Source: Psychrobacter jeotgali (lineage in GTDB: Bacteria; Pseudomonadota; Gammaproteobacteria; Pseudomonadales; Moraxellaceae). Taken from it: 64,000 nt of DNA. Below the pieces are notes generated by a model. It saw only the letters and a program-made list of their open reading frames with translations, was not told where the DNA came from and did not search any database. The DNA is taken from positions 2,666,001 through 2,730,000 of the forward strand of contig NZ_CAJHAF010000001.1 in the NCBI RefSeq assembly GCF_904846315.1, given 5' to 3'. This document shows, in pieces, positions 1 to 64,000 of this stretch; position 1 is the first letter of the stretch, and every line of letters starts with the position of its first letter. The position numbers and the translations under genes are program-made.

Positions 1-825
1 CCTGTTATAGATTATAAAGAGCAGTGGGACGCCATTCACGCCCGTTATATTAGCACCCCAAAGATGACCAGTTGGGGGCGGGAGCTGGCAGGTCAGTTGC
101 AGCATACCATTATTAATTATAAAACTCGGGTAGCACCATTAAGCCAACACTCTTTTATAGAAAGTAGCGCCAAAAAGACCGAACTTTTTGATGAGAAAGG
201 CGCTAGTTTAGGCCAATTTGATTGGGTGATTTGTACTGCGCCTAATATTCAGGCCATGGAATTGATGGTGGATAGCGGTTTTAATGAACAAGCTAAAATA
301 ACGCAACCAAAAATGCTCGCCTGCTACACGCTGATGCTGGGTTGGGAAGATTTGCAAACGCTACCGAATACTTTACAAAGTACAAGCCAGCAGCTATGGG
401 ATGTGGCTTATGTGCAAGATTCAATACTGGGTAGAGTATTTGTTGAGCATCAAAAGCCTGCTCATGATAATCTGCTGCCAAGCGTTACGATTCATGCGCG
501 TAATGATTGGTCAGAGCAACATGTTGATGAAGATATCGAATCTATACAAGCGCAGTTGCTAGCAGCTGCCAAGCAAGCATTGAACTGGAATGACAATACC
601 GCGCCGAGCCAAGTGGATTGTCACCGCTGGCGTTATGCTGCAACCGCCGCTGATGCTAAAAACGATGCACTCGGAATACTAGTCGATAATGAACATCAGT
701 GGATCGTCAGTGGCGACTGGTGCGGGCAGGGGAATATCGAAAGTTGCTATCAAATGGCGGAGGAAACCGTTCAAACTATGACAGCTACTATTAACTATAT
801 GGCCACTAACCACCAGGACATATAG
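1..825 (+). CDS. NAD(P)/FAD-dependent oxidoreductase, C-terminal part (5' cut by window edge)
   Basis: The reading frame is open from base 1 to the TAG at 823-825, so the start and the N-terminal FAD-binding Rossmann motif lie outside the window. The visible ~274 residues resemble the C-terminal substrate-binding half of predicted amine-oxidase/renalase-like flavoproteins (COG3380 type). They include a typical strand-turn segment (FDWVICTAPNIQA) and a late SGDWCGQGNIESCYQMAEE stretch that in this family closes over the flavin. The ATG at base 64 is internal and should not be taken as the start. The last 20 bases overlap the convergent gene that follows. The family call is an inference from overall character; the substrate is unknown. 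Confidence 0.7.
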   Translation, partial: PVIDYKEQWDAIHARYISTPKMTSWGRELAGQLQHTIINYKTRVAPLSQHSFIESSAKKTELFDEKGASLGQFDWVICTAPNIQAMELMVDSGFNEQAKITQPKMLACYTLMLGWEDLQTLPNTLQSTSQQLWDVAYVQDSILGRVFVEHQKPAHDNLLPSVTIHARNDWSEQHVDEDIESIQAQLLAAAKQALNWNDNTAPSQVDCHRWRYAATAADAKNDALGILVDNEHQWIVSGDWCGQGNIESCYQMAEETVQTMTATINYMATNHQDI

Positions 826-1090
826 ATTCGCAAGGTACGCCGTCTTTATCACGATCCAATTTAGTGTTGCCGCATTTCAATGCTTGTTTGGCTTGCTCAC
901 AACTTACCATCTCTTTACAAGTGCGCGGGAGGTTTTTGCACTGTGCGCCGCCTTTACCTTTGACAAATAAAGGATGGTCGATTTCGACATCATTGTAAAA
1001 TGGGCTTTGCGTCCCATTGTTGACATTGACAGCAGCATTTGAAGTGCCGGAAAGGATAGACAATGCAGCGGCAAGAATGAGTTTCTTCAT
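806..1090 (-). CDS. Small exported protein with excalibur calcium-binding motif
   Basis: This is a 94-residue protein with a clear signal peptide: a Lys-Lys start, a hydrophobic core and a probable cleavage after SNA near residue 19. The C-terminus carries DRDKDGVPCE (residues 79-88), the D-x-D-x-D-G-x-x-C-E signature of excalibur domains, which are extracellular EF-hand-like calcium sites. Several further cysteines (residues 51, 58, 64, 73, 91) suggest disulphides in the periplasm or outside the cell. AGGA lies 8 bases before the ATG. The 3' end overlaps the convergent oxidoreductase gene by 20 bases. In other bacteria such domains are often attached to nucleases; here it stands alone, so the role is unknown. 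Confidence 0.75.
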   Translation of the reverse strand: MKKLILAAALSILSGTSNAAVNVNNGTQSPFYNDVEIDHPLFVKGKGGAQCKNLPRTCKEMVSCEQAKQALKCGNTKLDRDKDGVPCESICPGG

Positions 1091-1766
1091 AATAGAAGTC
1101 CTGTGCTAAGGTTCAACTAGAGCTAAAAAGGCAGAGATTAGAGTCGACTACACCTTTGTTTAATTAAATAAAAGGTTACTATAGCCAAAAGGTGTTATTT
1201 GGGCAATAGTGACTCCTCATTAACCTTCAATATGCTTCTTCTAAGGGTTTAAACAAAAAAAGACCCACAGAGGAGAACCTGTGGGCTGAGGAAAACGAGA
1301 TAAATCAAAAAGTATAATGACAATTACTTAAATTACTGTTTTCATTAAAACTAAAAGCTTAAAAGCAGTCATAAAATTAAATAATCCGTAGGCTCATTTA
1401 ATATTAAACTAGTGATATCAAACTAGATCGAGTATACATATGTTTCCTACTATGTTCATCATAACGGATATAGTAGGAGTTATACCAGCTTTATTACATG
1501 AGATTACGTTTAAAAAAAATAACATACATTGTCATAATTTGAAACATATCTTTATATTCGTAAGGATATGCTACAGGCATTGGTACATATGGCTTTAAGT
1601 CTCGTTGATGAAGAAATATCAGTACTATAAGTATGGTTTTGAGGTCTGAAACCGTCTAATCTGCCATTATATTAATATCGATGCGCCCACACAGACGGCA
1701 TGACGGCTGCCACGAAAAATGCTAAGCTAGCGTTCATCATTATGTCGATATCAAATTGGTTTTGTC
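1091..1766. other. Long non-coding gap before pgsA
   Basis: I see no convincing gene here. The stretch is AT-rich. It holds a minus-strand terminator-like hairpin (1254-1285) and a second hairpin with 9-bp arms (1445-1453 and 1470-1478). A frame opening at 1700 runs through the pgsA start region but has no family character and is rejected. Confidence 0.6.
1254..1285 (-). terminator. Orphan intrinsic terminator, minus strand
   Basis: The arms CCCACAG (1264-1270) and CTGTGGG (1279-1285) pair perfectly around an 8-base loop. On the minus strand they are followed by a run of T (the A-run at 1254-1261). No recognisable gene reads into it from the right: the next several hundred bases on the minus strand have no credible frame. 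It may end a small RNA or be a relic. Confidence 0.55.
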
Positions 1767-2438
1767 ATGACCGAAAGTACACGTCTAAATACGCAGCAAG
1801 CGCCAAGCGAAAAGAGCATTTTCAACTTACCGAACAATCTTACGATTGCCCGTATTTTGATGATTCCGTTGTTTGTGGCGATCGCTTATTGGCCCCCAGC
1901 TATGGGCATTGGTATGCCTGCCATTTCTGACAACGTCATCGCTCGAGTGGGTATGAGTGAGTTTAGTGATAGCTTACTGCGTCATTTATTGCTGACAGGG
2001 GTGTTTATTATCGCAGCGATTACCGATTGGCTTGACGGCTACTTTGCGCGTAAGCTCAATGTGATGTCGGCTTTTGGACGCTTTTTGGATCCAGTCGCGG
2101 ACAAATTGATGGTAGCAGCGGCACTTATTATTCTGGTGCAATGGCACCCTAATATTATTATGGCGATTGCGGCGATTGTGATTATCTCCCGTGAGATTGC
2201 GGTATCGGCATTAAGGGAATGGATGGCAGAGCTGGGCAATCGAACCAGTGTTGCGGTTTCTTATGTCGGTAAGCTCAAAACGACTTTTCAGATGATTGCT
2301 ATTACGGTGTTGTTATTGAACTGGGAGTCGCTTGAATTAATAGGCTATGGTTTAATGGTCGCTGCAGTGATTTTGACCTTGTGGTCGATGATGATCTACC
2401 TAAAAGCCGCTTGGCCTTATCTCAAACAAAGTGGTTAG
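1767..2438 (+). CDS. pgsA: CDP-diacylglycerol--glycerol-3-phosphate 3-phosphatidyltransferase
   Basis: PgsA makes phosphatidylglycerophosphate from CDP-diacylglycerol and glycerol-3-phosphate, the committed step to phosphatidylglycerol and cardiolipin in the inner membrane. The CDP-alcohol phosphatidyltransferase signature is complete: D90-G91, A94-R95, G104, D108 and D112 follow the D-G-x2-A-R-x8-G-x3-D-x3-D pattern. Several hydrophobic segments before and after it fit a membrane enzyme. At 223 residues it is somewhat longer than the Escherichia coli protein (about 180), because of an extra loop around residues 42-70. The ATG at 1767 places the NNLTIARI segment at residue 23, as usual for the family. 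A terminator follows at 2509. Confidence 0.93.
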   Translation: MTESTRLNTQQAPSEKSIFNLPNNLTIARILMIPLFVAIAYWPPAMGIGMPAISDNVIARVGMSEFSDSLLRHLLLTGVFIIAAITDWLDGYFARKLNVMSAFGRFLDPVADKLMVAAALIILVQWHPNIIMAIAAIVIISREIAVSALREWMAELGNRTSVAVSYVGKLKTTFQMIAITVLLLNWESLELIGYGLMVAAVILTLWSMMIYLKAAWPYLKQSG

Positions 2439-2508
2439 GATGAAAAGTGGGTAGGATAAAAAGTAGTTAAGTCTATAAGATTAAACCTCCAGTATTTGAA
2501 CAAAGAAA

Positions 2509-2539
2509 CGCCAGTGGCATTAAGCCACTGGCGTTTTTT
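2509..2539 (+). terminator. Terminator of pgsA
   Basis: A perfect 10-bp stem (CGCCAGTGGC at 2509-2518, partner at 2524-2533) with a 5-base loop is followed by six T. It ends the pgsA transcript. Confidence 0.85.
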
Positions 2540-2574
2540 ATCAGATGAGACAAAGGATCAATATTTATAGACTT

Positions 2575-3069
2575 TTATAGCTCTACTGAAAAGGTTTCGC
2601 CCATATCTTTAGCCGTTTCGCCTTCTTGTACTGCTGCTGCAGCCATCTTAAACATATTTACTGTAGAGCTACCACTAATCCAGCACTCTGCGCCTTTTGG
2701 TACGATTTTAATGAGTTGTACGTTTGGATCTTCTTTACCTTTAGCAAAAAAGGCATTGTAAACGGGTGACCAGAGCTCTTCTAACTTGTCCTTATCATCC
2801 GATAATTCGGCGTCACCAGTGATGGATACAAAGTCTTTATCATCTTGGCTGGCATAAGTTAAACCAATGTTGGAGTTATCCTCAATGTCTTTTACCACGT
2901 CTGAGGTTTTATCACCAATAAACCAAATCTCACGTCCAGCGATGCTAGCTTCGTTGGTGGTCATCGGCCAAGCATGAAGATCACCTTTTTTATTGACCGT
3001 GCTCATCATAGCGAATTTTATATCTTTAATAATCTCTTGAATTTTATCGATATGGTCTTGTTTACTCAT
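2575..3069 (-). CDS. Pyridoxamine 5'-phosphate oxidase-like general stress protein
   Basis: This 164-residue protein has the split-barrel flavin-binding fold of the general stress protein 26 / pyridoxamine-phosphate-oxidase-like family. An N-terminal helix is followed by FAMMSTVNKKGDLHAWPMT, then REIWFIGDK, a strand pattern with SITGDAELSDD, and a C-terminal AECWISGSS segment. Members bind FMN or a related cofactor and are linked to stress tolerance; the reaction is generally not known. The gene is monocistronic and convergent with pgsA. The C-terminal 30 residues (Ala-rich, then an acidic tail) resemble those of other short proteins of this family. Confidence 0.8.
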   Translation of the reverse strand: MSKQDHIDKIQEIIKDIKFAMMSTVNKKGDLHAWPMTTNEASIAGREIWFIGDKTSDVVKDIEDNSNIGLTYASQDDKDFVSITGDAELSDDKDKLEELWSPVYNAFFAKGKEDPNVQLIKIVPKGAECWISGSSTVNMFKMAAAAVQEGETAKDMGETFSVEL

Positions 3070-3537
3070 GGTATATCCCTTTATTTTATTAAGTTTAATT
3101 TAACGTTTATTTGATATTTTAAAATTAAAAGTTTGAAAATTAATATATTAGAACCAGCGATAGGCATTTATTATTATTTTTATAGTGAGGTTTTTAGTTA
3201 TTATTTTGCCTATTTGCTAAGTAAAGAATAACGATATCAATGCTGTTAAAGTATAGGCTGCCCGTAATGCGATGTGAGAGTTTGTAAAAAGCACAAGGAT
3301 TAAGTAAAAAAAACGATGGTTTTGTGCCTTTTTAAAAGACCAGGTTTCGTGACTTTGACTAATGAGCGGTTTCTTCTATCCTAAATGCAGAGCCACCAAC
3401 ACTGCAATGATAAATTTATCACGCTTTATACCTGCTTATTATGGGGCTTCTTGTTATAATGCGCAGACCATTTATTTTGCATGGCAGTGATGCCTATCTT
3501 TGCCACTCCTTGCTTATATCCTAGGGAATATGTCTTT
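3070..3537. other. Gap upstream of purL
   Basis: AT-rich spacer between the divergent stress-protein gene and purL. I see no gene in it. It contains a probable extended -10 promoter for purL (3452-3460), listed separately. Confidence 0.6.
3452..3460 (+). promoter_or_regulatory. Extended -10 promoter element for purL
   Basis: TATAAT at 3455-3460 is preceded by TG one base upstream (3452-3453), an extended -10 arrangement. No good -35 hexamer sits 17 bp upstream. Transcription would start near 3467, which leaves a normal leader for a start codon at 3538 but almost none for the in-frame ATG at 3481. Confidence 0.5.
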
Positions 3538-6500
3538 ATGATGACTATCGCCGGACAGCCGTTTTTGACCGATTTTCAGACCCAGCAGCTTATCAATCAA
3601 TTTGCGCAGAAGACTGAGCTCAACGTGACTCAGATCAGTACCCAACAGGTCTATGTCTTATCACGTGAGCTTGTCGGTGATGAGCATAAAAAGGCGCTGG
3701 ATTTATTTGGCATTGATAATAATATTGAGTTGGTAACGCCCAAAGACGATCAAATTCAAATGATTGTTAGCCCGCGCTTTGGCACTATCTCACCTTGGGC
3801 GAGTAAAGCGACGGATATCTTTAATAATTGCGAGATTCAGATTCATCGCGTTGAGCGTGTCATTGTTTATACATTGACGATAGAGGGTGCGGTTCAGGAG
3901 ACACTGCCAACAGCGGCGGAGCGTTTATTGTTTGATCGTATGACCCAAAGCTTGGTTTATGATTTAGCAAAGGTTAGTAAATTGTTCGATGATGAACCGC
4001 CAGCAGGGCTCAATCATATCGATGTAATGGGTGCAGGAAGAGAAGCGTTAGAATCTGCCAATATCGAATTTGGTTTTGCCTTATCGAGCGAAGATATCGA
4101 CTATCTGATAAATGCTTACGTCAATGATTTGCAGCGCAATCCAACCGACGTTGAGCTGATGATGTTTGCGCAGGCCAACTCTGAGCATTGCCGTCATAAA
4201 ATCTTTAATGCTCAGTGGACGGTCGATGGCAAAGTGCAGCCCAAGTCTCTGTTTCAGATGATTAAGAATACTTATCAAGCCAATCCGCAAGGCATCTTAT
4301 CCGCTTATAAAGATAATGCGGCGGTCAGAACGGGCTCAGAAGGTCAGCGTTATTATCCGATTCCTGTTGCTAATGGTGAGGACCCTCAAGATGCCAATTC
4401 AGCTCATATTTATGACTTTCATCAACAAGCTATCGACATTTTAATGAAAGTCGAAACCCATAACCATCCCACGGCGATTGCCCCTTATGCGGGCGCGGCA
4501 ACGGGGGCGGGCGGTGAGATTCGTGACGAAGGCGCAACCGGTCGTGGCGGTAAGCCAAAAGCAGGTTTGACTGGCTTTCATGTCTCGCACTTACATATTC
4601 CTGAAATGCCGGAGAAATGGGAGCAGTCAGGACAAGTCAGCACCCAAGATTACGGTACGCCGGAGCGTATGGCGACCAGCTTGGAGATTATGACCGAAGC
4701 CCCATTAGGTTCAGCTAATTTCTCTAACGAGTTTGGTCGTCCAAACTTGTGTGGTTATTTCCGTAGTTTTCAATTAGACACCTCAGCCGCCAAAGACGGT
4801 AGCGAGATGCGTGGCTATCATAAGCCCATCATGCTGGCGGGTGGTTACGGTAATATCAAACGCAACCTCATTGAGAAAAACCCGATTCGTGAAGGTGATT
4901 TACTTATCGTCCTTGGCGGCCCTGCGATGCAAATCGGTCTGGGCGGCGGCGCGGCGTCTTCGGTCGATAGCGGTTCGCTGGATGAAGGTTTAGACTTTGC
5001 TTCGGTACAGCGTGATAACGCCGAAATGGAGCGCCGCTGTCAAGAAGTCATTGACCGCTGCTGGGCGCTTGCCGGTAACGATATCGAAGTCAGCAACAAC
5101 AGTAAAGACGGTAACCCTATCGTCTCTATCCACGATGTCGGTGCAGGCGGTCTGTCCAATGCGATGCCAGAATTGGTTGACGACCATGATATGGGCGCGC
5201 ACTTAAATCTGCGTAAAATCCCATCATTAGAGGCGGGCATGTCACCAATGGCGATTTGGTCAAATGAGGCGCAGGAGCGTTATGTCCTCGCAATTCGCCC
5301 TGAAAGTAAAGATCAGTTCGATGCCATCTGTGCACGCGAGCGTTGTCCGTATGCCATTTTGGGCAGCGCCACGGAAGTCCGTCAGCTGGTGGTCGATGAT
5401 GATTTATTAGACGCGCAGCCTGTCGATATGCCGATGCAAGTATTATTGGGTGGGACGCCGCAAATGCAGCGTAGTTTTGAGCGTCAAGCAAACGAGCTGG
5501 CTCCCTTAGTGTTGAATGACTTTGATTTAACCGAGTCAGTTAAAGACGTGCTGCGTCATCCTACCGTTGCCAGCAAATCATTCCTGATTAGTATTGGTGA
5601 CCGCTCTATCACCGGTATGGTGGTGCGCGATCAGTATGTCGGGCGTTATCAAGTGCCGGTCGCTGACTGCGCCATTACCGCATCCGGCTTGCTCAATCTT
5701 GACGGTCAACCGATGACGGGTGAGGCGATGAGCATTGGCGAGCGTACGCCGGTGGCCTTGATTGATCCCAAAGCCTCAGCACGTTTGGCGGTCGGCGAAG
5801 CGATTACTAATATCGCTGGTGCGCGCATTGCCCAGTTATCAGACATCACCATGTCGGCGAACTGGATGGCAGCGTGCGGCAATGACATGGAAGATGCGGC
5901 GCTATTTGACGCCGTACACGCTATCGGTGAAGAGTTATGTCCAGCACTTGGCATCGCTATTCCTGTTGGTAAAGACTCGCTATCGATGCGTGCTAATTGG
6001 ACAGACGACAATGCTGAGCAGGACAACCAAGATAAATCCGTGGTCTCACCCATGAGTCTGGTAATCACTGCTTTTGCACCGGTTGTCAATGTCGCCAAAA
6101 CCTTAACACCAGAATTAATCAACGGTGATAGCGCTTTTTACCGGATTGACTTATCCAAAGGTAAACTGCGCCTTGGTGGCTCAATCCTTGCGCAAACGGC
6201 AAGCCAACTCGGTAACCAATGCCCCGACCTTGATAAACCTAGCGATCTAGTCGACTTCTTTAACTTTATCCAAGCCGGTAACGAACAAGGCGTTGTCGCT
6301 GCCTATCACGATATCGGTGATGGCGGGCTGCTAGCGACTATCGCTGAGATGCAATTCACCAGCCGTCAAGGTATCAAGCTGTCACTGGCTGATGACAACT
6401 TGCTTGGTCAGCTGTTCAGCGAAGAGCTGGGCGCAGTCATCCAAGTCTTGCCCGAAAACGTCGCTAAGTTAATCGAGCTGGCAGACGAATATAACGTCAG

Positions 6501-7551
6501 CGATATGCTGAGTCTCGTCGGTCAAAGCACGGAAGAGGACAGTCTTATCATCCAAACGCCTTTGCATCAAGGCGAGGATACTCTGCGCTTTAGCCGTAGC
6601 GAGCTGCAACAAGAGTGGAGTCAGGTCAGCTATCAAATCGCCCGCCGCCGTGACAATCCGGCCTGCGTGCAGCAAGAGTATGATTTAATCAGCGATAGCA
6701 CTCATAAAGGCCTCATCGCTGCGCCAAACTTTGACCTCAATCAAAAGGTTGAAGCGCCGTACTTAAACAGCCGCGACACAAAGCCTAAAGTTGCTATACT
6801 CCGTGAGCAAGGGGTCAACGGTCAGACCGAGATGGCAGCTGGCTTTACTCAAGCGGGTTTTGAGGCACTTGATGTACATATGAGTGATTTGCTTGAGGGT
6901 CGTATTGATTTGCGCGACTTTGAAGGCCTTGTTGCTTGTGGCGGCTTTAGCTACGGCGACGTACTCGGCGCAGGATCGGGCTGGGCAAATTCCATCTTGT
7001 TCCATGACGAGCTGCGCATGCAGTTTGTACGCTTCTTTGCCCGTCCCAATACGTTTTCCTTGGGTGTCTGTAACGGCTGTCAGATGATGGCGCAATTGAA
7101 AGACCTCATCCCCGGTGCAGAAAACTTCCCTCGCTTCATCGCCAATCAGTCGGCACGCTTTGAAGCCCGTACCGTCAACGTCAAGGTCGAGCGTACCAAA
7201 TCCATCCTGTTTAAAGGCATGCAAGACAGCATCCTACCCATTGCCGTTGCCCACGGTGAAGGTTATGCCACGCTCAACGCGATAGAAATAGACGGTATGG
7301 AAAAACACGGTCAGCTCGCCATGCGCTACGTCGATAGCCAAGGTCATCCGACCGAGACTTATCCATTGAATCCTAACGGTTCGGTAGGTGGCGTCACCGG
7401 ACTGTGTAGCACCGACGGCCGCGTCACTATCATGATGCCGCACCCTGAGCGTAACCTGCGTGCATACAATCACAGCTGGAAACCCGAGCAGTGGGATGAG
7501 GACGGCGCGTGGATGCGGATGTTCCGTAATGCAAGGGCTTGGCTAAGATAG
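3538..7551 (+). CDS. purL: Phosphoribosylformylglycinamidine synthase
   Basis: PurL (FGAM synthase) performs the fourth step of purine synthesis, converting FGAR, glutamine and ATP into FGAM. This is the large single-chain gamma-proteobacterial form: an N-terminal PurS-like part, two AIRS-like synthase domains (with KVETHNHPTAIAP and GGEIRDEGATGRG near residues 300-340), and a C-terminal class I glutaminase whose nucleophile is the Cys in LGVCNGCQMM at about residue 1178. It ends with MMPHPERN. The frame extends back to an ATG at 3481. I chose 3538 because AGGGA lies 10 bases upstream and because the 19 extra residues (MAVMPIFATPCLY...) are unlike the family; the ATG at 3541 is also possible. 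The result is 1337 residues against about 1295 in E. coli. Confidence 0.95.
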   Translation: MMTIAGQPFLTDFQTQQLINQFAQKTELNVTQISTQQVYVLSRELVGDEHKKALDLFGIDNNIELVTPKDDQIQMIVSPRFGTISPWASKATDIFNNCEIQIHRVERVIVYTLTIEGAVQETLPTAAERLLFDRMTQSLVYDLAKVSKLFDDEPPAGLNHIDVMGAGREALESANIEFGFALSSEDIDYLINAYVNDLQRNPTDVELMMFAQANSEHCRHKIFNAQWTVDGKVQPKSLFQMIKNTYQANPQGILSAYKDNAAVRTGSEGQRYYPIPVANGEDPQDANSAHIYDFHQQAIDILMKVETHNHPTAIAPYAGAATGAGGEIRDEGATGRGGKPKAGLTGFHVSHLHIPEMPEKWEQSGQVSTQDYGTPERMATSLEIMTEAPLGSANFSNEFGRPNLCGYFRSFQLDTSAAKDGSEMRGYHKPIMLAGGYGNIKRNLIEKNPIREGDLLIVLGGPAMQIGLGGGAASSVDSGSLDEGLDFASVQRDNAEMERRCQEVIDRCWALAGNDIEVSNNSKDGNPIVSIHDVGAGGLSNAMPELVDDHDMGAHLNLRKIPSLEAGMSPMAIWSNEAQERYVLAIRPESKDQFDAICARERCPYAILGSATEVRQLVVDDDLLDAQPVDMPMQVLLGGTPQMQRSFERQANELAPLVLNDFDLTESVKDVLRHPTVASKSFLISIGDRSITGMVVRDQYVGRYQVPVADCAITASGLLNLDGQPMTGEAMSIGERTPVALIDPKASARLAVGEAITNIAGARIAQLSDITMSANWMAACGNDMEDAALFDAVHAIGEELCPALGIAIPVGKDSLSMRANWTDDNAEQDNQDKSVVSPMSLVITAFAPVVNVAKTLTPELINGDSAFYRIDLSKGKLRLGGSILAQTASQLGNQCPDLDKPSDLVDFFNFIQAGNEQGVVAAYHDIGDGGLLATIAEMQFTSRQGIKLSLADDNLLGQLFSEELGAVIQVLPENVAKLIELADEYNVSDMLSLVGQSTEEDSLIIQTPLHQGEDTLRFSRSELQQEWSQVSYQIARRRDNPACVQQEYDLISDSTHKGLIAAPNFDLNQKVEAPYLNSRDTKPKVAILREQGVNGQTEMAAGFTQAGFEALDVHMSDLLEGRIDLRDFEGLVACGGFSYGDVLGAGSGWANSILFHDELRMQFVRFFARPNTFSLGVCNGCQMMAQLKDLIPGAENFPRFIANQSARFEARTVNVKVERTKSILFKGMQDSILPIAVAHGEGYATLNAIEIDGMEKHGQLAMRYVDSQGHPTETYPLNPNGSVGGVTGLCSTDGRVTIMMPHPERNLRAYNHSWKPEQWDEDGAWMRMFRNARAWLR

Positions 7552-7588
7552 GCTAAGCTAAGCTTGTTTAAATCATTATTTTGGACAT

Positions 7589-7621
7589 AAAAAAAGGTGG
7601 GCTTCGGCTCACCTTTTTTTG
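7589..7621 (+). terminator. Terminator of purL
   Basis: An 8-bp stem (AGGTGGGC / GCTCACCT, one G-T pair) closed by a TTCG tetraloop is followed by seven or more T. The A-run before it could also allow termination from the other strand. Confidence 0.9.
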
Positions 7622-7678
7622 TTTGGGGTTTTCAAGATAGCGAGAATATTGACTTAACTTTGACATCAAGTGATGTGG

Positions 7679-7710
7679 CGTAGGTTGGCGTGGAGCTTGC
7701 GACACCCAAC
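7679..7710. repeat. REP-like hairpin, copy 1
   Basis: This 32-base element begins CGTAGGTTGG and ends GCGACACCCAAC; its ends can pair (GTTGG against CCAAC). It matches, with one extra base and a few changes, the two elements that bracket the broken RAYT transposase gene 31 kb away (38356-38386 and, inverted, 38955-38985). It sits just upstream of the toxin-antitoxin operator. Confidence 0.75.
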
Positions 7711-7734
7711 GTTTTATTAAAGATACTATTAGCC

Positions 7735-7755
7735 ATATACTTCAATGGAGTATAT
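7735..7755 (+). promoter_or_regulatory. Palindromic operator of the toxin-antitoxin operon
   Basis: ATATACT (7735-7741) and AGTATAT (7749-7755) form a perfect 7-bp inverted repeat with a 7-base spacer, 28 bases before the toxin start. Its place and symmetry fit a dimeric HTH antitoxin repressing its own operon. This is inference from position. Confidence 0.6.
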
Positions 7756-7783
7756 AATAAGAAATACCTAAAAAGGATTTTAG

Positions 7784-8116
7784 ATGCTACATTTCATAGA
7801 AACCCCGTTATTTACCAAGCAAGTGCTTAAATTGTTAGACGATGATAGCTATAAAGAGCTACAAGTAAATTTAATTAATAATCCAGACCAAGGGGATTTA
7901 ATTCAGGGTACGGGCGGTGTTAGAAAAACCAGATGGGCGCTGAATCAAGGTAAAAGCGGTGGCGTACGTATCATCTATTATTTTGTTGATAGTCACGGCG
8001 TATTTTTTATGTTGCTTGCCTATCCAAAAAACAAAAAAGTTAGCTTATCAAATCAAGAAAAGTCTAGCTTGTATAAGCTAACCCAACAAATCAAAGAGGT
8101 CTATAACCATGAATAA
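7784..8116 (+). CDS. Type II toxin, RelE/ParE superfamily (COG4737-like)
   Basis: This 110-residue protein has the sequence layout of the RelE-like toxins paired with NadS-type antitoxins. FIETPLFTKQV opens the fold, NPDQGDLIQGTGGVRKTRWA is the conserved core, then KSGGVRIIYYF and a basic LLAYPKNKKVSLS strand near the active-site face. Such toxins are usually ribosome-dependent mRNA endonucleases, though activity of this subgroup is less well studied. The start has AAAAAGG 7 bases upstream. The toxin comes first and overlaps the antitoxin by 8 bases, the reverse order to relBE but normal for higBA-type pairs. The operon lies next to the NACHT gene in an accessory patch. Confidence 0.85.
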   Translation: MLHFIETPLFTKQVLKLLDDDSYKELQVNLINNPDQGDLIQGTGGVRKTRWALNQGKSGGVRIIYYFVDSHGVFFMLLAYPKNKKVSLSNQEKSSLYKLTQQIKEVYNHE

Positions 8117-8390
8117 TGAATTTTACGATGACCTATCTATGTCACTAAATCAAGCATTAGCAATAGCCAAAGGAGAGACTGAGCCCAGCCGCAAGTTTAG
8201 TCATGAGATGCCTGATATCAAATCAATTCGAGCCAAAACTGGACTGTCACAACAGCAGTTTGCTGATAAGCTTAATATTAGCCCGCGTACCTTACAAAAC
8301 TGGGAACAAGGTACTAGAAATCCAACAGGAGCGGCGATTACGCTTATGCGATTGTTAGATAAGCAGCCTGACTTGATTGCTGAAGCTTGA
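8109..8390 (+). CDS. HTH antitoxin (NadS/HigA-like) of the toxin-antitoxin pair
   Basis: This is a 93-residue protein with a Cro/C1-type helix-turn-helix at about residues 36-85: IKSIRAKTGLSQQQFADKLN, then the recognition helix region SPRTLQNWEQGTRNPTGAA. It should neutralise the toxin encoded just upstream and repress the shared promoter. The first 30 residues (acidic, DLSMSLNQALAIAKGE) fit the toxin-wrapping segment of NadS-type antitoxins. The ATG lies inside the last codons of the toxin gene (8-base overlap), which implies translational coupling. Confidence 0.87.
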   Translation: MNNEFYDDLSMSLNQALAIAKGETEPSRKFSHEMPDIKSIRAKTGLSQQQFADKLNISPRTLQNWEQGTRNPTGAAITLMRLLDKQPDLIAEA

Positions 8391-8724
8391 TGTTTTATGG
8401 GAGCTAATCCTGAGAAGCGTTAAAAAATTGCACTGCAATTTTAGCTTCGCAAGTGAAAGTTCCTTGAATGGAATTTTCTGTTCCGCTTGTATCTACCAGT
8501 CTGGGCAAGGCGCTGGCTAAGGGAGAGGCGTTCCAACATTCGAGCGATCACCTCTAGCCAAGCCCCCGCAGCCCAATTACCAACCAAGGATATCCGCTGC
8601 AATCAGGGCTAGCGGTGATATCGTGTTCTTGCTACCATCAACTATAATGTTAACTTAAGATGAAAAAATCCTTTCTCTCATACGAAAGTATAAACTTCTA
8701 ATCTAAATCGTAGTGATTATAAGA
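8391..8724. other. Gap with repeat remnant upstream of the NACHT gene
   Basis: The left part (8409-8452) is a copy of the MITE core seen at 17085-17128. The segment 8490-8620 is clearly richer in GC than its surroundings and carries a short open frame on the minus strand (about 52 codons, no start needed, product unrecognised), which suggests a relic of a mobile or repeated sequence. A TATAAT at 8643-8648 could be the -10 of the NACHT gene, but no -35 partner is evident. Confidence 0.55.
8409..8452. repeat. Partial copy of the MITE core
   Basis: These 44 bases match 17085-17128 at 41 positions. The shared part includes TTGCACTGCAATTTTAG. As in the other copy, a short imperfect palindrome follows (GAAAGTTCC ... 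GGAATTTTC). The terminal inverted repeats of the complete copy are not found here, so this one is truncated or diverged. Confidence 0.75.
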
Positions 8725-11700
8725 ATGTCGAAACAGAAAAATACGGCTGGCGGTAGTGCCACTGAAAGAGGAATTGATTTTCAGGCTCGCGTAAGTGCTA
8801 TCGTACTTACTTGCCTGATTACTGAGCAACCTCTGAGTTGGATTGAAGATAATTCCACTATTATACCTATTAATTGCCAAGCGGAGACTGGTGGTTCTGG
8901 CGATGATATCGCCTTTACAAGTTCCAATGGAAAATGCTTTGAAATTCAAGTTAAAAGAGGATTTAGAAAGGGAGATGACTTATGGGATGCTTTAATAAAA
9001 CTTGCCAAAGCAATTGTTTCAAATGACATTGATTATGGGGTTTTAGTTGTCTGTCCTGATTCATCTGGAACGATAAGGAAAGACTTAGCTCAAGATATTA
9101 TTAGGATGGGTCAGGGTAGATTTGACGGAATTAAAGATATATCAGTTGAGTTTAAGGGTAAACTGGAAGATCAAGGACTTAATGTTTTGAGAGTCTGTTC
9201 TTCACTATATATACAAACTGTAAATGCGGTTGAAGGAAACAATGACGCTGAATCTCTTGCAAAGAATATGTTAGAGCGTGTGTCAGATGATACTGAAAAG
9301 GCGTGGAAAATTCTAGTCGAGAACTCTAGAAGAATAATAAAAATTAAAGGAAACCTAACACTTCAAAGTTGTAATGAGCTTTTTAAAAATAATGGTATAA
9401 CTGTAAAATCAGGAAATAAAACAAATATTCAGCTATTTAATAAAGCTTACCAATACAATAAAAATGCTTATTCTGCAATATCAATTCTGAGTGTACCAAA
9501 ACCTATCGACCTACAAAGTATATGGATTCCTTTAGAAGCAGCTATTGTTAGTGATGAAGAGAATGAAGATTTAAACTTAGACTCAACTGTCGAACGGTAT
9601 CAAAACTGGTATAAAGAAAAACGTCATTATGACACTATCATTGACTCCTTCACCTTTGGAAGATTTATAAAAAAGTGTGTTGTCATAGGTGGCGCTGGTA
9701 TAGGAAAAACAACGCTACTCCGTAAACTAGCTTTAGATTATAGTGACAAAGGATATTTTGTTCTATTCGTTAAATTGTCAAAACTAACGGATATTCTATC
9801 AGATAGTAGCAAAGGTTTCGAAGAATGCTTGCTAGATTGTGCGTTCGATAGAACGATTCAAACTAATAATACTAGTTCCTTATTAAAAAATGCAGTGATA
9901 TTAGCTGATGGCTTAGATGAATGTTTTCAAAACCAACCAAAGATAATTGAATACTTTGCAAAATTGGCGAAAGACTATCCTGAATCACGAATCTTGATAT
10001 CAACTCGTCCAATAGGCTATAAGCTAGGTTTAATAAGTGATTGGCGACGTTACGAACTCAATCCCATTGACGATGACGAATTTAAAAATGCAGTAAAGCA
10101 ACTCACTTCGGTTATTTCTCCAGAGGTACAAATCGACGAAGCTGTTTTAGAGCAAATAGAAACCGCCAAAATCAGTGATCTAGTTAAGAGAAACCCACTA
10201 ATTTTGAGTCTGGTTGTTGTTCTCGTAAAAAAAGGAGTAGAGGCAAATACTAACTATGCATCATTGTATAGGCAATTATTTTCTTTAATTGAAAGAGAGA
10301 GTTCTAGTAGAGAGGTATCAATAGAGCTATCGAAAATTCAATTACAAGAATTTTTGTATTTGTTAGGATGGATAATATTAAGAAACGGATATAAGCCCCT
10401 AAAGGAATTAGTGATTCTATGTTACGAAGAGTGGAAGGAAGAGCTACAACTTTCAAGATTTCAAGCAATCGAACTAATAGAAGATTGTATTAAATATTGG
10501 GTAGCTAAAGGAATTATTGAGAAGGTTAATGACCTAACAGATGAGACTGTCTTATTTATACACAAGACTCTAGGAGAATATGCGGCAGCTGAATTTCTAA
10601 AGAATCAAAATATTAGTATTAAACAACAGTTTATTTTAGAAGCTTTTTCGAACTCACAATATAGTGAAACTTTAACTTTTCTTAGCCACTTAGGCCTAAG
10701 CTCTAAGATTTTAGCATTATGGAATGAGAAATACTCTGCTGATAATAAGCCAAAAAATATCAATATATACGATTTTATACTGCACGCAGGTATTGACTAT
10801 AATTCAGGTGAAATAGAAAGCTTTATAAGTTTATGTTGGGAAATAACAGAGGATTCCTTTTCTACAAATCGTTATGTAAGCGGAGCAATTTTATGTCATA
10901 TTGCTAAAAATACATGGAGTAGAATTAAACCTAGTGTTGAAGAAAGGCTTAATTCTATTGACGACTGGGTTTCATTTACTGCACTAAATTGTGAACTGAT
11001 TAATAAAAGAGAGATAACTTCGAATTATATTGATATCTGCATTAGAAGAATAGAAAATAATTTTAATCCTATTAAGGTTGATAGGCTGCTTAAAAGTGGA
11101 AACAATATAAAGATAGAAATAAAGAATAACTTTATAAAATTGTTGCTGACTAAGTCGTTGCAAGGAAAAAATAAAAAAGTTTTAGAAACTATTGAAAATT
11201 ATATTAGAAACGAGAGTAGTAGTTTTAGTATAGGTCTAATATCAGACATTATAAAGGAATACTCTAAACACGAAAAGTCAATACCCAGCTATAGTTTTCT
11301 AGAAAGTAGCTTGTTTTCTAAAATGATGAAAAAAGAAATAGCTCCAGTTGTTCATGTTTTTAATAGTGAAGATTTTGAAAAGAATGAAAAAATTAAAATT
11401 AAAAACTTCTTTAAAGCTTTCATTGGTACAAAGAGTAGACTCGATAATGAAATTTTAGAGTTTAAAGATATGATAGAGTTAAGTGCTTTGATTAGGTTGT
11501 CTAGCATAATGGAGATGTATGTACAGGACTTTAAAGTATTTTACTCTAACGTTGTAGAAAATGATGATAGAACATTCATTTTTTTATCAATAGCTAGACT
11601 GAATGACTTAAATTATGAAAGTGTACTGAACCAAGCAAGTTCAGTAGTTAATGAGATTGAAAAAATACCAGATGATGAATCTTTCATGTACCCAATAAAT

Positions 11701-12645
11701 AATTTACCTCGGGTAGATATTGAGTTCGAAGTAATAAATCCATTAAATGTACAGTTATTGACTCGTATTAAACAACTTATTTTAACTAATGAAAGGTTCT
11801 TTATAGCGAATGCTTGCCGTCTGTTCTTATCATATCCTAAATCAGAAAGCTTTGAGACATACTCAGAACTCATAAAATATGGAGAAGGTCTATCGCTTTT
11901 ATATGTAGGCGCTATGAATGAGCATTATCAGGGTTTAGATAATGATGACACGATTCAAAAAGTAGTTGTAGAAAAGTTGTTGAGCAATAATTTAGTAAGT
12001 GGCTGTGAGCATTTATACCAATATGTTAGAGAACCATATAACGAGCGCCACATTCAAATAATTGAAAAAGGTCTTAATTCAATAAGTCCTATTGTCGCAA
12101 TTGAAGCAACAAAACTACTTGATAGAATGTCACCTAATTTAATAAGCCTAGATAAGGTGAAAGATTTTTATTTATTATGGCAAGATAAAGAGGAGCCATA
12201 TCCAGTCAAAGGTGGAACTGTTCCACATACGCCAAGAGAAAGTTTAGCGAAAATACTAATTGAACATCATTATCATGATGAAAGTTTTATACAACAAATG
12301 ATTTTAGATACTAGACCCAATATTAGGAAGCAAGCGACACAACCTTTCGTTGATTATTGTAAGGATTCAAGCCAGTTAAGACACTGGCTTATAGATAAAA
12401 TTAAAAGCGAAGAGGTAGAAGCAGATTTATTAAAGAAATGTATTGCTGAAGACGTTTTTTTGAAGGATAGCTATCTTGTCTTAGAGCTATTAAACAGTGA
12501 AAGTATTGATATTAGGGAAAGTGCTTTAAAAATATTAGACGCAAAATATTTTCCTGAAATAGAGATAAAAGCTCATGCAAAAAAGCTATTAAATGATGAA
12601 GTGATAGAAATTAGACAATCTGCTAAAAAAATATTAGACACATAG
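8725..12645 (+). CDS. NACHT-type STAND ATPase with N-terminal Cap4-like nuclease domain and HEAT-like C-terminus (candidate anti-phage protein)
   Basis: This is a 1306-residue protein with three visible parts. (1) Residues ~10-170 look like a PD-(D/E)xK nuclease of the Cap4/DUF4297 sort: SATERGIDFQ, then GDDI (~residues 59-62) and EIQVK (~73-77). (2) Residues ~315-640 are a NACHT ATPase: Walker A GGAGIGKTT (~322), Walker B VILADGLDE (~391), sensor ISTRP (~425), and the NACHT winged-helix motif FIHKTLGEYAAAEFL (~611). (3) The C-terminal ~600 residues are helical and end in HEAT-like repeats (IVAIEATKLLD, IDIRESALKILD, IEIRQSAKKILD). Avs and bNACHT defence proteins share this plan: a C-terminal sensor triggers oligomerisation and the N-terminal effector cuts DNA. 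That role is inferred. The gene is much more AT-rich than its neighbours. An in-frame GTG at 8713 is an alternative start; neither has a good ribosome binding site. Confidence 0.82.
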   Translation: MSKQKNTAGGSATERGIDFQARVSAIVLTCLITEQPLSWIEDNSTIIPINCQAETGGSGDDIAFTSSNGKCFEIQVKRGFRKGDDLWDALIKLAKAIVSNDIDYGVLVVCPDSSGTIRKDLAQDIIRMGQGRFDGIKDISVEFKGKLEDQGLNVLRVCSSLYIQTVNAVEGNNDAESLAKNMLERVSDDTEKAWKILVENSRRIIKIKGNLTLQSCNELFKNNGITVKSGNKTNIQLFNKAYQYNKNAYSAISILSVPKPIDLQSIWIPLEAAIVSDEENEDLNLDSTVERYQNWYKEKRHYDTIIDSFTFGRFIKKCVVIGGAGIGKTTLLRKLALDYSDKGYFVLFVKLSKLTDILSDSSKGFEECLLDCAFDRTIQTNNTSSLLKNAVILADGLDECFQNQPKIIEYFAKLAKDYPESRILISTRPIGYKLGLISDWRRYELNPIDDDEFKNAVKQLTSVISPEVQIDEAVLEQIETAKISDLVKRNPLILSLVVVLVKKGVEANTNYASLYRQLFSLIERESSSREVSIELSKIQLQEFLYLLGWIILRNGYKPLKELVILCYEEWKEELQLSRFQAIELIEDCIKYWVAKGIIEKVNDLTDETVLFIHKTLGEYAAAEFLKNQNISIKQQFILEAFSNSQYSETLTFLSHLGLSSKILALWNEKYSADNKPKNINIYDFILHAGIDYNSGEIESFISLCWEITEDSFSTNRYVSGAILCHIAKNTWSRIKPSVEERLNSIDDWVSFTALNCELINKREITSNYIDICIRRIENNFNPIKVDRLLKSGNNIKIEIKNNFIKLLLTKSLQGKNKKVLETIENYIRNESSSFSIGLISDIIKEYSKHEKSIPSYSFLESSLFSKMMKKEIAPVVHVFNSEDFEKNEKIKIKNFFKAFIGTKSRLDNEILEFKDMIELSALIRLSSIMEMYVQDFKVFYSNVVENDDRTFIFLSIARLNDLNYESVLNQASSVVNEIEKIPDDESFMYPINNLPRVDIEFEVINPLNVQLLTRIKQLILTNERFFIANACRLFLSYPKSESFETYSELIKYGEGLSLLYVGAMNEHYQGLDNDDTIQKVVVEKLLSNNLVSGCEHLYQYVREPYNERHIQIIEKGLNSISPIVAIEATKLLDRMSPNLISLDKVKDFYLLWQDKEEPYPVKGGTVPHTPRESLAKILIEHHYHDESFIQQMILDTRPNIRKQATQPFVDYCKDSSQLRHWLIDKIKSEEVEADLLKKCIAEDVFLKDSYLVLELLNSESIDIRESALKILDAKYFPEIEIKAHAKKLLNDEVIEIRQSAKKILDT

Positions 12646-12682
12646 TTATATTATTATTTGTGAAAAGGTACGTTTCACATAA

Positions 12683-12886
12683 CTACTCATCGTCTGAACC
12701 ATCTCGAGCCTTTTTTTGAGCCTCATCAATCAACTCCTTCACCCTAGCACTCTCTCTCAACACACAAGCCTCATATTCAGAAAGCGACTCAGCCTCCTGT
12801 TGCTGCTGACTTTCCTGCTCCTCTTTAGCCTTTTTTCTTAAATACTCTTCAAGTCTTTGTTGCTCATCTGATTGTGAATGACTCAT
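12683..12886 (-). CDS. Small charged hypothetical protein
   Basis: This 67-residue product is almost entirely hydrophilic, rich in Glu, Gln, Lys and Ser, with a helical, probably coiled-coil centre (QRLEEYLRKKAKEEQESQQQ) and a second amphipathic stretch (RVKELIDEAQKKAR). It has no signal peptide or membrane segment. I consider it real because AAGGAG sits 7 bases before the ATG and because it lies in line with the amidotransferase gene just upstream on the same strand (15-base gap). I recognise no family and propose no function. Confidence 0.6.
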   Translation of the reverse strand: MSHSQSDEQQRLEEYLRKKAKEEQESQQQQEAESLSEYEACVLRESARVKELIDEAQKKARDGSDDE

Positions 12887-12901
12887 GATTGACTCCTTAT
12901 A

Positions 12902-13654
12902 TTATTTATTTCCCGATGCTGCTATCCGACTGAGCATAGCGGCTAATCGTTCATTATTTTCTTCAATATATTTATCACCCAACGCTAATATTTCATCCGG
13001 CGATTGTACCGTTTCAGGATACTCTTTAAGACCATTTTGAATAGTGGCATTACCATTGGAGACCATTTTGGACAGGCTTTCTTTAGTCACTTCAAAGTGA
13101 CATTGCCAAGCCAATACCCAAGTGCCACGCCGTTTATGTTTTGCCGTCTGATAAATAAAGCCTTGATTTGCCCAAGCTTCCGTCTCTGCAATAATACTCG
13201 CGCCTTTTGGACAGTCAAAACCATCACCATGGAAGTGAAATACCATAAACGGCTGTTTGGGTAAGTCCTGTAATAAAGGATGCGCTTGTCCTGCTTGCGT
13301 CAGCCACATCGGCAACCAACCAATTTCTCTTACTCCAGAGGGCTTAACCTCAGCACCCAAACAATGGGCGACAAGCTGCGCACCTAAGCAAACTCCGATA
13401 ACAGTTTTGCCTGCATCGATACTTTGTTTAATGAGACGTTTTTCAGCGATTAACCACGTATGCTGGTCTTCATCATGGACGCTCATTGGCCCGCCCATGA
13501 CGATCAGCCAATCAAAGCTATCAAGCGCTGGCAATGAGTGGTTATCGTAAGAACGACTGACCGTAATAGGGTGGTTATGAGCGTTTGCCCACTGTTTGAT
13601 AAAGCTTAAATCCGCATAATCTGTGTGAAATAAAGCGTGAATACGTAGGGTCAT
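12902..13654 (-). CDS. Class I glutamine amidotransferase (GMP synthase-like)
   Basis: This 250-residue stand-alone class I amidotransferase domain has the nucleophilic elbow VIGVCLGAQLVA (Cys at ~residue 91) and the His/Glu pair in CHFEVTKES. Proteins of this kind release ammonia from glutamine or gamma-glutamyl compounds; without a partner synthase here the true substrate is unknown (gamma-glutamyl hydrolysis is possible). The frame extends upstream to a TTG at 13672, but the ATG at 13654 has GAGG 6 bases before it and starts MTLRIHALFHTDYAD, which fits the family. It is probably co-transcribed with the small gene downstream. Confidence 0.85.
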   Translation of the reverse strand: MTLRIHALFHTDYADLSFIKQWANAHNHPITVSRSYDNHSLPALDSFDWLIVMGGPMSVHDEDQHTWLIAEKRLIKQSIDAGKTVIGVCLGAQLVAHCLGAEVKPSGVREIGWLPMWLTQAGQAHPLLQDLPKQPFMVFHFHGDGFDCPKGASIIAETEAWANQGFIYQTAKHKRRGTWVLAWQCHFEVTKESLSKMVSNGNATIQNGLKEYPETVQSPDEILALGDKYIEENNERLAAMLSRIAASGNK

Positions 13655-13730
13655 GGGACACCTCATGAGCAAATATCGATTAGTAAATTAAATATAGTTT
13701 TGCGAAGGTTCTGAAAACTAAAGTCTAATA

Positions 13731-14615
13731 TCAATAAAAGTTATCTTGACCCGCATACTTTTTATTCAATGCCTTTAGGATAGCATAGGTTTCCAAATCC
13801 ATCTCACCCGTGGGCTGCTGCGGATGAAAATGCAGTTGAAACGCATAGACTACATCGCGACTGGCTTTGTCCCACTCGTCACTATCATTGATATGATAGC
13901 CGTACTCTCTTAATTCCTTTTTAATCTCGGGTATGGTTACCGTTGCAAACTTATTGATATTCATAAAAAACTGTTTATCGGCTTCATCGTACCAAGCGCC
14001 GATACCATACTCTTTATATAAGCGTTGCCAAGGGAACTTGGCACCCGGATCGATTTTACGTGACGGGGCAAGATCAGAATGGCCGATGATATATTTAGGT
14101 GAGATGTCATAACGCTTAGCGATATCTTGCACCAGCTCAGCGACTTTTTTAATCTGTAATTCATCAAATGCCACATAGTGCTCATACGGACGATATTCCA
14201 AATTATCGTCTTTGAGTGCGCCTCGAAACTGCGGCTGAATCCCAGCATTGACGATCTCGATACCGATAGAAGTGTCGTTGAGAATTTTTCTACCTGCAAA
14301 TCCGCCATCGCCAGCGTGCCAAGCACGTTCATTTTCTGATACCAAATTATAGATTTTATTATCCTCTTTATCTAAAACCAGATAGTGCGAGCTGACTTTG
14401 CCTTGGGTCAGTAGTTTTATTGATCTGTCATTATCACTGACCGTATAGTGTAGGACGATGAATTTGACTCGCTCACTTTTGCCTTGGGATTGGTAGGTTT
14501 CGCTATCGACAATGTAACTTTCGGTGGTGGCAACTGGAGAAGTGGTCGTCACGCAGCCGATTAAGGGTAATGTCAGTAAGGATGTTAATGCTAAAGCAGT
14601 GATGTTTTTTGCCAT
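13731..14615 (-). CDS. N-acetylmuramoyl-L-alanine amidase, AmiD-like lipoprotein
   Basis: This 294-residue protein starts with a lipoprotein signal (LPLIGC, lipid-modified Cys at residue 21), so it is probably anchored in the outer membrane. Residues ~50-205 are an AmpD/amidase_2 domain: FIVLHYTVSD with the first zinc His, RAWHAGDGG, SIGIEIVNAG, and IIGHSDLAPSRKIDPG with the second His and the Asp after it. Residues ~215-285 look like a peptidoglycan-binding domain (AFQLHFHPQQPTGEMDLETYAIL). It should cut the amide between N-acetylmuramic acid and L-alanine in peptidoglycan recycling or remodelling. It begins 6 bases after the MOSC gene ends and is probably co-transcribed with it. Confidence 0.88.
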   Translation of the reverse strand: MAKNITALALTSLLTLPLIGCVTTTSPVATTESYIVDSETYQSQGKSERVKFIVLHYTVSDNDRSIKLLTQGKVSSHYLVLDKEDNKIYNLVSENERAWHAGDGGFAGRKILNDTSIGIEIVNAGIQPQFRGALKDDNLEYRPYEHYVAFDELQIKKVAELVQDIAKRYDISPKYIIGHSDLAPSRKIDPGAKFPWQRLYKEYGIGAWYDEADKQFFMNINKFATVTIPEIKKELREYGYHINDSDEWDKASRDVVYAFQLHFHPQQPTGEMDLETYAILKALNKKYAGQDNFY

Positions 14616-14621
14616 GAAATG

Positions 14622-15419
14622 CTAATCTCTCTTAATCTTCTTTGCCAATACAGTCTTCCAACTGTCCTCCAAACACTCAATCGCCAGCCACGGCTCAATC
14701 ACGTCTGCCGCAAACTTCTCTTTGGCATTAGACAACTGCCATAATTTTTCAAGAGTAGCAAACGGATAGGGGCGCTTAATTAAATATACCGGTAAACCGG
14801 CGTCAATCATCCCGTCGCGCACGACTTCGAAATACCAGCCAGCGATGCCTTGTTTACTGACCCATGAGGCGATATTGGGGAGCTGGCTGACTTTGAACTG
14901 ACCGATTTGGTCATTGATTTTGTAGCACGGGCGGCGCGGTTGCACGATGCGTAGTTGTACGTTATTGCTCTGACCATGATTGGTATTGTCAATATTGCCA
15001 TATTGCTGCCCGTATTCAAAGACGTCACCAATACACACTGTAGATTCATCCATCTCTGGCATGCCATTTACTGCTTCGGTGGTGAGGTTCTCGCCCAAAG
15101 TACCGATACGCACTTTTAGATTAAACTCCTCATTTATCTTTTTATAAGTCGCTGTTGGTAATTGATGTACCGCTTTTAGCGGGCCGCCATGATGACGGCG
15201 ATCGGCTTGCTCGTCGGTGGTTAAGCCCATAAAGTTGACCGTGACCGGCGCTTTGATTGGTGCTTTATCAATAGCGCTCATCTGCTCACGGGCAAAAGGC
15301 ATAGCTTTGCCAGCACGTACACAAGTTAAGTTGGCGATATGCAAAGGTAGGGAATGGTTAAAGTCAGGTTGCGATTGCTGAGGTGATTGCGTTGGAGAAT
15401 TGCTTGATTCTGCGCTCAT
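14622..15419 (-). CDS. MOSC domain protein, YiiM-like
   Basis: This 265-residue protein has a MOSC domain, the sulphur-carrying domain shared with molybdenum-cofactor sulphurases. RIGTLGENLTTEAVN and VCIGDVFEYG lie in the middle, and the conserved Cys sits in QPRRPCYKI. The C-terminal ~70 residues match the three-helix extension of YiiM-type proteins. YiiM of E. coli reduces N-hydroxylated compounds using a molybdenum cofactor; by analogy this protein may be a cytoplasmic detoxifying reductase. The first ~25 residues are low-complexity (Ser, Gln, Pro), so a later start is possible, but no better ATG with a binding site is visible. Confidence 0.82.
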   Translation of the reverse strand: MSAESSNSPTQSPQQSQPDFNHSLPLHIANLTCVRAGKAMPFAREQMSAIDKAPIKAPVTVNFMGLTTDEQADRRHHGGPLKAVHQLPTATYKKINEEFNLKVRIGTLGENLTTEAVNGMPEMDESTVCIGDVFEYGQQYGNIDNTNHGQSNNVQLRIVQPRRPCYKINDQIGQFKVSQLPNIASWVSKQGIAGWYFEVVRDGMIDAGLPVYLIKRPYPFATLEKLWQLSNAKEKFAADVIEPWLAIECLEDSWKTVLAKKIKRD

Positions 15420-15559
15420 AACATGTCCTGATAAGAAGCTTGTTAATAAAAGTCGCTTGGATAATTAAAACGATATAGGATGTTTATAGTAGCGCAAACC
15501 TTGTCTGCTTTCAGCTTATTTGAGCTTTTAATTCTGAGGTATCACCTAAATCCCAAGCA

Positions 15560-15586
15560 TAAAAAAAGACCAGATAAGTTATCCAG
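15560..15586 (-). terminator. Probable terminator of rsfS
   Basis: On the minus strand CTGGATA and TATCTGG pair with two G-T wobbles around a short loop, followed by seven T. It lies about 50 bases after the rsfS stop. Confidence 0.5.
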
Positions 15587-15631
15587 CCTCTTTAGTTTCA
15601 AGCTTTAATTTTAATAAAGTGTTAAACACAA

Positions 15632-16033
15632 TCAGTTACGACGACCGGCTTTCTTTTCACGTGGGGTCGCCACTAGCTCGGCTAGGCTTTCAGGCGATGA
15701 CCATAGACCTTCTAAGTCGTAGAACTCGCGTGCTGCTGGCATCATCATGTGCACCACTACTGCACCTAAATCAATGAGTGTCCAGTCAGAATCCGTACCG
15801 CCTTCACGTCCTAATGGTGTAAAGCCGGCTGCTTTTGCATCTGCGCCTAGACTGTCGGCCATGGCACGGACGTGACGCTTGGAAGTACCGTCAGCGATGA
15901 CCATGCGCTCCATCACGTCGGTTAAATCTTCTACATTTAACACGGTTATATTTTTGGCTTTTAGGCCTTCTAAAGACGTTTTAACTAAATCTAAGCATTC
16001 TTCTAAACGTTCGTTAGTCATGGTTTTAATCAT
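15632..16033 (-). CDS. rsfS: Ribosomal silencing factor RsfS
   Basis: RsfS binds ribosomal protein L14 and blocks joining of the subunits when nutrients are short. The family core is complete: IVLNVEDLT-like strand, MVIADGTSKRHVRAMADSL, GREGGTDSDWTLIDLGAVVVHMM and FYDLEGLW. The frame opens at a TTG (16051), but the ATG at 16033 has an AGAG about 10 bases upstream and gives 133 residues; the ATG at 16021 is a further option. A short basic tail (KKAGRRN) follows the core. The gene follows nadD on the same strand with a 90-base gap, the usual nadD-rsfS pairing. Confidence 0.93.
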   Translation of the reverse strand: MIKTMTNERLEECLDLVKTSLEGLKAKNITVLNVEDLTDVMERMVIADGTSKRHVRAMADSLGADAKAAGFTPLGREGGTDSDWTLIDLGAVVVHMMMPAAREFYDLEGLWSSPESLAELVATPREKKAGRRN

Positions 16034-16122
16034 AAATTTTAATCTCTTCAATCATCATTAAATATAAAGGTATAAGGAGTCATTAGCTTTATTAAAAGCA
16101 AAATGACATTAATAAGGTGATT

Positions 16123-16965
16123 TTAACGGAATTGAGCCGCAGAATATAGCTCATGCTCGATAATATATTGATAAACCGCAGGATTTAGGCATTTAGCCTG
16201 ATAATGGTGCTCGGCAGTATCACTTTGGTTAAGTGAGAGGGATACAGATAACTGTTTACGGATCTCGGTACTGGATACAGATATTATAGGATGCTGATCT
16301 ATGTAAATGTGTCCTTGAGTGCTGGTTTTCAAGGGCGAGTTAGTTTGAATAACTGAGTCTGATAAAGGCGCTGATATTGGTAAAAGCGTTAAGTCTGATA
16401 AATTCTCGGTCACTTTTGCGGCTAAGGCGTTAGGTAATTCATCCCGTAAAGTGGCTATATTTTTCTCTGCTAAAATGCTATCGATATGAGGGTTTTGATT
16501 GTCCTTATGAGGACGGCTAAATATCCATAAATGCACATAATCAGTCAACTGCAAACCGTCTTTCCATTTATCCAAACTACGAGCGCTGTCCATCCCCATG
16601 ATAAAGATGAGACTATCATTGGGATAGCACAGTCTTAAGGTACGTACCGTATCGATGCTATAAACTGGTGGTTGTTGCCACAGCTCAAGCTCGCAGATCT
16701 GTAATGGTGTAGCTTGTATCGCTAGCTTGAGCATCGCTAATCTATGCTCAGGAGCGATGGTTTTTTGCTTAAAGGGCGAGCGTGCATTGGGCAACAAGCA
16801 TACTTGTAGCGAGCATTGTTGCTGCTCAGCGAGAGGTAGAAGCTGGTTATAAACCTGCATCGCCATCTGTATATGAGCGTTATGCACAGGATTAAACGAG
16901 CCACCAAGATAAGCACGGATAGCAGGAGCTGATTTTATATTGGCGTGAGTGCGCGTATCTGTCAT
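16123..16965 (-). CDS. nadD: Nicotinate-nucleotide adenylyltransferase
   Basis: NadD joins ATP and nicotinate mononucleotide to give deamido-NAD in NAD synthesis. It has the nucleotidyltransferase motif GGSFNPVHNAH (residues ~20-30) and the C-terminal SSTEIRKQL motif. At 280 residues it is longer than the roughly 210-residue E. coli protein; the extra length is mainly an insertion after FSRPHKDNQN (about residues 155-215) between the catalytic core and the C-terminal motif. rsfS follows it. The upstream region contains the MITE at 17067-17205. Confidence 0.92.
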   Translation of the reverse strand: MTDTRTHANIKSAPAIRAYLGGSFNPVHNAHIQMAMQVYNQLLPLAEQQQCSLQVCLLPNARSPFKQKTIAPEHRLAMLKLAIQATPLQICELELWQQPPVYSIDTVRTLRLCYPNDSLIFIMGMDSARSLDKWKDGLQLTDYVHLWIFSRPHKDNQNPHIDSILAEKNIATLRDELPNALAAKVTENLSDLTLLPISAPLSDSVIQTNSPLKTSTQGHIYIDQHPIISVSSTEIRKQLSVSLSLNQSDTAEHHYQAKCLNPAVYQYIIEHELYSAAQFR

Positions 16966-17066
16966 AAGTCAGGTTAAATAATAACAAGTACGCGCTATTG
17001 TAGAGGGTGAAGCGAGGATTGTCATCAATTGTATTATCGCACAACTATCAACTTAATATGGCTGCT

Positions 17067-17205
17067 GTAGGCTGCGGCTTTAGCCCTGAGAAACGTTAAA
17101 AAGTTGCACTGCAATTTTAGTTTCGCAACAGAAATTCTTTAAATAGAATTTCTGTAGAGTAATTTGCAAAATATAGCGCATTGCTTCGCTAAAGCCACAG
17201 CCTAC
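17067..17205. mobile_element. MITE-like element with 18-bp terminal inverted repeats
   Basis: The ends GTAGGCTGCGGCTTTAGC (17067-17084) and GCTAAAGCCACAGCCTAC (17188-17205) are inverted copies that agree at 17 of 18 positions. Inside are the 44-base core shared with 8409-8452 and a palindrome (CAGAAATTC ... GAATTTCTG, 17129-17154). The 139-bp element encodes nothing and sits between the pta terminator and nadD. I see no obvious target-site duplication. Size, ends and a second core copy argue for a non-autonomous mobile element. Confidence 0.75.
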
Positions 17206-17240
17206 ATCAAAAAAGCCGATTATCATTGTGATAATCGGCT
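17206..17240 (-). terminator. Terminator of pta
   Basis: A perfect 12-bp stem (17214-17225 with 17229-17240) has a three-base loop and is followed on the minus strand by seven T. It lies 45 bases after the pta stop and abuts the MITE. Confidence 0.88.
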
Positions 17241-17284
17241 CAATAGAGTGATAGGCTTAAACTAAATATTTAAACCTTAAACTA

Positions 17285-19429
17285 TTAAATCGCATCGCTA
17301 TAAGCCTGAATAGCGGTCAAAGCGATGGTATAAACAATATCATCGACCAGTGCGCCACGTGATAAATCATTAACTGGCTTATTCAAACCTTGCAGCATCG
17401 GACCGACGCTAATGACGTTAGCGCTACGCTGCACCGCTTTATAAGTGGTATTACCGGTGTTTAGATCGGGGAAGATAAACACGTTAGCTTGACCAGCAAC
17501 CTTTGAATCTGGCGCTTTTTGCTTACCGACACTCATCACTGATGCCGCATCATATTGTAGCGGGCCATCGACGGCAAGGGTAGGCTCACGCTCACGCACA
17601 ATCTCGGTCGCACGAATGACTTTTTCGACATCAGCGCCCGTACCTGAAGCGCCTGTTGAATAGCTGATCATCGCTACTTTTGGATCGATATCAAAAGCCG
17701 CTGCTGACTGCGCTGACTGAATGGCAATCTCCGCCAACTCTTCAGCGGTGGGGTCAGGGTTGATCGCACAGTCGCCATAGACCACCACTTGCTCAGGTAA
17801 TAGCATAAAGAAGATCGATGAGACTAGAGAGTACTGCGGAGCAGTCTTAATCAGCTGAAAGGCGGGACGTACGGTATTGGCCGTAGTATGGATAGCGCCA
17901 GATACCAAGCCATCTACCTCGTCCATTTGTAGCATGATGGTGCCCAAAAAGACGGTGTCTTCTAACTGCTCAGCTGCGACCTCTGCGCTTGTTTTGCCTT
18001 GGCGGCGCTCAACCACAGCGTCAATATACTTACTCATATCGAGGCTAGCAGGGTCGATAATCTCCAGCCCTTCTGGCAAGATAAGATCGCGGTTTTTGGC
18101 GACTTGTTCAACGTCGCTACGTTTAGCGAGTAGCACACAATTAGCGATGCCGCGGCTTTGACATATACAAGCCGCCTCGACGGTACGTGGCTCAGAGCCT
18201 TCTGGTAGAACGATGCGTTTTTGGGCTTGTTGCGCTTTTTTGACCACTTGATGACGGAACGCTGCTGGTGACAAACGGGGTTTATAATCGCCGCTGAACT
18301 GCTCTTTAATCCAGCCTAGATCTAAATGTGCTGCCACATAACGGGTAACGTCTTTGGCACGCTCAACGTCATCACTTGGAATCTCAGCACTCATATGCAG
18401 TAGATTCTGTACGGTCTCAAAGCTATCAGTTTCAACGCTCATGACCGGAATGCCGGTTTTGAGCGCTGATTGCCACAATTCTGCAACGGTTTCGTTAGGC
18501 TTGACGCCTCCGGTCAATACCAGCCCTGCTAATGGTACCCCATTAATACAAGCTAAAGCAGCTGCTAAAAGTAGGTCATCACGATCGCCGGGCACTACGA
18601 TAAGCGTACCACGTTTAAGGACTTCATCAACTCGGGCAATAGAGCGTGCGGTCAAGCTAATATCGGTGATACGGCGAGTTTTGGCATCCCCAACATTGAG
18701 CCAAGTGGCGTCCAATTCAGCGGCGATATCCCAAGTACGGGGTACCGATAAAGTGTCGCTAAAGGGTACTACACCGATCAGGCGAAACTGCTCAGAATCA
18801 AAATGGGGTGATAGACGTTGTACTTCTTGAATGAAGCTATCATCGAGCTTAAATACCGCTTCACCCGGTGCTACGGGTTGGTTGTCAAAGGTATTGGGTA
18901 CATTGACTCGCATCAAAATGCAGCCTAGAGTACGGTCGCTGGCGATACCGCCAAACTCACGTGCATGCATGTCAAGCTTGTCAGCAAGATGGGCTGGGTT
19001 ATTGGTATCAGCGGTACTGACAAAAATAATTTTGGCATCGAGAGCATGAGCAATAGCCCGGTTAATTTGCGCCGCATAAGAAGCTTCTGTGGTTGAGACT
19101 AGACCTTCACAAATGACGACGTCATAGTCGTCACCGATGCTTTGATGATTGACAACCACTTCATCCATCAAGTCATCAAAATTGTCATCGCCAAGCATGC
19201 GCTCCACCCGTTGACGATTGATAGATTGGGGCGGCTTTAGACCAAAAGCATGCATAGTAAGAGCACTTGAGCTGTCTAAGCTGTTTTGCTTATCTAAAGT
19301 ATCATCTTGCAAGAACGGCTTCATAAAGCCTGCTTTGATACCGTTATAATCCAGCGCACGAATCAGACCCAGTGCCGCTGAAGTGACACCGATTCCACGG
19401 CTAATAGGGACGAGTAAAATGGTTTGCAT
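17285..19429 (-). CDS. pta: Phosphate acetyltransferase
   Basis: Pta interconverts acetyl-CoA and acetyl phosphate. At 714 residues it is the long enterobacterial-type form: an N-terminal P-loop-like domain (LVPISRGIGVTSAALGL), a DRTGG regulatory domain in the middle (residues ~220-340), and the C-terminal catalytic PTA_PTB domain from about residue 390 (KRIVLPEGSEPRTVEAA, VSGAIHTTANTVRPA, YSTGASGTGADVEKV, VFIFPDLNTGNTTYKA). It lies 175 bases downstream of ackA on the same strand; the spacer carries stacked inverted repeats that may separate expression of the two genes. Confidence 0.95.
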   Translation of the reverse strand: MQTILLVPISRGIGVTSAALGLIRALDYNGIKAGFMKPFLQDDTLDKQNSLDSSSALTMHAFGLKPPQSINRQRVERMLGDDNFDDLMDEVVVNHQSIGDDYDVVICEGLVSTTEASYAAQINRAIAHALDAKIIFVSTADTNNPAHLADKLDMHAREFGGIASDRTLGCILMRVNVPNTFDNQPVAPGEAVFKLDDSFIQEVQRLSPHFDSEQFRLIGVVPFSDTLSVPRTWDIAAELDATWLNVGDAKTRRITDISLTARSIARVDEVLKRGTLIVVPGDRDDLLLAAALACINGVPLAGLVLTGGVKPNETVAELWQSALKTGIPVMSVETDSFETVQNLLHMSAEIPSDDVERAKDVTRYVAAHLDLGWIKEQFSGDYKPRLSPAAFRHQVVKKAQQAQKRIVLPEGSEPRTVEAACICQSRGIANCVLLAKRSDVEQVAKNRDLILPEGLEIIDPASLDMSKYIDAVVERRQGKTSAEVAAEQLEDTVFLGTIMLQMDEVDGLVSGAIHTTANTVRPAFQLIKTAPQYSLVSSIFFMLLPEQVVVYGDCAINPDPTAEELAEIAIQSAQSAAAFDIDPKVAMISYSTGASGTGADVEKVIRATEIVREREPTLAVDGPLQYDAASVMSVGKQKAPDSKVAGQANVFIFPDLNTGNTTYKAVQRSANVISVGPMLQGLNKPVNDLSRGALVDDIVYTIALTAIQAYSDAI

Positions 19430-19468
19430 AGCGTATCCTACGGTTGGTTATATCCTTGAAACAGGTCT

Positions 19469-19548
19469 GGTCTTGATAAAATGAAGCCTTCATAAAGCCC
19501 TCTCTTGTTTTATCAAGACCGATAAGCTGATATTAAATATAGCTTATC
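19469..19548 (-). repeat. Stacked inverted repeats between ackA and pta
   Basis: A 13-bp perfect inverted repeat (GGTCTTGATAAAA at 19469-19481 with its partner at 19508-19520) lies beside an 8-bp one (GATAAGCT at 19521-19528 with 19541-19548). Neither is followed by a T-run on the minus strand. In the ackA-pta transcript they would fold into two adjacent hairpins, possibly an RNA-processing or stability site. Confidence 0.6.
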
Positions 19549-19604
19549 ATTGCAGTTGCTAGACCCCGTTATTTATAAACCTTATCGCTTATAAACCTTT
19601 TCAT

Positions 19605-20837
19605 TTATAAACCCAAAGTTTGGCGTGTTTCTTTAGCAATCTGACACTCTTCATCAGTTGGAATGACCCACAGCTCAATGCTGCTATCATCGCTGTGGAA
19701 ACTGCCTTCAGCGCCGCCAGCGAGTGATTTGTTTTTATCGGCGTCAAACTTGATGCCAAAATGACGCATCACATCTAAAATACGTGCCCGCGTGGTTGCA
19801 GAGTTTTCACCGATACCGCCAGTAAAGACGATACCAGTAAATTCAGGCAGCGCACAGCTTAGGCTGGCTAAGTACTTACCGACGCGGTAACAGAACATCT
19901 CAATAGCCAGCATAGCGTCTTTATGGCCATCGTTAGCGGCTTGCTCAACGGTACGCAAATCATTTGATAGCCCTGAAATACCCAGTAAGCCGCTTTCACT
20001 ATTAAGGATTTTGTCAATTTCTTCTAGACTCAAACCGAGCAAGCGTTTTAAATGAATATGTAGACCAGGGTCGATATCACCACTACGGGTGCCCATCATT
20101 AGACCCTCAAGCGGCGTGAGCCCCATACTAGTGTCTAAGCTCTTGCCATCATAAACGGCAGTGGCCGAGCAGCCGTTACCCAAATGCGCGGTCAGCCAGC
20201 CATGAGGACCTTTAGCTTTAGTTACTTGGCCGGCACGTTCTGATACATAGGCATGAGAAGTACCGTGGAAGCCATAGCGACGGATTTTCTCTTCTTCGTA
20301 TAAGGCCTTTGGAATCGGATAACGATAAGCTACTGGTGGCATAGTTTGGTGAAAAGCGGTATCAAAAACCACCACTTGCGGAATCTCAGGATAGATAGCT
20401 TGTACCGCTTCGATGCCCAAAGCGTTGGCAGGGTTATGTAGCGGGGCAAGAATCTTTAGGCGTTTGACTTCTGATAACACGTGCTCATCGACACGGACGG
20501 CTTCAGAGTATTCACGGCCACCATGAACACCGCGGTGACCAACAGCTATGAAATGATACTGTTCAAGTAGTCCAAGGATTTTCTGCAGCGCCAATTCATG
20601 ACGACCACCAGCAATACTGATTTCTAACTTCTCACCGTTCAAAGCGGTATGCTTAATGCGCGCCGTATCAAGACCTAAGTTCTCAGCCAGTCCTGTGATA
20701 CGGGTAGATTCATCTTCACTGATTAAGGCGTATTTGATGGAAGAGGATCCGCAGTTTAAAACTAAAGTAGGGTTGGTTAAGTTTGAATCGCCAGTATTCT
20801 GATCGCTAAAGGTGGGGGTGGTTATGCTGTCGCTCAT
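19605..20837 (-). CDS. ackA: Acetate kinase
   Basis: AckA converts acetate and ATP to acetyl phosphate, or makes ATP in the reverse direction. The ASKHA-fold signatures are present: LVLNCGSSSIKYALI near residue 26, VVFDTAFHQTMP with the catalytic Asp, HLGNGCSATAV, GLMMGTRSGDIDPG, and VFTGGIGENSATTR near residue 340. It has 410 residues against about 400 in E. coli, with a roughly 20-residue Ser/Thr/Asn-rich extension before the first strand. It is upstream of pta in the same direction, the classical ackA-pta order. Confidence 0.95.
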   Translation of the reverse strand: MSDSITTPTFSDQNTGDSNLTNPTLVLNCGSSSIKYALISEDESTRITGLAENLGLDTARIKHTALNGEKLEISIAGGRHELALQKILGLLEQYHFIAVGHRGVHGGREYSEAVRVDEHVLSEVKRLKILAPLHNPANALGIEAVQAIYPEIPQVVVFDTAFHQTMPPVAYRYPIPKALYEEEKIRRYGFHGTSHAYVSERAGQVTKAKGPHGWLTAHLGNGCSATAVYDGKSLDTSMGLTPLEGLMMGTRSGDIDPGLHIHLKRLLGLSLEEIDKILNSESGLLGISGLSNDLRTVEQAANDGHKDAMLAIEMFCYRVGKYLASLSCALPEFTGIVFTGGIGENSATTRARILDVMRHFGIKFDADKNKSLAGGAEGSFHSDDSSIELWVIPTDEECQIAKETRQTLGL

Positions 20838-21446
20838 GCTCTATCCTTAGATGTTTTTGACAAGTAGTTAATCATAGCGGATTAACAGTGATTGAACAAA
20901 CAAAAATCAATACTATCGCTGCCAGTCTTACAAAGATAGGCGCAAAGAAAATATCGCTAAATGTCTGTTTCACTATAGCCTCAGCAATTGGTTTTGCAAA
21001 GGCTGCTAGCTTACACCGCCGCTATTAAATGGTTTTAGGTGTAGATATTCAGTCTAATTGTAATGTAACATATTTTGCTAGTTATACCATGATAACTATA
21101 AGGTTTAATATCCGTATTCGTCAAGCGGTAGTTACAACTGTTCTCTGAGTAGCTCAGTAAAGATCAAGTGTATTGCCAAATAAAGTCGGCACTGCTAAAA
21201 GCAAAAGCTAAGCTGCCAAAGCCAGAAGAAAATTTATTAAAATGACGTCTAAATCAAGCTGCGGTACGCACAGCTTTACTGAATAATGCTATGATTGATT
21301 GCTGTACCCTATTCAAGCTTTTTCAGCTAAGTTTCTAGAGTGATCTAACTTAGAGGGTGTTTCAATTTAGATTGTTTTACTTACAGCAATTTATTGTGGT
21401 CGTTTTTAAATTTTGTCATCTTTACCTTAATAAGGTTGTTCCTTCT
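20838..21446. other. Gap between ackA and the LptM-like gene (divergent)
   Basis: About 600 bases without a convincing gene. cyaY, often found here opposite lptM in other gamma-proteobacteria, is not recognisable on either strand. A near-palindrome (TAGTTAT at 21079-21085, ATAACTA at 21092-21098) could be a regulator site. A frame opening at a GTG at 21357 is the upstream extension of the LptM-like gene. Confidence 0.55.
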
Positions 21447-21782
21447 ATGTTCATTTTACGTCGTCCTTTAAACACCGAGTTTACTCATAAGCTAACGGTT
21501 AATCGTAGCAGTCATAGGGCTGGTAGCTTAATTATAATGGGTGTAATTATGTTGGGATTGACAGGCTGTGGTCAAAAAGGCGACTTATATTTAACAGAAA
21601 AACCTGGCCAAAATAGCAGCCAGACCATAGTTACCGAAACCGCTTCAGAGGCGTTAGATAGCACCAGCCATCCACAAGATGCTGCTTTTGCATCGATTGA
21701 TGATGCCGACTATCAAAAACAGCGCTATCTAGAACAAAAGCAAGTCCTGCCCGCGGTAAGTGACGATCCTAACGATTATTAG
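21447..21782 (+). CDS. lptM: LptM-like small lipoprotein
   Basis: A lipobox L-T-G-C is followed by GQKGDLYL, the hallmark of LptM (YifL), the small lipoprotein that helps the LptD/LptE lipopolysaccharide translocon mature. It acts at the outer membrane. From the ATG at 21447 the protein has 111 residues with a long n-region; the frame is open to a GTG at 21357 and an internal ATG at 21537 would give a shorter signal, so the start is uncertain. The part after the lipobox is a variable, acidic ~70 residues, longer than in E. coli. lysA follows about 100 bases later and then dapF, a conserved neighbourhood for lptM. Confidence 0.78.
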   Translation: MFILRRPLNTEFTHKLTVNRSSHRAGSLIIMGVIMLGLTGCGQKGDLYLTEKPGQNSSQTIVTETASEALDSTSHPQDAAFASIDDADYQKQRYLEQKQVLPAVSDDPNDY

Positions 21783-21883
21783 ACTGTATTGAACCTTTAT
21801 TAGATAGTATTAATATTAGATGGTATTGAGTCATTCTCAACCTTTCTCAACCTTGATAAGCGGATTAAATTAGAGATTTATTT

Positions 21884-23248
21884 ATGAGTAATTCTGAGTC
21901 GCAAGCTAGTATAAATGACACCGTCACGGTGCAAACAGAACAAGGGCTATATATTGATCCTGCTGCCTTAACTGCCCATTTCTCCGCCTTAGAGTACCAT
22001 GATGAGGCTTTATATATAGAAGGAGCCAGCGTCGATGAGCTAGCACAGCACTACGATACCCCGTGCTATGTCTATTCAAAGCAGGCGATACTTGACGTTT
22101 ATCAGGCATATAGTGATAGCTTTGCAGCCCTTGAGCATCAGATTTGTTATGCCGTAAAAGCCAACTCTAATCTGGCAGTGCTAGGCGTACTTGCCAAAGC
22201 GGGAGCAGGCTTTGATATTGTTTCACGTGGCGAGCTTATGCGGGTATTGGCGGCAGGTGGCGAGGCTAGCAAGGTAGTGTTTTCAGGGGTTGGCAAAACT
22301 CGCGGTGATATTGAGTTTGCTTTGAATCAAGGTATTGCTTGCTTCAATGTTGAATCTGTTGCTGAGCTGACTTTAATCAATGAAGTGGCGCAGCAGCTTG
22401 ATAAATTGGCACCGATTTCGCTACGGGTCAATCCAGATGTTGACGCCAAGACTCATCCTTACATATCGACCGGTCTAAAAGACAATAAATTTGGCATCGC
22501 TCATGAGCTGGCGCTAGAGGTTTATACCCAAGCGGCCAGCTTAGCCCATATCGATATCATCGGCATTGACTGTCATATTGGCTCGCAATTGACCGAGGTT
22601 GAGCCCTTTGTTGCCGCATTGGATAAAGTGATAGAGCTTATTCAGGGACTGTCTGCAAAAGGTATTGAGCTCCAGCATGTTGACTTGGGCGGCGGTTTAG
22701 GCGTGCGCTATATTGATGAGTCGCCGGTGTCGATTGAGGAGTTTGCACAAGCTTTATTGCCAAAACTGACTGAGCTTGGCTTAACGGTATTCTTTGAGCC
22801 CGGTCGTAGTGTGGTTGCCAATGCCGGGGTGTTGCTAACGGGCGTTAAGGTACTAAAACCGACACAGCATAAGAACTTTGCTATTGTAGATGCGGCGATG
22901 AATGACTTGATTCGTCCTGCGCTGTATCAAGCTGAGATGGCAGTCATTCCTAGTAAATTGCCCAGTCGCGGCATCGATACTGAAGGCACGCAGCCATGGG
23001 ATATCGTTGGCGCTATCTGTGAAACCGGTGACTTTTTGGCCAAAGATCGTCTATTAACGCTGGCCACAGACGATATCTTGGCGATAACGGGCGCAGGTGC
23101 TTATGGCTTTGTAATGAGCAGCAATTATAATTCACGCCCACGTGCTGCCGAGGTTATGGTGGCCGGAGAGCAGCATCAACTGATACGTAAGCGTGAAACG
23201 ATCGAAGACTTATATGCCAATGAGACCTTATGGCAAAATGAAGATTAA
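21884..23248 (+). CDS. lysA: Diaminopimelate decarboxylase
   Basis: LysA removes CO2 from meso-diaminopimelate to give L-lysine. It is a fold-type III pyridoxal-phosphate enzyme: the lysine that binds the cofactor is in CYAVKANSN (~residue 88), HIGSQL and LGGGLGVRY bind the phosphate, EPGRSVVANAG contacts substrate, and ICETGDFLA carries the cysteine of the second active site in the dimer. The 454 residues are longer than usual (about 415-420) because of an N-terminal extension of about 30 residues. It precedes dapF, which makes its substrate. Confidence 0.95.
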   Translation: MSNSESQASINDTVTVQTEQGLYIDPAALTAHFSALEYHDEALYIEGASVDELAQHYDTPCYVYSKQAILDVYQAYSDSFAALEHQICYAVKANSNLAVLGVLAKAGAGFDIVSRGELMRVLAAGGEASKVVFSGVGKTRGDIEFALNQGIACFNVESVAELTLINEVAQQLDKLAPISLRVNPDVDAKTHPYISTGLKDNKFGIAHELALEVYTQAASLAHIDIIGIDCHIGSQLTEVEPFVAALDKVIELIQGLSAKGIELQHVDLGGGLGVRYIDESPVSIEEFAQALLPKLTELGLTVFFEPGRSVVANAGVLLTGVKVLKPTQHKNFAIVDAAMNDLIRPALYQAEMAVIPSKLPSRGIDTEGTQPWDIVGAICETGDFLAKDRLLTLATDDILAITGAGAYGFVMSSNYNSRPRAAEVMVAGEQHQLIRKRETIEDLYANETLWQNED

Positions 23249-23298
23249 GGTTAAATTTATAAGCTTATAAAGGCTTGAGAATTATTGCTGTATAGAGA

Positions 23299-23329
23299 CC
23301 CCATTGTTTTTAGGACAATGGGTTTTTTC
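23299..23329 (+). terminator. Terminator of lysA
   Basis: An 8-bp perfect stem (CCCATTGT at 23300-23307, ACAATGGG at 23315-23322) is followed by six T. Confidence 0.85.
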
Positions 23330-23333
23330 TCGC

Positions 23334-23379
23334 CAGCTTTTATTAGCCACAACGGTCAGCTTTTATTAGCCATAAACGG
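23334..23379. repeat. Two tandem 23-bp units
   Basis: CAGCTTTTATTAGCCA begins both units (23334-23356 and 23357-23379); they differ at a few bases near the end. The repeat lies between the lysA terminator and dapF and has no evident role. Confidence 0.7.
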
Positions 23380-23463
23380 GCGCTGGTAGTAGTGATAATT
23401 ATCATTGTGACAGACAGCATGCTAATATAACAGGTACATAAAAATAGAATAGGACACAAGGAT

Positions 23464-24351
23464 ATGTTGATAGAATTTACAAAAATGCATGGCTTGGGCA
23501 ATGATTTCATGGTCATCGATTTGGTAACTCAGCGCTTAGATCTAACCAAAGAATTAATACAATTATTAGGCGATCGGCACTTAGGCATCGGCTTCGATCA
23601 GCTGTTGGTCGTTGAGCCGCCGATGCGTCCTGATGTTGATTTTAGTTATCGCATTTTTAATACCGATGGCAATGAAGTTGAGCAATGCGGCAATGGGGCG
23701 CGCTGTTTTGCTCGTTTTGTGCAAGCGCGGAAGCTGTCATTTAAGCAGCGCCTGCGGGTAGAGACCGCTGGTGGCATTATCTCTTTGACCACCGATCGTT
23801 ATGGCTGGGTCGAGGTTAATATGGGCAAACCTAAATTCGAGCCGGATGAGATTCCATTTACTCCCAAAGCTACGACCAAAATACAGAATGCTTATCATCT
23901 GAGCGTCGATGGCACGCCAGTACAATTATACGTTGCCAATATGGGCAATCCTCATGCAGTTATTAGAGTTGACGATGTACTGGATGCGGATGTCGAAAAC
24001 TTAGGCAAAGCGCTGGAGTCGCATCCTGCATTTCCTGAGCGCGTCAACGTTGGCTTTATGCAGGTCATTAACCAGCGTCATATTCGCTTACGAGTCTATG
24101 AGCGCGGGGTTGGTGAAACCCAAGCTTGCGGTACAGGTGCCTGCGCTGCGGTTGCTATTGGCATCCGTGAAGGCTGGCTCGATGAAGGTGAAGATATTCG
24201 CGCTCAGCTTTATGGCGGCAGCATGATTGTAAGCTGGCAGCCGGGGTATGCGGTGATGATGACTGGGCCTACCGCCTTTGTTTATGAAGGGGTGTTTAGT
24301 CCCGATGGGTTGATGGCGCAGGCGGGTATCAAGCCTAAGCCGACTGCTTAA
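23464..24351 (+). CDS. dapF: Diaminopimelate epimerase
   Basis: DapF converts LL- to meso-diaminopimelate for lysine and peptidoglycan synthesis. Both catalytic cysteines are visible: [12 protein letters not shown] (~residue 75) and [11 protein letters not shown] (~residue 220), in the two mirror-image halves of the fold. The start [15 protein letters not shown] is typical, with AAGGAT just upstream. The length of 295 residues is slightly above the usual 275 owing to a C-terminal tail. It follows lysA and precedes xerC, as in many relatives. Confidence 0.96.
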
Positions 24352-24438
24352 TGCCGCAGTGTGTTAACTAAGCAGTTTGTTAACTAACAAGGCGTCTTTC
24401 ATTTTCATGGCGCAGGTTTTTAGGGTTAAAGGTTATCT

Positions 24439-25422
24439 ATGTCTATTGCAAAGTACCACCGCCGACTGGCACACTCGATCGAATTAGATGAGCCATTGCT
24501 CGAGCTGCTGGTGCCTGTAGAACGCTGGCTCGATACTTTGGCAGTGCGTAACCACTCCGAGCATACCCTAAGTGCTTATTTTGCTGGAGTAAGTCAGTTA
24601 GCGCTATATTTACGTGGCAAAAAACTGACATGGACACGCTGTGATAAGCGTCAATTGGCACAGCATATTAGTCAGCGTTTAGATGAAGATAAGCTGGCGC
24701 TGGCAAGCGTACAACAAGAGTTGTCGGCCATTCGTCATTTTTATGGTTGGCTGATTGAAGAGGGGTTGGCACGTATCAATCCAGCGACTGGTTATCAGCT
24801 CAAACGTAGCCCTAGACCGCTGCCTTCTATTGCTGATATAGATTTGCTAACGCAATTGTTAGATCAGCCTATACCTGATACCCCAGAACAAGCACGGTTG
24901 TGGCTGCGTGATAAAGCGATGTTTGAGCTGCTCTATAGCAGCGGCTTACGGGTAGGCGAGCTGGTAGCGCTCGATATGATGGATATAGATTTAACCGACT
25001 TACGAGTGCGCGTTACTGGCAAGGGTAACAAAACTCGCCTAGTGCCTATCGGTGAAAAGGCAGCGACTGCTATCAAACGTTATTTGCCGCATCGTCATTT
25101 ATGGGTAGAGCAGCAGGATAATGCGTTATTTATTAGTGAAAAGCTCGGGACCCGGCTGTCGACACGAGCGGTACAGCAGCGCCTAAAAGTAGCCGCAGCC
25201 CGTGCCGGCATTGCCCAAAATATGTATCCGCATCTACTGCGCCACTGCTTTGCCTCGCATCTCTTATCAGGCAGTGGTGATCTGCGTGCCGTACAGGAAA
25301 TGCTAGGGCACAGTGATATTGGCACCACCCAGATCTATACTCATGTCGATTTTGCTAAGCTAACCCAAGTCTATGACCGTGCTCACCCTCGAGCTATTCA
25401 CATTCAAAATGAAGCAGAATGA
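24439..25422 (+). CDS. xerC: Tyrosine recombinase XerC
   Basis: XerC and XerD resolve chromosome dimers at dif. The protein has the SAM-like N-terminal DNA-binding domain (residues ~25-125) and the catalytic domain with Arg in YSSGLRVGELVAL, Lys in VTGKGNKTRLVP, His-x-x-Arg in HLLRHCFASHLL, His in LGHSDIGTTQ and the nucleophilic Tyr in IYTHVDF. At 327 residues it is a little longer than E. coli XerC (298), with extra residues at the N-terminus. Its place after dapF supports XerC rather than XerD or an integrase. Confidence 0.92.
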   Translation: MSIAKYHRRLAHSIELDEPLLELLVPVERWLDTLAVRNHSEHTLSAYFAGVSQLALYLRGKKLTWTRCDKRQLAQHISQRLDEDKLALASVQQELSAIRHFYGWLIEEGLARINPATGYQLKRSPRPLPSIADIDLLTQLLDQPIPDTPEQARLWLRDKAMFELLYSSGLRVGELVALDMMDIDLTDLRVRVTGKGNKTRLVPIGEKAATAIKRYLPHRHLWVEQQDNALFISEKLGTRLSTRAVQQRLKVAAARAGIAQNMYPHLLRHCFASHLLSGSGDLRAVQEMLGHSDIGTTQIYTHVDFAKLTQVYDRAHPRAIHIQNEAE

Positions 25423-25434
25423 GCAGGAGGTGTT

Positions 25435-26334
25435 TTATGCTAAACGATGGCATTGAAAAATAGGCATTTTCTCTCTACCTTGCTGCTGGGCTTGTCTATC
25501 TAAAGTACCCCATACCAAAGCATAATTATCAGTGTTATTGCCAGCCGCTAGCGGTTCATGTCCAAGACTACTATGCCCATAGCGGTCTATAAGGTTGCCA
25601 CTAAAATCAGTAATCGCCGTATGCCCCCAAGTTTGACGCACCTTACCGCCTTTATAATGATGATTCCCGCCTTGTGCAGCACCAATCACCATGCATTGAC
25701 TATCTAAAGCGCGTGCTTGCAGCAATAGCGACCAGTGGGCTTGACCGGTCATATAAGTAAAAGCCGAGGGCGCACTAAGCATATCAGCGCCTGCTTGCCG
25801 CAAACGCTGGGCCAATGCTGGAAAACGTAAATCAAAGCAAACCATCATGCCCAATTGATAAATCACGTCCTTGGCTTCAATAGCAGCCACTACCGTTTGC
25901 GTCCCCGGCTCAAAAGTCGCCGCCTCATTATAGCTGCCTTGCTTATCAGCAACGGTCGCAGTAAATAGGTGAATCTTGTCATAACGGGCTACTTGAGTAG
26001 CATCTGGTGCAAACAATTGACTGACTTGACGTAAACGCCCATCAGGAACAATGACGCCATCAGGACGATAGGGACAAGGTAATGAGCCTGCTAACAGGTA
26101 GACGCCATATGTTTTTGCATAATCAGCCAGTACGGCTGACAATGCCTCAAAACGCTCGGCAGTTTCAGTTTGCCGGCCCATACTACAGCAGTTCTCAGGC
26201 AGCACGATCAGTTGTGCGCCTTTAGAGCTTGCGTCATCGATAGCGGCCTTAATAGTTACTAGGTTAGCTTCAATATCTTGTTGGCTATTCATTTGTACCG
26301 CAGCTATTTTTAGTGAATGGCTGTCATTATGCAT
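25435..26334 (-). CDS. Carbon-nitrogen hydrolase (nitrilase superfamily), Nit1/YbeM-like
   Basis: This 299-residue protein has the Glu-Lys-Cys triad of the nitrilase superfamily: Glu in VLPENCC, Lys in RYDKIHLF and Cys in GMMVCFDLRFP. The Cys-Phe-Asp-Leu-Arg-Phe-Pro context is that of the Nit1 branch, whose members hydrolyse deaminated glutathione (a repair amidase), with omega-amidase as the alternative. It has no signal peptide and is probably cytoplasmic. It converges on xerC with 12 bases between stops. Confidence 0.85.
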   Translation of the reverse strand: MHNDSHSLKIAAVQMNSQQDIEANLVTIKAAIDDASSKGAQLIVLPENCCSMGRQTETAERFEALSAVLADYAKTYGVYLLAGSLPCPYRPDGVIVPDGRLRQVSQLFAPDATQVARYDKIHLFTATVADKQGSYNEAATFEPGTQTVVAAIEAKDVIYQLGMMVCFDLRFPALAQRLRQAGADMLSAPSAFTYMTGQAHWSLLLQARALDSQCMVIGAAQGGNHHYKGGKVRQTWGHTAITDFSGNLIDRYGHSSLGHEPLAAGNNTDNYALVWGTLDRQAQQQGREKMPIFQCHRLA

Positions 26335-26531
26335 CGTGAGGTCTCAGTTATTTAGCAATATTTATTTTTGATAGTTGGGGTTTATATCAAACAGGGCGGG
26401 AAATTATTAACACTAAGATGTAAATTATCATGGTAACCAGGGTACAAAAAATGCTATCGTCACGACTTAACAAAATTAACACAATAAATAATAATTTAAC
26501 TACCTTTGGTTTTGGAGTGTAAAAGCTACTC

Positions 26532-28178
26532 ATGAGTATGTCGTTCGGACTGGCGACCACGCTAACTACTTCGCAAAAACTTACCCCGCAAATGCAGCAG
26601 GCGATTAAGCTGTTGCAACTCTCTAGCCTTGAGCTGGCACAAGAGGTGCAAGCAAAGCTGGATAGTAATCCGCTGCTTGAAAGAGTAGAGGAGGATGAAG
26701 TAGAGATGAGCAATGATGAGCAATTAGGACTAGATACTGCTGAAGCATTAACGCTTGAGATGTGGAATAGCGGCACTGCGCATGAGACCTCTGAAACAGA
26801 ATCGGATGATTACCATGATTATGATACTACGGTTAGCGATAGCTTGGATAAATTGACTCAAGCGGGTATTGATGACAGCGCTATCGATAATCATGCGCTA
26901 GAAGATAGCGTTAACCTTGACGATAGCTTCGGTATCAGCAATTTTGATAACAGCCACTTTGATACCGGCAACTATACCTCCAAAACTAGCAGCAAGGCTA
27001 CTAGCACAGACTATGAGGAGTTTGACAGCTATCAAGGTACTACGCACAGCTCTATTCAGGATTATGTACGTTGGCAGATGAATTTTAAACATTTATCTGA
27101 TACCGATATGCTGATTGCTGATTATCTTATCGAGTCGATGGATGATAGAGGCTTTATTCAGCTCGATATTAATGAGCTATTACAAAGCTTCAATACGATG
27201 GCGAGCTTTTATCAATGGGATAATCAGATTGAGCGCAATGAGATAAAAGCGGTACTGCGCATTATCCAGTCCTGTGATCCGTTAGGGGTAGGGGCAGCTA
27301 ATCTTAGTGAGTGTTTGGCGCTACAACTGGCTAAGCTTGATTCGACTATCGAATACTTCCAGCAGGCAAAAAAACTACTCTCCGCTAGTGAGTATTTGGT
27401 CAGCAATAATATTAAAAAGCTAACAGACGTCACCGGTCTGTCGGCGGCAGATATCGCTCCAGCCCTGCAGCTATTACGAACTTTAGATCCCGCACCTGGG
27501 CAATCATTCCAGAGTAAGCAACCTAATCATAATCAACTGCCAGAGAGTTATGATATTCCAGATGTCTTAGTCAGCCCTGCACCACATGATGAAGAGAGCT
27601 GGCAGGTTCGCCTTAACCCTGAAACCTTGCCAAAATTACGAGTCAATCAAGAGTACGCCAATCTGGTCAAACGCGGTGATGACAGCCCTGATAATCAATA
27701 TCTACGTGAAAACCTGACCGATGCCAGACTGTTTATTCGTAGTATAGAAGAGCGTAACTATAACTTGTTAAAAGTCGCCACCAGTATTATACGTCGTCAG
27801 CAGGACTTTTTGCTGCATGGTGCAACTGCTATGCAGCCACTTATCTTAAAAGATATCGCTGAGGAAGTAGGTCTGCATGAATCCACGGTTTCTCGATTAA
27901 CGACTAGTAAGACGATTCTAACTCCGCAAGGACTATTCTCACTCAAACACTTTTTCTCATCGCATGTCAGTAGTAATGAGGGCGATATATCGTCAACCGC
28001 CATTAGCGCCATGATAAAACAGCTCATCGTTAATGAAGATCCCAAGAAGCCACTATCCGATAGCCGAATACAAGCGTACTTGGGAGAAGAGGGAATTGAT
28101 ATTGCAAGGCGTACCGTTGCCAAGTATCGAGAAGCGATGAATATCGTCTCATCTACTCAGCGCAAACAAAAATACTAG
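26532..28178 (+). CDS. rpoN: RNA polymerase sigma-54 factor
   Basis: RpoN directs transcription from -24/-12 promoters with AAA+ activators. Region I is the Gln/Leu-rich start (LTPQMQQAIKLLQLSSLEL), followed by an acidic linker (residues ~55-170) that is notably long and Asp/Ser-rich. The core-binding domain follows (LADYL...DDRGFI, QSCDPLGVGA), then the HTH (DIAEEVGLHESTVSRLT) and the RpoN box ARRTVAKYRE near the C-terminus. The 548 residues compare with about 477 in E. coli, the difference lying in the acidic linker. hpf follows after 327 bases, the usual neighbour, although the ABC transporter and PTS genes often nearby are absent. Confidence 0.95.
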   Translation: MSMSFGLATTLTTSQKLTPQMQQAIKLLQLSSLELAQEVQAKLDSNPLLERVEEDEVEMSNDEQLGLDTAEALTLEMWNSGTAHETSETESDDYHDYDTTVSDSLDKLTQAGIDDSAIDNHALEDSVNLDDSFGISNFDNSHFDTGNYTSKTSSKATSTDYEEFDSYQGTTHSSIQDYVRWQMNFKHLSDTDMLIADYLIESMDDRGFIQLDINELLQSFNTMASFYQWDNQIERNEIKAVLRIIQSCDPLGVGAANLSECLALQLAKLDSTIEYFQQAKKLLSASEYLVSNNIKKLTDVTGLSAADIAPALQLLRTLDPAPGQSFQSKQPNHNQLPESYDIPDVLVSPAPHDEESWQVRLNPETLPKLRVNQEYANLVKRGDDSPDNQYLRENLTDARLFIRSIEERNYNLLKVATSIIRRQQDFLLHGATAMQPLILKDIAEEVGLHESTVSRLTTSKTILTPQGLFSLKHFFSSHVSSNEGDISSTAISAMIKQLIVNEDPKKPLSDSRIQAYLGEEGIDIARRTVAKYREAMNIVSSTQRKQKY

Positions 28179-28505
28179 CAATAGCTTTGGAAATAAAAAT
28201 AAAAAGTCTCGATTATATATAATTCTGTAAACAACAACAGTGCTATTTACATTTAATTACAATATGCTGTCTTGCTACTATCCGGTTTTCATGACAAATT
28301 AGAAGCATATCAATAGCGAAGATTATAAGCTTATTTATATCAGCAAAAGGTAATGATCAGGGATGCGCAGCCAATGTTGATCAATCAGTATCTGCCTGAA
28401 ATGGGTAATACGGTAAGCTAATAATAAATATTGATAAGGTAAGATGAGAATAGCAAGGCTGCTAGATCATCTGTAGTTATAAGTGATAAATATAAGGACA
28501 ATAAT
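28179..28505. other. Gap between rpoN and hpf
   Basis: AT-rich spacer of 327 bases. I see no gene and no clear terminator or -24/-12 motif. The length suggests that hpf has its own promoter. Confidence 0.5.
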
Positions 28506-28889
28506 ATGAATGTTTCGATTAGTGGTCACCATATCAGCGTTACTGAAGCCATGGATAAAGCAGTTCGCGACAAACTTAGCAAAATTGAACGTCATTTTGA
28601 TCAAATTCAGAGTATCCAAGTGATTTTGTCGCAGCAACATAGTCCTACAAGAGGTGATGGCAGTCAAAAGAATAATAAAGCTGAAGCTATTATGCGAGTT
28701 TCAGGTCAAGAAATGTTCGTCCAAGCGCATGAAGATGATATGTATAAAGCTATTAACGAAATGGCAGATAAACTTGATAGACAAGTTCGCAAATATAAAA
28801 CTCGTCAAGAGCGCAGGAAAACTCAAAGTACTGGGCTTGGTGAGCTTTATGTAGATAATGAGATTGATGAGAGCTTACCAACCACCTAA
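28506..28889 (+). CDS. hpf: Ribosome hibernation promoting factor
   Basis: The 127-residue protein belongs to the HPF/YfiA family that binds the small ribosomal subunit and drives hibernation in stationary phase. The core is MNVSISGHHISVTEAMDKAVRDKLSKIERHF-like, then EAIMRVSGQEMFVQAHEDDMYKAINEMADKLDRQVRKYK. It is the short form with an added ~25-residue acidic tail, and lacks the long-HPF dimerisation domain. AAGGAC lies 8 bases before the ATG. Confidence 0.93.
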   Translation: MNVSISGHHISVTEAMDKAVRDKLSKIERHFDQIQSIQVILSQQHSPTRGDGSQKNNKAEAIMRVSGQEMFVQAHEDDMYKAINEMADKLDRQVRKYKTRQERRKTQSTGLGELYVDNEIDESLPTT

Positions 28890-29200
28890 TAAAGTTGGTA
28901 GATCAATAGTAGTATAGACTCGTTTAACAGTAGCTATAACTTCTCAAATCTAGTTCAATAAGAACCAGTAGCAGTCTAAATCACAAGTGTTAAGCTTTGA
29001 CTGGTTTGGTAGTGGTGGTGATTAATAACAATTATGATAATAAAATTAATTTTCACTATACTGAACCAGTCAAACTATCTCGATTTTACTTGAGGGGTCA
29101 TTAACTGCAGAATCTAGCTTCAACAATGGAAAAAAGCCCTTAACGTAGCTAACGTTAAGGGCTTTTTAGTAAGTAAGTGTTTAAAATACTCACTCATTTA
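28890..29200. other. Gap between hpf and the ThiS-like gene (convergent)
   Basis: No gene is seen. A strong bidirectional terminator (29131-29167) occupies the right side; the rest is AT-rich. Confidence 0.6.
29131..29167. terminator. Bidirectional terminator
   Basis: A perfect 15-bp stem (29131-29145 with 29153-29167) begins with A5 and ends with T5, so it can stop hpf on the plus strand and the ThiS-like transcript on the minus strand. Confidence 0.9.
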
Positions 29201-29410
29201 TCAATCAACAAGCCTATCTTTGGTGTCCTGTACCACTTCTATTCTCATGCCCTCAACGATCTGTAATTGGCGCAGATCATCTTTAGCAATAACCTTACCA
29301 TCAACCTCAACAGCATAGCGGCCTTGACTTAAGCCCAACTCATTAACGACTAATTGCACGGTTTGATGAGTGGTTTGCATGTGCTTGCCGTTGACACTAA
29401 TCATACTCAT
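29201..29410 (-). CDS. thiS: ThiS-like ubiquitin-fold protein lacking the C-terminal Gly-Gly
   Basis: The 69-residue product has the beta-grasp pattern of ThiS: MISVNGKHM, a helix VQLVVNELGL, RYAVEVDGKVIAKDD, and EGMRIEVV. ThiS carries sulphur as a C-terminal thiocarboxylate on Gly-Gly for thiazole synthesis. Here the chain ends QDTKDRLVD, with no Gly-Gly in this frame or in the shifted frames near the end. thiG is not adjacent. The start has AAGGAG 7 bases upstream and the gene is downstream of the DUF423 gene, so it looks expressed. It may be a ThiS relative with another role, or a degenerate copy; the symbol reflects similarity only. Confidence 0.65.
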   Translation of the reverse strand: MSMISVNGKHMQTTHQTVQLVVNELGLSQGRYAVEVDGKVIAKDDLRQLQIVEGMRIEVVQDTKDRLVD

Positions 29411-29470
29411 AAAACGACTCCTTGTTAGTTATGATACTTCTGTCCATCCTCTAATCTATCTCTACATTAA

Positions 29471-29842
29471 TCAGTGGGAGCCTAGCCGAAAAGCGGTTAT
29501 AGCTAGCCACAACCAACCTGCTATCATTAGCACGCCACCGATAGGAGTTATCGCCCCAAACCAGCGCGGTGCGCCTAAGGTCATTGCGTATAAGCTGCCT
29601 GCAAAGATAAGTATTCCTATTTGCAATAACCAAGCACTGGTCTGAGCTATAAGATTGAAACGAATTAATAATCCAACCAATAATAACCCAAGGCCATGCA
29701 CAAACAGATATAGGGTTGCTGTCTGCCACCATTCAAGCTGTTGGGCGCTAGCGACATTTTTGAGGCCGTGAGCTCCAAAAGCCCCTAATGCAACGGCTAT
29801 AGCCATATTAATAGCGGCAATACCTATCCAGTTCACCATCAT
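29471..29842 (-). CDS. DUF423 family inner-membrane protein (YgdD-like)
   Basis: The 123-residue protein has four hydrophobic segments and the family pattern ALGAFGAHGLKN near the N-terminus, ATLYLFVHGLGLLLVG in the second helix and LGAPRWFGAITPIGGVLMIAGW towards the end. DUF423/YgdD proteins are small inner-membrane proteins of unknown function. It ends 60 bases before the ThiS-like gene and shares its strand, so the two may form an operon. Confidence 0.88.
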   Translation of the reverse strand: MMVNWIGIAAINMAIAVALGAFGAHGLKNVASAQQLEWWQTATLYLFVHGLGLLLVGLLIRFNLIAQTSAWLLQIGILIFAGSLYAMTLGAPRWFGAITPIGGVLMIAGWLWLAITAFRLGSH

Positions 29843-29967
29843 TTTATAACCTTGGTTAATGACTTTTAATAAAATAGCAGCAAATGAGATCTATTTTCTA
29901 AAGCGCTCCTTTAAATGGAGCTATGTTTTTTAAATCAAGCTACATCCTAAAGTGTGCTCTTTAGCAA

Positions 29968-30996
29968 CTATTGAATATCATCCGGTAACACCACACTGTC
30001 AATAGTCATGGCATCACGGATTTTATCCATAGCGTTTTTCTCGATTTGACGTACCCGCTCTGCAGAAATAGAATAAACCGCTGCCAACTCATGTAAGGTA
30101 GATTTTTGCTCAGTTAACCAGCGCTGCTCAACGATATCACGCGAACGATCATCCAAGGTATCCATTGCTGCTATTAGGGCAGAGGAATTGCTCTCCTCCC
30201 AGTCAGACTCTTCTACCATCTCAGCAGGATCGATACCGTCTTCTAAGAATAACTGCGGCGCATAACGGCCATCATCATCATCGCTTGATTGTGCTTCAAA
30301 AGAGGCATCATAAGAGGTCAAACGTGATTCCATCTCAAGCACTTGCTTACGAGTGACATTGAGGTCTTTAGCAATAGCATCAGCCTCTTCTAAAGTCAGC
30401 TGGTTATTGGTCTTTTTTAGGCTGCGTAAATTAAAGAATAGTTTACGGTGCGCTTTAGTGGTGGCGACCTTAACAATGCGCCAGTTACGAATAACAAACT
30501 CATGAATTTCAGCTTTAATCCAATGTACCGCAAACGATACTAAACGTACGCCTTTATTAGGATCAAAGCGTTTGACCGCTTTCATTAGTCCCAAATTACC
30601 TTCTTGGATAAGATCGGCTTGCGGCAATCCATAACCTGAATAGCTACGGGCAATATGAATCACAAAGCGCAGATGCGACATAACCAGCAAGCGTGCAGCC
30701 TCTACATCGCCTTCATCATAGTATCGATGCGCTAATTCCTGCTCTTGAGTCGGAGTCAAAATCGGAATCTGATGCACCGTATTGATATAAGCACCAACGT
30801 TAACCCCAGGCGCAGACAAATGCGTAGGCATTGCGGGTACTAAATCACGCGTACTGGTCTCTTCAAGTAAACTGGCATCATAAGGCGGGCGCTTAGATGC
30901 AGCTTCAAGTGCTGCTTCGCGAGCGGCGTTCTTTTCAGTATTAGCGCTATTTTTCGGTGTTTTTCTCGCTTTCGGCGAGTCACTAGAAGTAGCCAT
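29968..30996 (-). CDS. rpoH: RNA polymerase sigma-32 (heat-shock) factor
   Basis: RpoH directs heat-shock transcription. After a ~65-residue charged extension (KARKTPKNSANTEKNAA) come regions 1.2-2.4 with LTPTQEQELAHRYYDEGD, SHLRFVIHIARSYSGYGLPQADLIQEGNLGLMKAVKRFDP and RLVSFAVHWIKAEIHEFVIRNWRIVK, then the region-C-like RKLFFNLRS and the HTH of region 4 (ISAERVRQIEKNAM). The frame extends to an ATG at 31026, but the ATG at 30996 (MATSSDSPK) has AAGG upstream and is preferred, giving 342 residues against 284 in E. coli. The extra N-terminal part is unusual but contains no extra domain. Confidence 0.93.
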   Translation of the reverse strand: MATSSDSPKARKTPKNSANTEKNAAREAALEAASKRPPYDASLLEETSTRDLVPAMPTHLSAPGVNVGAYINTVHQIPILTPTQEQELAHRYYDEGDVEAARLLVMSHLRFVIHIARSYSGYGLPQADLIQEGNLGLMKAVKRFDPNKGVRLVSFAVHWIKAEIHEFVIRNWRIVKVATTKAHRKLFFNLRSLKKTNNQLTLEEADAIAKDLNVTRKQVLEMESRLTSYDASFEAQSSDDDDGRYAPQLFLEDGIDPAEMVEESDWEESNSSALIAAMDTLDDRSRDIVEQRWLTEQKSTLHELAAVYSISAERVRQIEKNAMDKIRDAMTIDSVVLPDDIQ

Positions 30997-31090
30997 ATCC
31001 TTGACCTTAATCAAATAATTAAACAAATTTTAAGTTAACAAATAGGAAATCAAATATTTTCATTACTCTAATTGTAAAGGATAGCAGCGT

Positions 31091-31576
31091 TTAGTTGCTA
31101 TCAGTTTTAGTAATGATGAAGTGAAATATTGTATCAGTAGCGCTTTGGCTATTATCACTTATAGAAGTGCTATCGGTTGCTTGATTGACTAATAATAGCA
31201 GGGTTTCAGCATTAGGATTTTGCCTAGTTTGGGCACAAAATGCAGTGATATCCGCTTGCGAGTTAGGATCAGTTGCCACTACGTATAAAGCTTCATTTGC
31301 ATTTACCTCTCGCAAGGCTACCTTAGTCTTTAATAATGGCATCGGACAGGCCAAGCCTCGTCCATCCACAATCTTTTTAATCATTACCTGAGCTTTATAG
31401 TCAGCTTTGGTGCTGCTGATCTGCGCTGCACTTACTTGTAAATTATCAATAGCGTGCACTGGCAACAAATTTAATAAAGTAGAAATGGTTTGTTGTTCAG
31501 TATTCGATAAAGCTGGTGATAAATAAAAGGGATAAGGCATATCTGTACTAGCCGTTAAATGGTTATCATTAGACAT
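31091..31576 (-). CDS. TusA/SirA-like sulphurtransferase with N-terminal extension
   Basis: Residues ~65-145 form a TusA-like domain with VDGRGLACPMPLLKTKVAL; the Cys-Pro-x-Pro is the persulphide-carrying motif of this family (sulphur relay for tRNA thiolation and cofactors). It is preceded by ~65 residues without a recognised domain (PYPFYLSPALSNTEQQ...) and followed by a Ser/Thr/Asp-rich tail. TusA itself has only ~80 residues. I chose the ATG at 31576 because AAGGTG lies 6 bases upstream; the frame continues to 31621. The partner proteins TusB-E are not seen nearby. Confidence 0.75.
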   Translation of the reverse strand: MSNDNHLTASTDMPYPFYLSPALSNTEQQTISTLLNLLPVHAIDNLQVSAAQISSTKADYKAQVMIKKIVDGRGLACPMPLLKTKVALREVNANEALYVVATDPNSQADITAFCAQTRQNPNAETLLLLVNQATDSTSISDNSQSATDTIFHFIITKTDSN

Positions 31577-31871
31577 AAATAACACCTTAATATATGGACT
31601 CTTAACCTTTAATAGCATCATAAATAGTAGACAGATGAGTATTTAGGATAGAAGCGTTACTGACCTGATATTATAACAAATCAATGCTTAGCAATTGCAG
31701 CTGTTTGTGAGGAGCGTTAAGAAGACTGTCTTTAGTTTAATTAATGGTAAAAACATGTGTTGCACAAAAGTGACGCCAGTCTAGATATTAGTAGCCTATA
31801 CGACACTAGAATTGACCTTAAGTAGACAAGCTCGTATAGTCGATATGACGTTATGATTAATCATATAGGAT

Positions 31872-33614
31872 ATGCTCTTGCATCAGTCTAATAGAAAATC
31901 AGTAGCCAAATACTTAGTCAATAATCAGCTTAATTATGAGCTAAGCAAGCCCAAATCGTATCTATGCTATCAGCAAAACAGGCCGCTAGCTAGGCGGCTG
32001 GGCGCTGGATTTATGATAGCTATAATGATGAGTAGCAGCTATGCAGAAACTGCAGCCAACTTGTCAAAAACAAACTTATCACAGCCGGCAGCGCTGATGT
32101 CAAACCCAACCTCTACTAATTATAGTTCATGGGGTGGATCAAGTTTACAGGGCTCATGGCAGCCGTCAACAGACTTAAATGAGCTGGATCTTCCTAATCT
32201 ACGAGGACAAGGACTGAGCTTTGATGAGCAATATCAAAATAAGTTACTGGGGGCCTGGTCTTTACAAAATATAAATAAGAGCGCCAAGATGGAGCATGAC
32301 CCTTGGATTCAAGAAACCCTGAAAAATATGACTTGGCGATTGAATGCCCAAGCACGGCAACAGGCTCCTTTGGCGCTGGTTATTATTGACAATCCTAGTA
32401 TTAACGCTTTTGCGGCACCGGGCGGAGTAATTGGCTTGAACACCGGTACGATATTGGCTGCTAATAGTATGGATGAGCTGGCAAGCGTAGTAGCTCACGA
32501 AGTGGCGCATATCAGTCAGCGTCATTATGAAAGCGGTGCTGATGAGCGTAAAAAAGCCTTACTAATGCAAATAGGCGGGATGCTAGCTGCTATCGCCGCT
32601 TCTGCTGTCGATGGTGACGCCGCCGCTGCAGTGATGGCAGGTAGCCAAACGGCAACCATGAATAGCAGTATGGCTTTTAGTCGGAGTAACGAGCGTGAAG
32701 CTGATCGGGTAGGGATGCAAATTATGAATCAAGCGGGCTATAATCCGCGCGCTATGCCCAGCTTCTTTGCGACCATGGATCAAAAAACTCAGCTTAACCA
32801 AGTTGAAAATCGGTTTCTACCTAGTTTTGTGCGCTCGCATCCGCTTAGTAATGAGCGTTTGAGTGAATCTCAAAGCCGCGCCCAGCGTTATCCAGCGCTC
32901 TCACTTGCACAGCAGCAGCGTCATCAAGCATTGTTCGATTTACTGTATTGGCGAGTACAGAGCACCGGTAAACATGCCTCGCAGACCGCATTAACTAGCG
33001 CTGCTAAGCGAAGCTTGGGCGCAAAAATTGCACTCATGCATTGGTACGGCGAACAGCAACGCTTCGATGAGGCGAATGCGCTCATGTCTGAGCTGTCGGC
33101 GTTAGCGCCGGCACAGGTACAAGCGTTAGAACCTTTATTGTCTATTACTTATAGTCAGATACTTAGTGAGCAAAACAAATGGCAACAGGCCGCTGAAATA
33201 CTAGCTCGTCAGCAGCGCTTATACCCCGAGCGCCGTGACTTGCGTCTTTATCTTGCCGAAGCATTAACCAATAACAATCAGCCCACTCAAGCACAAGCAC
33301 TGCTAAAACCTTTGACCGAGCAGCAGCCTAGCGATCGCTATGCATGGCAAAGTTTGCAACTGGCGAATGAGAAAATAGCTAAGACTACCACTTCAGCTAC
33401 GCTGGCAAATATCGCTACTATCAATGCGCTGCGTTACCGTAGTCATGACCAGTTATGGAGTGGACGTTACGATAGTGCGCTGACTTCATTAGCCCAGGCT
33501 AAGCAGCTTATTAACAACCTGCCAGCGTCACAGGGCAGTAGTACTACGCCACTATTGGCGAGTGTAAACCAAGAAATCAACGCTGTAAAAACCGCCAAAG
33601 ACTTCAAGCCCTAG
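31872..33614 (+). CDS. M48 family metalloprotease with TPR-like C-terminus (BepA-like)
   Basis: The 580-residue protein has a signal-like segment (LGAGFMIAIMMSSSYAETAA, ~45-64), then an M48 peptidase domain with the zinc motif HEVAH at ~209-213 and a third ligand Glu in SNEREADRVGM (~275), and from ~340 a helical repeat region of the TPR type (EQNKWQQAAEILARQQRLYPERRDLRLYLAEAL). This is the layout of BepA, a periplasmic chaperone-protease that assists outer-membrane protein assembly, including LptD. The signal lies far from the first Met, so the true start could be later; no well-placed binding site was found. Confidence 0.87.
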   Translation: MLLHQSNRKSVAKYLVNNQLNYELSKPKSYLCYQQNRPLARRLGAGFMIAIMMSSSYAETAANLSKTNLSQPAALMSNPTSTNYSSWGGSSLQGSWQPSTDLNELDLPNLRGQGLSFDEQYQNKLLGAWSLQNINKSAKMEHDPWIQETLKNMTWRLNAQARQQAPLALVIIDNPSINAFAAPGGVIGLNTGTILAANSMDELASVVAHEVAHISQRHYESGADERKKALLMQIGGMLAAIAASAVDGDAAAAVMAGSQTATMNSSMAFSRSNEREADRVGMQIMNQAGYNPRAMPSFFATMDQKTQLNQVENRFLPSFVRSHPLSNERLSESQSRAQRYPALSLAQQQRHQALFDLLYWRVQSTGKHASQTALTSAAKRSLGAKIALMHWYGEQQRFDEANALMSELSALAPAQVQALEPLLSITYSQILSEQNKWQQAAEILARQQRLYPERRDLRLYLAEALTNNNQPTQAQALLKPLTEQQPSDRYAWQSLQLANEKIAKTTTSATLANIATINALRYRSHDQLWSGRYDSALTSLAQAKQLINNLPASQGSSTTPLLASVNQEINAVKTAKDFKP

Positions 33615-33626
33615 GCGGTGGTTTTA
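33591..33626. terminator. Probable terminator overlapping the M48 gene stop
   Basis: ACCGCC (33591-33596) and GGCGGT (33614-33619) pair across the stop codon, with an A-run before and TTTTA after. It may serve both convergent genes. Confidence 0.45.
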
Positions 33627-33658
33627 TAGGTTAATAAATGAGATCCATTAACTGCTAT

Positions 33659-34108
33659 TTAACCTTGTAAAGCCTCTTTTACCAGCTTGGAGATTACCGC
33701 AGGATCAGCACGTCCCGCTGTTTTGCTCTTAAGCGCGCCCATCACACTACCCATATCACGCATGGAGGTTGCTCCTTGTTCAGCAACCTCAGCATTGACC
33801 AAAGCTGCCAGCTCATCATCATCCATCTGCTTGGGCATGAATTCATTGATGATATCAATCTCGAACTGCTCTTTGGTTGCTAAATCTTCACGGCCATTTT
33901 CGGTAAAGATAGCCAAAGACTCTTGACGCTGTTTGAGCTGCTTTTGTAATACGTCTAATACACCAGCATCATCTAGCTCAACTTTACGATCAAGCTCAAT
34001 TTGTTTGATAACGGATTGCACGTTGCGCAGGACTTTCACACGCTCAAGCTCACGTGCTTTCATAGATGTTTTGATACTATCGGCTAGATTTTGTTTGAGG
34101 TTACTCAT
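33659..34108 (-). CDS. yqeY: GatB/YqeY domain protein
   Basis: The 149-residue protein matches the YqeY family: MKARELERVKVLRNVQSVIKQIELD, KQLKQRQESLAIFTENGREDLATKEQFEIDIINEFMPKQ-like core and MGSVMGALKSKTAGRADPAVISKLVKEAL at the end. The fold is that of the tail domain of amidotransferase subunit GatB, which binds tRNA; the free-standing protein's role is unclear. It follows rpsU on the same strand, the conserved rpsU-yqeY pairing in proteobacteria, although here a terminator stands between them. Confidence 0.93.
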   Translation of the reverse strand: MSNLKQNLADSIKTSMKARELERVKVLRNVQSVIKQIELDRKVELDDAGVLDVLQKQLKQRQESLAIFTENGREDLATKEQFEIDIINEFMPKQMDDDELAALVNAEVAEQGATSMRDMGSVMGALKSKTAGRADPAVISKLVKEALQG

Positions 34109-34430
34109 AGCTTTTATTATTCCTTATAAAATTAGAGGGTTGTGGCAAAGTTGATATAGTAAATAATATTGAAAAGTGTAGCATAAAAAACGCCACTGAT
34201 ATCATTAGATAGCAGTGGCGCTGGTATATCAGGCGTAGAATAGTTTTACAGTAATTCTAAATAACGACTTTCAGCAGTAACGTTTAAAAGTAGTAACCTT
34301 AAATACTTAAATTATGAATGGATACAGTAATCATTCATTCAAGGCCAGTCATTTATTTATCTGTGTATCACAGCTACTAAAGCACATATAACAAAATTAG
34401 ATTATATGCTGAAGCTTACTGAGAAATATA
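34109..34430. other. Gap between rpsU and yqeY
   Basis: This 322-base spacer holds the rpsU terminator (34185-34220) and otherwise AT-rich sequence without a gene. Confidence 0.6.
34185..34220 (-). terminator. Terminator downstream of rpsU
   Basis: CGCCACTG (34191-34198) and CAGTGGCG (34213-34220) pair perfectly and are followed on the minus strand by six T (the A-run 34185-34190). It lies about 210 bases after rpsU and would separate it from yqeY. Confidence 0.8.
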
Positions 34431-34646
34431 TTAGTACTTACGCGTAGTACGGATAGTATCGCGTTGTAGTTTTTTCTTATAACGCTTAACGGCAGCTGCT
34501 TTTTTGCGCTTACGCTCTTGCGTTGGCTTTTCATAAAATTCACGCTTACGCACGTCTGATAGGACGCCGGCTTTTTCACAAGCACGCTTAAAACGGCGGA
34601 TAGCAATATCAACTGGTTCGTTCTCTTTAACCTTAACTGAAGGCAT
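34431..34646 (-). CDS. rpsU: 30S ribosomal protein S21
   Basis: The 71-residue basic protein starts [20 protein letters not shown] and ends in [23 protein letters not shown] sequence, the classic S21 sequence; S21 helps the 30S subunit select initiation sites. AAGGAG precedes the ATG. A possible promoter lies 50-75 bases upstream. It is separate from dnaG and rpoD, its partners in E. coli. Confidence 0.97.
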
Positions 34647-35051
34647 GAAGACTCCTTAATGAGGATGAGATTAAAAGACATTAGTTTGGCTGTATAGTAG
34701 TATTTAGCCGTAATATCTCAAGATTACAGGCATCAGCTCAAACTAGGATAAGCTTGCGCTATAGCACAAGGGCGAGTATTCTACTAAAAAATGTGAGTAA
34801 AGTCAAGGTCTTTAGCTGAGTGGCTTTACATTATTCGTGCTATACATTTATAGCTCTTATACTAAAATTTGTACTAAGATAGTCACTATTACCGTCAATA
34901 AAAATGTAATAACAGGGTACAAAAAAGCCATACGGCTTGTACGTATTAATATGGGTTTATGCTATTATAATTTCAATACGGCCCTACTCTATAACCATAA
35001 GTTTTCGATGTTTTTATACCGACTTTACTAAGCAAGAAATAAGGATGAAAT
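34647..35051. other. Divergent gap between rpsU and the cytochrome c gene
   Basis: About 400 bases. The left side holds the rpsU promoter and a near-palindrome (CTTGCGCTATAGCACAAG, 34753-34770). The frame 34837-35031 has an odd composition (Tyr, Asn, Ile, Lys) with no family character and is not accepted as a gene. Confidence 0.5.
34694..34721 (-). promoter_or_regulatory. Possible sigma-70 promoter of rpsU
   Basis: On the minus strand TTGAGA (34716-34721) and TACTAT (34694-34699) are 16 bp apart, which gives a leader of about 40 bases before the rpsU start. Confidence 0.45.
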
Positions 35052-35606
35052 ATGAAAAAAGCGATAGCAACAACTTCATACCGTACTGCATTAGGACTAG
35101 CAATAGCTGTTAGTTTAAGTATGGGAATCAGTGGTTGTAGTAGTGATGAGAGTAAGTCAGACGAAGTGAAGGCAGTAGATCGGGTTGACGATGCTAGTGA
35201 GCAAGCACGGGCGAATGCTCCTGAGCCTGAAGACCAAGGGTTTGCAGAAACCACACCGGTACCAACCGCTGAAACCGCCAATATGGATGAAGCCGTTAAT
35301 GTAACGGACAATAGCGTAGAAGCAGAAAGTGCAGCGGTTGATACGGCTGAAACTGAAGCTATTAGTGCCAATACAGGCGTACAAATCTATGAGCAAAAAT
35401 GTAAAATGTGTCATGATAGCGGTTTATTAAATGCGCCAATATACGGTGATAAAGCCTCTTGGGAACCACGTCTTGGTAAAGGTTTAGACACTTTGACTAT
35501 GCATTCAGCTGAAGGCTTTAATCAAATGCCAGCCCAAGCGTTTGGTGGCACCACCGAAGCAGAAGTCCGCGCAGCAGTCGAATATATGGTTGATGCCGTT
35601 AGTTAA
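35052..35606 (+). CDS. Cytochrome c5-like lipoprotein
   Basis: The 184-residue protein has a lipoprotein signal (MGISGC, Cys at ~residue 29), then a ~75-residue acidic, Ala/Glu/Thr-rich linker, and a C-terminal class I cytochrome c domain from ~residue 112 with CKMCH as heme-binding site and a Met ligand in FNQMPAQAFGG. It should be a membrane-anchored periplasmic electron carrier, with the linker acting as a tether. It is a single gene ended by a strong terminator; its redox partner is unknown. Confidence 0.87.
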   Translation: MKKAIATTSYRTALGLAIAVSLSMGISGCSSDESKSDEVKAVDRVDDASEQARANAPEPEDQGFAETTPVPTAETANMDEAVNVTDNSVEAESAAVDTAETEAISANTGVQIYEQKCKMCHDSGLLNAPIYGDKASWEPRLGKGLDTLTMHSAEGFNQMPAQAFGGTTEAEVRAAVEYMVDAVS

Positions 35607-35633
35607 TGATAGTGATTGAAATTTGTTAGACTA

Positions 35634-35667
35634 ACCGCCATTGTAATGAGCAGTGGCGGTTTTTTTT
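35634..35667 (+). terminator. Terminator of the cytochrome c gene
   Basis: CCGCCATTG (35635-35643) pairs with CAGTGGCGG (35651-35659) with one G-T pair, followed by eight T. Confidence 0.88.
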
Positions 35668-35762
35668 GCTTGAAAATTTTCAAAAATTATCAACTAACGC
35701 CAATTAGTGTTTATAACTTATTCTAAAGAGCATCGTACGACTGACGATGTAAAGGCGAATGC

Positions 35763-36800
35763 ATGAAAGTATTGGGTTTAGAAACGTCTTGTGATGAAAC
35801 AGGACTGGCAATTTTTGATAGCGAGCTGATAGATAGCGAGCATAATGGCTTGCTGGGGCAAGTACTGTATTCGCAAATAGAGCTGCATGCGCTGTATGGC
35901 GGTGTGGTGCCTGAGCTTGCCAGCCGTGACCATATTCGTAAATTAGTGCCATTGTTAAATGAGCTACTAGAGCAGTGCGATATCTCAAAGGATGAAATTG
36001 ATGCCATTGCTTATACCAAGGGCCCAGGGCTTATTGGCGCTTTGATGACAGGTGCGCTGTTCGGGCGTAGTTTGGCTTATGGTTTGGATATTCCAGCGAT
36101 TGGCATTCACCATATGGAAGGGCATCTGCTGGCACCTTTAATGGGTGCCAATCCGCCGGCTTTTCCTTTTGTCTCTCTCCTCGTATCAGGTGGTCATACG
36201 CAATTGATTGCCGCGCAAGGTGTCGGTCAGTATGAGATATTGGGCGAATCGATAGATGATGCTGCTGGCGAGTGCTTTGATAAAGCGGCAAAGATGCTCA
36301 ATTTGCCCTATCCGGGTGGGCCTAATATTGCAAAATTGGCGGAATCGGGTAATCCAAACGCTTATGAGCTGCCTCGTCCGATGCTGCATCGAGGGCTAGA
36401 TTTTTCTTTTAGCGGTATGAAAACGGCAGTACATAACCTGATTAAAGATACGCCTGATTCTGATAGCGACCCACAAGTACGCGCCGATATTGCAGCGAGT
36501 TTCCAACATGCGATGGTCGATACTTTGGTAAAAAAATGCGTCAAAGCATTAAAGCAAACAGGCATGAGCCGTTTGGTTATCGCCGGCGGCGTCAGTGCTA
36601 ATACGCATCTACGTGAGACTTTGGAGACTGAGCTGGCGAAAATAAATGCCACGGTTCATTATGCACCGCCTGAATTGTGTACTGATAATGGGGCGATGAT
36701 TGCTTACGCAGGCTTTGAGCGTCTGCAAGCTGGGCAGTCCGATGATTTGGCGGTCAGCTGCGTACCACGTTGGCCGATGACGGAATTGCCGGCGCTGTAA
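35763..36800 (+). CDS. tsaD: tRNA N6-threonylcarbamoyladenosine synthase subunit TsaD
   Basis: TsaD transfers the threonylcarbamoyl group to adenosine 37 of tRNAs that read ANN codons. It is an ASKHA-fold protein: [17 protein letters not shown] at the start, PELASRDH, the metal ligands in [19 protein letters not shown], and the C-terminal [13 protein letters not shown] and [12 protein letters not shown]. At 345 residues it is of normal size. crcB follows 82 bases later on the same strand. Confidence 0.96.
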
Positions 36801-36882
36801 GTTTGACCAAAAAGCTGATTCTTAACGGTTATTACGGATAGCCTTAATCTCTTTGTAGCTTTGATTAAAAAAGGATAACCCT

Positions 36883-37254
36883 ATGCAGTGGTTGGCTATC
36901 GGTTTGGGTGCGGCAATCGGCGCATGCTTGCGAGCGTGGCTGACACGCTTTAATCCGCTGCACAGTTGGATACCGCTTGGCACGCTTGGCGCTAATATTT
37001 TAGGCGGATTATTAATTGGTTTGGCGCTGGTGTGGTTTGAACGTACGGGTAGTGGATTATCCGATAACGTCCGTGTGTTTGTGATTACTGGATTTTGCGG
37101 CGGGCTGACCACTTTTAGTACCTTTAGTGCTGAGGTATTTGGTTTTATGCATGACGGGCGCGTGCTGGCGGGTTTAATTCTTGTGGGTTTGCATGTGGGG
37201 CTGACTTTATTGGCTACCGCTGCTGGGTTTTATTTGTTTAAGCTGGTTTTATAA
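36883..37254 (+). CDS. crcB: Fluoride channel CrcB/Fluc
   Basis: The 123-residue protein has four hydrophobic helices and the family signatures [29 protein letters not shown] and [16 protein letters not shown] (the Phe/Thr track of the fluoride pore). Fluc proteins are dual-topology dimers that let fluoride leave the cytoplasm. AAAGGAT lies 7 bases before the ATG. No fluoride riboswitch is recognisable in the 80 bases upstream. Confidence 0.93.
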
Positions 37255-37369
37255 ACTGCGATTGATATTACTCACTCGATAGTCTGCTTTATATTAGACT
37301 ATTCTGAATAGGCTGTTTATTGCTTATCATGTCAGTTTTGGTGGTTCTAGTGGGGTTGTATTCAATATG

Positions 37370-37391
37370 CTGTTAAGTGATTACTTAACAG
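37370..37391. terminator. Hairpin between crcB and the convergent unknown gene
   Basis: A perfect 9-bp stem (CTGTTAAGT / ACTTAACAG) with a four-base loop lies just after the stop of the unknown gene on the minus strand. No T-run follows on either strand, so terminator function is uncertain. Confidence 0.35.
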
Positions 37392-37394
37392 TTC

Positions 37395-38249
37395 TTAATA
37401 TAAACCGTCTTTCTGAGCTTTTGAGAGGTAGGCTAGCTTTAGGTTTTTATCTGCTGGTCTAAATGTCTGAGTTGAATTACTACTTACTTTTATAGTGGCA
37501 GACACAATACTACCAAGTGTTCCTGCAGGTATTATAGAGCTACCTGTTAAAGCAGCTAGAGTTATATCCATAATTATACCTTCACCTATCTTTTCTTTAT
37601 AAAGATTGAATATTGTTGATAAATTATGTTTTATATATTCTTTGAAGCCTTCTTTGGTTACTTTATCTAAATCCGCTATAGATTTTGTAAGGTTGGAAAT
37701 AGCTTTTTTTGACGCTAAAGTTTGGTCAGGAGACAATAGTGCTTGTTCGTAAACTTCATCTAAATATTCATGAAGAGATATAAACTCATTTTTTCTCAGT
37801 TCTTTAAACTCTAAAATATCGTGAATATTAACTTCGCCTGTAGGAACAGGAAGACAAGAAGCAAGATCAATACGTAAAGTGTTTCTTTCTTCAATATAAT
37901 CGTCGAACATGGTAAGTTCATCACTAAACTGTTGAATAACCCAATCTGTTTCTTTATCCTTTACTAACTCCTTAGCAACTAGACCTTGGCATGAAAGCAT
38001 AGCATTTGTAACTTGATCTCCTTCGTAAGACCCATGGAAAGCAATTCTGGGACGTTCTATAGCTCCAGCTGATATGAAAGCTTCTTCTTGAGGCACACCA
38101 ATATGTACTAAGTTATTGGTTGGAATAACTACTTTATCCCAGTAAAGAGCATAGTAACGCATCTCGTCTAAAGAAATACTCCCATTCATTTGAAAGCCTT
38201 TCGGTAATCTATTTATAATACCTGGTGTAGCTATTATCCCTCTGTTCAA
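37395..38249 (-). CDS. Unknown protein (DUF6236-like)
   Basis: I do not recognise this 284-residue protein with certainty; its start (MNRGIIATPGI) and size recall DUF6236 proteins of unknown function. Visible features: SLDEMRYYALYWDKVVIP near residue 26, an acidic helical middle (DYIEERNTLR, LEFKELRKNEFISLHEYLDEVYEQ), and a hydrophobic stretch (DITLAALTGSSIIPAGTLGS, ~225-245) that could be a membrane or buried segment. AGGAG-like sequence lies just before the ATG. The gene is more AT-rich than tsaD/crcB and sits next to a RAYT remnant, so it is probably horizontally acquired. Confidence 0.7.
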   Translation of the reverse strand: MNRGIIATPGIINRLPKGFQMNGSISLDEMRYYALYWDKVVIPTNNLVHIGVPQEEAFISAGAIERPRIAFHGSYEGDQVTNAMLSCQGLVAKELVKDKETDWVIQQFSDELTMFDDYIEERNTLRIDLASCLPVPTGEVNIHDILEFKELRKNEFISLHEYLDEVYEQALLSPDQTLASKKAISNLTKSIADLDKVTKEGFKEYIKHNLSTIFNLYKEKIGEGIIMDITLAALTGSSIIPAGTLGSIVSATIKVSSNSTQTFRPADKNLKLAYLSKAQKDGLY

Positions 38250-38355
38250 GAGTCCCTCCTTTTAATTTTTTATCTAAACTGTGCTTATTGATTCGTGAAA
38301 CTTACATTTAAAGCCCATAATATAGAATTATGGTTTTAGTTTGGAGTAGTTAGCA

Positions 38356-38386
38356 CGTAGGTTGGGTAAAGCTTGCGACACCCAAC
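38356..38386. repeat. REP-like hairpin, copy 2 (left of the RAYT gene)
   Basis: The 31-base element runs CGTAGGTTGGGT ... GCGACACCCAAC and can pair GTTGGGT with ACCCAAC. It lies 44 bases before the RAYT start and is the inverted counterpart of copy 3 at 38955-38985. Confidence 0.8.
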
Positions 38387-38430
38387 ACGATAGATTAAGA
38401 TTAACTAAACCCTATTACTCGTAGAATACC

Positions 38431-38933
38431 ATGCAATATCGCAGACACTACGTTCAAGGCGCTAGCTATTTTTTAACCGCTAACCTTACTAATAGATCAA
38501 GTGATTTGCTAATTAAATAGATTGAGACACTACGCTACGCTTTCAAAGTCGTAAAACAAAAACATCCTTTTTATATCGATGCTATCGTTATTCTACACGA
38601 TCACTTGCACATGCTATGCACGATGCCAAGCGATGATACTAATTATTCTGAGCGTATTAAGCTGATTAAATACTATTTCTCTTATCGTATTGCCAAAACC
38701 GAGCATATCTCAAAGAGCCGTCGCACAAAAGGCGAGCGTGGTATTTGGCAAAGACGATTTTGGGAGCATTGCATTCGTAATGAAGCGGATTATCGTATGC
38801 ACATAGATTATATCCATCTGAATCCAGTCAAACATGGGTATGTTAAACGGGTTCAAGATTGGCAATATTCATCGTTCCATCGTTCCATCGATTCGTAGCG
38901 GATGGTTTATTACCTATAGACTGGGGTGGTTGA
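38431..38933 (+). pseudogene. REP-associated tyrosine transposase (RAYT), inactivated
   Basis: From the ATG at 38431 the frame reads MQYRRHYVQGASYFLTANL, a normal RAYT (IS200-like Y1 transposase) start, then meets an in-frame TAG at 38518-38520. It continues with LHDHLHMLCTMP (the metal-binding His-x-His) and YRMHIDYIHLNPVKHGYV (the catalytic Tyr region). Near the end ATCGTTCC is duplicated in tandem (38871-38878, 38879-38886), which shifts the frame; deleting one copy restores the usual ending SSFHRFVADGLLPIDWGG with a stop at 38931. So two separate lesions are visible. RAYTs mobilise REP hairpins, and matching inverted REP-like elements bracket this gene. Confidence 0.9.
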
Positions 38934-38954
38934 ATAACTCTCCAATATATAAAT

Positions 38955-38985
38955 GTTGGGTGTCGTAAACTCCACCCAACCTACG
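38955..38985. repeat. REP-like hairpin, copy 3 (right of the RAYT gene, inverted)
   Basis: This inverted copy reads GTTGGGTGTCG ... CCACCCAACCTACG. Its last bases (38981-38983) also supply the stop codon of the small minus-strand gene that follows, so the element has trimmed or shaped that gene's end. Confidence 0.8.
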
Positions 38986-39238
38986 TACTACAAATAATCA
39001 AATGTAACTCATTGAACAGTTTATCAATGTCCTCGTCATATATACCTATTTCCTGTACTCGTCTGAATGCAAAGCCAAAAATTCTTTCAATATTGGAGTT
39101 TTCATAATTCTTGTTTTTTGTGATATTTTCTAGTTTATCTAACTCTGGAATTATTACATTATGATTAAGTTTGAAAAGAAATTTGAGTTCGCCTAATATT
39201 TTAATTACTTCTAATTCATTAAGTTCTGCCTTACTCAT
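38981..39238 (-). CDS. Small hypothetical protein ending in a REP element
   Basis: The 85-residue acidic protein is mostly helical (ELNELEVIKILGELKFLFKL, SNIERIFGFAFRRVQEIG, DEDIDKLFNELHLI). I know no family for it. The ATG at 39238 has GGAG 6 bases upstream and is preferred over the open frame up to 39271. Its stop codon lies inside REP copy 3, so the natural C-terminus may once have been different. It is AT-rich like its accessory neighbours. Confidence 0.6.
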   Translation of the reverse strand: MSKAELNELEVIKILGELKFLFKLNHNVIIPELDKLENITKNKNYENSNIERIFGFAFRRVQEIGIYDEDIDKLFNELHLIICST

Positions 39239-39324
39239 AACTATCTCCAGCTTATTAAAAGTATATCTCATCTACTTATCATATAAAAAATTGTTCCCAT
39301 AACGGACGTTATGACAAATAGCAC

Positions 39325-40215
39325 CTACAACGGCTTAACTATCCCCGCCAAAAGACCAGCAAACCCCTGCATATAAGCCATGTTTTCGCTTGCAGTGCGC
39401 GTTGCTGCATAAAGCTGGCAATGCACCCCATCCCCCAAAGGTCTTGAGACCACCCAACCTTTTTTCTCATATTCTGCCACCACCCAATCGGGGAGGGCAG
39501 CGACTCCGCGCTCGCTTGCGACCAATTGAATCAGCATAGCGGTCAGCTCGGTGCTGCGTATCTTATTAAAGCTAACCTCGCTTGGCGTCATAAAATTGGC
39601 GATAATATCAAGGCGCTTAGCCTCGACCGGATAAGCAATCAAGGTCTCATTCGTTAAGTCATCAGGACAGATAAAATCTTGCTCAGCGAGCGTATGAGTT
39701 GGTGACAGTACCAAGCGGCTCTCGTACTCAAATAACGGCTGGTAGCTGATACCTTCTAACGGCAAATTGCTGGTAGTAATGAGCAGGTCAATATCACCTT
39801 CCATCAGTAAATGATGGGGCTCCGGCTCAAAGCCAGTTGCAAAGTCGAGCTCCACATCCGACCATTCGCGGCGATATTGATTGAGTATCGGCATCAGCCA
39901 ATCAAAGCAGCTATGACACTCAGACGCTAAGCGCAGTCTGCCCGCTTGACCATGAGCTAAGCGTTTAAGATTGGTCTTGGTTCGGGTGACTTGCGGCAGA
40001 ATACTATCCGCCAGCGCCAGTAATGTCTTGCCAGCAGGGGTAAAGGTTAGTGGGCGAGTACGGCGATTGACGAGGCTGATATCGTAGTAGTTTTCCAGCT
40101 CTTTTAACTGGTGCGAGACCGCAGAGGCGGTAACGTGCAGCTCATCAGCAGCGGCAGCGAGTGAACCATGTGCCCGTAGCGCGGTTAAGGTATTTAGATG
40201 ACGAAGCTCTAGCAT
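39325..40215 (-). CDS. metR: LysR-type regulator MetR
   Basis: This 296-residue LysR-type regulator resembles MetR along its length: LEL(R)HLNTLTALRAHGSLAAAA and SAVSHQLKELE in the HTH, then LRLASECHSCFDWL, LLITTSNLPLEGI, LFEYESRLVLSP and the PLGDGVHCQLYAA segment. MetR responds to homocysteine and controls methionine synthesis genes. No met gene is in the window. It lies 90 bases downstream of potC but appears to have its own promoter with an inverted repeat over the -10. Confidence 0.88.
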   Translation of the reverse strand: MLELRHLNTLTALRAHGSLAAAADELHVTASAVSHQLKELENYYDISLVNRRTRPLTFTPAGKTLLALADSILPQVTRTKTNLKRLAHGQAGRLRLASECHSCFDWLMPILNQYRREWSDVELDFATGFEPEPHHLLMEGDIDLLITTSNLPLEGISYQPLFEYESRLVLSPTHTLAEQDFICPDDLTNETLIAYPVEAKRLDIIANFMTPSEVSFNKIRSTELTAMLIQLVASERGVAALPDWVVAEYEKKGWVVSRPLGDGVHCQLYAATRTASENMAYMQGFAGLLAGIVKPL

Positions 40216-40233
40216 AAGACAATCGGATAATTA

Positions 40234-40277
40234 TAATGAGGGAAATTCATTATACTTAATAGAGCAATTAATTTCAC
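40234..40277 (-). promoter_or_regulatory. metR promoter with MetR-like operator
   Basis: On the minus strand GTGAAA (40272-40277) and TATAAT (40249-40254) are 17 bp apart. The inverted repeat TAATGA (40234-40239) / TCATTA (40247-40252) overlaps the -10, and the segment TGAGGGAAATTCA differs from the known MetR pattern TGAA-N5-TTCA by one base. Autoregulation is the simplest reading. Confidence 0.55.
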
Positions 40278-40304
40278 TCATAAATTATTATTGATATTTA
40301 CGAT

Positions 40305-41102
40305 TTAACGCTTACGTAATAATAACTGCGAGATAATGACCAATATTAAGGATGCAGCGAGCAGTAAAGTACCAATTGCATTTACCTCAGGCTTAAGACC
40401 GACACGCACCATCGAATAAATACGTAACGGCAAAATCTCATAACTGGGTCCGGTCACAAAGGTTGAAACCACCACATCATCAAGAGATAAAGTAAAGGCG
40501 AGCAGCCAGCCTGCCATCACTGCGGGGAAAATAACGGGAATCAAAACCGTGCGCACCATGGTTGACTCAGACGCGCCCAAATCCCTTGCCGCCTCCATCA
40601 AGCGCTCATCCAAGCTGCTCAACCGTGCAAAGACAGTAATTACTACAAACGGCAGGCAAAAAGTAATGTGCGCCAGTAATAAAGAGACAAAACCTAACTG
40701 CAAACCAATTAATAAAAATAGCGCGAGCAAAGATATCGCCAAGACAATCTCAGGTGACATCATCAGCACAAATAATAAGCCATTAAGTAAGCCTTTACCG
40801 CGAAAATCGTAGCGATGTAGGGCGAGGGCAGTCAAAGTGCCAATCAAGGTAGACACAGTAGCTGCCACTAATCCTAAAACGATAGAATGCCAAAAGGCAT
40901 CAAGCATGGCTTGGTTATTAAACAGGGACTTATACCATTTAAGACTAAAACCACCCCAATTGTAGCCAATTTTTGACTCGTTAAAGGACATCACCACGAG
41001 TACGATAATAGGCAAATAAAGCAGCGCGTATATCAGTCCCAAGTAGCCTTTTGCGGCGATACTGCCGATGCGTTTGGTTTTGATAGGGTTTGAGTTGGAC
41101 AT
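40305..41102 (-). CDS. potC: Polyamine ABC transporter permease, PotC-like
   Basis: The 265-residue inner-membrane protein has six hydrophobic helices and the MetI-type permease loop EAARDLGASESTMVRTVLIPVIFPAVMAG, which docks on the ATPase. FNESKIGYNWGGFSLKWYKSLF in the first periplasmic loop is typical of PotC/PotI. It is the last gene of the potA-potB-potC operon, overlapping potB by one base (TGATG). No periplasmic binding protein gene (potD/potF) lies in the window. Confidence 0.88.
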   Translation of the reverse strand: MSNSNPIKTKRIGSIAAKGYLGLIYALLYLPIIVLVVMSFNESKIGYNWGGFSLKWYKSLFNNQAMLDAFWHSIVLGLVAATVSTLIGTLTALALHRYDFRGKGLLNGLLFVLMMSPEIVLAISLLALFLLIGLQLGFVSLLLAHITFCLPFVVITVFARLSSLDERLMEAARDLGASESTMVRTVLIPVIFPAVMAGWLLAFTLSLDDVVVSTFVTGPSYEILPLRIYSMVRVGLKPEVNAIGTLLLAASLILVIISQLLLRKR

Positions 41103-42004
41103 CAGGCCACCTCATTAAAGTCAGTCTTGCCAATGCGGCGGCTACTGGCACGATAAGCCAGCAATAATACTGCCATTGCTAAGGTTAATAACACGCTAGC
41201 AGCAGCGCCAAATGGCCAGTCTCTAGCATCTAAGAACTGGTTTTTAATAATATTACCCACCAGCAGATTACGTGAGCCGCCTAAAATATCAGCCACATAG
41301 AACATCCCCATAGCGGGTAGCAATACTAATAACACCCCGGAGATGATCCCTGGTGTGGTGAGCGGCAGTACCACATGCCAAAAGGTTTGTGGTTTTGAAG
41401 CGCCTAAGTCCTGTGAGGCCAGTAGCATATCATCACGCAAGTCAGTAAAGACGGCATAAAGTGGCAGTACCATAAAAGGAAATAACAAATAAGTTAGACC
41501 AGCGATTACCGCGCCTTGGGTGTATAAGATATCGATAGGTTTATCAATGATACCTATGGCTAGCAGCGCTTTATTAATCAGACCGTTATTAGCAAACAGC
41601 AACTTTAGCGCATAAGTGCGCACTAGTGAGTTGGTCCAAAAGGGTAGGATAAGCAACATCATCAGTAGCGGCTGCCAACGTCTTTGAGCTTTGGACACCA
41701 GCCAAGCAAAAGGGTAGCCTAGTAGTAAGCAAATAACTGTGGTGATACCCGCCATCCATAATGAGTGCATAAACACCTCAAAATAAAGCGGGTCGACCAA
41801 ACGGATATAGCTATCAAGATTGACAGGCAGACTGATAAAGTCGCTAGTGTCACGTGACAAAAAGCTGACCGCTATGACTAATATATTCGGCAATAACGCA
41901 AATATAAGCAGCCAGCCCCAGATCAACCAAAGCGTTGCAGTGCGAAACGGACTCTTATTGCTAAGCTTGCTCATCAGTTTATGACTGTTACGGGTACGCG
42001 CCAT
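41102..42004 (-). CDS. potB: Polyamine ABC transporter permease, PotB-like
   Basis: The 300-residue permease has an N-terminal helix (LWLIWGWLLIFALLPNILVI), five further helices and the ATPase-docking loop ASQDLGASKPQTFWHVVLPLTTPGI. The sequence DSYIRLVDPLYFEVFMHSL in the first loop is family-typical. With PotC it forms the membrane channel for spermidine/putrescine. It overlaps both neighbours by a single base, so translation of the operon is tightly coupled. Confidence 0.88.
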   Translation of the reverse strand: MARTRNSHKLMSKLSNKSPFRTATLWLIWGWLLIFALLPNILVIAVSFLSRDTSDFISLPVNLDSYIRLVDPLYFEVFMHSLWMAGITTVICLLLGYPFAWLVSKAQRRWQPLLMMLLILPFWTNSLVRTYALKLLFANNGLINKALLAIGIIDKPIDILYTQGAVIAGLTYLLFPFMVLPLYAVFTDLRDDMLLASQDLGASKPQTFWHVVLPLTTPGIISGVLLVLLPAMGMFYVADILGGSRNLLVGNIIKNQFLDARDWPFGAAASVLLTLAMAVLLLAYRASSRRIGKTDFNEVA

Positions 42005-43272
42005 TAATTGTCATCCTTTTGAACAGCCTCTTGGATAATAGCGGCTTGAGTATCGATAGCTGAGTCAAAATCAGCGGCCTTCTCATCAGGCAGTACCCAT
42101 TCCCAACCATCGACCCACGAGACTTTGACCGCTTCACCCAGCTTGTAATCAAAGCTTGGGTCATCTTCATCAAAGAACTCTGAGGCTTTAATAATATGAC
42201 CATTATCTAATTTGATAATAGAATCCAGCGTACTACCTTTATAATTACTCTCAATCACTTGTCCAAGTAAACCACTATGTTCACTGTCGTTGGGGGCATA
42301 AATGCGCAAGTCCTCAGGACGCAGCAATAAGCTGACCATGTCACCGACTTTGACGTCGCTGGCAAAGTCAGGGCGGCGTAGATTACGCAGCGGCGTCACG
42401 CCGTCTTGTACTTGCGCCTCGCACACCTCAACCTCAATGCGTCCATTGGTGACTTGACCATCACGGTCAGGCTGCTCAGGATAGACGCCTTTGACTTCAG
42501 CTTTGAATAGATTGGTCTCACCGATAAACTTGGCGGTGAACAGGTTAGCCGGGGTTTCATAAATCTCAATAGGGGTGCCAATTTGCTGAAACCGGCCATC
42601 TTTCATCACCGCAATCCGATCCGACATCGATAGCGCCTCTTCTTGGTCATGAGTGACGAAGACAAAGGTAATGCCAAGCTCGCGCTGCAAGCGTTTTAGC
42701 TCCGATTGCATCTGTAAACGCAGCTTATGATCGAGAGCCGATAACGGCTCATCGAGTAGTAATAGCTTAGGGCGGTTAATGACCGCACGCGCAATAGCGA
42801 CTCGTTGCTGCTGTCCGCCAGACAAGTCTTGGGGTCGGCGATTGGCCAAGTGCCCCAATTGCACCATATCTAGTGCCTCTTGTACCCGCTTTTGAATCTC
42901 GTTTTTGGGAACTTTTTTGAGCTTGAGCCCATAAGCGACATTTTGTGCGACACTCATGTGCGGAAATAGAGCATATTGTTGAAAAACGGTATTGACCGGG
43001 CGTTTATCGGCTGGCAGTCCCGCCATCTGCACGCCGTCTAAATAGATAGCCCCAGCGCTGGGCTGCTCAAAACCAGCAATAAGGCGTAGCAAAGTAGTCT
43101 TACCACAGCCCGAAGGACCAAGCAAAGTAATAAACTCGCCGTGCTTGATATCAAGATTAATATCGGTCAAGACCTCGGTTTGGTCGTAAGACTTTTTAAT
43201 ACCGGTAAGCTGCAAGAGCGTATCAGTAGGCGTAGCTTGTTTGGCAAGCAGATCGGTCATGATATTGTCCAT
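42004..43272 (-). CDS. potA: Polyamine ABC transporter ATP-binding protein, PotA-like
   Basis: The 422-residue ATPase has Walker [12 protein letters not shown] (~residue 55), the signature [14 protein letters not shown], Walker [13 protein letters not shown], the switch His in [12 protein letters not shown], and from ~residue 250 a TOBE regulatory domain ([13 protein letters not shown]). [17 protein letters not shown] is characteristic of PotA. It is the first gene of the operon. ATGs at 43272 and 43260 are both possible starts; AGGA lies 14 bases before the first. Putrescine versus spermidine specificity cannot be told without the binding protein. Confidence 0.9.
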
Positions 43273-43719
43273 AAAACAACAGATTCCTAAAATACCAAAA
43301 GCTCAATATAGTAGCTTGAGTCAATGATTTTGATGGGAAAGGATAGATATGAGTTTGGATAAAAGTAAAGCGCGGGCTATGACTATAATCTGTTTTAAAT
43401 ACAAAAGTTGACCATTATAACCTGCTACTGATATTTATTTTATAGTGGATCGACTACACGTATTATAACAAACCAAAGGTTTAAATTAAGGCAATCTCTT
43501 TATCAATTGTGTGAGTGCCTCTTCTGCTTGTATAAAACAGATAAAATAGGTAAAACAGCTTTAATTAACCGAAGAAATTTTTATTATTTATGCTTATATT
43601 GCTATACAATTATTAAAATTGCTCATTTAGCTGACGCTGATTACTGTGCGGATTACGGACAATCTAGCTTTTTTTATTACTTACCCTGAAGTCATTACTT
43701 TTAAAATCAAGGATATCTT
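43273..43719. other. Divergent gap between potA and the carbonic anhydrase gene
   Basis: About 450 AT-rich bases that should contain two divergent promoters; no clear motif pair stands out. A Cys/Tyr-rich frame at 43507-43689 has no gene character. Confidence 0.5.
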
Positions 43720-44358
43720 ATGATTAGCCCCACTCGTCCAAAAACAGGTGCCGAAGCGCTTGCTCTCCTAAAAGAAGGCAATATCCGTTATATGGATAGC
43801 TTGACTAACCCCGATCCTATGACTCGCAAGCGTCCAGCACTAGTAAAAGATCAAAACCCTTTAGCTATTATTTTGGGCTGCTCGGACGCTCGTGTACCCG
43901 TAGAGATTGTCTTTGATCAAGGTTTGGGCGAGTTATTTGTCATTCGTGTAGCAGGCAATGTGGTAGCCCCTTCACAAATCGGCTCTATAGAGTTTGCTGC
44001 CGAAAAGTTCGATACTCAATTGGTGGTGGTACTTGGACATTCGCACTGCGGGGCGGTAACCGCTTGTGTGGAGGCGATGATAGATCCCGATAAATATTAT
44101 TCGCCTAACCTGCAATCTATCGTCGACCGCATTCGTCCCAGTGTTTATAACTTACATGAGCTTGCTACTGCCAATGGGCACGATGTTGATGCCGATGAGC
44201 TAATTAACCGCTCTATACGAGCCAATGTACGGATGTCAGTGAGTCAGCTTAAGCATGGCTCGCGTGCGCTTGAGGATTTGACCAGTAGTGGTCAGTTGCT
44301 CATTGTCGGCGCTGAATACGATTTAGAGACCGGTAAAGTCAGCTTTTTAGACACTTGA
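43720..44358 (+). CDS. Beta-class carbonic anhydrase
   Basis: The 212-residue enzyme interconverts CO2 and bicarbonate. Its zinc ligands are visible as CSDARVP (Cys and the Asp-Arg dyad, ~residue 46) and HSHCGAV (His and Cys, ~residues 107-110). VIRVAGNVV and GSIEFAAEKF are also family-typical. It has no signal peptide, so it is cytoplasmic. AAGGAT lies about 8 bases before the ATG. It is a single gene transcribed away from the pot operon. Confidence 0.93.
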   Translation: MISPTRPKTGAEALALLKEGNIRYMDSLTNPDPMTRKRPALVKDQNPLAIILGCSDARVPVEIVFDQGLGELFVIRVAGNVVAPSQIGSIEFAAEKFDTQLVVVLGHSHCGAVTACVEAMIDPDKYYSPNLQSIVDRIRPSVYNLHELATANGHDVDADELINRSIRANVRMSVSQLKHGSRALEDLTSSGQLLIVGAEYDLETGKVSFLDT

Positions 44359-44517
44359 TAGTCAGTACCTTATATTTGAATAGGTTAATTTTAAATGTTT
44401 CAATTAGAGCGACTAATATTGGTGTGCCTTGATTTTTAGGCGCTACGCTCCTATAACTACTAGAGCCGTAGCTTTTGAGAAACTACTCTAAATTTAACTT
44501 AAATATAAGGATAAACC

Positions 44518-45087
44518 ATGTCTAATTCGGATAACGCTAAACATAAGCATGCAACGATTGATCAGCCTAGTAATAGCGTCAAGGCGGATGGTGTTCAGCC
44601 TATCGCCATGACCACTGAAGGTTTTACTTTTAACCATACAATGCTACGGGTTAAAGATCCTGCTAAGTCGTTGGCTTTTTATACTGGCGTGCTCGGTATG
44701 ACCTTGCTGGCTATCAAAAAATTCCCTGAAATGGAGTTTGATCTGTATTTCTTAGCCAAGCTCACTGAGGATGAACGTAACAATCTACCGGCAGGCGAGG
44801 ATTTGGCGATTTACACCTTCCGTCAGCGCGGTATTTTGGAGCTAACCCACAATTACGGTACCGAAGACCAAGCTGACTTTAGCTACCATGATGGTAATGA
44901 GCAACCGCAAGGTTTTGGGCATATTTGCTTTACGGTGCCCAATTTAGATGAGGCTATTGCTTGGTTCGATGACAATAACGTGGAATTTAAAAAACGTCCA
45001 GAAGAGGGCAGTATGAAAGATATCGCCTTTATCAAAGACGTTGATGGCTACTGGATTGAGATTGTCCAAGCGGACTTGATGGGTTGA
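44518..45087 (+). CDS. gloA: Lactoylglutathione lyase (glyoxalase I)
   Basis: GloA converts the methylglyoxal-glutathione hemithioacetal to S-lactoylglutathione. The metal ligands appear in FNHTMLRVKDP (His), LELTHNYGTE (Glu), GFGHICFTVP (His) and GYWIEIVQ (Glu). It is the longer form (189 residues versus 135 in E. coli), with an internal insert around EFDLYFLAKLTEDERNNLPAG as in the zinc-dependent eukaryote-like and pseudomonad type, plus a ~35-residue N-terminal extension. AAGGAT precedes the start. Confidence 0.92.
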   Translation: MSNSDNAKHKHATIDQPSNSVKADGVQPIAMTTEGFTFNHTMLRVKDPAKSLAFYTGVLGMTLLAIKKFPEMEFDLYFLAKLTEDERNNLPAGEDLAIYTFRQRGILELTHNYGTEDQADFSYHDGNEQPQGFGHICFTVPNLDEAIAWFDDNNVEFKKRPEEGSMKDIAFIKDVDGYWIEIVQADLMG

Positions 45088-45150
45088 TGGCTGATTAACC
45101 CATCTTGTAAATAAAAACTTTTTAATAAAAAGTAAAGGAGAAATGGGTAT

Positions 45151-46164
45151 ATGCCTACCCCTGAGGCACAGGCCGCTAGTGCCACGACAGACTCAGTAGC
45201 TAGCCAATCAACTCATTCAGTAACTGAGATAACGGGTGATGCCCTAACTTATCGAAATATAGCTGATACGGCCAATGATTTAGTCATGAGCTTCGTCGAG
45301 CGTATCCCTTACTTGCTAGCTGCGATAGTGGTGCTGATTATTTTTTGGCTGCTATCGATAGTCTTCAAAAAAGTGGTATACAAGCTACTAGGTAGTCGCA
45401 TTCATCATCAAAACCTAGTCAAAGTCTTTCAGCGGGTAGGCGGGGCATTGATTGTTTTTATTGGTTTTATGATTGCCATGGTCATTGCTCTGCCCGGTTT
45501 TACGCCTGCCAAACTCATTGGTGCGCTGGGTATTGGCTCGGTAGCGATTGGCTTTGCATTTAAAGATATTTTTCAGAATTTATTATCTGGGATTTTATTA
45601 CTAATCTCAGAGCCGTTTCGTATCGGCGACCAGATTATTTCGGGTGATTACGAAGGTACGGTTGAGGATATCAAGATTCGGGCGACTACCATCAGAACTT
45701 ATGATGGTCGGCAAGTGGTTATTCCTAATTCCGACTTGTATACCTCAGTGCTGACAGTCAATACCGCTTACAAACAGCGCCGCTTGCAAGTAGCAGTCGG
45801 CATAGGTTACGAAGACGACATCGAGGCGGCAAAGGCGGAGATTCTGCAAGCGTTAAATCAAGCCGATACGGTATCGACTAAAGCGGACCCTAGCGTGATT
45901 GCGACTGGATTTGGTGATTCAACTATTGATTTGATGGTACGTTGGTTCATCGAAGATGGCACGCAGGCCAACAAGGTAGCGTCGATTCATCAAGTAATCG
46001 TTGAGATTAAAAAAGCGCTAGATAATGCCGGAGTCAATATTCCTTTCCCTATACGTACCTTAGATCTAAGCGATCCTTCGGTTAAAGCTATAGTACAAAA
46101 GGCTAAAGATCAGAATAATGGTGCTAATGATAGCAATCTAAATCAGACAAGCTTAAATAAATAA
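45151..46164 (+). CDS. MscS-type small-conductance mechanosensitive channel
   Basis: The 337-residue protein has a ~45-residue polar N-terminus, three transmembrane helices (IPYLLAAIVVLIIFWLLSI, GALIVFIGFMIAMVIALPG, then the pore helix LIGALGIGSVAIGFAFKDIF) and the conserved LLSGILLLISEPFRIGDQI and RTYDGRQVVIPNSDLY of the beta domain. MscS channels release solutes after sudden osmotic down-shift. AAAGGAG lies 8 bases before the ATG. A shared terminator follows. Confidence 0.93.
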   Translation: MPTPEAQAASATTDSVASQSTHSVTEITGDALTYRNIADTANDLVMSFVERIPYLLAAIVVLIIFWLLSIVFKKVVYKLLGSRIHHQNLVKVFQRVGGALIVFIGFMIAMVIALPGFTPAKLIGALGIGSVAIGFAFKDIFQNLLSGILLLISEPFRIGDQIISGDYEGTVEDIKIRATTIRTYDGRQVVIPNSDLYTSVLTVNTAYKQRRLQVAVGIGYEDDIEAAKAEILQALNQADTVSTKADPSVIATGFGDSTIDLMVRWFIEDGTQANKVASIHQVIVEIKKALDNAGVNIPFPIRTLDLSDPSVKAIVQKAKDQNNGANDSNLNQTSLNK

Positions 46165-46180
46165 ACCCTAGTATTTATAC

Positions 46181-46212
46181 AAAAAAACCGTCATTTAAAT
46201 GACGGTTTTTTA
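46181..46212. terminator. Bidirectional terminator between the MscS and cytochrome genes
   Basis: ACCGTCATTT (46187-46196) and AAATGACGGT (46197-46206) pair perfectly, flanked by A7 on the left and T5-6 on the right, so transcription can stop in both directions. Confidence 0.88.
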
Positions 46213-46231
46213 ATAGTTTTAAAAAATAAAA

Positions 46232-46702
46232 CTAGTCTTTTTTCACTTTAAAATCAGTATGGCAGGATTTACAGCTTTCACCCACTTGACCGAACGCTGG
46301 CATAACCTCATCAATACTGGTCGCGTTCTGGGCGACGGTATTTAATTCAGCAGTAGCTTGCTGGAAGTTATCCGCTTCTGCACGGAAACCGTCAACGTCA
46401 ACCCAGACTGCTTCAGTAGCATTACCCACAGCTTCTTGATTGGTAAAATGACTCCATGGCGTGGCAGAATCCTCTGCTAAAAATGCGGCTTGCTCTTTGA
46501 ATACCGCTGCATCAAAGGTTTCTGGCGCTTCGGCCATATCACCCATGATACCCATTGCATCACCCCAGCTTTTCATGCTGTCTTGGCGAGCTTTGACATC
46601 GGGATCGACAGCACCGCTACAGGCACTTAGGCCTAATGCGGCTGCGACGAGTGTTATACCAAATACGGATTTTAAAGTGTTATTGCTGTGAGTTTTTACC
46701 AT
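46232..46702 (-). CDS. Cytochrome c class II (c'/c556-like) lipoprotein
   Basis: The 156-residue protein has a lipoprotein-type signal (ALGLSAC) and a four-helix class II cytochrome domain with the heme site CKSCH near the C-terminus (SCKSCHTDFKVKKD). In the first helix DSMKSWGDAMGIMGDM could supply an axial Met as in cytochrome c556. The ATG at 46702 has AGGAG 8 bases upstream and is preferred over the open frame to 46732. It is likely a periplasmic, membrane-tethered electron carrier or gas-binding protein. Confidence 0.85.
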   Translation of the reverse strand: MVKTHSNNTLKSVFGITLVAAALGLSACSGAVDPDVKARQDSMKSWGDAMGIMGDMAEAPETFDAAVFKEQAAFLAEDSATPWSHFTNQEAVGNATEAVWVDVDGFRAEADNFQQATAELNTVAQNATSIDEVMPAFGQVGESCKSCHTDFKVKKD

Positions 46703-47019
46703 TTGTGTGACTCCTCTAAGTATGGCTACCAAAACGTCTGGCTATCAAAAAGGTACAATTACAATCCTTGTCCCTTATTAAGTGGCTAATAAAGCACTTA
46801 ATCTAAAAATAAACAAAATTTCACTATAACGTGGATATAGTGTTTTGAATATACTCAAATGAGCTTTACTAAGATAGGCCGTTTATAGGGACTTTTGTAA
46901 GAAAAAATTAATATGCTTGGTTATCAATAGGTTATTAGATATAAAAAAACCAACTATAAAAGCTGGTTTGTTTAATAAAATCTATTTATTTATAAATGAG
47001 CGTCAAAAATACATTGGCG
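46703..47019. other. Gap between the cytochrome gene and hemF
   Basis: Just over 300 AT-rich bases with the hemF terminator at 46943-46968. No gene is seen. Confidence 0.5.
46943..46968 (-). terminator. Terminator of hemF
   Basis: On the minus strand AACCAGCT and AGTTGGTT pair with one wobble around a five-base loop, followed by a run of T (A-run 46943-46949). It lies about 50 bases after the hemF stop. Confidence 0.65.
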
Positions 47020-48078
<1,059 letters not shown>

Positions 48079-48087
48079 TCATGATAG

Positions 48088-48753
48088 TTATTTATTCAAA
48101 TGGGCCGCTGTATAAATCTCTTTATCGAGTAGATGGCCCATACGGTCACGTTTAGTTGCCAAATAATCGGCATTCATATCATTGACTCCTACCACTAGAG
48201 GCACCCGCTCAACGACATTGATGCCATGATCCATCAGATAAGCGACCTTATCAGGATTATTGGTAATGAGCCGCACTTCTTTAACCCCAACATGGGCAAG
48301 CATTGGCCCGCACATATCATAAATACGTGCATCAGCAGGCAGGCCCAGCATGAGGTTGGCATCGAGGGTATCGTGCCCTTGATCTTGTAGCGCATAAGCA
48401 CGAATCTTATTGGTCAGACCGATACCTCGGCCTTCTTGGCGCAGATATAAAATAGCGCCGCAGCCATTATCTTGTATCGCTTGCATGGCGGCATTGAGCT
48501 GCGGACCGCAGTCGCATTTGAGCGAGCCAAAAGCATCACCGGTCAGGCATTCAGAATGGATACGTACCAAAGGAATAGCACACTGGGATGAGGCTTGCTT
48601 CCCATCTTCGGTAGATATAACATCACTATCGACCACGGGTAAGCCAAGGGTTAGCATCACATGCTCTTGACCGTCTTTGTTTTCGAACACATGAATATCA
48701 AACTCGCCGTGACGGGTAGGTAAAGTTGCATTAGTGATAAATTGATATGACAT
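48088..48753 (-). CDS. ribA: GTP cyclohydrolase II
   Basis: RibA opens the imidazole ring of GTP to start riboflavin synthesis. The zinc site [20 protein letters not shown] and the catalytic stretch [24 protein letters not shown] are visible, followed by the Arg/Thr-rich [12 protein letters not shown]-binding part. At 221 residues it is the single-domain form, without the RibB domain found in fused proteins. It is upstream of hemF on the same strand. Confidence 0.95.
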
Positions 48754-49424
48754 TAGTGTCCTGCATAAGCCGATTATGGTGGCAGTAGAGGGAGTGAATA
48801 AGAGGTTAAGGCTATAAGCTTGAGCTTATAAATAGTAATAGTATTGCGCTGTACTTACCGAATATTCGGTTTAGTACTTGAATAGGATATAGGGACTATT
48901 AACTATAAAACAACTATATGCCCGGTTTATAAGTAGGATTATGCCAAAGCGTGTTTTTATAAACTGCAAGATTTATATATCTGCAAGAATACACACAAAG
49001 TTCACATACTGCCTACGATGATTAAAGCGATGAGTCAAAAAAAATGCTATTATGCCATACTATTTTAACCGATACAGTGACAAGTTTTAACCCTAGCATT
49101 ACTACATCGTCACCAATGAACAACCACTAGCCTATGGCTTTAATTTATAGTGGCAGCATAACAAACATATTGTTATCTATTATTGGTAGATTATCATTGT
49201 ATAATTGGCGCGATTTTATATAAAGTAGCGCGTAGCGGTGTAACCGTTAATATTTTGATTATTATTCTGATAATAATAGAGCAGCGCTATTAATAATGCA
49301 TTTAGCACGCTTGGCGCATTGTGATGTGGTAAATAAGATATGGTAATTACGATTGATTCAGTAGTGACAATATCTTAAAGGAGCCACTTGTCTTGTCAGC
49401 AGATTGGTAGGTACAGTACGATTT
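48754..49424. other. Long divergent gap between ribA and dxs
   Basis: About 670 AT-rich bases. A TATAAT at 49200-49205 is a candidate -10 for dxs, with no good -35. AAAGGAG at 49377-49383 is a strong ribosome-binding sequence, but no start codon in the dxs frame lies at the right distance from it. I see no gene. Confidence 0.5.
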
Positions 49425-51503
49425 ATGCAGCAATCATCTCATTCCTCACAGTCTTGTTCATTAGCGGTGGCGACATCTTCGTCGTCATCTACACTATCGT
49501 CTGCTGATTCTGTAGCGTCTTCATCGAGCTTGCAGCAGATATATACCCAGATACCGCGCGTACGTCCAAATACGCCGCTGCTTGATGCTATCGATACGCC
49601 AGCAGATCTTAAAACTCTAACCACCAAACAGCTTATTACTTTAGCTGATGAGCTGCGCCTGTTCCTATTATATTCCGCTGGTCAAAGTGGTGGTCATTTT
49701 GGCGCAAACCTTGGTGTCATTGAGTTGACCATTATATTGCATCACTTATTAGATGCGCCTAATGATCAGATCGTTTGGGACGTGGGTCATCAAGCCTATG
49801 CCCATAAGGTATTGACAGGGCGGCGTGAACGCTTGAGTAGTATTCGGGCCAAAGATGGTCTGACTGCTTTTCCTGAGCGTGCAGAATCCGTATATGACAC
49901 CTTTGGGGTCGGGCACTCTTCCACCTCAATCTCAGCTGGCCTCGGAATGAGTTTAGCCTTACGTTATCAAGGACGTCCGCAAACCGTTGCCTGCATTATT
50001 GGTGATGGAGCAATGACTGGTGGTATGGCGTTTGAGGCGATGAATGATGCCGTACAACAAGATGCTGATTTGCTAGTCATTTTAAATGATAACGATATGT
50101 CGATATCGTGTTCTATTGGCGGGTTTTCGCGCCATTTAGCGATGCTGTGGGAGTCCGGTTATCAGGTCGATATTAGTGATACTGGTGAACCTATACTGTG
50201 CCATCGTCCTGATATGCAAGCCTTTAGTCGTCGTAAACGCCATAAACAGCAGCGTGATGTTCCAAAGATAGAAGATAATTTATTTAAAGCTATTGGTTTT
50301 ACTTATTTTGGTCCGTTCGATGGACATAATATCCCTGAGCTTTTGCGCGTATTGACGCTAGCCAAACAGGTTCGTGGTCCCGTGCTGGTACATATCTATA
50401 CCACTAAAGGTAAAGGTTTTGCGCCTGCAGAAGCTGATCCTGTTGGTTACCATGCTATAAGTAAATTAGCTGACGAAGATAGTGATTCAGCTAATAGTTT
50501 AGAGAGTAATAAAGTCTCACAGAATCTGCCGTTACCTTTAAAATACTCACAGGTATTTGGCCAGTTCTTGTGTGATAAAGCGGCACAGGATGACAAGTTG
50601 CTAGCGATTACCCCGGCTATGGAAGCGGGTTCTGGGATGGTTGACTTTGCTCGACATTTTCCAGAGCGTTTCTTTGATGTGGCAATTGCCGAGCAGCATG
50701 CGGTTACCTTAGCGGGCGGCATGGCTACCCAAGGCGTTAAGCCCATTGTCGCCATTTACTCTACGTTTTTGCAGCGCGGTTATGATCAGCTGATTCATGA
50801 TATCGCCTTACAAAATCTCGACGTCACCTTTGCTATAGATCGAGCGGGTTTCGTTGGTGAAGATGGCGCTACCCATGCTGGCGTGTTTGATTTTGCCTTT
50901 TTGCGCTGCGTCCCTAATATGGTTGTCGCTGCGCCAAAAGATGAGAATGAATGCTACCAGCTGCTCAATACTTGCTATGAATATCAGGGCAGTACTGCCG
51001 TGCGCTATCCGCGAGGCATGGGTACTGGGGCTGTGATTCAGCAACCACCGCAATGTTACAGTGTCGGTAAGGCCGTGGTAGAAACCGTATTAGGTGACGA
51101 TAATGCAGTTATTAAATTAGCTTTATTAGCCTTCGGTACTATGGTGGCAACCGCCGAGCAGGCCGCTGAAAACATACTGTCTGAGCACCCTAATTGTCAG
51201 ATTCAGGTGGTCAATATGCGCTGGGTCAAGCCTTTAGACGCGGATTTAATCGAAGATTTATTAATTCAAGGCGTTACTCATATTGCCACTTTAGAAGAGC
51301 ATATGATTATGGGCGGTGCGGGTAGTGCGGTAAATGAGCATCTGCTAAATTCGTCAGCCGCTTATAAAAATAATCGCCCCGCTATTCGTAATATCGGTAT
51401 TCCTGATCATTTTGCGCCTCATGGCTCGCAAGCTGAACAATTGGCTGATAGTGGTTTGGATGTCAATGGGGTAGTTGGTCAACTTAAGCAACTGCTGTCA
51501 TAA
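49425..51503 (+). CDS. dxs: 1-deoxy-D-xylulose-5-phosphate synthase
   Basis: Dxs condenses pyruvate and glyceraldehyde-3-phosphate, the first step of the non-mevalonate isoprenoid pathway; its product also feeds thiamine and pyridoxal synthesis. The thiamine-diphosphate motif [17 protein letters not shown] is followed by the pyrimidine domain ([27 protein letters not shown]) and a transketolase C-domain. The start is uncertain: a Ser-rich 45-residue leader precedes [10 protein letters not shown]. The frame opens at a TTG (49404); I chose the ATG at 49425 (692 residues versus 620 in E. coli). The extra Ser-rich N-terminus is unusual. Confidence 0.93.
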
Positions 51504-51556
51504 GACAAATTAGTTATTTATCGCCAAAAATTTTATCTAGAATTAGGATAAAATAG

Positions 51557-51580
51557 CGCCTACTTTGCCGTAGGCGTTTA
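51557..51580 (+). terminator. Weak terminator after dxs
   Basis: CGCCTAC (51557-51563) pairs with GTAGGCG (51570-51576), followed by only a short T-rich stretch. Confidence 0.45.
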
Positions 51581-51774
51581 CTGTTTTACAACTTGCGCAT
51601 TAGCTGATGGTGGTCCGGTTTCGGTCTGCCCGATGATAATTGTGGTGTCTTTTAGAAAGCAGTCATCATGGATAGCAAGTTCTTTAGTTATTAGTTGTTA
51701 CTCACATATAAATTTTCACTTACTATTCATTAATTTTATTCACAAGTTTTACTCACCAATAAGATAGGTTATTT

Positions 51775-52602
51775 ATGGAACCCATGGTCGTCATCGCAGC
51801 GCGTGCTGCTGAAAAAGTTGGTGCGGAGATTTTAAATGCGCATCAAAATCGTCATAAAATTGAGCTAGATATTGAATCTAAAGGGCTAGACGGTCTAGTT
51901 ACCCGTATAGATCGCTTTAGTGAAGAGCTTACTATCGCTACTCTAAAAAGCAGCTATCCAAACCACTCGTTTTTAGGGGAAGAGTTTGGTATGCAAGAAG
52001 GCCGCGGTGAAGATGCGGACTGGTGCTGGATTATTGATCCACTTGATGGTACCAAAAACTTTGTGCATGGTGTACCGCAGTTCTGCGTATCTATTGCTGT
52101 GCAGCATAAAGGCGTCACCCAGCACGGAGTAATTTACGATCCGGTACGTGACGAGATGTTTTCAGCCAGCCGCGGTAAGGGTGCGCGTCTAAATCAGCGC
52201 CGTATCAGTGTTAGTGAGCGTAAAACCATTGATGGTGGCTTATTTACCACTGGTCATCCGCTTGAGCGTAAGCGTAATGGCGAAGTTATTTCTTATGCCA
52301 AAGAGCATTTTGAAAGCTTACAAAAGGTTAGTGAAGCCGGTGGCCAAATCCGCCGTCTAGGTTCTGCTGCGCTAGATTTATGCTATGTAGCGGCTGGTCG
52401 TTTTGATGGTTATTTCGAGATGTCTATCAAGCCTTGGGATATCGCCGCAGGTGAATTAATCGTTACTGAGGCACGCGGAGTAGTGGTTGATCATAAAGGC
52501 GCGCATGATTCCATGACCACCGGCTCTATTTTTGCTTGTAATGTAAAGCTGTTAAAACCTTTAATGCAAATAGTAGTCCCAACATGGCGGGATGTTATTT
52601 AG
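51775..52602 (+). CDS. suhB: Inositol-1-monophosphatase family protein SuhB
   Basis: The 275-residue protein is an inositol monophosphatase: the metal-binding motifs are GEEFG (~residue 65), WIIDPLDGTKNFVHG (~88) and KPWDIAAGELIV (~220). In gamma-proteobacteria SuhB is also a partner of the Nus factors on rRNA antitermination complexes. The start MEPMVVIAARAAEKVG is typical. It is a single gene ended by a bidirectional terminator. Confidence 0.93.
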   Translation: MEPMVVIAARAAEKVGAEILNAHQNRHKIELDIESKGLDGLVTRIDRFSEELTIATLKSSYPNHSFLGEEFGMQEGRGEDADWCWIIDPLDGTKNFVHGVPQFCVSIAVQHKGVTQHGVIYDPVRDEMFSASRGKGARLNQRRISVSERKTIDGGLFTTGHPLERKRNGEVISYAKEHFESLQKVSEAGGQIRRLGSAALDLCYVAAGRFDGYFEMSIKPWDIAAGELIVTEARGVVVDHKGAHDSMTTGSIFACNVKLLKPLMQIVVPTWRDVI

Positions 52603-52651
52603 TAGGTTATTGTAGTAGATTACATTAATATAAAAAATATTTTTAGCCACA

Positions 52652-52685
52652 AAAAAAGCTGATTTCTTAAAGAAATCAGCTTTTT
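52652..52685. terminator. Bidirectional terminator between suhB and the wax ester synthase gene
   Basis: AGCTGATTTC (52657-52666) and GAAATCAGCT (52672-52681) pair perfectly, with A6 before and T5 after. It can end suhB and the convergent gene. Confidence 0.88.
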
Positions 52686-52704
52686 ATTTTGCTTATCTTT
52701 TAGG

Positions 52705-54099
52705 TTACTCACGCAAGCCTAGAGTTTTTTCTTCACTGATATTCTCTAATACGCCAATCTCTGCCTCGATCAGCTCCAACATATCTTGCACGTGAGGCAG
52801 CGCCTTACTACAAGCGGTAATGCAGAATTCTATTTTATCTAAATAAGTAGCAAGGGTAATATTCATCGCTTGCCCATCTACTAGTATAGAAGCTGGATAT
52901 AAAGCTTTGAGAGGTGCGCCATTCCAATATAAAGGTTTTTTAGCGCCAGGAACATTAGAGATAATGAGGTTAAAGGCTTGTTTTTTAGGAAATAAACCGG
53001 TCAAAACATTAATACCTTCCCAAGCATAAGCGATGGCGCTGTAATTGATGACTTGCGCTTGATTCATACGCCGAAAACGGCGTTTACCGCTGCTCATAGT
53101 GCTATGAATAATATTTACTCGATGCATAGGATCATTCAAATGGGTGCCTAGATTGGCTAGCAAAAATGAGAGTTGATTGCCGGTTGCACTGTTATCGTTA
53201 CGTAGCGATATCGGCACAAAGGCAATCAAGGGTTTGCTAGGTAGAGCATCAAGGGTTAGTAGGTAATTACGCATCGCCCCTGAACAGACCGCCAATACCA
53301 CATCATTCATACTAACATTGAGATTATCAGCAATACTGCGAAAGCGTGACAAATCATAAGACTGGGCTGCAATCCGGCGCGAAGCAGAAATACGCCGATT
53401 TAGAATACTCATGGGCGCATCAAAAGTGCCGACATAATCCTCATCGCCATGATGTTTAATATTGTCTATTAGCTCAGTAAATACCGGTTTGATAGTAGAG
53501 AGCTGCTCTTTAATGATACGCCTGATAGAACGATCAGCGGGAATTATAGCGTCAATTCGAGTACGATGACGAGCCATTAGCGACCATACTGGCAGGGTCA
53601 TAGGCTCATTAGCTGACTGCGATAGCGACTTCTGCACTAAACGCATAGCAGCGATACCATCAACCAAGGAATGATGGATTTTAAAATATAAAGCAAAGCG
53701 CTCCGGGCTGCTTTCAGTCTCAGGAGCTATGCCTTCGATAACGTGACACTCCCATAAGGGCATCGCACGATCAAGCAAGCGCCCATGTTCTTTTGAGACA
53801 TACATCAATAGCTCACGGACCCGTGCTGGTCTGGGTAACGCCACATGACGAAAATGATGCTCGATATCGAAATCTTCGTCTTGCTTCCAAAATAGCAGAT
53901 GTTCAAGTACTTGGTTAAAAGGAAAGCTCGGAGGTACTTTAGACGTTTGCATTTGCTGTACTAGCTGATAGACAAAATCACTATCTTCACCTTGAGCATC
54001 TGCAGGTAACTCAAATAAGAATAAGCCGCCAACATGCATGGGCTGTTTACGGGATTCAAGAAGTAGAAATAATTGATCGACTGCCGTCAACAAGCGCAT
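52705..54099 (-). CDS. Wax ester synthase / diacylglycerol acyltransferase
   Basis: The 464-residue enzyme belongs to the bacterial WS/DGAT family, which joins fatty acyl-CoA to fatty alcohols or diacylglycerol to make storage lipid. The catalytic HHxxxDG is HHSLVDG at residues 142-148; other family marks are PLWECHVIEG, MNDVVLAVCSGAMRNYL and NVPGAKKPLYWNGAPL. Wax ester storage is characteristic of Acinetobacter, Psychrobacter and some marine bacteria, which supports the taxonomic guess. It is a single gene with a long upstream region. Confidence 0.93.
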   Translation of the reverse strand: MRLLTAVDQLFLLLESRKQPMHVGGLFLFELPADAQGEDSDFVYQLVQQMQTSKVPPSFPFNQVLEHLLFWKQDEDFDIEHHFRHVALPRPARVRELLMYVSKEHGRLLDRAMPLWECHVIEGIAPETESSPERFALYFKIHHSLVDGIAAMRLVQKSLSQSANEPMTLPVWSLMARHRTRIDAIIPADRSIRRIIKEQLSTIKPVFTELIDNIKHHGDEDYVGTFDAPMSILNRRISASRRIAAQSYDLSRFRSIADNLNVSMNDVVLAVCSGAMRNYLLTLDALPSKPLIAFVPISLRNDNSATGNQLSFLLANLGTHLNDPMHRVNIIHSTMSSGKRRFRRMNQAQVINYSAIAYAWEGINVLTGLFPKKQAFNLIISNVPGAKKPLYWNGAPLKALYPASILVDGQAMNITLATYLDKIEFCITACSKALPHVQDMLELIEAEIGVLENISEEKTLGLRE

Positions 54100-54512
54100 G
54101 GTCTGTCCTTTTAAGATAGGCTTTCATTGCTTCTAACACTGAGGATCATGACCTTTATTGTCATTAATAACCTGCGAATATTAATAAATAAGCGTTATGA
54201 AAGGCTTGTTAATCATATGAAACAAAATGTTATTATAACAAACTCATAAGCGTATAATTATAATCTTTACCCAGTTTAACCATTTAGTCATTAGCGACTT
54301 AACGCCCTATAAGTGATACTAAATGAAATAGGTTATAACGCCAGACTGGAAAAACTTTACTTGGTGCTGTGTCGTTGCAGCCAAAGACTGCGCAAAATTG
54401 GTCCCAGTCTGACTGTACCTTTTTTATATTGACCAAACCATACTAAAGCTGCACTAGATTTTTATAATTCTAACTACCTACGATTTAATTCAACTCCAAT
54501 CAGGTGCCCATT
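54100..54512. other. Divergent gap between the wax ester synthase gene and gspE
   Basis: About 410 AT-rich bases without a gene. I see no confident promoter pair. Confidence 0.5.
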
Positions 54513-56036
54513 ATGATGCCATTGCCATACAGTTTTGCAAAACGCCATCAGGTTTTGGTCATTATGGCTATCGATCCTGGACTGCCACCGACGCTGGTAT
54601 TGACCAAAGCTACCCCATTGTCTGCTATCAATGAGGCGGTACGGTTTTTACAGCAGCAAGGGGTGCACAGCGTACCGCATTATGAAAGTGTCAGTAGCGA
54701 TGACTTTGAGAAGCGTTTGAACGCCGCTTATGCCGGTAATACTGGCGAATCCCAACATATCGCAGCGGGCCTTGAGGATCATCCTGATTTGGATAGTTTG
54801 GCCGATAGCGTGCCCAAGACCGAGGATTTGATGGACAGCCAAGACGATGCGCCTATTATCCGGCTGATAAACGCATTATTGTCCGAAGCCATTCGCCTGA
54901 ACGCCTCAGACATCCATATTGAAACCTTTGAGAAGCGCTTAGTTGTGCGCTTTCGGGTAGATGGTGAGCTTAAAGAAATCATTACTCCCAAGCGTCAATT
55001 AGCGCCTTTATTAGTCTCCCGTATCAAGGTTATGGCCAAGCTCGATATCGCTGAAAAACGGGTACCGCAAGATGGGCGGATTAGTCTGCGTTTGGCTGGT
55101 CGTGAGGTGGATGTGCGGGTATCTACCTTGCCATCAAGCTTTGGTGAGAGGGTAGTAATGCGCCTGCTGGATAAGCAAGCGGGGCGTTTAAACATGACCT
55201 ATTTAGGATTAGCAGATAAAGATTATAATGGGCTTAAGCGTTTGATTCATCAACCGCATGGGATTATTTTGGTGACGGGCCCGACCGGCTCTGGTAAAAC
55301 CACCACTCTTTATGCTGCTTTAACCGATCTAAATGATCAGACCCGTAATATCTTAACCGCTGAGGATCCTATTGAGTTTCAGCTGGATGGTATCGGGCAA
55401 ACTCAAGTTAATAATAAGGTTGATATGACCTTTGCCAAAAGCCTGCGTGCCATGCTGCGTCAAGACCCAGATGTGGTGATGGTTGGTGAGATTCGAGATA
55501 TTGAAACCGCTGAGATTGCCGTTCAAGCATCGTTGACTGGGCATTTGGTATTATCAACACTACATACCAATACTGCTATTGGGGCGGTGACGCGCTTACA
55601 AGATATGGGCGTTGAGCCGTTTTTATTATCCTCCTCACTTATTGGGGTTGTGGCGCAGCGCTTGGTACGTACGTTATGTATTCATTGCCATAGCTGGCAA
55701 GTAGCGGATAGTGAACAAGCTAAGTTGTTTGCTGAGATTGGTATGGATAGCCATACTGCGATTAATTTACCGCAAGCGGCCGGCTGTGATAAATGCAATC
55801 AGTCTGGTTTTATAGGGCGGACGGCTATATATGAGGTGGTACCTATTGATGATACTTTGCGGCGGATGATTCATAGCAATGCGGCAGAGTATGAGTTGGA
55901 GGCTTATGCACGGCAACAAACGTCTTCTATTCGTGCAGATGGTTTGCATAAAGTTATCGCCGGACAGACGACTTTAGAAGAAGTGCTAAGAGTAACCAAA
56001 CAAAGCGCCCTAACTGAGGACGCTTTGATTGTCTAA
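54513..56036 (+). CDS. gspE: Type II secretion ATPase GspE
   Basis: GspE/PilB-type ATPases power pseudopilus or pilus assembly at the inner membrane. This 507-residue protein has a short N-terminal domain, then the N2 domain (NASDIHIETFEKRLVVRFRVDG), Walker A GPTGSGKTT (~256-264), the Asp box TAEDPIEFQL, Walker B VVMVGEIRDIETAEIA, the His box STLHTNTA, and a CxxC...CxxC zinc site (CIHC at ~389, CDKC at ~425). Its length and short N-terminal region fit GspE better than PilB. A GTG at 54504 opens the frame, but AGGT sits 7 bases before the ATG at 54513. No other secretion gene is adjacent. Confidence 0.82.
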   Translation: MMPLPYSFAKRHQVLVIMAIDPGLPPTLVLTKATPLSAINEAVRFLQQQGVHSVPHYESVSSDDFEKRLNAAYAGNTGESQHIAAGLEDHPDLDSLADSVPKTEDLMDSQDDAPIIRLINALLSEAIRLNASDIHIETFEKRLVVRFRVDGELKEIITPKRQLAPLLVSRIKVMAKLDIAEKRVPQDGRISLRLAGREVDVRVSTLPSSFGERVVMRLLDKQAGRLNMTYLGLADKDYNGLKRLIHQPHGIILVTGPTGSGKTTTLYAALTDLNDQTRNILTAEDPIEFQLDGIGQTQVNNKVDMTFAKSLRAMLRQDPDVVMVGEIRDIETAEIAVQASLTGHLVLSTLHTNTAIGAVTRLQDMGVEPFLLSSSLIGVVAQRLVRTLCIHCHSWQVADSEQAKLFAEIGMDSHTAINLPQAAGCDKCNQSGFIGRTAIYEVVPIDDTLRRMIHSNAAEYELEAYARQQTSSIRADGLHKVIAGQTTLEEVLRVTKQSALTEDALIV

Positions 56037-56087
56037 AGGTTCATTTAAATGGACATTTAGGCTTAGACATTTAAATTTAGATATTAA

Positions 56088-56570
56088 CTATTTTGCTGCC
56101 ATACATTCGATCTCTACGCTAGAGTTAATGGCTAAATCCGCCACGCCAAAAGCTGAGCGTACCGGATAAGGCTTAGCAAGCTCGGTTTTATAAACTTCAT
56201 TAAAGTCGCCAAAATCATCCATGTCCTTGAGCATAGCCATACATTTGACGATATCAGACTTTTGATAGCCATATTGCAGTAATACGCTATTGATATTGTC
56301 CAGTGCTTGCTTGGTTTCAGCTTTGACACCGCCTCTAACTAATTTACCGTCTTTAGTGCCGATTTGTCCTGACATATATAGTGTATCACCAACGCGTACC
56401 GCACTAGAAAAAGGATATTCGCCGCCATCACCATAAAAGATAGGCGCTGATTTACTGACGTTAGCTTTAGCAGGAGCTGCGTTAGCCGTGGTAGCCAGCC
56501 CTAATGAGCAAGCAGCCATTAATACTGCTGATGATAAGGTAGTGATAACTTTATTATTGTAAAAAGCCAT
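56088..56570 (-). CDS. Exported RidA-family protein
   Basis: The 160-residue protein has a RidA (YjgF/YER057c/UK114) domain from ~residue 45: SSAVRVGDTLYMSGQIG, TKQALDNINSVLLQYG, KPYPVRSAFGVADL (with the substrate-binding Arg) and SSVEIECMA. RidA normally hydrolyses reactive enamines/imines in the cytoplasm. Here a clear signal peptide (hydrophobic core AVLMAACSLGLATTANAAP, cleavage near residue 32) sends it to the periplasm, which is less common and implies another imine source or role. The gene converges on gspE. Confidence 0.87.
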   Translation of the reverse strand: MAFYNNKVITTLSSAVLMAACSLGLATTANAAPAKANVSKSAPIFYGDGGEYPFSSAVRVGDTLYMSGQIGTKDGKLVRGGVKAETKQALDNINSVLLQYGYQKSDIVKCMAMLKDMDDFGDFNEVYKTELAKPYPVRSAFGVADLAINSSVEIECMAAK

Positions 56571-56787
56571 GTTAGTTTCCTTTTTTATCTTGTTTATAAT
56601 ACTGAATTTATTTCTCTTAAAAACTTTGCTTTTAAATGTTTAGGCATCAAAACCTAATCCTAACTAGCTGATTCTAAATAAGCTTTGCTAAACATTTATC
56701 AACAAGTCTTCTATTTTGCCTACATTCAGACTTAATTTCAGTATCAATATCTTTACCGGTTTCATTGTCAGTATTAGTAATAGGAGC

Positions 56788-57519
56788 TTATTCGCCAGTG
56801 CCTTCTTCTTTTTCAAAGCTCTGTTCTTCAGATTTATTGTCATTTGCAGAGTCCGTTGTTTCGAGGGTCTCATCAGTATCGCTATGGTTCTTACCTTGGC
56901 GACGTGCTTCTAACTCAGACTTAGGAATCCATGCCCAGGTCATCTCAACCGTGATAGGGTCGCGTACGCTATCTGACTGGCGATCATGAATGACACAAGG
57001 AATGACCATCTCACCTTTAGGGGTGTTTAAAATATCTAAGCGCTGCTCATCAGATAAGGTAGCGACTGCGGCTACTTGTCCCTTTCTAAGGGGGCGATAA
57101 AAGTTAACCGAGTAAGATTTGATCAGTAATATACGATCAGAAGGCAAGTTTAAACCTAATATAAATCCTGTAGCTGTTTCTGCTAGTAAAGTAACAGCGA
57201 CCGCGTGGATGGAGCCGATATGATTCTGTACCGGCTTGTCGTTGTTCAAGCTGACCACTACTTGATTGGGCTCTACGGTCTCATAGCAAATGCCGGTAGT
57301 GCCTACGTAAGGAACTACTTTGCCAAATGCTTTGGACAAAACCTTTGTACGCGCTCCGGCTGGCAGGTATTTGGTGATAGATAGCAGTTTGGTAAATTGG
57401 TTATTAACCGGTTTTAGCTTACTAGTAGGCTGCTCTGTTTTTACGCTCGACGGTGTGCTGAGGGCGTCAGATATTTTGGTGGGTAATTTGGTCGGTAATT
57501 TATTTAAAAATCCTGACAT
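56788..57519 (-). CDS. DUF4442 hotdog-fold protein
   Basis: The 243-residue protein has a hotdog-type domain at ~residues 65-195: VEPNQVVVSLNNDKPVQNHIGSIHAVAVTLLAE and SYSVNFYRPLRKGQVAAVATL, the pattern of DUF4442 and PaaI-like acyl-CoA thioesterases; a true substrate is not known. The N-terminal 45 residues (Lys/Thr/Pro-rich) and the C-terminal 40 (acidic, NDNKSEEQSFEKEEGTGE) are low-complexity. It is a single gene, divergent from mcrB. Confidence 0.78.
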   Translation of the reverse strand: MSGFLNKLPTKLPTKISDALSTPSSVKTEQPTSKLKPVNNQFTKLLSITKYLPAGARTKVLSKAFGKVVPYVGTTGICYETVEPNQVVVSLNNDKPVQNHIGSIHAVAVTLLAETATGFILGLNLPSDRILLIKSYSVNFYRPLRKGQVAAVATLSDEQRLDILNTPKGEMVIPCVIHDRQSDSVRDPITVEMTWAWIPKSELEARRQGKNHSDTDETLETTDSANDNKSEEQSFEKEEGTGE

Positions 57520-57847
57520 GATCTATTCCTCAAATTGAGCGATTAATATAGAGTTTTTGTATTACGTTTTAAGAGCAAAGATTAGGCTGAAAAATTAAGG
57601 CAAAACGATTAAATATACATAAGGCAGCTGACCTATTAGCATGACTTATTATTTACAAGTTTAGCTATTTACTATTCTGATTGTAGCTATGATAACATCA
57701 ACGCAGCTATAGATTATCACAGTTATAAAATGGCCGTAAAGCAATGCTTATGTTGTTGACTCTGTTGGGTCATGTAAATCCAAGCTATTGTTTATTATTA
57801 TATTTATTTACTTATACCGCTGTTATATTTGCCCCTAAAGTCGCTAA
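57520..57847. other. Divergent gap upstream of mcrB
   Basis: About 330 AT-rich bases that should hold promoters for mcrB and the DUF4442 gene. A TTGACT at 57756-57761 lacks a good -10 at the right distance. No gene is seen. Confidence 0.45.
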
Positions 57848-59338
57848 ATGCTGAGTCGAATTATGAATAATAATCCAAAAAATATTATCTATACTGGGGT
57901 GGCAGGAACGGGCAAGACCTATCAATTATTACAAATCGCCAAGCGATATACAGACTATTTACCTCCAGTAGATAATAGCGAGTTACTAAAGCAGCTGCTG
58001 GAGCAATTAGGCTGGCGGGACGTCATTTGTCTAATCTTTCTAGACTTAAAACAACAGCAGCAGGAGTTGATAAAAGTACCGGAGATTTTAGCGCATGAGT
58101 TTTTTGTCGAAAAGGCGGCGCAAAACGCTCGCGATAAGAACCTAAGCAATACCGCCTGGTCAGTGCTACAAATGCATAGCCCAGCAAATTCGCAGACCGT
58201 TACCTACAAGAATCGTGCCAGCCAAGCTTATTTTGACAAAGATTATAGTGGAGCGTGGTATCTACTGCCTGAGAGTCTGCCATTATTGACTGAGCTCTCA
58301 GAGCAGCTGGCTGAGTTCCGTCAGGCGCAACTAACTAATCAAGCTAAAACTACCCAGCGTTTTAGTATGGTGAGCTTTCATCAAGCCTATGGGTACGAGG
58401 AGTTTGTCGAAGGGATTCGTCCGGTGATAGCTAGCAACCGTCAAAGCAATCATCATGAACAAAGCAATCATCACGAAGCAGCCAATCAGATGCATTACGC
58501 TATTCAAGACGGTGCTTTTTTGCAGCTATGCCAGCGAGCCGCTAACGATCCTGAACAGCGTTACGCCATACTTATCGATGAGATTAACCGGGGTAATGTC
58601 GCTCGGGTATTCGGCGAGCTCTTGAGTTTGATAGAGCCGGATAAGCGTGTAGGTCAGAGTAATGCTATGCAGGTGAGTTTAGCTTATTCAGGACGAGCTT
58701 TTGGCGTGCCTGCCAACGTCGATATTTATGCCACTATGAATACTCAGGATCACTCTTTGGCGCCGCTCGATGTGGCATTACGACGGCGCTTTCGCTTTAT
58801 CGATTGCCAGCCAAGGCCTGAGTTATTACCTACTATCGAGGTGTCTACTATCAATAGCGATAGCGCCGCTTCTGCTTACGATGCTACCGAGAACCTTAAT
58901 ACTAAAAACACTATTGATTTAGGCAAAATTTTGGCAGGATTGAATCAGCGTATTACTCAAACTTTAGGTCAAGAAGCTCAGCTTGGTCATGCCTTTTTAT
59001 TTAATATAAAAAATTTGGTACAGCTACAAACGGTATTAGTCGAACAAATTATTCCGCAATTGGTACAAGTGACTGGCGGACAGTTGCCGCTATTGCAGTA
59101 TCTGTTTAATGATGAGCAGCAACCTATTAATGCGCAGTTTATCCAAAACCCTCAAGCATTTATAAACAATACCTTAAACAATCCGTCCGATAGTCAAAGG
59201 TTTGGGGGACAAAATGACTTTGTAGGTCAAGCACTATTAGGTCAAACATTAGCGAATGCAGGTTTTATTATTAATCCGGAGCTTGTTGCCCACACTGGTG
59301 AGTTTGCTAAACCCTATGTTTATCAGCGTTTGTATTGA
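57848..59338 (+). CDS. mcrB: McrB-like AAA+ GTPase of an McrBC restriction system
   Basis: McrB is the GTP-driven motor of McrBC, a type IV system that cuts modified DNA. The motor is clear: Walker A GVAGTGKT (residues 17-24), VSFHQAYGYEEFVEGIRP, Walker B ILIDEINRGNVARVFGE (D244/E245) and MNTQDHS (297-303), matching the McrB signature MNTADRS. The E. coli protein has an N-terminal methylcytosine-binding domain; here the chain begins at the P-loop. Instead ~100 residues between Walker A and the VSFHQ motif (QLGWRDVICLIFLDL ... NTAWSVLQMHS) look like a small helical, perhaps winged-helix, domain. The ATG at 57863 is an alternative start. mcrC follows 5 bases after the stop. Confidence 0.87.
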   Translation: MLSRIMNNNPKNIIYTGVAGTGKTYQLLQIAKRYTDYLPPVDNSELLKQLLEQLGWRDVICLIFLDLKQQQQELIKVPEILAHEFFVEKAAQNARDKNLSNTAWSVLQMHSPANSQTVTYKNRASQAYFDKDYSGAWYLLPESLPLLTELSEQLAEFRQAQLTNQAKTTQRFSMVSFHQAYGYEEFVEGIRPVIASNRQSNHHEQSNHHEAANQMHYAIQDGAFLQLCQRAANDPEQRYAILIDEINRGNVARVFGELLSLIEPDKRVGQSNAMQVSLAYSGRAFGVPANVDIYATMNTQDHSLAPLDVALRRRFRFIDCQPRPELLPTIEVSTINSDSAASAYDATENLNTKNTIDLGKILAGLNQRITQTLGQEAQLGHAFLFNIKNLVQLQTVLVEQIIPQLVQVTGGQLPLLQYLFNDEQQPINAQFIQNPQAFINNTLNNPSDSQRFGGQNDFVGQALLGQTLANAGFIINPELVAHTGEFAKPYVYQRLY

Positions 59339-59343
59339 TATTA

Positions 59344-60822
59344 ATGATTAATAATAGAGACAGTGCTACGGACAAAGTTACTTTGAGTATATCTTCCCAA
59401 TCCGTGATGAGCGTATTTGAACATCAGCGCTTAGTAGTGCAGGATTTTGCTTATGCTACAGATTTCGACTGGTTATTAACCCAAGAGTTTGCCGTATTTT
59501 CGATTAAGCGTCAGCAGGGACACTGGCAGCTTAAAGTGGGGCATTATATTGGGATTGTTATGCTACCTAGCGGTATTACCCTTGAGATATTACCCAAACC
59601 TATTGCCGCAGAGCCTAATGAGCCTGTCTTACGAGGTGCTAAAGACGCTGCCAGCTTCACAAATCGTTTATCACCATCAAATATCAGCAAAAGCAACGAT
59701 GATATTGCGCTGACTCGGCAATGGGTGCAGCAAATGTTAAGTGATCTACTATTTATTAATAATGGTAAACCGCCCTCCGGCAAGCACTTAGAGCAGCTGA
59801 GTAATCAGCTCTTAGCGCTATCTAATCAGGCGCCACTGCCTTTATCAGAGTGGCTGGTTGCGCAGTTTTTGCAGCTATTAGCTGGTTATCAGCCCCTACG
59901 GCACTACCAAGTAGAGATGCGTAATCAGCCTATGCTTCAGGGCAAGTTAGTCATTAAAGAACAATTGCGCCGTAACCCCCATCAGCCGCATAAGTTTGTA
60001 AGTGAGGTTAGTCATTTAAGTAAAGATATGCTGGCTAATCGACTGATCAAAACGGCGCTGCACTGGCTGCAACCGTGGCGCACTAGCTTAGAATTATCGG
60101 CATGGCGATCGATAACTGCTCTGAATCAACATGAGTTACGCCAGCTTGAGAAGATCTACCTACAAGCTAAGCGAGAGCTGACAGTACAGCCGATAACTCA
60201 GCAGTTATTGCGAGCTGCGCAAAAGATATTAGATTTGGCTTACTGGTTATTACGACAAGCAAATATCAATACCGGTAGCAGCCTGAACCCAGCAAGGATG
60301 CACTCACAAGTGCCGTCCCAGCCGCGTCTGTGTCTACTGATCAATATGAATCAAGCCTTTGAGCAGTGGGCGAGTCAGCGTGTAGCTAGTACGCTTAATC
60401 AGCAGAATAATAACTACCAACCGCTATACCAGTCGCAGCATAGTTGGCTACAAGACAAATCAGGACAGACTCGCTTGTCTATCCGGCCTGATTTACTAAT
60501 TTACCATACGATTGACCCGTCCTTGAACAAAGAGGGCGCTATTGATAGTCGTACTGATAATGCTTATTCTAAGCGGGTCTATAGCCATGTTATCGATATA
60601 AAATGGAAATATTTAGCGCCATCATCGATAAGTACCAGTGACGCTTACCAGCTGAGTAGTTATGCGCAGGCTTATCAAGCAGAGCAAGTCTGGTTGATAT
60701 ATCCGGTCATAGGTAATACAATACAGCCGGTAGCATTGCAACAGACGCTGCATGATAAAACCATAACCAATGAGCTATGGTTGATGCCTTTTAATGTTTT
60801 AACCGCTGAGTTGAATAATTAA
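59344..60822 (+). CDS. mcrC: McrC-like nuclease subunit of the McrBC system
   Basis: McrC stimulates the McrB GTPase and supplies the PD-(D/E)xK nuclease. The N-terminal domain has FDWLLTQEFAVFSIKRQQG and GHYIGIVMLPSGITLEILPK, the typical McrC start. The C-terminal nuclease shows SIRPDLLIYH (Asp ~383) and HVIDIKWKYL (Asp ~418, Lys ~420), the metal-binding and catalytic residues. The frame opens at a TTG (59335) that overlaps the mcrB stop; the ATG at 59344 is used here. Either way translation is coupled to mcrB. At ~492 residues it is longer than E. coli McrC (348). Confidence 0.87.
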   Translation: MINNRDSATDKVTLSISSQSVMSVFEHQRLVVQDFAYATDFDWLLTQEFAVFSIKRQQGHWQLKVGHYIGIVMLPSGITLEILPKPIAAEPNEPVLRGAKDAASFTNRLSPSNISKSNDDIALTRQWVQQMLSDLLFINNGKPPSGKHLEQLSNQLLALSNQAPLPLSEWLVAQFLQLLAGYQPLRHYQVEMRNQPMLQGKLVIKEQLRRNPHQPHKFVSEVSHLSKDMLANRLIKTALHWLQPWRTSLELSAWRSITALNQHELRQLEKIYLQAKRELTVQPITQQLLRAAQKILDLAYWLLRQANINTGSSLNPARMHSQVPSQPRLCLLINMNQAFEQWASQRVASTLNQQNNNYQPLYQSQHSWLQDKSGQTRLSIRPDLLIYHTIDPSLNKEGAIDSRTDNAYSKRVYSHVIDIKWKYLAPSSISTSDAYQLSSYAQAYQAEQVWLIYPVIGNTIQPVALQQTLHDKTITNELWLMPFNVLTAELNN

Positions 60823-60897
60823 AAAGGTAGAAAATAAGCTATTAAAGAAGTATTTTAGATAAAAACGTGTTTTTATAAAAATATTTAGAAATAGCAG

Positions 60898-60926
60898 TTG
60901 ACATAACAGGCTTTACCCCTTAATAT
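60898..60926 (+). promoter_or_regulatory. Near-consensus sigma-70 promoter of the tRNA operon
   Basis: TTGACA (60898-60903) and TAATAT (60921-60926) are separated by exactly 17 bp. Transcription would start near 60933, about 85 bases before tRNA-Pro. Confidence 0.85.
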
Positions 60927-61017
60927 ATGCACCTCGATAGCGATGATAGTTAAGCAGTTAACGACGTAGTCAGCAATTGATTAACGATTATCCTAGAGTA
61001 GCAAAGATAGAATATAT

Positions 61018-61094
<77 letters not shown>

Positions 61095-61198
61095 TCTATT
61101 TTAAGAGCCTTACAGGCTTTTTTTTATGTATAATAGTTTTGTTCTAGATATTTTACATGATATCCTTAACAAGCTTGATATATAAAAGGCCCTTAAGA

Positions 61199-61275
61199 GC
61201 GCCTGTAGCTCAGCTGGATAGAGCATCTCCCTTCTAAGGAGGTGGCCGCAGGTTCGAATCCTGCCAGGCGCACCA
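61199..61275 (+). tRNA. tRNA-Arg (anticodon TCT)
   Basis: Acceptor GCGCCTG / CAGGCGC is perfect, the anticodon loop CTTCTAA gives TCT, which reads AGA/AGG, and CCA is encoded. It lies about 105 bases after tRNA-Pro. Confidence 0.97.
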
Positions 61276-61314
61276 TTTAGCCTGCAAATCTTGCTTATTG
61301 TTGGCAACAGTTAT

Positions 61315-61391
61315 GGCGGTTGTAGCTCAGTTGGTAGAGCCCCGGGTTGTGATCTCGGTTGTCGTGGGTTCGAGTCCCATCAGTCGCCCCA
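61315..61391 (+). tRNA. tRNA-His (anticodon GTG)
   Basis: The anticodon loop TTGTGAT gives GTG. The extra 5' G (G-1 at 61315, paired with C73), the identity mark of tRNA-His, makes an eight-pair acceptor with two G-T wobbles. CCA is encoded. Confidence 0.96.
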
Positions 61392-61458
61392 TTATTTATT
61401 CTATACTCCCTTCTAGTTTGTCTTACTATAAAACCTTCATTTAACATAAAATTAACGC

Positions 61459-61480
61459 TTGCCTCTTTTGGCAAATTTTT
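61459..61480 (+). terminator. Weak terminator of the tRNA operon
   Basis: TTGCC (61459-61463) and GGCAA (61470-61474) pair and are followed by A then five T, about 70 bases after tRNA-His. Confidence 0.4.
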
Positions 61481-62057
61481 GTGTTTGTACTGCTGTGTTT
61501 GACTGCTTATAAGTATTCGACTTATAAAAGCCGATCTCTTATCTACACCTCTTACTTACTCTCCTCCAAACCTCTTTTTTACTCTTCTTCCTGCTTTTAA
61601 ACTTGCTTAGAGCGTATCGAAATAACTATCAAAAATATAATTATTTCAAAGACTTAAATGTTTCAGTCTTTATCGTCCTTTTTTTATCATATATCGTATT
61701 TATTCTAGATTATTTAAGCTTTTAAAGGCTTTAAAACTTATTTAACCGTATAAGTGTAAGTTTTTAAGTGTACACTAGTAATTGTTAAATAATTTTAACT
61801 TAAAGTTTAGATTGTTTAATTAATATAGTTAGTCACTAGCGTTTAGCAGCCATAAAATAAGTTCAATTATAGTTTATTTTAAGCCTATAACCGCTCTATA
61901 TATGGCTAATTATGGATATATTTGCGGTTGACAAGACTGCGTTGATTTTACTAATCTTAGAGTAGGATGTGTTTAGCGTACGTATATTCTTATCCATAGT
62001 CCACGATGAAATATTTAGCTTGTTAAATATCTGTCAGGTGGTTACTTTGCTAAGTTT

Positions 62058-62101
62058 GGTTGATTGCCAATAACTTTTTCAAAGCGGTTGATTGCCAATA
62101 A
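62058..62101 (+). promoter_or_regulatory. Direct repeats upstream of the AraC-type gene
   Basis: GGTTGATTGCCAATAA occurs identically at 62058-62073 and 62086-62101, 28 bp apart and ending 16 bases before the start codon. AraC-type proteins bind direct repeats, so this may be an autoregulatory site; a local duplication is the alternative. Confidence 0.55.
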
Positions 62102-62117
62102 GTTAAGGATGTGAGGG

Positions 62118-63068
62118 ATGGACGCACTCAGCATGTTATTAGAGAACGTGCATTTATGCGAAACAAAATACTATAGTCTAAAAGGTTCGGGTAATTGGTC
62201 ATACTCCATTACTCGAAAAGATACTATTTTATTTTACTTAGTCATGTCAGGTAGTTTTTGTATTGACGTAGGTGATAACTCACGTAAAGCTCATACTGGC
62301 GATATGATTATGATTCCGAATGCATATCAGCATGTCTGTTATGCTCTTGATTATGATGGCAGTAATGCTAAGCCGCTTGATGATATGCTGCTAAAATGCG
62401 AAGAGCATATGATTGAGTTGAACGCTGATAACTATAATTCTGCTGAAAAACCTGATTCTTCTTTGATCCTAATTCAATGTCAGTATGATAAAGAGATGAT
62501 TAGACCCTTGTTATCAGTATTACCGCAAATACTTCCAGATCATGAAGATCAGCCTGAGAGTCGCTTTGAGATACTTGATGTGGGTATTAAGCTTCTGTCT
62601 TTAGAGTCTGAACATGAACGTATGGGTAAGACTGCGGTGATCAATCATTGGGCGAGCATAATGATGATTGAGTGTTTGCGCACTCATATTGAGAGCTTAC
62701 CCGAGGCTACTGATTGCTGGCTACAAGCGATGAAAGATCCTTATTTAACCAAAGCACTGGCAGTGATGCATAATGCGCCCAATCAAAACTGGACGATTCA
62801 TAAGCTCGCTGAGGTCGCTGGTATGTCGCGCTCAAGCTTTGCCCAGCGCTTTAAAGATGTGGTTGGGATGCCGCCTCTGACTTATTTGATCGACTATCGC
62901 TTACGTTTAGCCGCTCGTTATTTGCGCTTACAGCAAAATAGTATCAGCCGTATCAGCGAGATGGTTGGTTACGCTTCAGACTCAACCTTTAGTCAAGCCT
63001 TTAAACGGGTCCACGGAATATCACCCAAAGCCTATCGCCAGATGCATCAAAAAAAAATAACGACTTAA
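62118..63068 (+). CDS. AraC-family transcriptional regulator with cupin-like N-terminus
   Basis: The 316-residue protein has an N-terminal cupin-like sensor domain (YLVMSGSFCIDVGDNSRKAHTGDMIMIPN, ~40-75) of the AraC/RCS type and a C-terminal pair of HTH motifs: WTIHKLAEVAGMSRSSFAQRFK (~225-246) and ISRISEMVGYASDSTFSQAFKRVHGISPKAYR (~275-306, the AraC signature). Its ligand and targets are unknown; no metabolic operon is adjacent in the window. GGATG-like sequence precedes the ATG. A strong terminator follows. Confidence 0.9.
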   Translation: MDALSMLLENVHLCETKYYSLKGSGNWSYSITRKDTILFYLVMSGSFCIDVGDNSRKAHTGDMIMIPNAYQHVCYALDYDGSNAKPLDDMLLKCEEHMIELNADNYNSAEKPDSSLILIQCQYDKEMIRPLLSVLPQILPDHEDQPESRFEILDVGIKLLSLESEHERMGKTAVINHWASIMMIECLRTHIESLPEATDCWLQAMKDPYLTKALAVMHNAPNQNWTIHKLAEVAGMSRSSFAQRFKDVVGMPPLTYLIDYRLRLAARYLRLQQNSISRISEMVGYASDSTFSQAFKRVHGISPKAYRQMHQKKITT

Positions 63069-63378
63069 CTGGTTTTCAAAGTAAGAAATATTTAGATGAA
63101 GCGCTAAGGTAAAGTATTCACCTTAGCGCTTTTTTTTAGCCAGTTTTTGGACTGGCTTTTGGTATAAATAGCTATGATGCTGTAAGCTAGAGCTTAGAGG
63201 AAGGTAAGATATAATACAAAATGTATTAATTAAAATGTAACGAAAAATATTAAACCCTTCCTATGACCATGCTAGTCAAATGATCAGAATTATTTCACTA
63301 TCATCAAGGCTGACAATCAGCTTGGCTTCAGGTACTATGGTTTTTATAGATATTTATTTTTACTGGTAATGAGATATT
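63069..63378. other. Gap between the AraC-type gene and the right-edge gene
   Basis: Holds the terminator at 63101-63137 and then AT-rich sequence that should include the promoter of the next gene. No gene is seen. Confidence 0.5.
63101..63137 (+). terminator. Terminator of the AraC-type gene
   Basis: GCGCTAAGGT (63101-63110) pairs perfectly with ACCTTAGCGC (63120-63129), followed by eight T. Confidence 0.92.
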
Positions 63379-64000
63379 ATGACTCAACCGATCTTTGAGC
63401 AAAACATGGCCATTAAAGCTACAGACGATAGTATCAACAGTAATAATGCCGATAAAAATAGCAGTAATAGCACGGTAAACCATAATGCTGAGGATAAGGA
63501 GCTACCCTTTACTAAGCATCAGGTCTCTGCATTTACTAAGGCAGATTTATTGGCATTATTTACCTTGCCAGCATCTTTATCTGCTGAAAATCCTTGTGCT
63601 CAAAGCACCTCTCCTGCGCATACAGATGCGAGTCTCACGGCAGATGTGGCTGCACAGCGCTTGCTGCTCTACCGCCGTCAGCATCAACGGACTCGATTAC
63701 TCTATCAGGCACCCGCCAGTATAAAACCTACCTATTTGGTACAGTCATTAAAGTTTCAATTTGCTGAATATCAGCATTATATCCTAGCGCAGCAGCTCGA
63801 TAAGCGTGGCCTTATGGATACCGATAGTCTTGAGCGTCTATGGCAACAGCTGCATGTGGTCGATGATATTATCGCCGATATTGTTCGTCATATGCCAGCA
63901 CAGCAACCAGCCGGTTGGCAGCTTACCGCACAAGATGGCCACAATCCATTACGTTTACCTACTATTGGCAAATTAAAACATCCTAAACCTATCGCTGATC
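63379..64000 (+). CDS. Unrecognised protein, N-terminal part (3' cut by window edge)
   Basis: The frame from the ATG at 63379 stays open to the window end (207 codons). The first ~45 residues are Asn/Ser/Asp-rich and probably disordered (DDSINSNNADKNSSNS). From ~50 the chain looks folded: FTKADLLALFTLP, an Arg-rich helix (AAQRLLLYRRQHQRTRLLY), then LVQSLKFQFAEYQHYILAQQLDKRG. I do not recognise a family. I prefer this frame to the shorter Leu/Ile-rich one at 63485-63724 because it is open across the whole remaining window and has a balanced composition. Confidence 0.65.
   Translation, partial: MTQPIFEQNMAIKATDDSINSNNADKNSSNSTVNHNAEDKELPFTKHQVSAFTKADLLALFTLPASLSAENPCAQSTSPAHTDASLTADVAAQRLLLYRRQHQRTRLLYQAPASIKPTYLVQSLKFQFAEYQHYILAQQLDKRGLMDTDSLERLWQQLHVVDDIIADIVRHMPAQQPAGWQLTAQDGHNPLRLPTIGKLKHPKPIAD

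Follow-up and report, generated by a model that had tools for sequence, protein, structure and literature searches.

The 64,000-nucleotide stretch of Psychrobacter jeotgali DNA analysed here, referred to below as the window, carries downstream of purL one long gene of low GC content (0.321, versus 0.427 for the whole window), and the question raised by this locus is whether that gene encodes a self-contained defence against phages. The frame is open across positions 8713-12645 of the forward strand, and with its ATG at 8725 it represents an intact gene of 1306 codons (8725..12645, +). A sequence-only reading had proposed that one gene combines the motifs GDDI, EIQVK, Walker A, DGLDE and FIHKTLGEYAAAEFL; all of these were located in the 1306-residue frame, and the low GC content it had pointed out was confirmed as well. 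In AlphaFold2 (AF2) models the protein is composed, from the N- to the C-terminus, of a PD-(D/E)XK-like head, a NACHT module and a HEAT-like tail (pLDDT 86.1 and pTM 0.83 for residues 1-700). This is the effector-NACHT-sensor layout of bNACHT proteins, with the roles of the parts presumed. Judged by the open frame and a family alignment of 17 rows, this is a single-gene NACHT (STAND) protein, and the gene probably encodes a one-protein alarm akin to the human NLR immune receptors. The alignment included 14 of 20 loci, the window protein, locus L033 and a plasmid protein; excluded were L019, whose start and end coincide with those of L021, the fragments L027 and L030, and the loci L028, L031 and L032 with other architectures. 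L023 ends at a contig border.

The central part of the protein was readily recognised. The NACHT NTPase domain (residues 318-458; 9676..10098, +) reached 37.9 bits with Pfam PF05729, against a cut-off of 26.7, and the same family was found at E<=0.01 in 16 of the 17 family members. The Walker A sequence GGAGIGKTT (residues 322-330) and the Walker B sequence DGLDE (residues 395-399) occur in every one of the 17 rows, the latter varying once to DALDE and once to DGLDD, and the Walker A lysine K328 is invariant (17/17). The window protein thus has the hallmark of bNACHT proteins, a NACHT domain in which Walker A is accompanied by a DGLDE-type Walker B. By Foldseek, the leading fold matches were NLRC4 (E 1.5e-13), NLRP3 and NOD2, while Avs3 and Avs4 occupied ranks 43 and 45 among the matches listed. 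The FIHKTLGEYAAAEFL motif (residues 611-625; 10555..10599, +), which aligns in each of the 16 rows extending this far, is taken from its position to be the winged-helix end of the module. The Pfam score and the NLR fold support the NACHT module that had been proposed.

The head (residues 1-165; 8725..9219, +) is predicted to be a divergent Cap4-type PD-(D/E)XK nuclease on the basis of its AF2 core and hhalign comparison with a Cap4 profile. Its core has the order helix-strand-strand-strand-helix-strand (helix 12-33; strands 48-53, 62-66 and 71-77; helix 84-98; strand 104-109), and D60/D61 as well as E73/Q75/K77 sit in the model where a PD-(D/E)XK core expects them. The aspartate pair D60-D61 (8902..8907, +), located within GDDI (residues 59-62), is invariant in 17/17 rows and provides the candidate metal-binding aspartate(s). 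EIQVK (residues 73-77; 8941..8955, +) lies on strand 71-77; its Q75 and K77 are candidate catalytic residues and are invariant in all 17 aligned rows, and E73 is retained in 16. The corresponding residues are D45/Q58/K60 in AbpA and D50/E67/K69 in Cap4, and the AbpA substitutions Q58A and K60A each abolish defence (PMC10732053); D61, Q75 and K77 resemble both sets in order and spacing. The predicted topology, the residues themselves and the published AbpA and Cap4 residues thus agree on a PD-(D/E)XK core with a D ... Q/E-x-K set. The head also has in common with the Cap4/AbpA nuclease domain (PF14130) the signature G..(F/Y)Q...DD...QVK. In the present protein it is fused to NACHT and HEAT-like parts, whereas Cap4 carries SAVED and AbpA a HamA domain (PMC10732053).

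Profile comparison leaned in the same direction, to an extent that differed between comparisons. When the family heads were pooled with those of the PADLOC candidate PDC-M54A, hhalign assigned a probability of 86 (E 5.4e-6) to a match with nine Cap4 rows, against 7 for Mrr and less than 1 for control segments from the protein's own NACHT module and tail. Without this pooling the nine-row Cap4 profile scored 45 and Mrr 3, and against only four Cap4 rows the head scored 2, compared with 3 for Mrr; the Cap4 score therefore varies with pooling and row number, and Mrr was the sole rival family compared. QVK and the aspartate pair were both in register in the four-row and pooled alignments, while in the nine-row alignment of the head alone QVK was in register and the aspartate pair was not. 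With hhalign values of only 3-7, Mrr was rejected as the family of the head. Pfam returned no family for the window head at E<=10; among 16 heads scanned, Cap4_nuclease appeared in one, at E 0.23, and the PF14130 gathering score was not reached. Potential sequence relatives in the PDB were rejected as well (three rows at E 0.1-0.5, with AbpA 8zue at 0.5). Since Pfam is silent on the head and its HEAT match to the tail is sub-threshold, the identity of both parts rests on models, profile comparison and conservation. The earlier proposal of a head nearest to Cap4 is supported by topology and, in the pooled comparison, favoured by the profiles, below the Pfam threshold. Its suggested fold check succeeded in part: the AF2 topology agrees, but no nuclease structure was named for the head itself among the 50 Foldseek matches listed. 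Overall, the head resembles Cap4-type nucleases and is likely to cut DNA.

The remainder of the protein (residues 690-1306; 10792..12642, +) is a helical tail in the AF2 model (pLDDT 80.8) and the presumed sensor. Foldseek related it to HEAT/ARM solenoids, the matches being generic and of low TM-score, and the Pfam HEAT score was 18.2 bits, under the cut-off of 23.5. A 59-nt direct repeat with a spacing of 99 nt, or 33 codons, is present at 12485-12642. Paired helices, a solenoid and a C-terminal period of ∼33 residues are thus evident from the model, the solenoid matches and the repeat spacing, in line with the HEAT-like tail that had been claimed. HEAT-like solenoids for the most part bind proteins. 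Two tail helices are joined by the conserved loop EEPYPVKGGTVPHTPR (residues 1156-1171; 12190..12237, +), which is a loop in the AF2 model; of the 16 rows covering it, 14 show it recognisably and 12 in full. A profile of the tail, searched across 398 genomes, retrieved members of its own family in 3 genomes and, beyond these, two weak matches at the C-terminus.

Relatives of the gene are few and patchily spread; within the taxonomic family, it was found in 2 of 249 genomes. They are 19-34% identical to the window protein, except for one at 77%, and retain D60, D61, Q75, K77 and K328. Against the closest orthologue, dN/dS was 0.20 over the whole gene, which is under purifying selection. Together with the residues kept in distant relatives, this value indicates that the observation exceeds chance. 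By part, dN/dS was 0.26-0.31 in the tail and 0.09-0.16 in the head and NACHT module, as calculated from one orthologue pair with uneven dS along the gene (0.29-1.22). The quicker evolution of the tail is what would be expected of a sensor; relaxed constraint fits too. Carriage of the gene by phages was rejected, as 50,697 phage records contained no match at E<=1e-5 and viral contigs yielded a single full-length relative besides one weak match to NACHT.

The left border of the slot that holds the gene is purL (3481..7551, +; named by eye from its sequence), whose 3′ end was matched in 30/30 genomes of the genus, including that of the window, and whose place as border is also backed by synteny. 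The right border here is formed by a small conserved gene and a GATase gene recognised by Pfam (12683..13672, -), homologues of which lie to the right of the slot in many other loci. In the orthologous locus of another Psychrobacter (L012), the only sequence shared near the gene comprises 8481-8519 and 8587-12649, that is, the gene and ∼240 bp upstream. This upstream stretch (8481..8724, +), delimited by blastn, is possibly the promoter region; promoter-like sites occurred at no more than chance level. A RelE-like toxin and NadS-family antitoxin (7784..8390, +), identified by profile matches, and a dispersed repeat at ∼8405-8481 with 11 more matches elsewhere in the genome precede it. The pair was not found in L012, and L069 has a similar pair but lacks the gene, which places the toxin-antitoxin pair outside the exchanged unit. 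The toxin-antitoxin pair and the repeat that had been pointed out are present, but the proposed mobile defence islet is not supported in that form, and a single mobile islet of pair and NACHT gene was rejected. No integrase or transposase was recognised beside the gene among the window ORFs, five of which were profile-scanned. Also rejected was entry of the gene with an element that copies the end of purL on insertion, since no second end was found in the 20 kb surrounding the purL of the window; of the 21 other slots, G160 and G202 contain additional, truncated purL ends.

What follows purL differs across Psychrobacter, and this variable slot is newly noted here. In 20 other genomes, counting this interval only, it holds known defence or restriction-type genes in six and HD-CE or ResIII-helicase genes in seven, while seven have nothing there recognised as phage defence. 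Defence genes were also located in 5 of the 15 neighbourhoods of relatives, within ∼8 kb: Wadjet JetC/JetD (L016), BREX PglZ/BrxHI (L022), E1-E2/JAB (L005), type IIG RM (L021), and type I RM together with a second NACHT-like protein (L033). In the other ten none was located, with 10 of 118 neighbour proteins scanned singly by PADLOC; these 118 were retained from 146 ORFs after 28 had been dropped by eye, chiefly spurious-looking frames in GC-rich DNA. Slot and neighbourhoods thus agree with the defence setting that had been suggested.

Some Avs proteins have TPR-type tails and a Cap4 head, and recognition of terminase, portal or Ksap1 is a mark of Avs1-4. Avs1-Avs4 (AVAST) likewise are STAND NTPases that combine nuclease effectors with a sensor at the C-terminus (PMC12931631), and Avs3 and Avs4 structures figure among the Foldseek matches. 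Unlike in Avs, however, NACHT is above the Pfam cut-off here and nSTAND3 under it, and no PADLOC Avs model matched the window protein at E<=0.1. Among the closest described systems are bNACHT25 and bNACHT32 (bNACHT clade 6), also single proteins with an N-terminal PD-(D/E)XK DNase, a central NACHT and a C-terminal helical sensor (PMC12169576); that tail is named NCH1, in contrast to the ∼620-residue HEAT-like solenoid found here. EruA (NCBIfam NF058535, model length 1318) is a NACHT antiphage protein that matches residues 443-628 (E 8.7e-7) at 27.4 bits, versus an equivalog cut-off of 1000, with head and tail unmatched. The PDC-M54A models (lengths 1621 and 1657) match head residues 4-98 (3.3e-7); all 17 family members match the head model, and hhalign gave 99.4 between the two heads. 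In the PDC-M54A protein L031 (1644 aa), AAA and HEAT are weakly matched and arranged one after the other as they are here, suggesting that the layout may be common to PDC-M54A, but L031 is longer, 18% identical overall and devoid of a NACHT match at E<=0.01. In DSR2, a HEAT-repeat helical C-terminal half binds a phage protein and activates an N-terminal effector, which is a Sir2 NADase; the accessible text of PMC11263360 describes no NACHT module. Among the Pfam, PADLOC and NCBIfam models, none for a full-length family already characterised scored above its cut-off, and the titles and abstract openings retrieved in literature searches yielded nothing on this NACHT family or a purL defence slot. 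We regard the HEAT-tailed, Cap4-like-headed NACHT family as new; validated systems with PD-(D/E)XK and NACHT domains are reported in PMC13092281, and one of these may belong here.

Our preferred reading, to which we give a probability of roughly 0.78, is a single-gene abortive-infection NLR in which the tail would sense, the NACHT module oligomerise and the heads cut DNA. At rest, the HEAT-like tail would keep the NACHT module closed and ADP-bound. Upon infection, the tail would bind a protein specific to infection, a conserved one from the phage being the likeliest candidate, after which nucleotide exchange and oligomerisation of the NACHT module would follow. The clustered Cap4-type heads would then cleave double-stranded DNA of phage and host, and death or arrest of the cell would end the infection.

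Conceivably, the tail could instead monitor a host protein or chaperone disturbed by the phage and trigger the same DNase. The PD-(D/E)XK-headed bNACHT25 requires host DnaJ, although its tail is the differently named NCH1 domain (PMC12169576). The loop, kept in distant hosts, could dock a conserved host partner; however, between the two Psychrobacter sequences compared it is the tail that changes fastest, as would suit a surface exposed to phages a little better, and we consider host monitoring rather unlikely. Improbable is a type IV-like restriction activity in which tail or head would read modified or damaged DNA and the ATPase license cleavage: the head is PD-(D/E)XK-like and RM genes lie near two relatives, but the NACHT is of the NLR type and not a translocase, profile searches of the window protein matched no DNA-binding domain, and solenoids of this kind chiefly bind proteins. 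That the gene has no immune function, as a STAND regulator or a leftover without present role, seems less probable still; its rarity, low GC and patchy distribution would suit this, whereas purifying selection on an intact frame, invariant catalytic residues and the presence of defence genes at this slot in other genomes argue against it. Returning to the abortive-infection NLR, a bolder reading, which we hold to be less likely than not, is a distinct bacterial family in which the near-fixed loop EEPYPxxGGxxPxSPR of a fast-evolving HEAT solenoid might dock an invariant partner, be it a host factor or its own NACHT as a latch, the rest being tuned to local phages, together with a genus-wide defence exchange slot after purL in Psychrobacter.

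Through this family, bacterial NLR-like immunity would gain a branch with a HEAT-like tail and a Cap4-like head; the head is common to the candidate PDC-M54A, and a defined set of residues is open to mutation. For Psychrobacter, reading between purL and the amidase-like gene would offer a simple route to more defence genes.

The gene lies in an open frame at 8713-12645 (+), in which an ATG at 8725 gives a protein of 1306 residues. Its overall dN/dS relative to the orthologue from another Psychrobacter (locus L012) was 0.20, and the gene is under purifying selection. NACHT was the sole Pfam domain above cut-off; PADLOC at E≤0.1 returned the candidate PDC-M54A over the head plus two other weak matches, and in NCBIfam EruA was matched in part, far under its cut-off. 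The motifs quoted in the sequence-only reading were located at residues 59-62, 73-77, 322-330, 395-399 and 611-625. In a model of residues 1-700 (16-row alignment; pLDDT 86.1, pTM 0.83), the head runs helix-strand-strand-strand-helix-strand, the order of PD-(D/E)XK enzymes, with D60/D61 preceding strand 62-66 and E73, Q75 and K77 on strand 71-77. The topology of the predicted fold thus agrees with the PD-(D/E)XK-like head that had been proposed. A Foldseek search with this model placed NLRC4 at the top (E 1.5e-13), followed by NLRP3 and NOD2, with Avs3 and Avs4 at ranks 43 and 45; the best 50 rows listed were NLR/STAND proteins or oocyte complexes. Since no nuclease was named among them, the head was not matched to a nuclease on its own.

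Profile comparison was used to place the head. By hhalign it scored 99.4 against PDC-M54A-type heads, 3-7 against Mrr and below 1 for control segments. Against Cap4 the score was 2 with four Cap4 rows, 45 with nine, and 86 when head and M54A rows were pooled. The QVK motif and the aspartate pair were both aligned in the four-row and pooled comparisons; with the head alone against nine rows, QVK was aligned and the aspartate pair misaligned. By HMMER, only 1 of 16 heads reached Cap4 (E 0.23). D61/Q75/K77 resemble D45/Q58/K60 of AbpA, for which Q58A and K60A are reported to abolish defence (PMC10732053). We call the head a divergent predicted Cap4-type nuclease, outside PF14130 as Pfam defines it. 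The head profile matched 6 of 398 genomes, in two family members and in four other long frames (1111 to 1675 residues), and the head is thus a module that different proteins share. Other tails may also be joined to it, since a related head at L028 (7962-11972) is followed by TPR repeats and a PIN-TPR-GreABC domain. A 1644-residue PDC-M54A-type protein with the same head at L031 (285-5216) weakly matches AAA and HEAT, which suggests that it may be a longer relative built on the same plan. Another frame of the window's genome (422 residues) gave a sub-threshold Cap4_nuclease match at G000:C1:852820-852990 (L095).

Relatives are rare and scattered. Within the taxonomic family, tblastn found the gene in 2 of 249 genomes, its own and another Psychrobacter (G034) carrying the orthologue; in the phylum it matched 5 of 398, two of them in the NACHT region alone. 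One Rhizobium plasmid carries a relative, and phage records gave no match. A four-row alignment was then scanned against genome contigs of 84,980 species, which yielded 20 loci, and IMG/VR gave one full-length relative. Hosts include Psychrobacter, Pseudomonas salomonii, Propionivibrio, a zetaproteobacterium, Azospirillum, Thiocapsa, a Syntrophaceae MAG and Archangium. Across 17 aligned rows, identity to the window protein was 19-34%, except for the orthologue at 77%. Invariant columns include G9, G10, Q20, E54, G59, D60, D61, Q75 and K77, and further G323, G325, G327, K328, D395, D398, R428 and P429; E73 is replaced by D in the plasmid row alone.

A model of residues 560-1306 (15 rows; pLDDT 80.8, pTM 0.64) bore out the HEAT-like tail: it becomes helical at about residue 614 and remains so, and its structural matches were HEAT/ARM solenoids (e.g. 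PP2A A, karyopherins) at low TM-scores. The final two repeats of the tail form a 59-nt direct repeat at a spacing of 99 nt, or 33 codons. The tail is the fastest-evolving part of the protein: identity to the orthologue fell from 92% for the head to 85% for NACHT and 63-72% for the tail, and dN/dS was 0.14, 0.16 and 0.26-0.31, respectively, with 0.09 for residues 480-680 (a single pair, dS 0.29 to 1.22 across segments). The tail rate from this one pair fits diversifying and relaxed selection alike. Between two tail helices of the model lies a loop (residues 1156-1171) that shows the motif E(E/D/K)PYPxxGGxxPx(S/T)PR in full in 12 of 16 rows and is recognisable in 14; L022 and L024 deviate.

Near the gene, the window and L012 have 8481-8519 and 8587-12649 in common (82.7%), ending just beyond the stop codon. 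The toxin-antitoxin pair (7784-8390), earlier assigned to a mobile islet with the gene, is not among the parts in common, and a similar pair occurs without the NACHT gene in L069, so that assignment was abandoned. No integrase or transposase adjoining the gene was recognised among the window ORFs, five of which were scanned against Pfam. A dispersed repeat of ~70 nt lies at 8405-8481, with 11 more genome matches at 80-94% identity, some partial.

The gene follows purL, whose 3′ end was matched in all 30 genus genomes, its own among them; the names purL, amidase and MOSC were assigned by eye and are presumptive. The slot was read in 20 of the 29 other genomes and in L012, and gene content between purL and the amidase-like gene (window 7552-12950; L060-L079) differs across Psychrobacter. 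Known defence or restriction-type genes occupy it in 6 of 20 genomes (raw count): Hachiman HamA/HamB together with an MBL gene (G091), PARIS AriA/AriB (G220), RmrA/RmrT (G128; assigned in G085 and G057 by 70-92% identity) and Mrr_cat (G210). HD-CE proteins (G051; by similarity G238, G148, G130) or ResIII helicases (G643; by similarity G152, G102) occur in 7 of 20 (raw count), the G148 and G152 frames being split. These are defence candidates only; the HD-CE protein had no PADLOC match at E≤1e-5. Over the first ~560-600 residues, the HD-CE proteins of L066, L070 and L077 share ~70% identity; for L070 and L077 no match was reported beyond, as would be seen if the C-terminal part had been exchanged or evolved quickly. 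Among the subset of ORFs scanned, no phage defence was recognised in 7 of 20 slots (G184, G099, G144, G174, G160, G202, G008). G160 holds a toxin-antitoxin pair, G099 an 801-residue frame without any match and a contig end close by, and G174 is nearly empty, with 143 bases from the purL match to the small conserved gene. Shortened extra purL 3′ ends in the G160 and G202 slots (L069 6587-6769 and L071 1948-2090, slot orientation) look like possible recombination scars.

Defence genes were located singly in 5 of 15 relatives' loci: Wadjet JetC/JetD (L016), BREX PglZ/BrxHI (L022), E1-E2/JAB (L005), type IIG RM (L021) and type I RM (L033). Further PADLOC families appeared in a tally across 118 neighbour proteins, not tied to individual loci. 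On the viral contig L033, a second NACHT-like protein (3752-7330; 1192 residues; 26.0 bits against a Pfam cut-off of 26.7) lies upstream of the family member; it had no PADLOC match, and in our reading its GG..RYQ...DDF...QVK motifs suggest a Cap4-like head.

The window protein is best read as a single-gene STAND immune receptor that would cleave DNA and so kill or arrest the infected cell, in the manner of Avs1-4 and bNACHT25 (PMC12931631, PMC12169576). The protein could also fall inside an existing published bNACHT clade. As to the trigger, the HEAT-type part of DSR2 senses a phage protein, which is a precedent (PMC11263360); sensing of a host factor is a live rival, for which bNACHT25 offers a precedent (PMC12169576).
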